A stretch of DNA of 34,464 nucleotides from a virus: IMG/VR virus record IMGVR_UViG_3300042382_000181, positions 1 through 34,464 of that record. One strand, 5' to 3'. Below the pieces are notes generated by a model. The model worked only from the letters and a program-made list of their open reading frames with translations. It searched no databases and was not told the DNA's origin. Positions 1-34,464 of this stretch are shown one piece after another; the first letter of the stretch is position 1, and every line of letters begins with the position of its first letter. Made by a program: the position numbers and the translations under genes.

Positions 1-135
1 CTCGCCATGCTTGCACAGGCTGCGGCAGGTCTGGTCGATCTGCCAGAGCGTTTGCCTCGCCTCCATGCCCAGCCGAGCGGCATCGTACTCGGCCTGCTCG
101 TCGGGCAGCGTGTAGGTGAGCGTTGCGATGGGCAT
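1..135 (-). CDS. Small phage protein, partial copy cut by window edge
   Basis: This is the 5' part of the gene seen whole at 33948-34154, brought here by the end repeat. The start codon is the ATG read from base 135 leftward, and the 3' end is missing because the window starts inside the gene. On a circular genome it is the same gene and should not be counted twice. Confidence 0.8.
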   Translation of the reverse strand, partial: MPIATLTYTLPDEQAEYDAARLGMEARQTLWQIDQTCRSLCKHGE

Positions 136-225
136 GTATAGCGAAGTTACTACGGTTTATCGGCCACACTACACTCGCCGGGTGCACGGTGCGGCCGTAG
201 TGTAGCGATTTCCAGATTCCAGAAA

Positions 226-247
226 TTGATAGGTCGTGGCCTATCAA
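226..247 (-). terminator. Hairpin, possible weak terminator or operator
   Basis: A perfect inverted repeat has arms TTGATAGG and CCTATCAA around a 6-base loop. On the minus strand it is followed by TTTC. It lies downstream of the last gene of the early/lysis string, so a terminator is possible. The stem is AT-rich and the U-tract poor, and a protein-binding operator is equally plausible. Confidence 0.35.
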
Positions 248-273
248 AAGCCGCCCAAATCATATCAGCAAAC

Positions 274-293
274 GCATCATTTTTGATGCTTTT
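274..293. terminator. Hairpin with T-run, possible terminator
   Basis: Arms GCATCA (274-279) and TGATGC (284-289) flank a TTTT loop, and TTTT follows at 290-293 on the plus strand. The stem is only 6 bp. No plus-strand gene reads into it, so on the minus strand it would act only as a weak structure after the 458-772 gene. Confidence 0.3.
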
Positions 294-457
294 CGCATAC
301 GGATTCGGTAAGAAAACCTATGCACTTTTTCTTATGTGACGAGGTTTCCGACGCCGGATACTGCTCGGCGATACTAGGCCGGATACTGGTGCAAGAGCGT
401 CACGGCACGATCTAAGGTGAAGAGCGCACACCGCTACATAGTTGGAAGAGCGCAGCG

Positions 458-772
458 CTAGATCGCCGGGTCCGCTGGCAGCAGCGCCACCGCGTCGGCC
501 CAAGGGATCACCTCAACGCTCGCCCCTAGCACCTGTTGATCCGCAGCCGCCCACATGGCGTGCAGCAGCCCGCCCGGTTCGATCTCCGTGAGAACGTCAG
601 CCGAAAGCATCAGCCGCCCATCGGTCAGCAGGCGTGGCATCGGCACGCAGTTGGTGCTGCCGTGTTCCGCGTGGAGTTCCGCGAGCCTGCCAGCCAGTGC
701 GGGTGTGAAGACCAGGGCCAGAGCCTTGGCGTCGGCGTAGGAGATCGGGAGGGTGATGTCTGCGAGTGTCAT
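458..772 (-). CDS. Conserved-looking phage protein of unknown function
   Basis: A 104-aa protein without signal peptide or membrane segment. Its ATG overlaps the TAA stop of the upstream LamG protein gene by one base (TAATG), which implies translational coupling. It is rich in Ala and Leu and starts MTLADITLPISYADAKALAL, which looks like a small helical soluble protein. Its place right after the presumed surface/adhesion protein suggests a tail-fibre accessory or chaperone role, but no motif proves it. It is the last gene before the non-coding control region. Confidence 0.65.
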   Translation of the reverse strand: MTLADITLPISYADAKALALVFTPALAGRLAELHAEHGSTNCVPMPRLLTDGRLMLSADVLTEIEPGGLLHAMWAAADQQVLGASVEVIPWADAVALLPADPAI

Positions 773-2253
773 TAGATCGCCGCTCCGATGGCCGTAGACA
801 GGGCGGCAACGCGAGCGTCCAGAAGGGCAAGGTCTAATCCCTCGCCGATGGAGTAATAGGAAATCCGCGAGGCGGAGAACAAACCAGCAACGCCCGCAGA
901 ACTGTTGCGCGCAAACAGCAGGCTGTTGACTGCAAGAGGCGTTTGACTGGCGATTGACTGCGTAGCGCTCGCGCCGACGATTCTCGTTACAAACGAGGCG
1001 GATTCTGCACGAGAAACGCCAACGAAGCCAACCGTCGAAGCTGACGAAATACTTGCCGCCGTGCTGCTGCGACTCCGAAAATCAACATTGCTTGCTGAGC
1101 CCACAGCAATCTGCGTTGTTCCGTTCGCGACAGCGCCCGCCCCCATGAAAGCGCCAACCCCCCTCGCAGCACCAAAGTAAAACGACATGTGCATACTGTC
1201 TTGCGGGTCTGCGCTTCCGGTGCGGTTCGTGTCTAGGTATTTGCTCGTGCCGTTGCCTGCAAGCCCGAGTTTTCGGTCGTAGTCGCCGCTGACGAAAGGC
1301 CCGTTGTTGGTCGGTGCCGACCCCACAAGCGGCGTCAATGCACCAGAGAGCGTCCGAGCGCCCATGAGAAGGCAGGAGGATTTGATGGCAGTCCAGATGC
1401 CGTCAGCCTTGCAGCCTAGTACGAAGTCGTTGATCGCATTGCGAACGCCAGTTTCCATAGCCTGACCATCGGCCGCTTCGACGGCGGTTATGTAGGCATT
1501 TGCATCCGCGTCCGCGAACGATGGCGGCGAGTAAAGCGTCACTCCCCACTTCGCCGCGAGGTATCTCTCCACCCGCGAAATCTCGTCTGCCGATAGTACG
1601 CGGTTGTAGATCAAATGCTCGCAGATTTTGCCGTCCATTGGCAGCGACAATACCCCGCCGATGTTTCTGGTTCCAAGCCAGACGCCGTTGACGTTCGTTC
1701 CTGTCGTCGTTGTCGTTCCGCCAAACCCAGCACCGTCCAGCCTGCCAGCAACAGCAGCCCCAGAAAACGTGTGTACAGAAATGCGAGGGTTGGCAGTCCG
1801 GCTACCGCCCGAAAAGCCAGCGTTGAATCCGCTGGCAATCGACTGCGAACGGTACTCACCAAGCGAACTGAAAATGAGGCTAGAGGATCGGACGGTAGCG
1901 CCCGATCCAGACTGCACGCCGTAGACTGATTGCCCTGCGGCAGTGTCGATGATGTGGACGTTGAACACCGTGCCGGGAGTGACTTCGGTTGTGTTGTTGA
2001 GGTTGTCGTTTGACCCGTCAAAGTCGATGGCCTGCCGCCCGTTGACGGTGGCGGTTCCGGGTCGGTTCGCCTCCGTAGACTGCGAGAGGTTGATGCCGTT
2101 GCCGGAAAGGTCATTCCACTGCGACACGAAGCCGCCGGTCAGCGTCACCGAAGAGGTCACGCTGGCGTCATACCACGCCGAAAGGCCGCTGAGAGTGCGG
2201 GGATTGAACCCGCTCGGCGCTCGCGGCCTCAATAAACGGGCTGACATGGGCAT
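772..2253 (-). CDS. LamG/concanavalin-like domain protein, candidate tail fibre or adhesin
   Basis: A 493-aa protein. The N-terminal section reads FNPRTLSGLSAWYDAS, then a WNDLSGNG stretch and a block near residues 50-250 ending LIYNRVLSADEI and YLAAKWGV. This is the usual layout of LamG/concanavalin-A-like jelly-roll domains that bind carbohydrate. The second half looks like a second, diverged beta-rich domain that begins after the first and ends GLDLALLDARVAAL. No catalytic motif is visible. I chose the ATG at 2253; longer upstream frames overlap the preceding gene and look like out-of-frame readings. No strong ribosome site is visible. The likely role is host-surface recognition, either as a receptor-binding tail protein or a secreted adhesin. 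Confidence 0.75.
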   Translation of the reverse strand: MPMSARLLRPRAPSGFNPRTLSGLSAWYDASVTSSVTLTGGFVSQWNDLSGNGINLSQSTEANRPGTATVNGRQAIDFDGSNDNLNNTTEVTPGTVFNVHIIDTAAGQSVYGVQSGSGATVRSSSLIFSSLGEYRSQSIASGFNAGFSGGSRTANPRISVHTFSGAAVAGRLDGAGFGGTTTTTGTNVNGVWLGTRNIGGVLSLPMDGKICEHLIYNRVLSADEISRVERYLAAKWGVTLYSPPSFADADANAYITAVEAADGQAMETGVRNAINDFVLGCKADGIWTAIKSSCLLMGARTLSGALTPLVGSAPTNNGPFVSGDYDRKLGLAGNGTSKYLDTNRTGSADPQDSMHMSFYFGAARGVGAFMGAGAVANGTTQIAVGSASNVDFRSRSSTAASISSASTVGFVGVSRAESASFVTRIVGASATQSIASQTPLAVNSLLFARNSSAGVAGLFSASRISYYSIGEGLDLALLDARVAALSTAIGAAI

Positions 2254-2285
2254 GGGTAGTGCGCTCTTGGAGGTGATATAGCGTC

Positions 2286-2546
2286 TTAGTTCTGCCGGTC
2301 GGTTTCCGGCATCACCGTGGCGGCAGACTTGGGTTGTAACGCATAGAGCAAGCGGGTCTGCTCGCGGATCGCACCGCTGATCTCCCGCTGAGTCTCGCCC
2401 AACTGGCTGACGAACTCCTGATGGGCCGACACGAGCGGTAGCAAAACGTCCTGGCGAAGCACCCAGCCGAACGCAATCGCCACCAAAGTGGGAAATCCCC
2501 ACCGCTCGATGATGGCAAACATTGTGGTCTTCGTTTCGTCTGTCAT
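2286..2546 (-). CDS. Small membrane protein with C-terminal coiled coil, holin-like
   Basis: An 86-aa protein. A hydrophobic segment at about residues 12-30 (IIERWGFPTLVAIAFGWVL) is followed by a charged helical tail (QLGETQREISGAIREQTRLL) that looks like a coiled coil. The ATG overlaps the stop of the preceding membrane-protein gene by four bases. A single membrane helix with a cytoplasmic coiled coil fits holin or spanin-like lysis proteins such as XhlA-type accessory holins, but no family signature is certain. It sits within a lysis-like cassette. Confidence 0.6.
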   Translation of the reverse strand: MTDETKTTMFAIIERWGFPTLVAIAFGWVLRQDVLLPLVSAHQEFVSQLGETQREISGAIREQTRLLYALQPKSAATVMPETDRQN

Positions 2547-2887
2547 CTTTTCCGCATCTCCGTTTGCCAGCCTAAGAGTTGGATTCGATTACTGGCAGAT
2601 TCCAGCCACCACCGCAGCACTGCCTTGACGATCTCCTGAATCAGCACACCCAGCACCAGCGTCAGAATGATTCCCATCTGGTAGTTCTGCCGTTCGCTCC
2701 GCTCGATGCTGCGGGCAATCTCGTCCGTGACTACGGCGTACTGCTCGGGCCTGGTCTGGCTCATGGCGACGTGGGGCCACTTGCGAACCACGCGGTTTGC
2801 CAGCCTCGACACCAGGGCTTTCCCGGCCATGTGCCGCCTGGCCGAGAGCTTTGACCACACGTAGGCGTCGAGGTCTTCGAGGCTCAT
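2543..2887 (-). CDS. Small membrane protein, candidate holin or lysis accessory
   Basis: A 114-aa protein with one clear hydrophobic helix near residues 72-90 (MGIILTLVLGVLIQEIVKAV) between a basic N-terminal part and a short basic tail. The start MSLEDLDAYV at 2887 overlaps the upstream stop by four bases (ATGA). A longer frame upstream would lie inside the zinc-finger gene and was not used. Its position next to another one-helix membrane protein and an exported cysteine peptidase suggests a lysis role. That is an inference from context. Confidence 0.65.
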   Translation of the reverse strand: MSLEDLDAYVWSKLSARRHMAGKALVSRLANRVVRKWPHVAMSQTRPEQYAVVTDEIARSIERSERQNYQMGIILTLVLGVLIQEIVKAVLRWWLESASNRIQLLGWQTEMRKR

Positions 2888-3162
2888 AGTGGGCACCTCC
2901 CGTTGGCACAGGCAGCCTTGGGTTTCTTGCCGGTGCCTTTGCAGATGGGGCACGTCATCACAATGCGGCCGTCGCCCACCTTGCCCGTGCCGTTGCAGTT
3001 GTCGCAGGCATCGCTTACCGGCTTGGCTGGCCCGGCCTGCTGAAAGACCAGCATGCGGGCCGTTTCGCAGGCGAGATCCGCAGACAGGGAAGCATCCCTG
3101 GGCACGCTCTGCATCGACGCAGCCAGGACGAACGCCCCGGCAACAATGCTGGCGGTTTTCAT
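2884..3162 (-). CDS. Exported protein with DnaJ-type zinc-finger repeats
   Basis: A 92-aa protein. Residues 1-21 (MKTASIVAGAFVLAASMQSV) look like a Sec signal peptide. The C-terminal half carries two CxxCxGxG units, CDNCNGTG (53-60) and CPICKGTG (71-78), the hallmark of the DnaJ central zinc domain, followed by two more Cys. There is no J domain. The ATG at 3162 overlaps the stop of the peptidase gene by four bases. Outside the cytoplasm such Cys pairs could bind zinc or form disulfides. A folding aid or an envelope-targeted lysis factor are both possible, and the function is unknown. Confidence 0.7.
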   Translation of the reverse strand: MKTASIVAGAFVLAASMQSVPRDASLSADLACETARMLVFQQAGPAKPVSDACDNCNGTGKVGDGRIVMTCPICKGTGKKPKAACANGRCPL

Positions 3163-4073
3163 ATCACGCCTCCCAGCCAATCGGGCAGCCGACGCGGGGC
3201 GAAGCCTTCATACCCAGCGACTGCGAACGAGTCGCGGCCAGACAGCATCCGGTCGCACACGTCGGCATCTACCCAGAAGGAACATTCCTTGAACCGCTCG
3301 GGCATCGTCTCGGGGTAGTGCTTCCCAGAGTTGGACGCACCCCAGCTGTTCACGCAGAGCAGACCGGGCCGCGATCCGTACCGCACGCCTGCGAACATCA
3401 TGCAGTGTGCCCAGGAGCCAGCCGCCCGGCAGAACCCGTCAGCGTCTCGCGTCATGCCGAAGCCCTGCCCAGAGCAGACCGCCACGGGGTAGCCGTTCTG
3501 GATCGCCAGCCCGGCTTCCTTGAACGATGTCGCCAGCGTGGTTGTCGCCACCCGATGCTTCACGGCGAACGGTTCGAGTTCGTTGGGAACGCCCGTGTTT
3601 CCCCACGTCTTCTCCCGGTTGGCAGAGTATTCGCCAAACGTCTGGCCGCCGTAGTCCTGGCCGTAGTGCAGCGTACCGAACTGCGTAACGGCTTTGGCTG
3701 CCGCTCCGCCGTAGGAGCCATCGGACATACCAGCGGGCCGCCCGCCGCGAGCCTCGACGCGAGAGAAGGCATACACGCTGGCTTCGAGCACTCGCCCGCC
3801 GTAACTCTCCGACTCGCCACGCACCACGATGTCGCAGGCGGCGAGCATGTCGCATGACAAGGCCCAGCCCCAGCCGACACAGGAACCGATGCCCTGCGCC
3901 CCACGCTTCCAATCGGGAGCGACTGCGAACAGGGCTGGGTACAGCAGCGTCTCGCGTTGCTCGTCAGCCAGGCCGGGGCCAGCACTTGCCAGCGTCTGAA
4001 ACGGCAGTGACGCCACAAATCGCTCTGTGGCTTCGGGGTTGGGCGTGTAGCCCATCAGCGGCAGGAAGGCCAT
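3159..4073 (-). CDS. Papain-family (C1-like) cysteine peptidase
   Basis: A 304-aa protein with the papain-type catalytic layout in the right order. The oxyanion Gln lies in QGIGSCVGW (Q60) with the nucleophile Cys65. The His is in SWAHCMMFAGV (H223). The Asn is in CVNSWG (N242), the classic Asn-Ser-Trp-Gly motif. The aligned order Q-C-H-N is strong evidence for a C1-type fold. No prodomain or clear signal peptide is seen; the N-terminus MAFLPLMGYTPNP is only mildly hydrophobic. Its neighbours are a lipoprotein-like gene and small membrane proteins. No muramidase, amidase or transglycosylase is recognisable in the window, so this peptidase may take the endolysin role or act on a protein cell envelope. 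Confidence 0.8.
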   Translation of the reverse strand: MAFLPLMGYTPNPEATERFVASLPFQTLASAGPGLADEQRETLLYPALFAVAPDWKRGAQGIGSCVGWGWALSCDMLAACDIVVRGESESYGGRVLEASVYAFSRVEARGGRPAGMSDGSYGGAAAKAVTQFGTLHYGQDYGGQTFGEYSANREKTWGNTGVPNELEPFAVKHRVATTTLATSFKEAGLAIQNGYPVAVCSGQGFGMTRDADGFCRAAGSWAHCMMFAGVRYGSRPGLLCVNSWGASNSGKHYPETMPERFKECSFWVDADVCDRMLSGRDSFAVAGYEGFAPRRLPDWLGGVI

Positions 4074-4076
4074 CTC

Positions 4077-4556
4077 TCAGCCCCTCCCAGCGCCGCACCA
4101 CGCCAACGCATTGCACAGGTCGATATACGCCTGGCGAACCTCGGGCGTCACCGGCTTTACGTCGAGGCCGATCGTGTCCGCAAAGGCCCGCTCTACGGCT
4201 TCGCCCAGCCCGGCGTACTTGTCCTGCGGGTTCGCACCCAACCTGCGCCAGCCGATCCGCACGGCAATGATTTGGAACCCACGCAGGGCTCTGGTGTCGG
4301 TGAACACCGGCTGAGTGTCGGTCGCATCGCCACGCACCACAGCGGCAGACTTCGCCCACAACTGTGCCCACAGGATCCGGTCGATGGGGTTCGCCGTGGA
4401 CATGATCCGGTGAACGTCGGAAACTTTTGTCTTCATCGCCGCGTCAGGCTCTTCGATTGTGATTTCAGTGGGTGCGGATTTCTGGCAACTCTCGACGCCG
4501 AATAGCGCGAAGCATCCAAGGCAAAACGCTACGAGTAGCCGAGTGGTCTGGTTCAT
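4077..4556 (-). CDS. Putative lipoprotein of unknown function
   Basis: A 159-aa protein. The first 24 residues have a short polar start, a hydrophobic stretch (LLVAFCLGCFALFG) and then VESCQ, a loose lipobox with Cys24 as possible lipid site. The mature part contains DAAMKTKVSDVHRIM and a Trp-rich helical middle and has no motif I recognise. The ATG at 4556 overlaps the stop of the preceding membrane-protein gene by four bases. Its context between a membrane protein and a peptidase suggests an envelope role in lysis, perhaps comparable to an outer spanin, but this is unproven. Confidence 0.65.
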   Translation of the reverse strand: MNQTTRLLVAFCLGCFALFGVESCQKSAPTEITIEEPDAAMKTKVSDVHRIMSTANPIDRILWAQLWAKSAAVVRGDATDTQPVFTDTRALRGFQIIAVRIGWRRLGANPQDKYAGLGEAVERAFADTIGLDVKPVTPEVRQAYIDLCNALAWCGAGRG

Positions 4557-4837
4557 TTCTTCGCCTTCGAGGTGCCGCCAAGCATCACGTCGATCAGCTG
4601 CTGGCACAGGGCAACGCCTTCAGTGCAGCCTGACGCCTTCAGCCGCGCCGCCAGGTCTAGCACCGTGTGCATGTCCTTCTCTGTCACTGCGGCTTTTTCA
4701 GTTGGGCTTTCCACTGCACGCGCTGACCACGCGGCTTTGGCTTTTTGGACCAGAGCGGCCACGGCCGGAGCAGCGATGAAAGCAGCCGCGCCAACGGCAG
4801 CGAAGACACGAACCCATGCTGACACGTCATAGGTCAT
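4553..4837 (-). CDS. Small membrane protein of lysis-like cassette
   Basis: A 94-aa protein with a hydrophobic Ala-rich helix near residues 10-32 (FAAVGAAAFIAAPAVAALVQ) followed by a charged helical tail ending in Lys residues. The start MTYDVSAW at 4837 shares a four-base ATGA overlap with the upstream gene. It could be a holin of the one-helix type or an anchor for a neighbouring protein. No family motif is visible. Confidence 0.65.
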   Translation of the reverse strand: MTYDVSAWVRVFAAVGAAAFIAAPAVAALVQKAKAAWSARAVESPTEKAAVTEKDMHTVLDLAARLKASGCTEGVALCQQLIDVMLGGTSKAKK

Positions 4838-5133
4838 CGCACCTCCTCGACCTTCAGCAATGCCCACCGCACAAGGGCTTCACCCTCTTTGGTCTTGAGC
4901 AAGTTGCCGACGTGCTGCACCAGTTCGTCGTCGAGCGGGCTTGATGTCTTGGACGCCAGCCACTCGCAGGCGTCAGCGATGACGAGCGAACGCTTGAACG
5001 TGTCGGGCTCGTTTACCAGGCGTTGACCGTAGCCGATCAGCGGTGCCCATTGCTGGAGCAACGCCAACTGCTGCCAGATCGAAAGACCTTCGCCGTACTT
5101 CTGGGCTTCGTCGGGCGTCATCTCATAGGTCAT
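4834..5133 (-). CDS. Hypothetical helical protein
   Basis: A 99-aa soluble, helix-rich protein beginning MTYEMTPDEAQKYGEGLSIW. It has no membrane segment and no recognised motif. Start and stop both overlap neighbours by four bases, which marks it as a real member of the operon. It stands between an acidic unknown protein and a membrane protein. No function can be assigned. Confidence 0.65.
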   Translation of the reverse strand: MTYEMTPDEAQKYGEGLSIWQQLALLQQWAPLIGYGQRLVNEPDTFKRSLVIADACEWLASKTSSPLDDELVQHVGNLLKTKEGEALVRWALLKVEEVR

Positions 5134-5411
5134 TTGGCATCTCCAGTGTGTTCCCCTGAGTCTGCCCCGCCTTCGTCGCCCTCTTGCAGTTCGTCCCCGT
5201 TCACAGTCTCGTTGCAGTAGTCGTAAAAGAAATCGAAACAGTCGCGGGTTTCGTGGCGAACGTCCTTCACTTCCAGCCGAAAAGGGAATTTGAAATGGTC
5301 GCTGTCCTTTACCGTGCCGTCACCTTCGCAGAGGTAGATGCTCATGTACTTCTGGGAAAAATCTATGACGATCTTTCCAAGCGTCTGGCTGCCGTACTGG
5401 TCGCCCATCAC
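5130..5411 (-). CDS. Hypothetical acidic protein
   Basis: A 93-aa protein starting MMGDQYGSQTLGKIVIDFSQ, with a mixed alpha/beta N-terminal part and a strongly acidic, Gly-rich tail (DELQEGDEGGADSGEH). Such acidic tails are common in DNA-mimic or DNA-binding-partner proteins, but nothing here proves that. Four-base overlaps link it to both neighbours. No family is recognised. Confidence 0.6.
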   Translation of the reverse strand: MMGDQYGSQTLGKIVIDFSQKYMSIYLCEGDGTVKDSDHFKFPFRLEVKDVRHETRDCFDFFYDYCNETVNGDELQEGDEGGADSGEHTGDAK

Positions 5412-5752
5412 TCGCCCTCCCCAAAGGTCCGCAGGTCAGGCGGCAGTTCAACTTCACGCACCTCGTAAGACACGGGCTTCGTCACCTGTCGCTCATGCCG
5501 GGTGTGTGCGTCCCAACGAGCTTGGATCTCCCGGCACGCCTGGGCGATCTCGCGGGGCGTCGGGTCACGCTGCCTGATCGGCTTGAACCGCAGGCGGCGA
5601 TCGTTCCGCAGCGGCAGCTGCCACACGTCGCGCAGGCGAATCGTCTGATCTTTCGTGATCGAATACCGCTGGCACAATGCCGAGATCGGCATATGCGTAC
5701 ACCAATCGGCGCGGAACGCCGTGATGCTAATCGTCGCTGTGTTGCCCGCCAT
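5408..5752 (-). CDS. HTH DNA-binding protein, paralogue of the 7797-8042 product
   Basis: A 114-aa protein. Residues about 10-45 (ITAFRADWCTHMPISALCQR then YSITKDQTIRLRD) fit a helix-turn-helix of the resolvase/homeodomain-like kind. The linker DPTPREIAQACREIQARW matches the DPTPDEIAERAAAIKAKN segment of the 81-aa gene at 7797-8042 in both sequence and position after the HTH, so the two are probably paralogues. It overlaps the end of the upstream glycosyltransferase gene by 26 bases. Role inferred: a phage transcription regulator of middle or late genes. Confidence 0.6.
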   Translation of the reverse strand: MAGNTATISITAFRADWCTHMPISALCQRYSITKDQTIRLRDVWQLPLRNDRRLRFKPIRQRDPTPREIAQACREIQARWDAHTRHERQVTKPVSYEVREVELPPDLRTFGEGE

Positions 5753-6626
5753 CCGTGGCCTCCGGCATCCAGTGCATGACAGTCCGCATGGCAGGGTCTA
5801 GGTACATCCGCATCTTCGTCCGCTCTGTCATCGTCCGCGTGAATGGGACGTGCTCGCAGTCGCTGCCGTCGTAGGTGCCCTTCAGGTAGGCGTAGGTGTC
5901 GTAGATCGCCATGCCGCCGAAGGCGCTTGCCACCGGCACCGGCGGCGAACCGACAGGCGGCAGCCATTGGTGTTTCCAACCGCCAAGGCCCGCCGTGTAG
6001 TCGTCGAAGGATGAGTTCAACCGCAAGGCCCAGGCGTCGTAATGCACCCAGCCTTTCCCGAGACGTGGCTTCTGGTCCTCACCCATCTGCATCTGCGGGT
6101 GTTCGATCAGCGACACGCTCGCCATGCCTGCCGCGTCTGGCGTCGAGTGCATCCGCCCGATGCCGTGCAGGAAGCCCGAGTGCGACCAACCGCCCCAGGC
6201 GTCGAAGTCAATCGCCACCACGTAGTCGGCATCAGACGCATGTTCACGGACCCACCGCTGACACGCAGTGCGGTACTCGGCAAGCGCCTCCGTGCGGCGG
6301 CCTGCGAACTCGCTGGTGAATTGCTGCCGGTCGAGGCGCTGGCTTAGGAACGTGGCCTGTGGGTAGTGCCTACAGAAATCGATCAGCACCTGGTCGGTGT
6401 CGTCGGTGTTGTCGTTGGTCTCGATGTGCAACCGCCACTCACGGCATTTCTCGGCAAGCCTCTCCAGCCGTCCAAGGTTCGCCTGTAAGTGCAGTGCACA
6501 GTTTCGGGCCAGCCCTACGAACACCACGCTGGCGTCGGAAAACTCCTGTTCTCCAATCTCGACGTGCCGCAGGTAGTCGGCGGCGAACGGCTCCAGCGGA
6601 TAGATCAAGTGCTCTGGCACGTTCAT
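5727..6626 (-). CDS. Glycosyltransferase-like protein (GT-A fold)
   Basis: A 299-aa protein. The N-terminal half has a GT-A/Rossmann-like opening (VVFVGLARNCALHL, residues 34-47), an acidic ETNDNTDDT stretch (69-77) and a metal-binding DxD-like motif in VVAIDFDAWGG (D140, D142). The later part has WHxW and SAFGGMAIY segments that fit acceptor-site loops. It resembles the bacterial/phage relatives of CAP59-type and family-2 glycosyltransferases, with the exact family uncertain. The ATG at 6626 overlaps the stop of the next upstream glycosyltransferase by four bases, so the two are co-translated. The target could be modified DNA, capsid or host surface glycan; none is proven. Confidence 0.7.
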   Translation of the reverse strand: MNVPEHLIYPLEPFAADYLRHVEIGEQEFSDASVVFVGLARNCALHLQANLGRLERLAEKCREWRLHIETNDNTDDTDQVLIDFCRHYPQATFLSQRLDRQQFTSEFAGRRTEALAEYRTACQRWVREHASDADYVVAIDFDAWGGWSHSGFLHGIGRMHSTPDAAGMASVSLIEHPQMQMGEDQKPRLGKGWVHYDAWALRLNSSFDDYTAGLGGWKHQWLPPVGSPPVPVASAFGGMAIYDTYAYLKGTYDGSDCEHVPFTRTMTERTKMRMYLDPAMRTVMHWMPEATDGGQHSDD

Positions 6627-7249
6627 CGCTGCACCTCGCCAAGGGCGTTGGAGAGCCAGCGGAGCTTCTCTTCGTGCGGGAACACGCCGCATGGGTGGTA
6701 GACCAAATCACCGGCCTGCCAATGCCCGCCGATTTCGTCGTGTGCGTTGGCTGGGCGATTCCACACGCAGGAGTTGAACGAGCGAAGCGGGGCAACAGTC
6801 AGCACGTCGCCGAGTGCGTCAGCGTTGGTGCTTAGGAACGTCTGCCACTGGCACGGCAGCGAACGCCACTGCTCTTGCGTTTCGGAAATGTGATTCGCCA
6901 GCCACCTCGAATGGAACGTGTTGCGCCACACCATCGAACCGCAGTTGATGCGGTTCCAGGGAAGGATGCCCTCTTCGCACACGGTGACGTTTGGCCCGAG
7001 ACACGCCAGAGACTCGATCGGCACTGCCATGTTCGTCAGGATCGTGTCGGCGTCGAGCGTCCAGATCAGATCGAAGCGGTCGAGGTAGTGGCAGAGAAGA
7101 TCGGTGCGGACCACCGCCGTTTCGTATGGCTGATTGTCTGCCACCAGCGAGTACCCATGCCGCAAGCAATATTCGAGCTTGTTGGGCATCGTCAGCGCGG
7201 CAACGTCGCGGATGTTTGCCGACACGCTGGTGATGATTGCAACGCTCAC
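6623..7249 (-). CDS. Glycosyltransferase, GT34/MNN10-like
   Basis: A 208-aa protein with a DxD motif in DLIWTLDADTILTN (D66, D68), then NCGSMVWRN (102-110), and a closing HPCGVFPHEEKLRWL with conserved-looking His. This order fits the galactosyl/mannosyltransferase GMA12/MNN10 group of GT-A enzymes, which use a nucleotide sugar with a divalent metal. The gene starts with GTG at 7249 in a GTGA overlap with the RusA stop and ends in an ATGA overlap with the second glycosyltransferase. With its partner it may decorate phage DNA or a structural protein. Confidence 0.75.
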   Translation of the reverse strand: MSVAIITSVSANIRDVAALTMPNKLEYCLRHGYSLVADNQPYETAVVRTDLLCHYLDRFDLIWTLDADTILTNMAVPIESLACLGPNVTVCEEGILPWNRINCGSMVWRNTFHSRWLANHISETQEQWRSLPCQWQTFLSTNADALGDVLTVAPLRSFNSCVWNRPANAHDEIGGHWQAGDLVYHPCGVFPHEEKLRWLSNALGEVQR

Positions 7250-7644
7250 TGGATTCGCACGGTAGTCCGCGCCTCCGTGCCGAACGTCTTCTCAATCACC
7301 AGCCGCCGGACGTGCGTGTCGTCGAAGAACTCGCCCAGAGAATCCAAAACGGCCTTGGCGATGTTGTCGGCATCGGGGCGGGGCAGGGCCGGGGCGGCAG
7401 GCTTCACGCCGCTTTTGTTCATGTGCGACTTCGGGCGGGCGAATACCGCGTCGATGATGACTTCAACAGGCTCGGCCAGCGGCAGCAGCCCGGCCACTTG
7501 GGCAGCCATCGCAATACACTCGCGGTACTCATGCACCGGGTGCTTGGCGGGAACGTACGCACGGGCGAACCCGCCCACTGTCGAAACTCTGGCACGGGGC
7601 TGGGGCACCGGGTCGCCCGGAACCGAAAACGTGATTGGCTTCAT
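7246..7644 (-). CDS. rusA: RusA-family Holliday junction resolvase
   Basis: A 132-aa protein, the usual length for RusA. It starts MKPITFSVPGDPVPQPRARV, the typical first strand and PxPxxR loop, and has the catalytic segment PRPDADNIAKAVLDSL with D91, D93 and D101, followed by FFDD. RusA dimers cut Holliday junctions in DNA with Mg2+ to resolve recombination or replication branches before packaging. The gene follows a small membrane-protein gene and couples to the glycosyltransferase pair through a GTGA overlap. Confidence 0.9.
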   Translation of the reverse strand: MKPITFSVPGDPVPQPRARVSTVGGFARAYVPAKHPVHEYRECIAMAAQVAGLLPLAEPVEVIIDAVFARPKSHMNKSGVKPAAPALPRPDADNIAKAVLDSLGEFFDDTHVRRLVIEKTFGTEARTTVRIQ

Positions 7645-7665
7645 GCGCCGATCATCGCCAGCCCG

Positions 7666-7812
7666 TCAAGTTTTCGCGGCGTAGTACAGCCCGATGTTGG
7701 CGAAGGCGTACCCGAGATACGCCACGCCAAGCGCGTAACGTCCGTGGTACATGAGATCCCCAGCCACGTAGAGGTAGATGAATCCGCACAACGCGATCAG
7801 CCAGGGTGCCAT
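7666..7812 (-). CDS. Tiny two-helix membrane protein
   Basis: A 48-aa ORF starting ATG at 7812 and ending TGA at 7666. The sequence MAPWLIALCGFIYLYVAGDL then a polar turn (MYHGR) then YALGVAYLGYAFANIGLYYA gives two membrane helices. Small proteins of this two-helix plan are common in phage early regions. It overlaps the end of the 7797-8042 regulator by 16 bases and fills the space up to RusA. The function is unknown; membrane sensing, superinfection effects or lysis support are possible. Confidence 0.65.
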   Translation of the reverse strand: MAPWLIALCGFIYLYVAGDLMYHGRYALGVAYLGYAFANIGLYYAAKT

Positions 7813-8042
7813 TGCGATGCCCTCAGTCGTTCGATGTTCTTGGCCTTGATCGCAGCAGCCCGCTCGGCAATCTCGTCTGGCGTGGGGTCAACGAACCGCC
7901 GGGTGTACTTGTCGCAGCGGTCTTCAATCCCGCACCGCTCACGAAACTCGTGGAGCGTTTTTCGGTTCACCCCGAAGCGCCGGGCAATTTCGTGCACCGG
8001 CACTTCGGAGTTCCACCACTCACGCAATTTCTCTGCGTCCAA
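7797..8042 (-). CDS. HTH DNA-binding regulator
   Basis: An 81-aa protein with a clear helix-turn-helix near residues 6-30 (WWNSEVPVHEIARRFGVNRK) and the DPTPDEIAERAAAI linker shared with the product of 5408-5752. The start is TTG at 8042, preceded by AAGGA six bases upstream, directly after the clamp gene stop. It probably acts as a small transcription regulator. The two paralogous HTH proteins may act at related sites. Confidence 0.7.
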   Translation of the reverse strand: MDAEKLREWWNSEVPVHEIARRFGVNRKTLHEFRERCGIEDRCDKYTRRFVDPTPDEIAERAAAIKAKNIERLRASQWHPG

Positions 8043-8044
8043 GG

Positions 8045-9163
8045 TCAGTCCTTCGCCAGCGGCATCACCACGCCCGTGTGATCGTCACAGCGAAACACTA
8101 CCGCACTCGCAAAGTCGATTGCCTGCACGCTCACAGTCGGCTCGCCATCGGCAGGCAGCCCCGTCAGCCACTCGCGCACATAGATCGGGTCGAGCTTCAC
8201 GGCACACTCGATGCCAAACTCGACTAGCGGACACGTCACCGACGATTCGCCAGCCTCGGCACTTTGCCCGTGAAGCCAGATGCCATTGGCAGCGAAGGCG
8301 AAATCGACACCCTTTGACGCCTCACTGGTGCAGATCGCCGCCGCCCTGGTGGCGCTCAGCAGATCCGAAGCCAGCACCGTAGTGGGCTGCACGTCCACCT
8401 TGGGGATAACGTCCCGCCACTTGGGGAACCTCCCCGAGACCAGCCGGGCCGTCACCGTGGCAGCCCCAACCGTCGCCACCAGTTCGTTGGCGGTGGCTTC
8501 GAGTTGAATCGACGCATCCCCGGCAACCGCTGCCAGCCTTGCCAAAATCGCCATCACCCGCGAAGGCACCAGCGTCTGCGAGTCGTCCACCGCCAGGTCG
8601 TGCTCGCACTCGACGGCTGACAACCTTCTCCCGTCCGTGGCAACAAACGTGACAACCTCGCCCACAACGTCCAAGAGCACGGCACCGAGAGCGAACCGGC
8701 TGGAGTCGTCATCGGTGGCGAAGTTCACACCACGAACCGCACGCGAGAACTGATCGCAGGGCAACCGCGTGATGGGCTTTTCACCCTCAACCGCCCAAGT
8801 GGGGTACTCTAGTACACACTCCGTAGGAAGCGTCCAGGTGCCCGCTCCCGCCGACACGGTGCAACTGGTGTCCCCAGCCGCAAGCGTCACCAAGTCGCCC
8901 GTAGCGGCAGCCAGAATCGCAGCCAGACGGGCATGGGGGAGAAGCAACGCTTCACCCGTCCACTCGGGCAACTCGAACTGGATCTGCACCTCCCCGTCCG
9001 ATGCAGTCAGGTGGCCGTCACCCAGACGCACGTTCATCAAGATCGGCTTCGGGCTGCGGCTCGGCACCGCCGGGGACACCGCGTGCAGCGCCGCCTTCAG
9101 ATCAGCGGCGTTCAACGCTGTGCCAGTGGGCCGGGTCTTTTTTCGAGTTATTGTCGCTGTCAT
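8045..9163 (-). CDS. dnaN: DNA polymerase III beta-type sliding clamp
   Basis: A 372-aa protein, close to the usual length of bacterial DnaN. It shows the three-fold repeated clamp pattern: LNAADLKAALHAVSPAVPSR near the start, FALGAVLLDVVGEVVTFVATDGRRLSA typical of domain 1/2, VSGRFPKWRDVIP typical of domain 2, and a C-terminus ending VVMPLAKD where host DnaN proteins have the MPMR-like end. Clamps ring DNA and tether the polymerase. I chose ATG 9163 because AAAGGA lies 8 bases upstream. No DNA polymerase gene is seen here, so the clamp probably serves the host polymerase or reroutes it to phage DNA. Confidence 0.85.
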   Translation of the reverse strand: MTATITRKKTRPTGTALNAADLKAALHAVSPAVPSRSPKPILMNVRLGDGHLTASDGEVQIQFELPEWTGEALLLPHARLAAILAAATGDLVTLAAGDTSCTVSAGAGTWTLPTECVLEYPTWAVEGEKPITRLPCDQFSRAVRGVNFATDDDSSRFALGAVLLDVVGEVVTFVATDGRRLSAVECEHDLAVDDSQTLVPSRVMAILARLAAVAGDASIQLEATANELVATVGAATVTARLVSGRFPKWRDVIPKVDVQPTTVLASDLLSATRAAAICTSEASKGVDFAFAANGIWLHGQSAEAGESSVTCPLVEFGIECAVKLDPIYVREWLTGLPADGEPTVSVQAIDFASAVVFRCDDHTGVVMPLAKD

Positions 9164-9272
9164 GTCTCGCATCCTTTCGAGTGAGTGAAGAACCAACCAA
9201 CACGCCCAGCACAAAAGTGAGGGCGTTTACGATGAATCCGCAGCAAATTGCGGCGAGAGTTGCGGTGGTCAC
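9102..9272 (-). CDS. Small one-helix membrane protein (GTG start)
   Basis: A 56-aa ORF. The GTG at 9272 forms a GTGA overlap with the upstream stop and has AGGAGG seven bases before it, a very strong ribosome site. The peptide has a membrane helix near residues 6-29 (LAAICCGFIVNALTFVLGVL) and then a charged tail (LTRKDARHDSDNNSKKD). It runs 62 bases into the start of the clamp gene in another frame. That overlap is longer than usual for this genome, but the ribosome site and coupling argue for a true gene. Function unknown. Confidence 0.6.
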   Translation of the reverse strand: MTTATLAAICCGFIVNALTFVLGVLVGSSLTRKDARHDSDNNSKKDPAHWHSVERR

Positions 9273-9451
9273 GATCTGGCCTCCTGTTGCTCGATGTCGT
9301 GGGCCAGCCGCACAAGACGGTCGGCCTGCTGCTCAATCGCCTTCGCGGCCAGCAGCAAAACGATCGCCGTCATGTTCTCTGTCGTGTCCAGCCGGGCGCG
9401 GCGGCGGCACTGCTCGGAAAGTTCCCTGAGCCCAATAGGTGCCAGACTCAT
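9269..9451 (-). CDS. Hypothetical small helical protein
   Basis: A 60-aa protein starting MSLAPIGLRELSEQCRRRAR, highly helical and amphipathic (LLAAKAIEQQADRLVRLAHD), likely coiled coil. It is linked by an ATGA overlap to the upstream initiator gene and a GTGA overlap to the downstream membrane-protein gene. It may bind the replication proteins beside it, such as a helicase loader or inhibitor, but no motif supports this. Confidence 0.6.
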   Translation of the reverse strand: MSLAPIGLRELSEQCRRRARLDTTENMTAIVLLLAAKAIEQQADRLVRLAHDIEQQEARS

Positions 9452-9999
9452 GCCGCCCCCCCTTCCTCGGCCCGGTCAGCCGGTTCCTTACCGGCTGGGC
9501 CGGGCGGATTGGGAGATTGAATCTCTCTATTGGTATTACCCTGAATACCAATAGAGATATTTGAATAGGGGTCACGTAGCGTGTGCGCTCTGTACACGCT
9601 ACGTGTGCGCTCCGTACACGCTACGTGTGCGCTCCGGTCACCGGTCGTGACCGGGGGGGTCACGCTACGTGACCCTAGCGCACACGTAGCGTGACCGGGG
9701 GGGGTCGCCAGTTCGTACTGGCTCCGATTGCTCCCCGTGCCACGCGATACGAGGATTAAAACACCCTCGTCAAGCAGCTGCTGGATGCCCCTGCGGACCC
9801 CGTTGGGAGTCACTCCAAGCACCTTAGCGGCACCTCGAATGCTCATCTTCAGGGTGCATTTCTCGAAGTCTGCCCAATAGAGCACGTAGCAGACCATTAG
9901 CCGGGCTTCGCTGCCCATGCGGCCCAATGAGCCGCCTGAGATCAATGCCCTGTGGCGGCGTCTTAATTCGCCTCTGGCGGTGGGTTTCCTGTCAGGCAT
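9448..9999 (-). CDS. Winged-helix replication initiator-like protein
   Basis: A 183-aa protein. Residues about 15-85 form a winged HTH: ARLMVCYVLYWADFEKCTLK, then MSIRGAAKVLGVTPNGVRRG and a wing LVSRGTGSNRSQYEL, like the N-terminal domain of lambda O-type and other phage initiators. The rest (about 99-183) is low in structure and is encoded by DNA repeats and an AT-rich palindrome that look like the origin. The start ATG at 9999 lies in an 8-base overlap with the primase-helicase stop. It likely binds the iterons inside its own gene and recruits the helicase encoded next to it. Confidence 0.7.
   Translation of the reverse strand: MPDRKPTARGELRRRHRALISGGSLGRMGSEARLMVCYVLYWADFEKCTLKMSIRGAAKVLGVTPNGVRRGIQQLLDEGVLILVSRGTGSNRSQYELATPPGHATCALGSRSVTPPVTTGDRSAHVACTERTRSVYRAHTLRDPYSNISIGIQGNTNREIQSPNPPGPAGKEPADRAEEGGAA
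9524..9704. other. Candidate replication origin: iterons plus AT-rich palindrome
   Basis: Five copies of CACGTAGCGTG in either orientation lie at 9573-9583, 9595-9605, 9617-9627, 9661-9671 and 9683-9693. The middle copies sit on a 22-base tandem period (from 9595 and 9617). An inverted repeat GGGTCACG/CGTGACCC spans 9657-9675, and G-runs lie at 9653-9659 and 9697-9704. Next to them an AT-rich perfect palindrome with 14-base arms (TCTCTATTGGTATT and its complement) covers 9524-9557 in otherwise GC-rich DNA. Iterons beside an easily melted segment inside the initiator gene is the lambda-type origin plan. Confidence 0.65.
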
Positions 10000-11749
10000 T
10001 GGAGCGGCTCCACGGGTCTTTGAACTCCTCGAACTCGCCTGGCATCGAATCAATGAACCGCTGGTACTTCCCGTGGAACCAGAGTTCGATGTCCTTCCGT
10101 TCGCCCTGCCTCAGTTTCTTGCAGTGCCAGCGGACCAGCACCTCCCCGTCACCACCGACCTCGGTAGTTCGCTGCCCAAAAAGGAAGTTGTCCACGTCGA
10201 AATCAATCTGGTTCGACCCCTTGCCGATGTTGCCTATTTCCGTGTTGTGATCCACGCCCTTGGCGATATTCGTGACCAGCACGGTGGCTATATTCCGGCT
10301 GTTGGTGATCTGCCTAAGTTTCTGCAGCACGTCAATGATTTCCCCGGTCTGGTCTGGGAAATGCCGAGTGCTCTTGACCAACTGCAGGTAGTCCACAATC
10401 AGCAGTTTCACGTTGTCTTTCGCCACGGCCCGCTCGATCTTGTCCACGACAATCGGGGCTTCAATCAGTTTCAGACGGTTGCCGATTTCCCCAGCCAAGT
10501 GGGCACCCACCTCTCGGGCGTGAAGATCCTTGTGGATCACCTCCTGCAGAGTCAGGTGGGAAAAGTGTTTGCCGTCGCACCAGTAGGTGACAGCACGGGC
10601 AGCCAAGGCGCTCCGAGTCATCTCGCCAAGGCACCAGGCGGCATTCATCTCCGGGTGCTGGGTCAGGGCCATGATCGCCAGCTGCAGGGCCAGGGCAGAC
10701 TTGCCGACGCCGGGGGCGGCAGCAATCGCCGTCATCTGCCCAAGCGGTAGCCCGCCGTCGAACAGGAGATCGAGCGACGTTAGGCCGGTGGGCAGGGCTG
10801 GGGTCTCGGACTGCTGCACCCAAGCGTCGATCGCGTCCACAAGCGTGGCGGTCGGAGTCTCTTCGGCCGCATCCGTAACCGGAACAGCCTCGTCTGCCGA
10901 GCCGAGCACCGGCAGCCGCTGTCGCTTCCAAGCGTTTGCAATCTGACGCGGGCAGTCGTCAATGTCGTCCTGCCGCAGTCCGACCCGCCGCATCTGCCCC
11001 ATGATCAGCGTCGTTGCCTCGGCCACGCCCCACCCACGCGCCGCCAGGTCGCAGGCCACGGTGAACATCGTCTGCCGACGACCGGCGGCCAGCGTGAAGC
11101 CTTCCTCAATGAACCGTCTGGTGAGGTCGCTCATGCTCTTGGGCTGCACCACCACCGACTGCACCGCTTGCCGCGCCAGCCGGGCCAGCGGGTAGACCCG
11201 CGTCGGGTCGCAGTCCTTCAGGACCGACAGCGGGCGTTGTTCGTGCTTCCAGTTGATGAAGCCCGGCAGCCGCATGATCCTCGGCCAATCGCAAATGGAC
11301 TGATCCGACCCCAGCGCCGAGGCAATCGCCTTCATTCGGACGTGCCACGCCTCGGCGTCAGTCATTGGCTGATCGAGACGCCACCAAGCGTGTATCCCGC
11401 CGCCGCTCTCAAGGATCGCAGTAGGCCAAGGCAGGTCAGCGGCCTTTATGCGGCTCAGTGCGTCTTCGTAGTCCGTGCCGCCGTCAAAGTCAGCGAACAC
11501 GCACCGGGCCAACTTCACGCCCTCGGCCTGGCTGGCACCCTTCTCTTTTCTCGGGTTGGCACCGAAGTAGCCGTGCACACGCTGCTGCTCGTCAGCGTTC
11601 ACCCGCTGCAGCCAATCAACTATGTCCGGTATCTCGGCCAGTGGTGACCAGCGGCGGCCTGCGGATGGCGGTAGCGGGCGAAACTCGATGATGTCCTCGG
11701 GCTCGAAGATCGCCCCTAGAAAATCAATGCACTGCGATAGCGTGTCCAT
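9992..11749 (-). CDS. Fused prim-pol primase and DnaB-like replicative helicase
   Basis: A 585-aa protein. The N-terminal part has a prim-pol (RepB-type/AEP) pattern: FADFDGG (D87, D89), SGGGIHAWW (115-123) and WPRIMRLPG (155-163), the usual metal and nucleotide-binding sites. The C-terminal part is a RecA-fold helicase of the DnaB/RepA kind with Walker A AAPGVGKS (344-351), Walker B near LLIVDYLQLV and a downstream TVLVTNIAKG sensor. One chain thus unwinds DNA and lays primers. I chose ATG 11749 because it follows the HNH gene stop directly. It sits upstream of the winged-helix initiator, completing a replication module. Confidence 0.85.
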   Translation of the reverse strand: MDTLSQCIDFLGAIFEPEDIIEFRPLPPSAGRRWSPLAEIPDIVDWLQRVNADEQQRVHGYFGANPRKEKGASQAEGVKLARCVFADFDGGTDYEDALSRIKAADLPWPTAILESGGGIHAWWRLDQPMTDAEAWHVRMKAIASALGSDQSICDWPRIMRLPGFINWKHEQRPLSVLKDCDPTRVYPLARLARQAVQSVVVQPKSMSDLTRRFIEEGFTLAAGRRQTMFTVACDLAARGWGVAEATTLIMGQMRRVGLRQDDIDDCPRQIANAWKRQRLPVLGSADEAVPVTDAAEETPTATLVDAIDAWVQQSETPALPTGLTSLDLLFDGGLPLGQMTAIAAAPGVGKSALALQLAIMALTQHPEMNAAWCLGEMTRSALAARAVTYWCDGKHFSHLTLQEVIHKDLHAREVGAHLAGEIGNRLKLIEAPIVVDKIERAVAKDNVKLLIVDYLQLVKSTRHFPDQTGEIIDVLQKLRQITNSRNIATVLVTNIAKGVDHNTEIGNIGKGSNQIDFDVDNFLFGQRTTEVGGDGEVLVRWHCKKLRQGERKDIELWFHGKYQRFIDSMPGEFEEFKDPWSRSNA

Positions 11750-11751
11750 AC

Positions 11752-12345
11752 CTACTCCATATGCGGGTGAATGATCTTGTGGCATGGGATGCACACTGCT
11801 GCCAAATCCCAAAGAGGCTCTAGCCCAAACACGTCCGGGTACTTCAGGTGATGAACCTGATCGGCGCTACGCTGCCTGCACGACTCGCACACTCCACCGC
11901 ACCGCTCGAAAACCAGCTCACGCTTTACGGCCCAGACGGCAGTATTCAAATATCTGTCGTATGCTGCCCACCACTCTCTGCTTGAACTACCGGCTGCCGA
12001 GTCATATGCAGAGATCCTCTTCTGCTCCCACTGATTTCTTGCACGCTCGTAATCGGCGCGCATCCTTTCTTCCAATTCCGTGTCCCAGTGTTCAGTCACA
12101 CCAGCCACTTGAATAAAATTGCTGGCCTTCTGGCCGCAATCCAAACACTGGAAAAGCGCTCGGACGCCACCCTTTGGGTATGCCTTGAGCCTCGGCTTTT
12201 TGGCCTTGTGGTCACAGACGCACACGAGGTGCGTTTGCCAAGGTGGGTCTCCAAGAGACGAAAGCACGGACGCCCTATCAGTTCGCGGTGCATTGCAAAC
12301 TGGGGTCATTGAGCAAATACGAACCAATCCAGTTCGTCCTACCAT
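11752..12345 (-). CDS. HNH endonuclease-like protein with zinc-finger N-terminus
   Basis: A 197-aa protein. The N-terminal part has a Cys-rich segment (VCVCDHKAKKPRLKA then FQCLDCGQK) that can bind zinc. A central helical linker follows. The C-terminal HNH core has CGGVCESC, then DQVHHLKYP, then CIPCHKIIH, the two CxxC pairs, double His and final His of the HNH fold. ATG 12345 is preceded by AAGGAGG six bases upstream. HNH proteins nick or cut DNA. Here it may serve recombination, host DNA damage or homing, which the sequence does not settle. Confidence 0.75.
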   Translation of the reverse strand: MVGRTGLVRICSMTPVCNAPRTDRASVLSSLGDPPWQTHLVCVCDHKAKKPRLKAYPKGGVRALFQCLDCGQKASNFIQVAGVTEHWDTELEERMRADYERARNQWEQKRISAYDSAAGSSSREWWAAYDRYLNTAVWAVKRELVFERCGGVCESCRQRSADQVHHLKYPDVFGLEPLWDLAAVCIPCHKIIHPHME

Positions 12346-12396
12346 TTAAGTCCTCCTTGATTCCGCCCAGCCGCGTCGAAGCGGCCGTGGTGCCTA

Positions 12397-12612
12397 TCAC
12401 CGGGCGGTGCGGTAGCAATCACTGTCGGGAGGGATCTGCCGTGATCCTTTCCGCGCGGGGATACGAAGCCTCTTGCCCGCTGTTGGCTGCGGTTCCGTAT
12501 TGCCGGATTGATCGCCCCCGCAGGCGTTGTCTTCATTCACCGTGGCGGCCTCGGCTGCCTGGGCACGCTTCAGCCGCCACGGATTCCACGTCTTCCAGCG
12601 TTCATCGCTCAT
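12397..12612 (-). CDS. Hypothetical small basic protein
   Basis: A 71-aa reading frame whose ATG overlaps the stop of the SSB-like gene (TGATG). It starts MSDERWKTWNPWRLKRAQAA and continues as a polar, low-complexity chain rich in Arg and Gln with no motif. A competing frame at 12339-12536 covers part of the same DNA. I prefer this one because of the stop/start coupling, but confidence is moderate. Function unknown. Confidence 0.45.
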   Translation of the reverse strand: MSDERWKTWNPWRLKRAQAAEAATVNEDNACGGDQSGNTEPQPTAGKRLRIPARKGSRQIPPDSDCYRTAR

Positions 12613-13190
12613 CAGAAGGGGATGTCGTCCTCCGGCATGGCCGTGGGCTTGGGCAGAGCCTTCGCCTTCAACTTCTCTGCCTGCGACTTCGGAAGACGAG
12701 ACTGATCCGGTGGCAGATACTTCTTCACCACGGCAGATGTCTTCCCTGCCTTCGACGTGTAATGGCTGACCTCGACGGTCACGAACTGGTCAACCAGTTC
12801 CTCGGGCGTCAGGCTCAGGTTCTCGCCAGCGGCGATGATCCCCACTGCCTCGGCCAACTGCTTGGCCCGCCATCCCAAGTGCATCGGGATGTCATCGAAG
12901 ATGAACTTGAATCCGCCGCTCTGGCTGGACAGTCGCAACTTCAGGCACATGCCCTGCGGGTTGTCGTCCGTCCGCTTCCACTCGTTTGGCCCTTCCTCAG
13001 CGGCCACGATCGTCAGCAGATGAATGCCCGCCGGAATGATCGGGCGGTCGAGGGTCTCGGTGTTCTGCTCGTTTTTTTCAACTACAAATTGCACTGGATA
13101 GTTCCTTCTGGACTTGTTGATAAAAGGGTCGTTCCGTGAATGCCTTAACTCGTACTCGTTCTGCTCAAACGTCGATCGTGGCTGGGTCAC
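12612..13190 (-). CDS. DUF669-like single-stranded DNA-binding protein
   Basis: A 192-aa protein. The middle (ETLDRPIIPAGIHLLTIVAA and FIFDDIPMHLGWRAKQLAEA) fits the phage DUF669 group, found next to recombination ATPases. The C-terminus ends MPEDDIPF, the acidic-hydrophobic tip typical of SSB proteins that recruit partners, which supports an ssDNA-binding role. The start codon overlaps the stop of the ATPase gene by four bases, so the pair is co-expressed. It probably coats ssDNA during replication or annealing. Confidence 0.75.
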   Translation of the reverse strand: MTQPRSTFEQNEYELRHSRNDPFINKSRRNYPVQFVVEKNEQNTETLDRPIIPAGIHLLTIVAAEEGPNEWKRTDDNPQGMCLKLRLSSQSGGFKFIFDDIPMHLGWRAKQLAEAVGIIAAGENLSLTPEELVDQFVTVEVSHYTSKAGKTSAVVKKYLPPDQSRLPKSQAEKLKAKALPKPTAMPEDDIPF

Positions 13191-14104
13191 GATGTCGCCT
13201 CCGTTCCAGCGGCTTGTGAAATCCGATAGTCAATCTGGTCTGTCAGCATCCCGGCCTGGGCTTCCGTCAGTTCCCCGGCTGTCACGCGGGCGAGAACCTT
13301 CGGCCTCAGCCGTTCCAGTTGCGCGGGAGTGGCCCGGCCGATTGCCGCGCTGGTGTCCGTGAGCAACTTGGCAACGTCGATGGAAGGCTCGGCCTTCAAC
13401 GGCTTGGGCTCTGCGGCCTGCCCGCCTTCGAGCCACGCCGCCAGCCTGCGCCCCGTGTCAACGGAGATCGGCTTGGGGTCTCCCGTGAACACGCCCGTCC
13501 TGTCCTTGCTGACGGTTGCGAAGTGCCCGTCGTGGATCACGTCGAGCACGGTCGTAAACTCAAACTCCAGACCGTCGCGGGCTTCGAGTTTCATCCCGAG
13601 CTTCGCCACCTTCTTCTTGCCGTGGTCATCCACTTGGGCGGTCTCGGTCTTGGACCGTCCGCTGCAGATGATGTGCGCAGGAGACCGCAGCAACTTGTCC
13701 ACGAATGCCCTCCACCTGGGCGTGATCACGGAGAACGCGCTCCATGTGTTGCCACGGAACTGTGCTTTCGCCACGTCATCCAGCAGTTCGAGGCAGCCGC
13801 CCGTTCCGCTCCAGCAGTGGGTCACAGAGTCCACGACTATCACTTCATAGCCCGCATCCTCAGCGGCCTTGATCGCTTCGATGTACCGCTCGGGCGTGAA
13901 CGGTGGCCGCAGGTCGATCACGTCGAAGTCATGCAGGTGGTCGTACAGATCGGATGAACCTTCCTCCGTGTCGATCACCACCGTCTTCCCACCCAGCCCC
14001 TTGGCGATCTGAAGCGCCCCCCACGTCTTGCCGCTGCCGCTCGGGCCTGTGAGCAGAAGACGCAGTTTCGTAGCCGACCGTTTTGCCTTGCGAATCTGAA
14101 CCAT
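13187..14104 (-). CDS. AAA/RecA-like phage ATPase, Sak4-type
   Basis: A 305-aa protein with Walker A GPSGSGKT (20-27), an early acidic TVVIDTEEGSS strand, Walker B EVIVVDSVTH (D92), and FSVITPRWRAFVD and HIICSGRSKTE segments as in phage AAA_24/Sak4 ATPases. Sak4 proteins are RecA-core single-strand annealing recombinases that work with a phage SSB, and an SSB-like gene follows here. The last third is a helical tail. I chose ATG 14104, which has AAAGGG upstream; a longer frame would run through a terminator-like hairpin. Confidence 0.8.
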   Translation of the reverse strand: MVQIRKAKRSATKLRLLLTGPSGSGKTWGALQIAKGLGGKTVVIDTEEGSSDLYDHLHDFDVIDLRPPFTPERYIEAIKAAEDAGYEVIVVDSVTHCWSGTGGCLELLDDVAKAQFRGNTWSAFSVITPRWRAFVDKLLRSPAHIICSGRSKTETAQVDDHGKKKVAKLGMKLEARDGLEFEFTTVLDVIHDGHFATVSKDRTGVFTGDPKPISVDTGRRLAAWLEGGQAAEPKPLKAEPSIDVAKLLTDTSAAIGRATPAQLERLRPKVLARVTAGELTEAQAGMLTDQIDYRISQAAGTEATS

Positions 14105-14135
14105 TTCGAATCCCTTTCGTTCTGTCGTTCCGTTT

Positions 14136-14169
14136 AAAAAAAGCCGCTTCCCCATCCTGAGTAGGCGGC
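14136..14169 (-). terminator. Rho-independent terminator between the 81-aa gene and the Sak4-type gene
   Basis: On the minus strand, stem arms GCCGC and GCGGC (plus-strand 14143-14147 and 14165-14169) enclose a 17-base loop and are followed by seven T. A second small hairpin, GCCGGT/ACCGGC, lies just before it. It follows the 81-aa gene and precedes the Sak4-type gene with no clear new promoter between, so early transcription must read through, perhaps by antitermination. Confidence 0.6.
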
Positions 14170-14215
14170 ACAAGTGCCTCCCTGCGTTCGCCGGTTCCAC
14201 CGGCTCTCCTGTGCC

Positions 14216-14461
14216 CTAGAAGGGCATGATTTCATCTGGCGTGACTGCGAAGTGCTGCCGCTCGCGGCCAGGAACGTGCCGCGCGACGTGATAGAGGTCG
14301 TCGTCCAGCACCTCGACCACCACCACCTTGGCGTGCGTGTTCTCTGTGTTGGGCAGGCGAATCCAAATCGAGTCACCGACCGCGTGCGTCTGCTTCGGCT
14401 TGCCGTAGGTGTCCTGCCAACCGGCAACTGCAGCGGCGTATTCGCGTGTATGCGGGTCCAT
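14216..14461 (-). CDS. Hypothetical first protein of the early operon
   Basis: An 81-aa protein starting MDPHTREYAAAVAGWQDTYG, with a beta-rich middle (GDSIWIRLPN, AKVVVVEVLDDDLYHVA) that could be a small SH3-like or KOW-like barrel. ATG 14461 has AAAGGA eight bases upstream. The gene lies directly downstream of a promoter with two operator palindromes and upstream of an intrinsic terminator, a position typical of an early regulator such as an antiterminator. That role is inferred from position only. Confidence 0.6.
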   Translation of the reverse strand: MDPHTREYAAAVAGWQDTYGKPKQTHAVGDSIWIRLPNTENTHAKVVVVEVLDDDLYHVARHVPGRERQHFAVTPDEIMPF

Positions 14462-14478
14462 GTTTCAGAGTCCTTTCT

Positions 14479-14523
14479 GTACCAAGTTCGGTAGTTGTGT
14501 ACCGAGTTCGGTAGTTTGGTCAA
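14479..14523 (-). promoter_or_regulatory. Early promoter with two operator palindromes
   Basis: On the minus strand, -35 TTGACC (14518-14523) and -10 TACACA (14496-14501) are 16 bases apart. The spacer contains operator B (14499-14514, minus CTACCGAACTCGGTAC). A second operator A lies at 14479-14494 (CTACCGAACTTGGTAC on the minus strand), exactly 20 bases away, two helical turns, over the expected transcription start. It would drive the 81-aa gene at 14461 and the early operon. The same operator design recurs at 14689-14704 and 15020-15035. Confidence 0.65.
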
Positions 14524-14663
14524 CGGCAAAAACTGCTGGCAACCGCTGCCAACAGGTTGATCAGGTCATAGACAGCCCTAGCCGCTTGGGAGTCCGTCCC
14601 AAGGTCTTGGCCGATCCGAATAAAAGCCAGGGCGTACATCGCGTTGTTCCAGGTGAGTTTCAC
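14520..14663 (-). CDS. Tiny 47-aa protein of the switch region
   Basis: A 48-codon frame starts with GTG at 14663 behind AAGGAGG (plus-strand 14668-14674), a strong ribosome site, and ends with TGA at 14520 inside the -35 box of the next promoter. The peptide MKLTWNNAMYALAFIRIGQD then LGTDSQAARAVYDLINLLAA is a helix-rich small protein. It has its own operator-bearing promoter upstream (14686-14713). No family is recognised. A role in the lysis-lysogeny decision is possible from context alone. Confidence 0.6.
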   Translation of the reverse strand: MKLTWNNAMYALAFIRIGQDLGTDSQAARAVYDLINLLAAVASSFCR

Positions 14664-14685
14664 AGTGCCTCCTTGCACGGTCGAG

Positions 14686-14713
14686 ATACTACCAAGTTCG
14701 GTAGTTCGTGCAA
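14686..14713 (-). promoter_or_regulatory. Promoter with operator in the spacer, for the 47-aa gene
   Basis: On the minus strand, -35 TTGCAC (14708-14713) and -10 TAGTAT (14686-14691) are separated by 16 bases. The spacer holds the palindrome CTACCGAACTTGGTAG (14689-14704). The expected start near 14679 gives a leader of about 16 bases with a strong ribosome site before GTG 14663. The design matches the promoters at 14479-14523 and 15017-15044. Confidence 0.65.
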
Positions 14714-14752
14714 GCGGAGTTCAGAAAAAATCTTTTCTGAGTTTCGCCCGTG

Positions 14753-15010
14753 CTAGGCGCTCTTCCGCGAGCCGCGTTTAGGCGCGGGCTTCGAGGGCTT
14801 CGCCTGCTTGGCCGCATTGGATCGGCTGGAGAGATTCTTCCTGAGGGCTGCGGCCTCGGAGCGATCGACCATCCAAGTCCATTCGTTGACTTGAAAGCCG
14901 CCCAGCCTTCCGGCCCGCAGTAGATGGCGAATCCATCCATCGGTGCAACCAGCAAGGTCGCAAGCCTCGGCTACAGAGATCCACTTGTTGTCAGGTGATG
15001 CCACGATCAT
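14753..15010 (-). CDS. Excisionase/MerR-like HTH protein, candidate switch regulator
   Basis: An 85-aa protein. Residues about 8-50 (KWISVAEACDLAGCTDGWIR then LLRAGRLGGFQVNEWTWMVD) are a classic HTH_17/excisionase-type winged helix: EA-a-L-gc, a basic recognition helix, Gly turn and W-x-V-D end. A basic Lys/Arg/Pro-rich tail follows. It lies divergent from the integrase, as excisionase or repressor genes do. An operator palindrome overlaps its own promoter, so autoregulation is likely. It may be the protein that binds the four CTACCG operators, or an excisionase; no CI-like repressor is recognised elsewhere. Confidence 0.7.
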   Translation of the reverse strand: MIVASPDNKWISVAEACDLAGCTDGWIRHLLRAGRLGGFQVNEWTWMVDRSEAAALRKNLSSRSNAAKQAKPSKPAPKRGSRKSA

Positions 15011-15016
15011 GCCTCC

Positions 15017-15044
15017 AATCTACCGACTACGGTAGGTCAGTCAA
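15017..15044 (-). promoter_or_regulatory. Promoter with operator for the HTH gene
   Basis: On the minus strand, -35 TTGACT (15039-15044) and -10 TAGATT (15017-15022) are 16 bases apart, with the perfect palindrome CTACCG-N4-CGGTAG (15020-15035) overlapping the spacer and -10. GGAGG at 15012-15016 precedes ATG 15010. The -10 lies so near the ATG that a transcript from this promoter would begin at about the start codon, so a leaderless message or a slightly different start is possible. Confidence 0.6.
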
Positions 15045-15240
15045 ACACCGCGAGGGTATTTGCCTTTGCAGATCAGCGTGCATAGCGTTGTGCTAGCAGC
15101 ACCGTCTGCCAGTGGAGCGGAGTCCACTTTACGTTTGGAAGCAGGGCAATCAGCTTAATCGGAAGGAAAGGATACCTGACGACCGCGCTACCCGGGAAGA
15201 GGTAGATACTGGGGGTGACCCCTCAACATGAGTAACTACC
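15045..15240. other. Intergenic region upstream of the integrase
   Basis: No gene is visible. It holds an inverted repeat AGTGGA/TCCACT around GCGGAG near 15112-15129, a CTACC-N8-GGTAG pair at 15188-15205 whose spacing differs from the operators, and a GGGG-TGA-CCCC hairpin just before the integrase. The attachment site attP and the integrase promoter would be expected here or just after the integrase, but neither could be fixed from the sequence. Confidence 0.4.
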
Positions 15241-16110
15241 ATGACGCTTTCGGATCTGTTTTCAGCGGAATATTCGCCACTTCGGAGGCTCGGGCAAAAG
15301 TCGATCAACTGCTACAACGTCAGCCTTCGCCACTTCGACAGACACTTGGGAAGAGCGGCAGAGCTTTCCGATTTGAGTGATTTAACGCTTTGCCGCTTCC
15401 TCGCGGAGCGTGAGCGAGAGACGTGCCGGGCGACTGCGGCACGCGATCGGGTCCAGATCCTTGCCCTGTGGCGATACGCAAGCCGAAAAAGGTACGTGGA
15501 GCAGTGGCCGGAGGTGCCGATTATCCGCGCCCCCTCACGTACTCCGACCGCCTACACCTCGCAGGAGGTTGCTTTTCTAATCCTTGAGGCGCGGAAGATG
15601 TCCGGTGCCGTGGACGGCATCGCGGCCGGGCTGTGGTGGTCGTCGCTTTTGCTGGTGCTTTGGGAGTCAGGCGCACGGATCACCGAGACAATGTCCGTGA
15701 AATGGCGGGAGGTCGATTTGACCGGCCAGCGGATTACGTTCCGGGCAGAGACTCGGAAAAACCAGACACGCGACATAACCCGCCAGATTTCGCCCCTAAC
15801 GGCCGATCTGCTGACCGGGCGAATCCGTATGGCTAACGAACTCGTTTGGCCGTGGGATCGCTCTCCGTGCCTTATTTGGAAGAGAATGCAGGGGATAGCC
15901 AAGCGGGCCAACGTCCAGTACCGTGGATTCCACGGAATTAGGCGGGCTGCAGTGTCCTACGTGGAGGCAGCGTGCCCTGGCGCCGGGCAGCGGTTGGCTG
16001 ATCATTCCAGCCCTGCTATCACAATCAAAAGCTACCTTGATCCTCGGATTGTGCCGCAGGGTCCGTCCGCAACGGATCTGCTGCCAAAACTAGATTTATC
16101 GGCTGAGTAA
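15241..16110 (+). CDS. int: Tyrosine-family site-specific integrase
   Basis: A 289-aa protein with an N-terminal SAM-like core-binding domain (about 1-95) and a C-terminal catalytic domain. The active-site residues are all visible: R146 in SGARITE, K173 in TRKNQTR, the HGIRR box (H231, R234), H255 in LADHSSPAIT and nucleophile Y265 in IKSYLDP. It would insert the phage into the host chromosome at attP/attB and, with a helper, excise it. It is the only plus-strand gene, divergent from the HTH gene and convergent with the late operon. No good ribosome site precedes ATG 15241. Confidence 0.9.
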   Translation: MTLSDLFSAEYSPLRRLGQKSINCYNVSLRHFDRHLGRAAELSDLSDLTLCRFLAERERETCRATAARDRVQILALWRYASRKRYVEQWPEVPIIRAPSRTPTAYTSQEVAFLILEARKMSGAVDGIAAGLWWSSLLLVLWESGARITETMSVKWREVDLTGQRITFRAETRKNQTRDITRQISPLTADLLTGRIRMANELVWPWDRSPCLIWKRMQGIAKRANVQYRGFHGIRRAAVSYVEAACPGAGQRLADHSSPAITIKSYLDPRIVPQGPSATDLLPKLDLSAE

Positions 16111-16171
16111 TAGATTTTCCTCCGCGAAGCACACTGGCCTCGTTGGAAAAATCCGATCGCTGAACAGCGGG

Positions 16172-16207
16172 GGCGGCGCGGAGGGAAAGGATAAGCCCCG
16201 CGCCGCC
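16172..16207. terminator. GC hairpin between convergent integrase and late operon
   Basis: Perfect arms GGCGGCGCGG (16172-16181) and CCGCGCCGCC (16198-16207) flank a 16-base loop. It stands between the stop of the integrase (16110) and the end of the late operon (16224), where a two-way terminator is expected. No T-run follows on either strand, so factor-independent termination is uncertain. Confidence 0.45.
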
Positions 16208-16223
16208 ACGCCCGCCGTCCGGC

Positions 16224-16424
16224 TCATTGTTCCTGTGGCCGCTGGATGTTCTCACGGGCCGCAAGCATCACCAGCAGCCGCTCCCGCTCCTCCAGTAGTC
16301 TGCCGATCATGCGGGCCGCTGTGCCGTTGCTCGCGGTCCATGAGTTGCTCGGGCCGTGGCGGTTCACCCACAGCCACGCTTCCTGTGCCTCGGCTTCGCT
16401 GTACGGCACGCGGGCTTCGTTCAC
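16224..16424 (-). CDS. Hypothetical small helical protein
   Basis: A 66-aa protein beginning MNEARVPYSEAEAQEAWLWV, mostly helical with an Arg/Glu-rich C-terminal helix (MIGRLLEERERLLVMLAARE). It starts in a four-base overlap with the MazG/Nmad1-like gene. It is the last gene of the late operon before the terminator hairpin. No motif is recognised. Confidence 0.6.
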   Translation of the reverse strand: MNEARVPYSEAEAQEAWLWVNRHGPSNSWTASNGTAARMIGRLLEERERLLVMLAARENIQRPQEQ

Positions 16425-16885
16425 TGTTGGGCCTCGCGGTACAGCACCAGGGCGATTGCGGCGTAGGCCGCGAGATCCAGCAGCGTGTCTTCAACGCCGT
16501 CGAACTCGACTTCGCCACGCCGGAAGAAACTCCTGAGCCGGTGCATTTTGTCGCTCATTCGCAGCACGCACCCAGCGTAGGCAGGCACGTTGATGACATC
16601 AGCCGAGTTGCGGATGTTCGACAGGGCATCTTCATCGCAGCCGTAGTCGAGCGTCTTGCGAAAGTGCAGATTTCTTATCTCGTCCAGCACGGAAACGAAC
16701 GCTTCCGATCCCGGCCGCAGCCCTTCGCCCAAGAGCCCGTCGCCCTTCAGACGTTCGGCGTACTTGGCGGCGCTGGCCTCGGTGGCTGCCTTCCATCCCG
16801 GCCTTGTCCCTTCGCAGCAGCTGCCCGCCAGGCGTTCTTCAACCGCGTTTCGCAGTGCGGCGTTTTCCAGTTCCAGTGTGTTCAT
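16421..16885 (-). CDS. DUF1599/Nmad1-like nucleotide-metabolism protein
   Basis: A 154-aa protein. The second half, from FRKTLDYGCDEDALSNIRNS through LRMSDKMHRLRSFFR to DTLLDLAAYAAIALVLYRE, matches the all-helical DUF1599 pattern (nucleotide modification associated domain 1), related to MazG-type nucleotide pyrophosphohydrolases. Such proteins act on nucleotides, often in phages with altered bases. The N-terminal 50 residues are a helical extension. It is linked by ATGA overlaps to the phosphoesterase gene and the small terminal gene. Substrate unknown. Confidence 0.65.
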   Translation of the reverse strand: MNTLELENAALRNAVEERLAGSCCEGTRPGWKAATEASAAKYAERLKGDGLLGEGLRPGSEAFVSVLDEIRNLHFRKTLDYGCDEDALSNIRNSADVINVPAYAGCVLRMSDKMHRLRSFFRRGEVEFDGVEDTLLDLAAYAAIALVLYREAQQ

Positions 16886-18057
16886 AACTTTCCCTTCGGG
16901 CTTGCAACGTGCATGGCAGTAAGTCCGCCATCCGGTGCGTAGAGGAAAGTCTCCATTGCCTGTCTAGCGCCGATGAATCCGTTGACGCTGTGCCAATCAT
17001 CCGGCGGGCACAGAGCCGGTGCCGTTCGCACGATCACACCGTCGAGCGTTTCGATCGGTCGCTGCCACTCCGCAGCCTGCGAATGGAAATGGCCCGTGTG
17101 CCATTCTCGGTATGGGCACTGGCTCCACTGCTGCGATGCTTCTAGCGCCATGATCTGTGGCAGTTTGCGCTTTGCCCGATTTCCATGAACGAAGCCGAGT
17201 AGCGTTTTTCCCTCGGCAAGATACTGCCTGCCGGTGAAGTCTGGTTTGACAGTGACCCGCCTATCGTTTCGGAACCGCTCTTGCATGATGCGCTGAAAGG
17301 TCCAACTTAAAACCTCATCGTGATTTCCGTTGACGATCACCACGTCCGTGGGCACCGTCTCCGCTGATCGCTCGACAATCGCCAGCAACGAGTCGCAACC
17401 CACGGCGATCATCTTCTGGAGTCGCCCGTCTCGCTCTAGCGGCGTGCCGCTGGTCGTCGTCCCCGTTGGCGTGTCGTAGTGGAAGAGGTCGCCAAGGAAA
17501 GCAATCGTGCGGCGAGTGGGCTTGTGGGCTTCTCCCACCGCGAGCAGTTCGCGGCCCGCGTTTCCGACCAGCAGCTCGGCCTGGTCGAGATCGTAGTCGT
17601 CACCGCCGGTTGTCTTGCCCCATGCGTATTTTCCGAAGTGGCAATCAGCCACCACAAGCACTTGCCACAGCCGGTCACGCTTGGGAGCCTTGACAGTTTT
17701 GGTCAAGGGCCGCCGCAGTTCCTTCTTCGCCGCGTCGATCATCGCCTCGACACACTCCATCGTTGTCGGCCCGCCCTTCGGCTTGAGCCTGACGAACACG
17801 CGGTGCAGTTCCAGCGTCGAGCCGTCGCCGTCACCGCACTCCCACTTCGTTGCCTCGCTGGCTGCGATCTCGAATCGGCTCATGTCCGCTTCGATATGCC
17901 GCAGCAAATCTTCGACGGTCTTGATACGCCGCGACGTGCTTCGGGCTTCCAGCGTGTCGCCGCTCTGCGATTGCGTCACCTGCTCCGCGTCGGCAGCGGG
18001 CTTCGGTGGCGGGAGTTTCGCAGCCACGCTCTGACTCAGCGTTGCTTTTTTAGCCAT
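16882..18057 (-). CDS. Calcineurin-like metallophosphoesterase
   Basis: A 391-aa protein. Residues 1-125 are a helical, partly disordered extension. The catalytic domain shows all five metal motifs: VVADCHFG (D138, H140), LGDLFHYD (GD 189-190, D195), NGNHDE (GNHD 244-247), FVHGN (H291) and TGHFHS (GHFH 322-325). It would cleave phosphoester bonds with two metals, either in DNA ends (SbcD/Mre11-like) or small nucleotides. No SbcC-like ATPase is present. Its neighbours are a small helical protein and the MazG/Nmad1-like protein, so nucleotide or DNA processing is likely. Confidence 0.8.
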   Translation of the reverse strand: MAKKATLSQSVAAKLPPPKPAADAEQVTQSQSGDTLEARSTSRRIKTVEDLLRHIEADMSRFEIAASEATKWECGDGDGSTLELHRVFVRLKPKGGPTTMECVEAMIDAAKKELRRPLTKTVKAPKRDRLWQVLVVADCHFGKYAWGKTTGGDDYDLDQAELLVGNAGRELLAVGEAHKPTRRTIAFLGDLFHYDTPTGTTTSGTPLERDGRLQKMIAVGCDSLLAIVERSAETVPTDVVIVNGNHDEVLSWTFQRIMQERFRNDRRVTVKPDFTGRQYLAEGKTLLGFVHGNRAKRKLPQIMALEASQQWSQCPYREWHTGHFHSQAAEWQRPIETLDGVIVRTAPALCPPDDWHSVNGFIGARQAMETFLYAPDGGLTAMHVASPKGKL

Positions 18058-18290
18058 GCGATTACAGCCTGCACGCCGCCGGTTTCCCAGTTGCGTTCCT
18101 TGGCCGCCTCCAGTATTGCCAGAGCGTAGGCCCGCGTCTGGTGGGTGTTCGGGTTATAAGCCTCACGCACCGCAGACAGTTCCGCTTGAGCGTCAGCGGG
18201 CAGCCGATCAAACCACGTTTTGAATCCTGGCTTGCCGTTCGACGCCCGCGCGAGCACGTCATCAAGCAGGCTTGGTTTTGCCTTTCCCAC
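18036..18290 (-). CDS. Hypothetical small protein paired with the phosphoesterase
   Basis: An 84-aa basic, helical protein starting with GTG at 18290, with AAAGGAG six bases upstream. The sequence MGKAKPSLLDDVLARASNGK and later RAYALAILEAAKERNWETGG, ending VIAWLKKQR, resembles small phage proteins with a HTH-like end and may bind DNA. It overlaps the phosphoesterase gene by 22 bases, so they are probably translated together. No established function. Confidence 0.65.
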   Translation of the reverse strand: MGKAKPSLLDDVLARASNGKPGFKTWFDRLPADAQAELSAVREAYNPNTHQTRAYALAILEAAKERNWETGGVQAVIAWLKKQR

Positions 18291-18453
18291 GCTTGGCTCC
18301 TTTCGTCGGCTTCTTCACTGAGCGCCGCAGGTACACCATGCCGTCATCGTCAGGAATGCCGCCGCCAGCGGGTGCGTCGTCCTCTTCGTCGAGCGGCGAA
18401 GCGTCGAACTCAGGCTTCGTCGCTGCCTTCGGCTGTGGCGGCTTGCGTGGCAT
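18262..18453 (-). CDS. Hypothetical small disordered protein
   Basis: A 63-aa chain beginning MPRKPPQPKAATKPEFDASP, with an acidic middle (LDEEDDAPAGGG) and a basic end (KKPTKGAKRGKGKTKPA). It looks mostly disordered. It overlaps the end of the 147-aa gene by 44 bases and the next gene by 29. AAAGGA precedes ATG 18453. It may be a small late or DNA-binding accessory protein; no motif is seen. Confidence 0.5.
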   Translation of the reverse strand: MPRKPPQPKAATKPEFDASPLDEEDDAPAGGGIPDDDGMVYLRRSVKKPTKGAKRGKGKTKPA

Positions 18454-18853
18454 CCGGCGCGTTCCTTTCGCCGTCCACAGTAGCGGACTTGTCAAAGGCT
18501 GGGCCAAAATAAAAATCAGCGACGGCGTTCAATAAGCCCTCCACTCGATGCTGCTGCTTGAAGCCCCACTCATTTAATTGGCTTTGCCTAGCTGCACACC
18601 CGCAGTCTTTTGCGCCGGATGCCGCCGCAACCCGCTCTTTTGTAATGCCGACTGCTGCTAGCATCGCGCCCACTGAATCGCCTAGCCTTACCTTGGGCAG
18701 TGACAATCTTTTCTTGCCTTGCATCGAAACTAATTCGGCAAAGCCGCTAGGGCCGCCAACCTTCGCAAAGCATGTTCGCATTACACCCGGCGACAATATC
18801 TTGCCGCAGGAAACGCAAGCGTCAGAATCCCCACGCGAGCATAGGACGCTCAT
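18410..18853 (-). CDS. Putative zinc-binding late protein
   Basis: A 147-aa protein. The N-terminal part has a CVSCGK pair and a later Cys (RTCF), with KDCGCAARQSQLNEWG near the middle, a Cys-x-Cys motif often seen in small phage/host proteins of this layout (GITKERV followed by DCGC and RQ-x2-LN). It may bind a metal. It follows the Cys-rich membrane-anchored gene in an ATGA overlap and ends within the next gene. The function is unknown; a tail or host-interaction accessory is possible. Confidence 0.55.
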   Translation of the reverse strand: MSVLCSRGDSDACVSCGKILSPGVMRTCFAKVGGPSGFAELVSMQGKKRLSLPKVRLGDSVGAMLAAVGITKERVAAASGAKDCGCAARQSQLNEWGFKQQHRVEGLLNAVADFYFGPAFDKSATVDGERNAPDATQAATAEGSDEA

Positions 18854-19665
18854 TCAACAAACTCAATTTCTACTGATCCGTTACAGCAGTCAGGCGTGAC
18901 GTTTACAACGTAGAAATGCCCGATGTCAGTAAGTGATAACTTTGTGAGATCCTCCGCTATAGACGAAGAAGTACAAGCGAACATATCCACGCAAGCGCTC
19001 AGGTTCTTGATAAAGGTCGTGTAAAATATTTCTGGCGTTTGATATTCGCGTGTCGAACAATTAGGGACCTCTGTGCCTGGTATAAGTATCCTCGTCGCGC
19101 CTGATTTTGTCTTAGCTCTGACGTGCAGCGTCCACTGAACTTTGCCTGCAACATTGCATAGTGCATTTTCGTAATAGACAGCGATGTACTCGACTTGCGC
19201 GCCAGGATTAGAGTAAGCGTAGTAGCATGCGCCGCACGGGCGGCCGTGGCGAAATACACCATCGAAACAGCTGCCGCTTGTTTTTTCCAGTTCATATGTC
19301 CCGTTTCCTGCCGAAATGAATCCGCAGTCAATGCGAAAGCAACTCCTGCAAGAACCGGCCGGGCCTACATCAGTTGCCTCTAGGCAATCATTAAAACCAC
19401 CGCTTCCACTGTTGCAGTTGAAAAGATTGCTTGTCCTGTAGTGGTAGCCGTCTTGCAAGCCAGCCCACGTCAGCTTTGTCTTAAGGGAGCACGGAGCTGG
19501 CGAATCTGGAGAGCATCCGCCTAGACATGAGCAAGAACAACACGGAGAGCAACTAGATCCGAGCATGATGCCGACAGGGTACATTCCAGCAGCGAACGCA
19601 AGCACCAACCACGCCAGGAGCGAAGAAGGATCGAATGACGATATAGCGGCGAGTAGGTCAAACAT
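18850..19665 (-). CDS. Cys-rich protein with N-terminal membrane segment, distal tail region
   Basis: A 271-aa protein. Residues about 15-36 (LLAWLVLAFAAGMYPVGIML) form a membrane segment, followed by a dense Cys cluster (SSCSPCCSCSCLGGC) and about 21 Cys in all. The rest is beta-rich with evenly spread Cys pairs. That number of Cys suggests disulfides or metal sites in an exposed protein, such as a tail-tip or fibre protein. I chose ATG 19665, which overlaps the stop (TGATG) and has GGAG five bases upstream; GTG 19671 is an alternative. No homologous family can be named with confidence. Confidence 0.65.
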   Translation of the reverse strand: MFDLLAAISSFDPSSLLAWLVLAFAAGMYPVGIMLGSSCSPCCSCSCLGGCSPDSPAPCSLKTKLTWAGLQDGYHYRTSNLFNCNSGSGGFNDCLEATDVGPAGSCRSCFRIDCGFISAGNGTYELEKTSGSCFDGVFRHGRPCGACYYAYSNPGAQVEYIAVYYENALCNVAGKVQWTLHVRAKTKSGATRILIPGTEVPNCSTREYQTPEIFYTTFIKNLSACVDMFACTSSSIAEDLTKLSLTDIGHFYVVNVTPDCCNGSVEIEFVE

Positions 19666-20222
19666 CAGCACTCCGCAGCGATAAGTTCCCAGTCCATGCC
19701 GTCACGCCCGACGGTGCAATTCTTTGTAGCCGTGCCGGTTATTGTTGCGTGGCGGTTCAGTGCGGTAACGCTGCCGCCGTTGGAAAGCACGATTGTCTTA
19801 AGGGTGGTTTTTGTCCACGGAGCGGTAAACGTTCCTCGCTTTACGTTGTGCTCCAATGCAGACACAAGGAACCACGCCGTGCCTTCCTTTGAAATCTCGC
19901 AGTCGTATGGTCCCGTCCCGATGTCGGGCAGGTGAAAAGTGAGGTTTTTTGCAGAAACAGTGTTGGGCGTGGTGGTTTGGTATTTTAGCGTCAGCGTTTT
20001 TTCGTCTGTTGCATGAGTCCCCCACGAACCGGTAAACGTGCAGACCCGAAAGGTCTTTGCACCAGCAGCACCAGGTGCCGAGCCGAAGTAGATGCCCGGC
20101 GTGTCCCGGTCGCCACCTTCAACCTGGCGTACTGCCTTGGCGATCCGTTCCGCAGCGGGCCGCGTAAACGTCACCCGCTCAGTGCGTGCTGCTTTGCCGT
20201 CTGGTTTCTGTGCCACGGTCAA
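19665..20222 (-). CDS. Putative distal tail/baseplate structural protein
   Basis: A 185-aa protein from a TTG start (20222) in a TTGA overlap with the preceding gene. It begins MTVAQKPDGKAARTERVTFT, has a helix RPAAERIAKAVRQVEGGDRD, then a beta-rich region (TFTGSWGTHATDEKT). Its place after tape measure and other tail genes suggests a tail-tip or fibre-attachment part. No known domain is certain. Confidence 0.6.
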   Translation of the reverse strand: MTVAQKPDGKAARTERVTFTRPAAERIAKAVRQVEGGDRDTPGIYFGSAPGAAGAKTFRVCTFTGSWGTHATDEKTLTLKYQTTTPNTVSAKNLTFHLPDIGTGPYDCEISKEGTAWFLVSALEHNVKRGTFTAPWTKTTLKTIVLSNGGSVTALNRHATITGTATKNCTVGRDGMDWELIAAEC

Positions 20223-20587
20223 TCCTCGTAGACGGTGAGCACGAGCCGAGTACCAGCAACGGCAGAGCTCGCCGCGTAGTCACCGGCTGCCAGCCGCAAC
20301 ACGGCAGCCTCGCCTGCCTTCAAGCGGACTGTTTCGTACAGAGATCCGCCCGAGTACCGGCCAAAGCTCACGGTGTGCGTGGTCTCCGTTGCCAGCGATC
20401 TTGCGAACGCCAGGCCAACGCTGCCGAGCGTTGCCGTAGAGATCTGCGTAACCGCCGTTCCAAGGTTGAGCGTCACGCTGAGAACGCCAGCGGTGGCAAT
20501 GTCCGCAGTGATGCCCGATGCGGCAAACGACTGCGACAACGCACCCTTTTGCACCTGGCCGGTGATCGTGTAGTTGATGTCTGCCAT
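20219..20587 (-). CDS. Putative tail structural protein, beta-rich
   Basis: A 122-aa protein. The true start is ATG 20587 (MADINYTITGQVQKGALSQS); the longer frame runs upstream into the neighbouring gene. It is Ala/Thr-rich and beta-strand-rich (SVTLNLGTAVTQIS, YETVRLKAGEAAVLRLAAGD), like small jelly-roll tail or head-decoration proteins. It overlaps the next gene by four bases. By position it belongs to the distal tail. Confidence 0.6.
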   Translation of the reverse strand: MADINYTITGQVQKGALSQSFAASGITADIATAGVLSVTLNLGTAVTQISTATLGSVGLAFARSLATETTHTVSFGRYSGGSLYETVRLKAGEAAVLRLAAGDYAASSAVAGTRLVLTVYED

Positions 20588-20598
20588 GCGAAAAACTC

Positions 20599-21474
20599 CT
20601 AGAAAGGTGGCGTGCCGAAGTACGGGGCAAAGGCAATGGCTTGATGGACGCGGCGAAGCAACTGATCTGGAACCCCTTCGCCACCTGGGTACTTCATGTT
20701 TCCGGTTGAAGTCAGCGCCTGCGGCGAAGATGCGTCCACCTTTTCGCTTGATCCCGGTTCGCCCGCATAAGCCCAGCACCTGCGCTTCTGTCCGCTTTCG
20801 ATGTAGTGCCATCCGACGTGCGGCAACTTCATGATCCAACCGCTCGACCGATAGACAAGCTCCACGCTAACGGACCAGTAATTAATTTCCACGCCGTTGA
20901 CCACTTCTGTTTGCTGCTGGCCGCTGATTCCTTGGCACAGCCAGGTGTAAGCAGCACCGCCTAAGTAGGGCGAAGAGTTGATAGAGTTCGTCACGCTGGC
21001 GGCAATCTCCAGCGGAAAGGCCGCCCTGTTGCCACTGATGCTTGCCTTAATCTCGCCTTCAACGGCTTGCGCTCCCTCAATAAAGTCGCCCGCAGCGTTG
21101 ACGAGCGGCCGGATGTCTGCGTTTCCAGACTCTCCGTGATAGTAAAAAAGAGCCGGAACCGCTGCGCTGGACACCGAGAACGACCACACATCCTTGCGTG
21201 AAAGCGGATTTGTTTCTCTGTCTTTCGGCGTTTCGTAACTGTAAGAAACTTCCGCGTGAAACGAATCCGTTTCATTCACCGCAACATTCGTGCAAAACAA
21301 ATATGAGAACTCAGGGTGCTGTGCACCGTGAAAGATGCCAACAGCGTTGATGATTTGCTGCGTGGCCGTTGCGCCGTCCAGCGTGCAGACGTACTTGATC
21401 TCGGCAGTTGGTGCTTCGCCAAACTTGTGCGACAGGACACGCGGAAGAACTTCGCGGTAGGAGAGTACAGCCAT
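20599..21474 (-). CDS. Putative distal tail protein
   Basis: A 291-aa protein starting two bases after the tape-measure stop, where siphophages encode distal tail proteins (Dit). It begins MAVLSYREVLPRVLSHKFGE and is mostly beta with DVWSFSVSSAA and INYWSVSVELVYRSSGW segments. No catalytic motif. It is probably a structural tail-tip or adaptor protein; a true Dit assignment would need structure comparison. Confidence 0.6.
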   Translation of the reverse strand: MAVLSYREVLPRVLSHKFGEAPTAEIKYVCTLDGATATQQIINAVGIFHGAQHPEFSYLFCTNVAVNETDSFHAEVSYSYETPKDRETNPLSRKDVWSFSVSSAAVPALFYYHGESGNADIRPLVNAAGDFIEGAQAVEGEIKASISGNRAAFPLEIAASVTNSINSSPYLGGAAYTWLCQGISGQQQTEVVNGVEINYWSVSVELVYRSSGWIMKLPHVGWHYIESGQKRRCWAYAGEPGSSEKVDASSPQALTSTGNMKYPGGEGVPDQLLRRVHQAIAFAPYFGTPPF

Positions 21475-21476
21475 GG

Positions 21477-22796
21477 CTAGTTGAGAATCTCCACGGTGCC
21501 CACCTGGCCGTTTCGGTTGATCTGCTCAAGCAGCTGCGTCTGCTTTTCTGCGTTTGGATCGCCGCCCTCCTGCGCCTGCTGGTCGATTCTCTGCTGCAAG
21601 GAAGAAGTGGCCGTGTCGATAGCGGCATTGAAGTTGGCCTGGAACTGACGCAGCACGTTGCCGGAAGCCTCGGCAGCTACCTGTCGCTCCAAGTCGCCGC
21701 GTCTAGCGCTTTCCTCCGGCGTCAGTGATCCTGGCGTGAACTGCACGACTGGTCGGCCACCGATGCTGACTGTGCGAGTCGTGCCAGCCTCTTTGTTGCG
21801 AAGCGCCTCCAGCTCCTTTTCTGCCTCAGAGCGGATGTCGAGCCCAAGGATCGGGGCGAACTTTTTGATGAACGCTTCTATGAACTCAGCCAGTTTAAAG
21901 AACGCATTGCCAGCCATCTTGATGAAGTCCAGCAGGCCTTGCGCCACCTGCTGGGCAATCTGCTGCGGCCCGGCCTGCCTAATCACGCCAAGAAGGTCTT
22001 GGGCGATCTGGCTAATCGGCCCAGCAAGCTCGCCAAGGATTGCGCCCGTCAGTCCTTTTACCGTGGCATACACCGCAGCGAACGAATCGTTCATGTTGTC
22101 GATCGCTTTTACGGCATCGGAACTGACAACCTGCCCCAGCGACACAGCCTCTTCTCTCATCTGCGTCAGGGCACCAGGCCCAAGCGTGAACAGTTCCCCG
22201 AGTTCGATACCGCCCTTGCCAAAGAACTTCACCGCAGTGGCGGCCCGCTCTGCGGGGTCTGCAATTCTTGAGATGGCATCGACCACCTGCTCAAATTGCT
22301 TTTCAGGAGTCGCCGCCTTCAGTTCTTCAAATACAATCCCAAGCGCTTCAAACTTCTTTTGGGCCTTATCGTCCAGCGAAGCCTGCCCGATGTTCACGGT
22401 CAGTTTCTGAATCTGCTTTGCGAACGACTCGACGCTGACGCCAGTATCAGCCGCAGCCCTGGCATACGCCTGCAATGCCTCGACGCCAACGCCCGTGCGA
22501 TTCGCCACGTCGTTCAGCGCGTCTAACTCTTCGCCCACGCTCAGAGCAAACGAAGTCACGGAAGTAATCGCCCCCGTGACTGCGCCAGTCAGACTAAGGA
22601 AAGCACTTGTCGCCGCTTGCAGGCCGCCAAGGGCCAGCTTGCCGATCTCAATGTTTTTCAGCGTGCCAAGATCCGCAGACGCTTTTTTACCGGCCTCGCC
22701 CATGGAGTCGAGCTTTTGGTTCACATCGGCTACAGCCTGGGCCAGCTGGGCCGTGTTGGCACTGATCTGCATTGCCAAGCCAAGTGCGGTGCTCAT
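21477..22796 (-). CDS. Tail tape measure protein
   Basis: A 439-aa protein, short for a tape measure. It has N-terminal coiled coil (NTAQLAQAVADVNQKLDSMG), a hydrophobic stretch near 54-88 (FLSLTGAVTGAITSVTSFAL), the phage tail measure pattern NDVANRTGVGVEALQAYARA, and long helices with a Gln-rich C-terminus. It sits just after the tail assembly chaperone genes, its usual place. Tape measures set tail length, roughly 0.15 nm per residue, so a short tail of about 65 nm is expected. No lytic domain is visible. Confidence 0.85.
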   Translation of the reverse strand: MSTALGLAMQISANTAQLAQAVADVNQKLDSMGEAGKKASADLGTLKNIEIGKLALGGLQAATSAFLSLTGAVTGAITSVTSFALSVGEELDALNDVANRTGVGVEALQAYARAAADTGVSVESFAKQIQKLTVNIGQASLDDKAQKKFEALGIVFEELKAATPEKQFEQVVDAISRIADPAERAATAVKFFGKGGIELGELFTLGPGALTQMREEAVSLGQVVSSDAVKAIDNMNDSFAAVYATVKGLTGAILGELAGPISQIAQDLLGVIRQAGPQQIAQQVAQGLLDFIKMAGNAFFKLAEFIEAFIKKFAPILGLDIRSEAEKELEALRNKEAGTTRTVSIGGRPVVQFTPGSLTPEESARRGDLERQVAAEASGNVLRQFQANFNAAIDTATSSLQQRIDQQAQEGGDPNAEKQTQLLEQINRNGQVGTVEILN

Positions 22797-22799
22797 AAA

Positions 22800-23123
22800 T
22801 CATTTACCGTCAAGGTCGCGCTTCATCTGCGACAGGACATCAAGCATCTGGGATTTGTGCTGCGGCGGTTTTTCCAACGGAATGAAATCGCTTGGAGACG
22901 GGCAGTGACCTTTTCGAGCATGTGGTGCCAGCACAGCGCTGGCCAGAAGTCCTGCCTGTGCCCATGAGTTGTCGAGCGGTTGAAAATATCTTGCAAACGC
23001 CAGCCATTCGCTTAGTTCCACGCTGTCCATGCGTTGTTCGATTTCGCCAACCGTCATCTTGAGATGCCCGGCAAGCATGAAAAGGAACCGCCGCGACGGT
23101 CTGGCACTAAAGCTCACCGGCAA
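22800..23123 (-). CDS. Tail assembly chaperone, second frame (gpT-like)
   Basis: A 107-aa frame overlapping the end of the 117-aa chaperone gene. The part after the overlap has MTVGEIEQRMDSVELSEWLA then FARYFQPLD, the classic gpT/DUF4035 pattern. The first codon of the frame is TTG with no good ribosome site. It is more likely reached by a +1 shift from the upstream gene near CUU-UAG (23112-23107). The fused product would be 117 plus 102 residues, 219 aa. Confidence 0.7.
   Translation of the reverse strand: MPVSFSARPSRRFLFMLAGHLKMTVGEIEQRMDSVELSEWLAFARYFQPLDNSWAQAGLLASAVLAPHARKGHCPSPSDFIPLEKPPQHKSQMLDVLSQMKRDLDGK
23106..23118 (-). promoter_or_regulatory. Candidate +1 programmed frameshift site
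   Basis: The 117-aa gene ends GGT GAG CTT TAG T. Skipping one base after CTT gives AGT GCC AGA in the frame of the next ORF. CUU followed by a stop is the slip site design of the bacterial prfB (RF2) +1 frameshift, where CUU re-pairs on UUU. GGUGA, able to pair with the 16S anti-SD, lies directly upstream, closer than in prfB. Confidence 0.55.
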
Positions 23124-23460
23124 GTTCGACTACATCCGCCTCCGAAAGTTTGTTGTGTTTTTGGGCAACGTCGAAAAGCTCACCCATCACGCCGCCGTCA
23201 AGTTCAGAAACCTCGGCCAGTTCGTTGTTCTGCCAGATCCGCACGCCGTGCTCGTCGCACAAAGTGCGGACTAAGTAGAAAGCGCGGAAGTTGGGGAATG
23301 ACGCCAGCCCCTTATTCCGAATATCGATCCAGCACAGTTCCCATTCGTCACGCTCGCCAACGCTCAGGACGCGCACGTACACGTCCAGGTTCCACTCGGT
23401 CACATGCACCTTGAGCGGCTTGCGGTGGCTGGCTGATTTAATTTGTTCTTTCAGGCCCAT
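23107..23460 (-). CDS. Tail assembly chaperone, first frame (gpG-like)
   Basis: A 117-aa protein starting MGLKEQIKSASHRKPLKVHV, with FPNFRAFYLVRTLCDEHG and LFDVAQKHNKLSEADVVELA, a pattern common in phage tail assembly chaperones of the gpG class. It lies between the tail-tube genes and the tape measure as expected. It ends CTT TAG in a likely +1 shift site, which would fuse it to the gpT-like frame. The chaperones hold the tape measure during tube assembly and are not part of the virion. Confidence 0.75.
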   Translation of the reverse strand: MGLKEQIKSASHRKPLKVHVTEWNLDVYVRVLSVGERDEWELCWIDIRNKGLASFPNFRAFYLVRTLCDEHGVRIWQNNELAEVSELDGGVMGELFDVAQKHNKLSEADVVELAGEL

Positions 23461-23469
23461 GGCTGCTAC

Positions 23470-23781
23470 CTATTGAATGATTTTGAACTCGACGGTGTAG
23501 CGCGTCACTCCGTTGAGCTCGGCCGCCGCACTCACAGACGTGCAGCATGCCGTACACGTCAAGTTCACGCCGCCGCCTGTAATCGTCAGCGTGCCGAGAG
23601 TTCCATAGGATGCGGTGCTTACGACGCCAATCGTCTGAACGCTGACCGTTCCAGCGTCGTCAGTCCAGACAACGCTGCGACCTTTGGGCAATCCGCCGCC
23701 CCACGTCCACGACAAGCCCGTAACTTCCGTAGCGGTTGCACCGTCGAAGGTGACAGTGATGTTTGTGCTGTAAGTTGCCAC
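23470..23781 (-). CDS. Putative tail tube-like protein, paralogue of neighbour
   Basis: A 103-aa beta-rich protein with a GTG start at 23781 (MATYSTNITVTFDGATATEV). Its end, LGTLTITGGGVNL then a Cys cluster (CTACC) and ELNGVTRYTVEFKI, lines up with TGTLAIAGGISL, CKSC and DAVRGSASFQV at the end of the 125-aa protein at 23800-24177. The two are therefore probably duplicated tail-tube or tube-decoration proteins. Confidence 0.6.
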   Translation of the reverse strand: MATYSTNITVTFDGATATEVTGLSWTWGGGLPKGRSVVWTDDAGTVSVQTIGVVSTASYGTLGTLTITGGGVNLTCTACCTSVSAAAELNGVTRYTVEFKIIQ

Positions 23782-23799
23782 GGTTGACCCCGGTGGCTG

Positions 23800-24177
23800 T
23801 TACGACACTTGGAAGGAAGCAGAGCCACGCACGGCGTCGTTCACAGTAAGCGTCACAGAGCAACTCTTGCAGGTTGCCCCAACACTCAAGGAAATTCCAC
23901 CAGCAATCGCCAGCGTGCCAGTTTGACCTTGGGCGATTGGCGTGCCGGATGCCGCCAAGTATTCGACGGTGACTTCCTTGCCGGTGTCGCCAGCCGAGCC
24001 CTTGAGTGGGCGACTGAGCGTTAGCACGGTCGCGCCTGTCGTCTGGCCCAGATGCGAAACGTCGATCTGGTCCGATGCGGCCTGGTCGGTCACGCTGTAC
24101 GTGATGCTGGTGACGGTGTAGCCCGTCCCTGCGAACGTGAAGGTTGTGCCGCTGGAATCATGGGGCGTGTATGCCAT
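23800..24177 (-). CDS. Candidate major tail tube protein
   Basis: A 125-aa beta-rich protein beginning MAYTPHDSSGTTFTFAGTGY, with TVTSITYSVTDQAASDQIDV, a typical tail-tube sequence, and a C-terminal strand set ending DAVRGSASFQVS. It lies just after the tail terminator gene, the usual place for the tube gene. A weaker paralogue follows. It has one Cys pair (CKSC). Confidence 0.65.
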   Translation of the reverse strand: MAYTPHDSSGTTFTFAGTGYTVTSITYSVTDQAASDQIDVSHLGQTTGATVLTLSRPLKGSAGDTGKEVTVEYLAASGTPIAQGQTGTLAIAGGISLSVGATCKSCSVTLTVNDAVRGSASFQVS

Positions 24178-24180
24178 CTT

Positions 24181-24597
24181 TTATCCCTCAGTCCACCACA
24201 CGTCGTAACGCTGCGTCACCTGATACACCGGCGGAAGATCCGCTCCAGCCAGCTGCACAAAATCGTCGGATTCGTCTTCCAACGACGCCTGCTTAACTTC
24301 TGTATTGTCCAACGTGCCCCCATACCCATCCAGAACCAGACGCATAGCGTCGGCCGTCTGCCGAGCCTCTTCGTATGTCATGCCGTAAATGCTGTACTCA
24401 ACGGTCACGCGCGGCATGCCCATCGGGCCGCCAAGCGTCTGCTCGCGCTCAATGCCTGAGCGCCGCCAGGTGACGAACGGCAGAGCCGCAGACGCGGGTG
24501 CCAGTACCGGGTAGATCCTTGAGCTCACAAGCGACGTGACGGCCGTGGAGCTAACCAGGGCAGAGCGGAGAACGGCTTCTGGTGACTTGAGTGGCAT
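24181..24597 (-). CDS. Tail terminator/completion protein (DUF3168-like)
   Basis: A 138-aa protein. It has the DUF3168 pattern: MPLKSPEAVLRSALVSSTAV at the start, SSRIYPVLAPASAALPFVTW, then a mid-region VEYSIYGMTYEEARQTADAM and a last strand YQVTQRYDVWW. This family caps the tail tube and joins it to the head. Its position after the gp10-like gene and before the tube gene is as expected for siphophages. Confidence 0.75.
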   Translation of the reverse strand: MPLKSPEAVLRSALVSSTAVTSLVSSRIYPVLAPASAALPFVTWRRSGIEREQTLGGPMGMPRVTVEYSIYGMTYEEARQTADAMRLVLDGYGGTLDNTEVKQASLEDESDDFVQLAGADLPPVYQVTQRYDVWWTEG

Positions 24598-24599
24598 GG

Positions 24600-25241
24600 C
24601 TACAGCCCCTTCCTAAAAGGACTAGCCATTTCTTTGATGGCGTTGTTCAGGGCTTTTGTCATCTCCAGATTGAGGTTTGATGAAATCTGCGTGCGTGTTC
24701 GATCAAACGCAGTCTTTACTGGCGGCACGCCTGCTTTGCCGCCGATTGGGAACTCACCAAGATCGACGGTCCCGCCCTTTGGTGCTGCCCGCACAAATCC
24801 CTTTGGTGGCTTTGGCTTCGTGGTGACTGCGCCGGATCGCTTGGCAACCACAACACGCACTGGGCCGCTGCGGCGAAAACTGCTGGCAATCCGGCCTTTC
24901 GTCTTGCGCCGCTTGGTGCCGAACTCTAAGAAGCCTTGGTGCTGCCCCTTCTCGTTTGATTTCAGGTCTGCCTTGCGTCTTGGCGGGGCAGTGAATCCAG
25001 CCAGCGCAACACCCGAGCCCGTCCTCGCGTATCGTTTCGTCTTCTTGCGGATGGCTCGCCGCAGGTTGCCAGTTGCGCCTTTCGGCGTAAGTGTCTTAAG
25101 AAGTTTGAAGCCTGGGTCGATGGCTTTGCCAAGCGCGGCTGCCATGTATTTGGCAGACAGGTTTTTCGGCAGCGTCAGAAATGCCTTTCGGATTTCCTCC
25201 AACTCTGGAAACTCAACCGTAATTTCAATCCCGCCAGCCAT
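24600..25241 (-). CDS. HK97 gp10-like neck/tail protein
   Basis: A 213-aa basic protein. It starts at ATG 25241 (MAGGIEITVEFPELEEIRKA) in a TGATG overlap with the head-closure gene, with GAGGTG upstream; GTG 25244 is an alternative. The early part has LPKNLSAKYMAAALGKAIDP and LKTLTPKGATGNLRRAIRKK, the usual gp10-like (tail-component) pattern, and the middle is rich in Lys/Arg with GFLEFGTKRRK. It forms part of the head-tail joint. Confidence 0.7.
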   Translation of the reverse strand: MAGGIEITVEFPELEEIRKAFLTLPKNLSAKYMAAALGKAIDPGFKLLKTLTPKGATGNLRRAIRKKTKRYARTGSGVALAGFTAPPRRKADLKSNEKGQHQGFLEFGTKRRKTKGRIASSFRRSGPVRVVVAKRSGAVTTKPKPPKGFVRAAPKGGTVDLGEFPIGGKAGVPPVKTAFDRTRTQISSNLNLEMTKALNNAIKEMASPFRKGL

Positions 25242-25558
25242 CACGTCACCTCTTCGCAGATGGCAACGTGTTCGGCCCGGTTGTCGTACTCAAGCAGGCT
25301 GACGATGTTCAGTGTGCGGGATCGCCACGAAAACCGATCCCGCTGCGTCAGGCCCGGCAGGTAGCGAAGTCGCACCCGATGCGTGATCGTCGTATCCTGC
25401 TGCCCAGCCGCCAGGGCTTCGCGGGCGCTGACGCCTTCGACGCTTGCCCAGACGGCAGACGAGTTGCCCCACGCAAGCACAGTTTCGCCCAAGGCGTTTG
25501 TGGTGCCGCTGGCGATCTGGACCGTGATACGCTCGCGCAACTTGCCGGGGTCGATCAT
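25241..25558 (-). CDS. Head-tail adaptor/head closure protein
   Basis: A 105-aa protein beginning MIDPGKLRERITVQ, the typical start of phage head-closure proteins (SPP1 gp16/HK97 gp7-like: GxLRERIxIQ). It has an AWASVEGVSAREAL helix and a THRVRLRYLPGLTQRDR strand pair, also typical. ATG 25558 overlaps the connector stop by four bases. It closes the portal after packaging and receives the tail. Confidence 0.8.
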   Translation of the reverse strand: MIDPGKLRERITVQIASGTTNALGETVLAWGNSSAVWASVEGVSAREALAAGQQDTTITHRVRLRYLPGLTQRDRFSWRSRTLNIVSLLEYDNRAEHVAICEEVT

Positions 25559-26169
25559 CGGTACGGCCCCCACTTCTGGCAGTCCAGCAGCGACTTCACA
25601 CCATAGGGCACGGTTTGCGGCACAGCCCCGGTGGCAACCGCAGCCTGACGGCTTTCGTACCAGTGGGCCACGAGCATCAGCATCGCGTGCCGGATCGCCG
25701 CTGGCACATCGCTACCGCTGGCACCGTAGCCGCCCCACCAGGTTACGCTGATCGCGTTATCGTCTTGCAGGTGCGGCGGCCACGTCTGCCCGTAGAGCGT
25801 CTTCACGGTGCCAGGCGTGCCGTTGCGATCCACCCGGTAGCTGGCCGTGCCGTAGGTGGCCGTTGTGCCATTCTCATAGGTAAACGTCAGGGCCACCGCT
25901 GTGGCTGTGCCAGCCGCTGCCATCGGCGGGCGTGGCAGTTCGATGTCCATGGTGCCGTCAGGCGGGAACTTATCGAACCGCATGACCCACTGGGTGTGTA
26001 CCAGCGTCCGGTCGAGGTACTGCTCGCACCACTCGCGGGCTGCCGTGATGAGCGACGACACGTAGGCATCGTCTGTGCTGGTGTCGATCCGGCAATGCGC
26101 CTTCGCTTCGGCAAGCGTCACAGGCTCGACCACGGGGGCAGTCGCTCTAGCAAGGCTGCGGTACATCAT
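25555..26169 (-). CDS. gp6-like head-tail connector protein
   Basis: A 204-aa protein with the gp6-like start VEPVTLAEAKAHCRIDTSTD then DDAYVSSLITAAREWCEQYL, a helix bundle pattern shared by head-tail connectors (HK97 gp6, SPP1 gp15). The rest has a beta insertion (TWPPHLQDDNAISVTWW) and a late helix AIRHAMLMLVAHWYESRQA. It forms a ring beneath the portal. ATG 26169 overlaps the previous stop by four bases. Confidence 0.8.
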   Translation of the reverse strand: MMYRSLARATAPVVEPVTLAEAKAHCRIDTSTDDAYVSSLITAAREWCEQYLDRTLVHTQWVMRFDKFPPDGTMDIELPRPPMAAAGTATAVALTFTYENGTTATYGTASYRVDRNGTPGTVKTLYGQTWPPHLQDDNAISVTWWGGYGASGSDVPAAIRHAMLMLVAHWYESRQAAVATGAVPQTVPYGVKSLLDCQKWGPYR

Positions 26170-26363
26170 TTCCTGCGTCTCCGCTTAGGCGTGGCGTCAG
26201 CCGTTTCCACTTCGTGCTCGACGGCAGCCGTCTCAATCAATTCGCCCTGCGTGTCCTCAACGGCAACGTGCTGGGCCAATAGTTGAACGGCAAGCCCGCC
26301 GGGGATCTCTGCCGTCTGCCCTTTGCGGTAGCCACGCCAGGCACGGGTGAACTTCATCTTCAT
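26166..26363 (-). CDS. Small conserved phage protein of the head module
   Basis: A 65-aa protein starting MKMKFTRAWRGYRKGQTAEI, then PGGLAVQLLAQHVAVED and an acidic/basic tail ending PKRRRRK. Such small F-x-R-x-WRGYR proteins occur in head modules of many siphophages between capsid and connector genes. ATG 26363 overlaps the glycosyltransferase stop (TGATG). Function unknown. Confidence 0.65.
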   Translation of the reverse strand: MKMKFTRAWRGYRKGQTAEIPGGLAVQLLAQHVAVEDTQGELIETAAVEHEVETADATPKRRRRK

Positions 26364-27097
26364 CACTGTGGCACACTCCATGCAGTTTCAGGTCGCTTGC
26401 TGGTGTTCGTGAAATCCGTAGTCCACTGGAAAACAGGCTGGCCAAGGTTCTGGCCCGGCCACGTCACCACGTATTCGCCGTGGCCCAGAACCACGCGCGG
26501 CGTGATGTAGACGCGGTTGCCACTCTCGCGCCAGTTGCGCCAAAAGTGGATGTCGGGATCGACGCGGCCTTCGTTCCAAGAACCGTCAGGGCCTGGCGTT
26601 GAAAGGAACCAGGGTTTCTTCGCACGCTTCAGGGCCGCCGTAGATATCACGGTGAGGCCGAAGTGTGCCGCATCCACTTCCTGCACAGGCTCGGCAAACC
26701 ACGACGCAGGCAGGCTTGTGGTGCCGTCCTTGGGTGGATTGTCCAGCGTGCCCTTCAGCGTCAGCATCGGCCTGCCGTCTTCCCGCTTGGTTTGCAGCCC
26801 GGTGATGGCATCGCACTGGAAAGTCATTGCCATGGCGAACAGGTGTTCCACGTCTTCCTTGGTAAAGAACGTGTCGTAGTCGATCGTCAGCAGGTATTCG
26901 CACTTGTCGATGAACTGCTCCATCACGCGGGTGTTCACCTGGTCCCAGAACGCACCAGTGCCCATCGTGGGGCGAATGCCCAGCGGCATGAGTGCCTGTG
27001 CCCATGCGAAGTGATTGGCCGTAAACGAGAGCCTGGGCATCGAGAGCACGGCTTCCACCCGGATGTCGGCTTCTGTGCCACCTACCTTGACGATCAT
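26363..27097 (-). CDS. Glycosyltransferase-like protein inside the head cassette
   Basis: A 244-aa protein with a GT-A-type motif, YLLTIDYDTFFTKEDVEHLF (D73, D75 as DxD-like metal site), after a first strand MIVKVGGTEADIRVEAVL. The later VDPDIHFWRNW segment fits an acceptor or base loop. It stands directly after the capsid gene and its terminator and before the connectors, which suggests it glycosylates a virion protein. ATG 27097 follows AAGGG by six bases. The exact family is uncertain. Confidence 0.7.
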   Translation of the reverse strand: MIVKVGGTEADIRVEAVLSMPRLSFTANHFAWAQALMPLGIRPTMGTGAFWDQVNTRVMEQFIDKCEYLLTIDYDTFFTKEDVEHLFAMAMTFQCDAITGLQTKREDGRPMLTLKGTLDNPPKDGTTSLPASWFAEPVQEVDAAHFGLTVISTAALKRAKKPWFLSTPGPDGSWNEGRVDPDIHFWRNWRESGNRVYITPRVVLGHGEYVVTWPGQNLGQPVFQWTTDFTNTSKRPETAWSVPQ

Positions 27098-27105
27098 GGG
27101 CAACC

Positions 27106-27147
27106 CTTAAAAAGAGAGCGGGCGGCCCCGTATGGAACCGCCCGCTC
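27106..27147 (-). terminator. Intrinsic terminator after the capsid gene
   Basis: On the minus strand, arms GAGCGGGCGG and CCGCCCGCTC (plus 27116-27125 and 27138-27147) around a 12-base loop are followed by TCTTTTT. It lies just after the capsid stop at 27177. Such terminators limit transcripts after the highly expressed capsid gene while some reads on to the connectors. Confidence 0.8.
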
Positions 27148-27176
27148 AAGATTGCACACTCGTCAAGCCGTCAGGC

Positions 27177-28487
27177 TCACGCACCAACAAGCCCGATCAT
27201 CGGGCCAGCCACGGTGTCAGTGCCAAGGTTGGCGTGCGTGATCGCCACGCGGGCCACGGCGCGAATCACCGTCTGGTCGCTGAGGAAGTTCACCTGGTCG
27301 CTCGAAGCGATCTCGATGCCCTGCCGCACGCCGTAGTAGGAGCTGTTGGCCATGTTGCCGTACAGCGCCATGATCGCACCCGTCGAGTCTGCACCGCTCG
27401 GGAGCCGGTCGGTGAGGACCACCGGGCTGCCAAGGAAGGTGAGTCCCATGCCCTGCGAGAGTCCGACCGAACCGCCCTGGGCGAGATCGAGCGACTGCAT
27501 GCAGGACGCAAAGAAGAACGGCGAACAGAACCATCGAGCACCCGCACGACTATGCTGCGGAACCTTGGCCATCATCGCCAGCAGGTTCGCCTTCGTCACT
27601 TCGTCGGGCGTGTCACCGGCAGCCGTCACCAGCGAGGCGGCGTAGGTGGCAGCAGACGCAGCCAGAAGACCACCCGTGTAGGTGCTGACGAGCCCGGCAA
27701 CCGCTGGTGCGTTGCTCGGGTTGCCACTCCACGCAGCGTCTTCCACGGCGTTGCCAAGCGTCAAAGCCAGTTCAGCCGCGATCCAGTCGGCAATCGACAC
27801 GATCGAGTCCTGAAGCAGTTCCGAAGCAATCGTGACCGCACCCGTGACCTTCTTGGCAGTCAGCGTCACCTGGTTGCTGGTGGGATCGCTGGCGGTGATC
27901 GCCACGTTCTCGTTGATCCAGTAAGCAGTGGCACCGGCAGTCCGACGCGGGAACAGCAGCACGTCGCTCGGCATCTGCACGTTCTGTGCGTTCTGAGCAA
28001 AGGCGGAATACTCGTCAACAAGACGAATGACGGTCGAAGACAGAACATCGGGCACAAAGGCCGCACCCGTGGTGCTGCCGGTCGAACCCTGGGCACGAGC
28101 CTCGACGCCGTGATCCTGGCACCACCGCTTCGCCTCGGCGTCACCGCTCTTGCTCTTGAACCACATGCCCACCGAGTAGGCGTCACGGGCGTTCTCAAAC
28201 GCACGCAGCCGACCCGAGAAAGGAACCGCCTCGATGCGATCAGCCTTACGCTCTTCGGTCACTTCCGGTGCCGGGCTGCAACGCTCGACCACCGAACGCA
28301 GGTTCTTGGCAGAGTCAACGACCTTCTTTTCAAAGTCGATCTTCGTGGTGAGCTCTTCGGCCCGCTTGTTCAGGTCGATCAGTTCCACATCGCGGGCAGT
28401 CGTATCGTCGGCCTCGATCGCACGCACGGCGTCGATACGGTTGGCAAGGGTTGCTGCCTCGTCCTGAAGCTTCTTGAGATTGTCCAT
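27177..28487 (-). CDS. HK97-fold major capsid protein
   Basis: A 436-aa protein. The first ~110 residues are a coiled-coil delta domain (MDNLKKLQDEAATLANRIDA) that the prohead protease normally removes. The rest is the HK97 shell pattern: TGAAFVPDVLSSTVIRLVDE, FPRRTAGATAYWINEN, VTIASELLQDSIVSIADWIA, and SPVVLTDRLP with GIEIASSDQVNF near the end. AGGAG lies 10 bases before ATG 28487. An intrinsic terminator follows. It sits after the protease gene as in HK97, with no separate scaffold gene. Confidence 0.9.
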   Translation of the reverse strand: MDNLKKLQDEAATLANRIDAVRAIEADDTTARDVELIDLNKRAEELTTKIDFEKKVVDSAKNLRSVVERCSPAPEVTEERKADRIEAVPFSGRLRAFENARDAYSVGMWFKSKSGDAEAKRWCQDHGVEARAQGSTGSTTGAAFVPDVLSSTVIRLVDEYSAFAQNAQNVQMPSDVLLFPRRTAGATAYWINENVAITASDPTSNQVTLTAKKVTGAVTIASELLQDSIVSIADWIAAELALTLGNAVEDAAWSGNPSNAPAVAGLVSTYTGGLLAASAATYAASLVTAAGDTPDEVTKANLLAMMAKVPQHSRAGARWFCSPFFFASCMQSLDLAQGGSVGLSQGMGLTFLGSPVVLTDRLPSGADSTGAIMALYGNMANSSYYGVRQGIEIASSDQVNFLSDQTVIRAVARVAITHANLGTDTVAGPMIGLVGA

Positions 28488-28535
28488 GTTCGGTGAGACT
28501 CCTGCGGCGGTATTGCCGTAGGGTTCACAATGCCG

Positions 28536-28706
28536 CTAGCCGGTGGCTCTCTTGCAGAACCGCACTTCGGAAAGTGTTGTTTTCACAAAAGCCACCGCAC
28601 GCGCCCCGCATCGTGGGCACCGTAAATACCGCTGCCGTTCATCACCGCAGGGGCGGCTGGATCGGCACCGAAGTTTTTCGCCGCAGGTGCAGCGGGCATC
28701 AGACAT
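28536..28706 (-). CDS. Tiny zinc-ribbon protein between protease and capsid
   Basis: A 56-aa ORF whose ATG at 28706 lies in an 8-base overlap with the protease stop. MSDARCTCGEKLRCRSSRPC then YLRCPRCGARAVAFVKTTLS contains CxC, spaced Cys and a CPRCG knuckle, seven Cys in all, a small zinc ribbon. It is too short for the usual ORF cutoffs and fills the gap before the capsid gene. Zinc ribbons of this size often bind nucleic acid or regulate late expression; function unknown. Confidence 0.65.
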   Translation of the reverse strand: MSDARCTCGEKLRCRSSRPCGDERQRYLRCPRCGARAVAFVKTTLSEVRFCKRATG

Positions 28707-29370
28707 TTCGCAGCCTCAGAGTCCATGCCGCAGCGGCATCACGCACCAGCGAACGCACGGCCTTCTTCATTTCCGGCTCGGCATCGGGGTCTGCCTCTAT
28801 TGCCGCAGCCTGGGCAGCCAGCCACGCTTCATAGGAACGCTGGGCCACCACTGCCGTCGTGGCGCTGCCGTAGGCTGGCACGTTCACAGGCCCCACTTCG
28901 TAAAGGCCGGAAGCCTCTACCACTTCGCGGATCGCCTTGCCGCCTTCGTCGGTAGTGAACCGCTCACCCTTCTGGCTCACCGTGAAGGCGAACGAACTGC
29001 CACGCAAATTCCTAGAACGCACCAAGGCCAGCACGTCACGGCCAGCCGATGTATCCGGCGGTTCAACGACATACGAAATTCCACGCTCATCGTTGATGAT
29101 CTCAAGCGTGCCCGCCGACTCGCGGCCCAGCAGCATGTCGCTGTTGTGGTTGTAGTAGGAAAGAATCTCGCCCTTGCCCCTTTGGCGGTTCAGCACCTTG
29201 TCAAAGGCACCCGGCAGGATTCGCTCCCGAAAGCCGCCGAGGTCAAGCGAGAGACGGTTGTAGGGCACCGCCAGCCCACGGATCGCCTCACGCCCGGTGG
29301 CGCGTGTCTCGATCATGAGTTCGCATTCCGGCGCTTCGTCTACGGTCAGGCAGCGGCGTTCAATTTCCAT
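28699..29370 (-). CDS. Prohead protease, HK97/U35 family
   Basis: A 223-aa protein beginning MEIERRCLTVDEAPECELMI. It has the U35-type pattern: GLAVPYNRLS, ILPGAFDKVL, catalytic-region His in YYNHNSDMLLGR (H75), and Ser in NLRGSSFAFTV (S125/S126). The enzyme removes the capsid delta domain during head maturation. ATG 29370 overlaps the portal end by 11 bases. The longer upstream reading is a shadow inside the portal gene. Confidence 0.9.
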   Translation of the reverse strand: MEIERRCLTVDEAPECELMIETRATGREAIRGLAVPYNRLSLDLGGFRERILPGAFDKVLNRQRGKGEILSYYNHNSDMLLGRESAGTLEIINDERGISYVVEPPDTSAGRDVLALVRSRNLRGSSFAFTVSQKGERFTTDEGGKAIREVVEASGLYEVGPVNVPAYGSATTAVVAQRSYEAWLAAQAAAIEADPDAEPEMKKAVRSLVRDAAAAWTLRLRNV

Positions 29371-30643
29371 CTGGCGTGTCCTCCTGTTCGGCCTGGTCTT
29401 CGGCGTCATCCGCCGGGCTTGTCTCGTCTTCAATCGCTGGCATCGGCTCCGGTGCCGGTGCTTGCTGCCCAACCTTGTCCAGCGTGGTCATGTTCAACTG
29501 CACGAAGTGCTTGTCGCCTTCAGGCCCGATCGGGTTCAGGTTTTCCAGTTCGCGGATCTCGTTCACTGTCATCCAACCGTTCTGGAGAGCCGAAACGTAG
29601 TAGGCCGATCGGCTGGCGTGGTCGCCACGAAGCAACCCGCTCACGCTGTGCTCGGCAAAATACGTTTCGTCATCCACGATAAGGTCGCGGCTGATGGCTG
29701 CTTCCCACCGCTTCAGGTGCGGCAGCAGGCAGTGCTGCACAAACTCCGTGCCTTGCACTTCAATGTTCGAGTAGGTCGATCGGGTCAGATCCTGAATCAT
29801 GTGGGGCGGCACGCGGAACGCCCGGCAAATCTCGATGACTTGGTACTGCCGCGTCTCAAGGAACTGGGCCGCCTCATTGCTGCCGGAGAGTTCGTGGGCC
29901 TTCACGCCGTTGGGCAGGACTGCCGTTCGGAAAGCTCGGTCAGCGCCCCGGTGCATCCGCTCCCACTGCTCACGCAGACGCTCGGCGGCTTCCACCGGAA
30001 TCGGGTTCTCCGACTCGAGCACGATGCCGGGCCGGGCACCGTTCCCGAAGTACGTGCTACCGTGGGCCTCAAGAGCCTGCGAAAGCCCGATGGCGTTCTG
30101 AAAGATCTTGTACGTGGGGATCGCCTTGATGCCGTCCTCTGTGGTGAACCGCAGGGCGAATATCTGGCTCTGGCTGTAGATCGTCTGTTTGCCGCTCGGC
30201 TCCCGGTATCGGTAGCGGAGGGTGCCATCCTCAAGACGCTCGGCTTCCATCCGGCTCGGGTGCAGCGGCCACAACTCAGAGATGGCACCGCGAGCACCTG
30301 GGCGAATCTCGGCGTAGGAAGCACCGTAATGCAGGTACATCCCCGTCATCCAATCCCTGAACTCCTGCGCCGTCTGCCACGGGTTTGGCTGCGTGTGCAG
30401 CAGTCGATAGACGGGGTGCGTGCTGGCTTTCGCCTTGCCACCGTTGGCAAGCCGTTCGTAGACGTGCAGCGGCAGGGACGATACCGCATCGGAGATGACA
30501 CGGATGCAGGCTGTGTACGCAGAGCAGGCCATCGAGTTGTCGGCCGTCACGCGGATGCCTGACGGCGTGCGGTTGCTGCCGCCATCGGTCCAGTCAATCC
30601 CGCGAAGTTCAAACATCTTGTAGTCGGGCACTGCTTCGTTCAT
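29360..30643 (-). CDS. HK97-type portal protein
   Basis: A 427-aa protein from ATG 30643, in a 4-base ATGA overlap with the large terminase stop. It shows the portal pattern: VTADNSMACSAYTACIRVIS, DAVSSLPLHVYERL, HPVYRLLHTQPNPWQTAQEF, YLHYGASYAEI and later FRVPPHMIQDLTRSTYSNIE. The C-terminus is acidic and disordered (DETSPADDAEDQAEQED). A longer frame up to 31090 runs through the terminase gene and is not coding. The portal is the DNA entry gate and the seat of the tail. Confidence 0.92.
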   Translation of the reverse strand: MNEAVPDYKMFELRGIDWTDGGSNRTPSGIRVTADNSMACSAYTACIRVISDAVSSLPLHVYERLANGGKAKASTHPVYRLLHTQPNPWQTAQEFRDWMTGMYLHYGASYAEIRPGARGAISELWPLHPSRMEAERLEDGTLRYRYREPSGKQTIYSQSQIFALRFTTEDGIKAIPTYKIFQNAIGLSQALEAHGSTYFGNGARPGIVLESENPIPVEAAERLREQWERMHRGADRAFRTAVLPNGVKAHELSGSNEAAQFLETRQYQVIEICRAFRVPPHMIQDLTRSTYSNIEVQGTEFVQHCLLPHLKRWEAAISRDLIVDDETYFAEHSVSGLLRGDHASRSAYYVSALQNGWMTVNEIRELENLNPIGPEGDKHFVQLNMTTLDKVGQQAPAPEPMPAIEDETSPADDAEDQAEQEDTPDGN

Positions 30644-31860
30644 ATGCTCATGATGTCCCAGGATTGTTCGGGCGCTGGTGCCGTCGATGTCGCGTGGATG
30701 CCAAGGGCCATAGTCAGCGCCACAATGCCGTCGATTCGCTCGTTGGATTTCTGCTTGCTTGGCTTGATGTTGCCTGCGTGATCGCTCTGAATCGCCACAT
30801 TCGACGCCTGCCACGCCAGCACCGGATGCCCGCCGTGCAGGAGACGGCCGCCCACCACGAGCGCTTCCAGCATCTTCGCGCACGAACTCATGCTGCCGTA
30901 TCCCTGCCCAAATCCTAAGACGTTCACGCCATCGCCTTGCAGTTGCGTGGACAGCTGCGTGGCGTTCCAGCGGTCGATCGCCACCTGGCGGACGTTGTAT
31001 TTCTTCGTCAGCACCATGATGTCGGCCCGCACCTGGTCGAAGTCGGTGACGTTCCCGTGCGTCAGGTGGAGTTTCCCTTCCTTTGCCCACTGGTCATACG
31101 GCACACGATCCCGCTTCACCCGCTCCCGCATGTTCTCTTCGGGAATCCAGAAATGCGGCTCCACCCAGAAGCGGCCATCGTCCAGTTGGAACAGCAGGCA
31201 GAAGCATGTGGTATCGAACGTGCTGGCAAGGTCGAGCCCCGCGAAACACTCCCGGCCGTCGAGCATCACCGGGCAAGGCTCGTTACCCTGCGCCCAGTGA
31301 TCCATCCGCAGCCACCGCGTATCCTGCTCTGTCCACTGGTTCAGGTGCAGCCGCCGGAACGTGTTCTCTTCGCTTGGCATGTCCTGTGCCCGCTTGCACC
31401 GCACCCGCAGGTCGTCGAGTTTCACGCTTACGCCAAGGTTCGGATTGGCTTTCTTCCACGTCGCTGCCTTCGTCCAATCGTCTTCCGCATCGGCGGCGTA
31501 GATCGCAGGCAGGAAGGTGGGATCTTTGATCGCCCCGTCCTGCACCGCCAAGGCATACTTCCAGATCTCCCAGCAGATGCTCTTGCGGTCGAAGCCTGCC
31601 GTGGTGATCGCCACGCACAGCGGCTGCCGCCTGGCTCCCGTCGAGGTGGTCATAACATCCCAGAGTTCACGGTCGGACTGCGCGTGCAGTTCGTCGAATA
31701 TGATCCCGTGAGCGTTCAGCCCGTGCTTTGTAAACGCCTCGGCAGACAGTGCCTTGTACGTGGAATGCGTGTCCTCTCGAACGATCGAGTTACGGAACAC
31801 CCGCAGGCGTGCCCGCAACTTGGGCGAGTTTTCCACGCAGACTTTCGCCATCTCGAACAC
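30640..31860 (-). CDS. terL: Large terminase, C-terminal part (Walker B and nuclease)
   Basis: A 406-aa chain from GTG 31860. It carries the Walker B IIFDELHA (D56, E57), a coupling motif ITTAGF, the nuclease motif FAGLDLAS (D210), AIDRWNA (D296) and a late acidic NERIDGIVALTMAL. It lacks Walker A, which lies in the upstream half (31879-32253). It is open in the same frame right up to base 31878 directly behind the TAG of the 51-base element. Without that element the protein would read AADRDQARLVFEMAK as normal terminases do. Translation from GTG 31860 alone would give an incomplete motor. It overlaps the portal by ATGA. Confidence 0.85.
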   Translation of the reverse strand: MFEMAKVCVENSPKLRARLRVFRNSIVREDTHSTYKALSAEAFTKHGLNAHGIIFDELHAQSDRELWDVMTTSTGARRQPLCVAITTAGFDRKSICWEIWKYALAVQDGAIKDPTFLPAIYAADAEDDWTKAATWKKANPNLGVSVKLDDLRVRCKRAQDMPSEENTFRRLHLNQWTEQDTRWLRMDHWAQGNEPCPVMLDGRECFAGLDLASTFDTTCFCLLFQLDDGRFWVEPHFWIPEENMRERVKRDRVPYDQWAKEGKLHLTHGNVTDFDQVRADIMVLTKKYNVRQVAIDRWNATQLSTQLQGDGVNVLGFGQGYGSMSSCAKMLEALVVGGRLLHGGHPVLAWQASNVAIQSDHAGNIKPSKQKSNERIDGIVALTMALGIHATSTAPAPEQSWDIMSI

Positions 31861-31878
31861 TAGGCGGGCTTGGTCACG

Positions 31879-31929
31879 CTATTGCCGGGGCCTCGCCCCC
31901 CGGCAGTTAAGCCGAGGGGCGAAGCCCCG
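31879..31929 (-). mobile_element. 51-base palindromic element splitting the large terminase gene
   Basis: The insert is 17 codons long (CGG ... CAA TAG) between GAC and CGT GAC CAA. With the preceding C it forms a 20-bp RNA hairpin (31911-31930 with 31885-31904, loop UUAACU) with 18 Watson-Crick and two G-U pairs. Its last codon is an in-frame TAG. The frame after it is unchanged. Removal restores the usual AADRDQARL motif. Identical GAC codons flank it (31930-31932 and 31873-31875). It could be a palindromic insertion, a readthrough element or a bypass element. No other copy was noticed in the window. Confidence 0.75.
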
Positions 31930-32253
31930 GTCTGCGGCACAGGAATAAATCTCTGCTCCTGGCTCGCCATCGAAAAGAAGTTTCAGTGCGATGCCAGCAC
32001 ACAGCGTGGATTTCCCATTCTTTCGCGGGATTGCCAGCAGTGATGTTCTGAATTGACGAACGTTGCCGTTCATCGTGCCGAACAGCGTGGAGATGTACGC
32101 CTTCTGCCACGGCTCAAGCAGGAACGGCTTGCCGCCGAGCTCGCCCTTGGAGTGGGTCAAGTTCTCTTGAAAGAAATCGACGGCGATCGACGCCGACTCT
32201 TTATCAAGCGAACATCTTGGAGTCGCGGTCGTTTTCTTGCGGGCCTTGGTCAA
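31879..32253 (-). CDS. terL: Large terminase, N-terminal part (Walker A)
   Basis: A 124-aa frame. It contains the adenine-binding Gln in EPWQKAYISTLFG (Q50) and Walker A LLAIPRKNGKSTL (PRKNGKS, 76-82), typical of phage TerL of the P27-partner class. The last 15 residues (GFAPRLNCRGARPRQ) come from the hairpin element and not from terminase. The gene overlaps the small terminase by 50 bases. As an isolated peptide it lacks Walker B and nuclease. Joined to the downstream part across the element it would give about 520 aa, the normal TerL length. Confidence 0.85.
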   Translation of the reverse strand: MTKARKKTTATPRCSLDKESASIAVDFFQENLTHSKGELGGKPFLLEPWQKAYISTLFGTMNGNVRQFRTSLLAIPRKNGKSTLCAGIALKLLFDGEPGAEIYSCAADRGFAPRLNCRGARPRQ

Positions 32254-32662
32254 CGGCAGAAACCCTTGAAAGTGCAGATGCGGTCAGGCCGAACTCGGCG
32301 GCGAACTTTAGCATCTGGTTTCGTGCGTCACGCTTCCGGTTCCACGCCGGGTGATTAGTAACCCTACCCTTGTCGTCCATGATCGTGGTGCCGTTCGCCT
32401 TCAGTTCCCGATCGGCTTCCACCATGTCCGCGAAAGAATCGCAGTAAGCCGCAAGCGTCTGCTGGTGGCGCGGCGACATCACCTTCGACGCTTCAAGCAT
32501 GGGAACGATCCGCTCCCACTCGGCTCGGGCAACATCTGCCAGCCATTCCGGCGACGGGGGAACGCCAGGCGGGGCGTCGATTCCTGTGGCGTGCGGCCCG
32601 CGAAGGCGGGAGCCACGCATGCTAAGGATCGATTTAGGCGTCGGCTTGCGTCCCTTACCCAT
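32204..32662 (-). CDS. terS: Small terminase subunit, P27 family
   Basis: A 152-aa protein starting MGKGRKPTPKSILSMRGSRL (ATG 32662; a TTG four codons earlier is an alternative). It has the P27 pattern PPGVPPSPEWLADVARAEWE, then SPRHQQTLAAYCDSFADMVE and a middle KGRVTNHPAWNRKRDARNQM, AEFGLTASALSRVS. The protein binds the packaging start site and docks the large terminase. An HNH endonuclease gene precedes it, a pairing common in cos-type siphophages. Confidence 0.9.
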   Translation of the reverse strand: MGKGRKPTPKSILSMRGSRLRGPHATGIDAPPGVPPSPEWLADVARAEWERIVPMLEASKVMSPRHQQTLAAYCDSFADMVEADRELKANGTTIMDDKGRVTNHPAWNRKRDARNQMLKFAAEFGLTASALSRVSAVDQGPQENDRDSKMFA

Positions 32663-32819
32663 ACGGTTAACCAACTTCCAATTTCAACCAAACGTACGCA
32701 GAGCAAACGACCGGGGTTTTTATTCCGCGAAGGTGGGGTGATTTGACCCACCCTGCCACCGCGTTCATTTTGCCCTTGTTTTCAGGGGTTTTCGTGCGTG
32801 CGTGCGAAAACGCCTATTT
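32663..32819. other. Short non-coding gap with two inverted repeats
   Basis: No gene is visible. Arms GGTGGG/CCCACC lie at 32732-32737 and 32747-32752, and GTTTTCG/CGAAAAC at 32788-32794 and 32805-32811 around a GTGC repeat. Being next to HNH and small terminase, they may form part of the packaging site or a weak terminator. The plus strand is T-rich here. Confidence 0.35.
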
Positions 32820-33134
32820 TTATGGGGTTTTTTGTTGTTCGTGCCTGGTTTTGCGTCCGTGGCAGGACAGGCACAGCGTCTGACCGTTCGCCACTTCGTA
32901 CCGATCGCCACCCTGACGAACAGGCACGATATGGTCGGCCTGAGCAAAACGCTGGCAGACCACTCCGCACCCCCGGCATTGCCACGCATCGCGCAACAGG
33001 ACAGCCTGACGCCAAGCCCTGTGCCTTCTGTCGCAATACCCACGGGCTGCCGCGTTGGGCCTGGCCGTGTCGTCCCGCTTTGTGCGTGACGTTTGCAGGC
33101 GGGGCGGGGTATGACTGGGCATTCGTTGTGGCAT
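32820..33134 (-). CDS. HNH endonuclease of the packaging module
   Basis: A 104-aa protein. The HNH core has CRGCG (C53, C56), ADHIVPVRQGG (D67, H68), a mid Asn N83 and CLSCHGRKT (C88, C91, H92). Small HNH nucleases next to the terminase genes assist cos cutting in several siphophages. The N-terminal 30 residues are basic and disordered. The gap to the small terminase (32663-32819) holds two small inverted repeats and no gene. Confidence 0.85.
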   Translation of the reverse strand: MPQRMPSHTPPRLQTSRTKRDDTARPNAAARGYCDRRHRAWRQAVLLRDAWQCRGCGVVCQRFAQADHIVPVRQGGDRYEVANGQTLCLSCHGRKTRHEQQKTP

Positions 33135-33171
33135 AGGGGGGGGGCGTCTACGCTGCCGACACGCCGGGGGC

Positions 33172-33528
33172 CTAGCTCTTAAACATCACGAAGCCGGTCG
33201 TGCCCGTGCTGTTGGTCGTGGCGCTGACGATCTTGAGGTACTCAGCCCCGAAGCACTCATCTGGCAAAGCGTATGCCCGTCCTAGGGTTGTCGATGGGCT
33301 TAGGGTCAAGTCCGAAGGACTGCCGTCTGCCTTGAAAAGGCGGGCATAGGTGCCAGTTGCGGCGTTGCTGGTAAACATCTGAAGCGTGGTGGCATTGGTG
33401 CTCATGGTGCCAAATTGCACGATAGCCCCTGCAACGTCACGCATATCGAGCGTGGTAGCCAGGCTGGTGGCTGTGTGCAGGGTGATGTCGAAATCCCTGT
33501 GCTTGCGGCTGATCGTAGCGTCGGACAT
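33172..33528 (-). CDS. Hypothetical beta-rich protein
   Basis: A 118-aa protein beginning MSDATISRKHRDFDITLHTA. It is Thr/Ala-rich and beta-strand-rich with no signal peptide or membrane segment (TTLQMFTSNAATGTYARLFK then ADGSPSDLTLSPSTTLGRA). AGGAG lies seven bases before ATG 33528. It may be a small structural or decoration protein, as its strand pattern suggests, though it lies before the terminase genes. No family is recognised. Confidence 0.6.
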   Translation of the reverse strand: MSDATISRKHRDFDITLHTATSLATTLDMRDVAGAIVQFGTMSTNATTLQMFTSNAATGTYARLFKADGSPSDLTLSPSTTLGRAYALPDECFGAEYLKIVSATTNSTGTTGFVMFKS

Positions 33529-33616
33529 ATGTGGTCTCCTGTGCCTCTAGGCTAGGCATCTGTGCCGTTCCCCTTGCAGTAGCAGGGGTGGCCGTCTTCT
33601 CAATGAAGAGCGTCAT

Positions 33617-33958
33617 TCAGCCCGGCGGCTCGGGCAGCGGCATCCAGTGGGTGATGCTTTTCAGGAAGTTCATTCGCTGGAAAGTATCAGAACCGTCGAG
33701 AACAAATTTCTTTTTGGTGTCCGGCCTATAGCAGCCACCCCAAACAACGCACCCGCTCATAACAACAAGGACTCGCATTCTCCGTTCTGGCAACCGCTCG
33801 CCCACCGGAATCCAGCGGCGTTCCCATTCATGCGGCTTCGGTTCCATCTGCTCGATCCACTTGTCTTTCATGTGGCCCATCCGACTCTCCATTCGCTCAA
33901 GAGCGTCACTGTGCAATACCTTGCACTTCACGCCATGTTTTGTGCAGTCAAATCTCAA
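33617..33958 (-). CDS. DUF551-domain protein
   Basis: A 113-aa protein. The second half has the DUF551 pattern: RRWIPVGERLPERRMRVLVV, then VVWGGCYRPD, ending SITHWMPLPEPPG. These small proteins are widespread in phages, with no established function. The first 45 residues are a basic/Cys-containing helix. It overlaps the preceding 68-aa gene by 11 bases. Confidence 0.75.
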   Translation of the reverse strand: MRFDCTKHGVKCKVLHSDALERMESRMGHMKDKWIEQMEPKPHEWERRWIPVGERLPERRMRVLVVMSGCVVWGGCYRPDTKKKFVLDGSDTFQRMNFLKSITHWMPLPEPPG

Positions 33959-34154
33959 CCATCTCGCCAGGAATCATCGCCCGTATTTCCTCCGCGAGCC
34001 GTCGCTCCTCCGCTGTCGGCTCGCCATGCTTGCACAGGCTGCGGCAGGTCTGGTCGATCTGCCAGAGCGTTTGCCTCGCCTCCATGCCCAGCCGAGCGGC
34101 ATCGTACTCGGCCTGCTCGTCGGGCAGCGTGTAGGTGAGCGTTGCGATGGGCAT
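33948..34154 (-). CDS. Small phage protein, full copy
   Basis: A 68-aa protein beginning MPIATLTYTLPDEQAEYDAA, then helical (GMEARQTLWQIDQTCRSLCK) with an acidic C-terminal helix (TAEERRLAEEIRAMIPGE). Helical proteins with a similar TLPDE...WQ-D pattern occur near other phage terminase modules. It is the first gene of the presumed late operon, after the control region. A cut copy lies at 1-135. Function unknown. Confidence 0.7.
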   Translation of the reverse strand: MPIATLTYTLPDEQAEYDAARLGMEARQTLWQIDQTCRSLCKHGEPTAEERRLAEEIRAMIPGEMVEI

Positions 34155-34464
34155 GTATAGCGAAGTTACTACGGTTTATCGGCCACACTACACTCGCCGG
34201 GTGCACGGTGCGGCCGTAGTGTAGCGATTTCCAGATTCCAGAAATTGATAGGTCGTGGCCTATCAAAAGCCGCCCAAATCATATCAGCAAACGCATCATT
34301 TTTGATGCTTTTCGCATACGGATTCGGTAAGAAAACCTATGCACTTTTTCTTATGTGACGAGGTTTCCGACGCCGGATACTGCTCGGCGATACTAGGCCG
34401 GATACTGGTGCAAGAGCGTCACGGCACGATCTAAGGTGAAGAGCGCACACCGCTACATAGTTGG
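34020..34464. repeat. Direct terminal repeat, right copy
   Basis: This is the second copy of the 445-base end repeat, offset by 34,019 bases from the first. The right copy shows the small 68-aa gene complete (33948-34154), while the left copy cuts it at the window edge. The non-coding part of this copy (34155-34464) carries the same inverted repeats as 136-445. Confidence 0.95.

Follow-up and report, generated by a model that had tools for sequence, protein, structure and literature searches.

To our knowledge, efficient translational bypassing of long gaps has been established only for gene 60 of phage T4 and for the byp elements of yeast mitochondria, so that the rules of bypassing rest on very few natural examples. 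The gap in T4 gene 60 is 50 nt long, and ribosomes slide with high processivity over less than 56 nt, beyond which processivity drops (PMC11194080). The T4 segment has been proposed to be a degenerate intron relic that protected against a homing endonuclease (PMC5009743), and bypassing has also been speculated upon, in a different gene, in the Corndog paper. Hairpins of about 50 nt and of one design are here described at six or more sites, one in the large terminase gene (terL) of an uncultivated virus and at least five more, in different genes of unrelated phages. A search of the open-access literature found no description of such a hairpin cassette family.

The window, that is, the whole stretch of DNA that was analyzed (34,464 nt; IMG/VR virus record IMGVR_UViG_3300042382_000181, positions 1 to 34,464), has ends that overlap exactly over 445 bp and is a complete genome, either circular or terminally redundant. 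It encodes a tyrosine integrase, and hence the phage is probably temperate. A 24-nt repeat (TACCGAGTTCGGTAGTT...) occurs four times and might provide operators beside the integrase, an HNH endonuclease gene is located upstream of terL, and the end of another ORF contains a second perfect 20-bp hairpin together with several CACGCTACGTG palindromes (Table 1). The terL gene is on the minus strand and, as reported in the preliminary description, a 51-nt hairpin element with an in-frame TAG indeed separates its Walker A and Walker B parts. The part upstream of the insert contains Walker A and matches the first third of the Pfam TerL_ATPase profile, while the downstream part contains Walker B, profile positions 64-176 and then the nuclease domain. 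The stem of the hairpin is perfect over 19-20 bp (folding z-score -3.9, computed on the complementary strand), and skipping the segment yields a product of 520 aa that aligns gap-free with an intact relative at 96.9% identity. The insert had originally been placed at 31879-31929. Its length stands but, judged against the other sites, its boundaries appear better placed 3 nt downstream, and with this shift the joined product retains the full AADRDQAR motif and does not lose two residues.

Table 1. Features of the window and of its interrupted terL gene (positions are those of the window).
Feature	Position	Strand	Remarks
terL exon 1 (Walker A half)	31927..32253	-	Pfam TerL_ATPase 1-61; start TTG at 32253 uncertain
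Proposed take-off codon CGG (Arg), stem base	31927..31929	-	TGG, CGG or CTG at the five other sites
Proposed skipped segment, 51 nt	31876..31926	-	Missing in 77/80 nearest relatives
5' arm of 19-bp stem, from first base of take-off codon	31911..31929	-	
Loop TTAACT	31905..31910	-	
3' arm of stem	31886..31904	-	
Tail GCAATAG	31879..31885	-	In-frame TAG at 31879-31881
Proposed landing triplet CGT	31876..31878	-	First two bases are those of the take-off codon
terL exon 2 (Walker B, nuclease)	30640..31875	-	Restarts at GAC CAA; Pfam TerL_ATPase 64-176
HNH endonuclease gene	32820..33134	-	Upstream of terL
Tyrosine integrase	15241..16110	+	
24-nt repeat, four copies	14480..14503, 14500..14523, 14690..14713, 15021..15044		Possible operators
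ORF with second perfect 20-bp hairpin at its end	9448..10053	-	Hairpin and palindromes: 9517-9564, 9573-9605, 9595-9693
PHROG-1574 ORF	26363..27103		Unknown function
Overlapping ends	1..445, 34020..34464		445 bp, exact

The same site in terL carries a hairpin insert in four other IMG/VR contigs. Two of these (L002 and L003), which come from other metagenomes, are identical to the window over the 5,339 and 4,348 nt that they share with it, and a third (L004), with ~89% identity to the window, has an identical insert of 51 nt. Assembly error, which had been raised as a possibility, is excluded by this recurrence in several contigs. A more diverged contig (L130) has its hairpin at the same position, where the insert is 50 nt long, shifts the frame and contains no TAG. 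The window-type insert is present in three different backbones, with an open frame in both exons of each copy. Comparison with related terL genes, which had been recommended at the outset, showed the site to be empty in 77 of the 80 nearest TerL relatives in IMG/VR; some Planctomycetota, the only phylum searched, hold TerL relatives at about 51% identity. All carriers of the insert share short flanks, GGAGCAGAGATTTAYTCCTGTGCYGCAGAC upstream and CGTGACCAAGCCCG downstream, that are absent from every empty relative. From the sequences this looks like co-conversion when the insert moved between backbones, the alternative being a functional constraint on those bases.

A screen for insertions of 30-120 nt across all fetched relatives returned one further strongly folding kind. 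In the PHROG-1574 gene, a homologue of which is also encoded by the window, a 50-nt insert separates GAFW from DQVN and is situated between TGG and GAC CAA (site B). It shifts the frame, TGA is reached two codons in, and a pattern scan detected 15 contigs that carry it, with differing downstream alleles and exon 2 open in 15/15; in a variant (L323, L338 and L339) the landing TGG is the same as the take-off codon. Scan matches from a Mycobacterium genome and from IMG/VR pointed to a minor tail gene of mycobacteriophages that is split between ..GGRSPKW and LND.. by 53-58 nt. The insert has 55 nt in Sbash and Mycofy1, 53 nt in Spartacus, ThetaBob and Renaud18, 54 nt in Pollywog and Kersh and 58 nt in one more IMG/VR phage, so that this site alone has lengths in all three residues modulo 3 with both exons conserved. 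All seven carriers named here are cultured phages, plaque-forming ones (Sbash, Spartacus, ThetaBob and Kersh) among them, and their split gene is annotated either as a pair of minor tail proteins or, for Sbash, as a single frameshifted ORF; in Charlie and a M. abscessus prophage the gene is uninterrupted. The last three sites emerged from one last degenerate scan and from R2, a covariance model built on 11 elements. They are in another TerL family (site D, 47 nt between LRYR and LNVWT, four lineages), in the TerL of L339, which is of that same family and has an empty LRYR site (50 nt between RAEGL and NIHALLFDE, CTG for both take-off and landing), and in a P22-type portal gene (52 nt between FLVDPYFR and ESDMS, the exons covering Pfam P22_portal positions 17-148 and 152-583). 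Over about 1.5 Mb of loci scanned, all R2 matches above 45 bits were at the six sites, with the sense score higher than the antisense, while weaker matches include apparent terminators. Each carrier has one cassette copy except L339, which has two (TerL, CTG/CTG, and the PHROG-1574 homologue, TGG/TGG).

The six sites have a common anatomy in which the gap is 47-58 nt long, in all three residues modulo 3, and the two ORFs on either side of it encode one conserved protein whatever their relative frame, as is characteristic of bypassing. The stem, 19 bp long in most cassettes, opens with the first base of the codon immediately upstream of the gap (UGG, CGG or CUG); at site D it has 18 bp and opens with the third base. 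The stem-loop includes the proposed take-off codon, another hallmark of bypassing. Downstream of the stem arms, which enclose a loop of 4-6 nt, there is a tail that varies in length, and the gap closes with a triplet that has the same first two bases as the take-off codon at 6/6 sites (chance about 1e-7). The take-off/landing pairs are CGG/CGT, TGG/TGC or TGG, TGG/TGA, CGG/CGG or CGA, CGG/CGA and CTG/CTG, all three bases being matched in some copies of three sites (TGG/TGG, CGG/CGG and CTG/CTG). In the stem alignment 99.5% of cells are paired, double changes occur in 8 of 19 pairs, and the covariation score exceeded that of all 500 shuffles. The non-Watson-Crick pairs on the sense strand comprise 30 G-U and 0 A-C, which indicates that the structure is maintained in the mRNA and is not simply a DNA palindrome. 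A stop directly 3' of the take-off codon, also associated with bypassing, is not general, the next codon being GGC, GGT, GCT, GTC or GTT. A Shine-Dalgarno-like tail is found in many copies; it was rejected as a universal feature since it is missing from the window copy and from site D. A nascent-peptide signal does not appear to be general among the cassettes; no obvious common peptide precedes the six sites.

Both sides of the gap are under purifying selection. In most pairs of insert carriers, dN/dS of exon 2 is about 0.06-0.2, and PHROG-1574 carrier pairs have mostly values of 0.06-0.2 at dS of 0.1 to >1. Exon 2 of two phages with inserts of 55 and 58 nt differs by 42 synonymous and 2 non-synonymous codons. 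The insert was perhaps gained recently by recombination in some carriers, and part of the exon divergence may therefore predate the insertion. In three carrier pairs, the exon-2 codons ahead of any ATG, GTG or TTG have 13 synonymous and 0 non-synonymous changes (rough p about 7e-8), indicating that the downstream frame is translated from its first codon, which speaks against reinitiation.

The segment in the window is thus quite probably a small mobile cassette that is bypassed by ribosomes. It is likely that a family of such mobile hairpin cassettes of ~50 nt is dispersed in unrelated tailed phages, including laboratory-grown ones, inside essential virion and packaging genes, where they would be neutralized by programmed translational bypassing. 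According to this proposal, the ribosome would translate terL up to CGG at the foot of the 19-bp mRNA hairpin, where the peptidyl-tRNA-Arg would release CGG. The ribosome would then slide across 51 nt until the peptidyl-tRNA pairs anew with the CG of the CGU immediately before exon 2, and decoding would restart at GAC to give a single full-length TerL of 520 aa. We infer all three elements of the proposal from sequence comparison, namely joining on the ribosome, CGG and CGU as the take-off and landing codons, and spread by homing-like recombination. The third landing base is often unlike that of the take-off codon (CGU, UGC, UGA), and this would weaken re-pairing if bypassing were T4-like. Bypassing of the insert had already been suggested in the preliminary description and is favored by the comparisons, but not between the two GAC codons that were named. 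A GAC-to-GAC bypass was rejected, because there is no GAC before the gap at site B and two conserved residues would be lost. The stop codon in terL is incidental to bypassing, since other copies are without one.

It is extremely improbable that the TAG is instead read through, such that TerL gains an insert of 17 residues. The 51 nt do keep the frame in the window and in L004, with TAG as the sole stop within the insert, but this reading, also put forward at the outset, cannot join the halves of L130 with its TAG-free 50 nt, and it fails for the copies in other genes (47-58 nt), most of which shift the frame. The window phage uses TAG as an ordinary stop, with 11 of the 43 ORFs examined ending in it, and no tRNA gene was found in that genome; recoding of TAG was rejected on these grounds. 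An insert that merely disrupts terL, as in a recently disabled copy, would mark a defective phage or prophage. As the integrase is present, a defective provirus could last for a while, and intact terL relatives are found in the same samples as the interrupted ones. Such a loss of function is, however, very improbable given a circular genome with identical copies in two other metagenomes, an insert in several backbones with open and selectively constrained exons, and viable, plaque-forming phages that hold the same kind of insert.

Reinitiation beyond the hairpin, so that each interrupted gene gives two polypeptides, would agree with the annotation of two minor tail proteins in several mycobacteriophages and with the ATG at exon-2 codon 5 in Spartacus and ThetaBob. 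This is nonetheless quite improbable, because no ATG, GTG or TTG is present in the first 42 exon-2 codons of Sbash and Mycofy1, or in the first 37 of L233/L215, and these start-free beginnings change synonymously only. With two polypeptides, the Walker A and Walker B motifs of TerL would also end up in different chains, and the portal protein would be cut in two. Precise excision of the segment from the mRNA, as a mini-intron of 47-58 nt, accounts equally well for frame-independence, intact exons and a conserved RNA hairpin, and such removal at the RNA level would leave the same comparative pattern as bypassing. It is unlikely, however, since the segments are far below the size of self-splicing introns; they consist of a single hairpin with no Rfam match, while the catalytic core of a group I intron takes hundreds of nucleotides. 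Nor would excision lead one to expect a last triplet that begins with the same two bases as the codon before the gap, and we know of no bacterial machinery for removing introns of such small size. There is a precedent for splicing in the same minor tail gene, as a known spliced group I intron is located in phage Baka (28186-28450 of its record) five codons upstream of the hairpin site (PMC3706429), making this a shared hot spot.

The suggestion that the element is a small palindromic mobile repeat is borne out in that it behaves as if mobile, but no further copy was found elsewhere in the scanned phage genomes or in the sampled bacterial genomes. The palindrome search that had been proposed, carried out on viral and genome collections with both exact and degenerate patterns, revealed no host repeat. 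In a pattern scan that covered 84,980 species genomes, the matches were mainly terminator-like hairpins, plus one prophage tail gene, model R2 was positive in 1 of 401 Mycobacteriaceae genomes (the one already known), and a sample of Planctomycetota, scanned without a positive control, yielded no match. Scans with the short loop core GGCTTAACTGCCGGGG were discarded, their matches being unrelated coding sequence. Hence the cassettes do not resemble REP or other dispersed bacterial palindromic repeats, which have many host copies, mostly intergenic and in either orientation. An intron-derived origin, like that proposed for T4, is possible for the cassettes described here.

If the proposal is true, bypassing, known from few cases, is far more common, and its elements spread as mobile cassettes, perhaps at homing-endonuclease targets. 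The six sites would then be a natural comparative set in which stem length, codon matching, gap length and tail vary independently. In addition, many phage genes considered 'split' or 'frameshifted' would be annotation errors. Among the carriers of cassettes are M. smegmatis phages kept by many laboratories.

Of the known systems, the group I introns of Cluster J mycobacteriophages (Baka, LittleE) also interrupt conserved virion genes but, unlike the cassettes, they are 265 and 819 nt long, and their removal by RNA splicing has been demonstrated (PMC3706429). The terminase of Streptomyces phage phiHau3 is another frame-disrupted terL for which bypassing, at UUA, was proposed, although its disruptions are short and centered on UUA. 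It was rejected as a member of the family as it has no 19-bp hairpin cassette. Besides the KGWG-TTA site, phiHau3 has an apparent second frame disruption in terL at TTA (TCT TTA ... TCC, positions 2901-2933). The byp elements of Magnusiomyces capitatus mitochondria resemble the cassettes in being multiple short bypassed inserts in essential genes, some with matches at two of three codon bases (PMC5009743). They differ in that 81 copies are present in one yeast mitochondrial genome, whereas the cassettes were seen at most twice per tailed-phage genome and have one conserved hairpin design. In T4 gene 60, too, a phage gene contains a gap of ~50 nt, the take-off codon is part of a stem-loop and is related to the landing codon, two ORFs in different frames are joined, and a link to a homing endonuclease or group I intron has been suggested (PMC5009743). 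However, T4 uses GGA/GGA with UAG directly after take-off and a nascent-peptide signal, while the cassettes use UGG, CGG or CUG, often matched at two of three bases and with no general stop, and have a longer perfect stem (18-19 bp) in many genes and phages.
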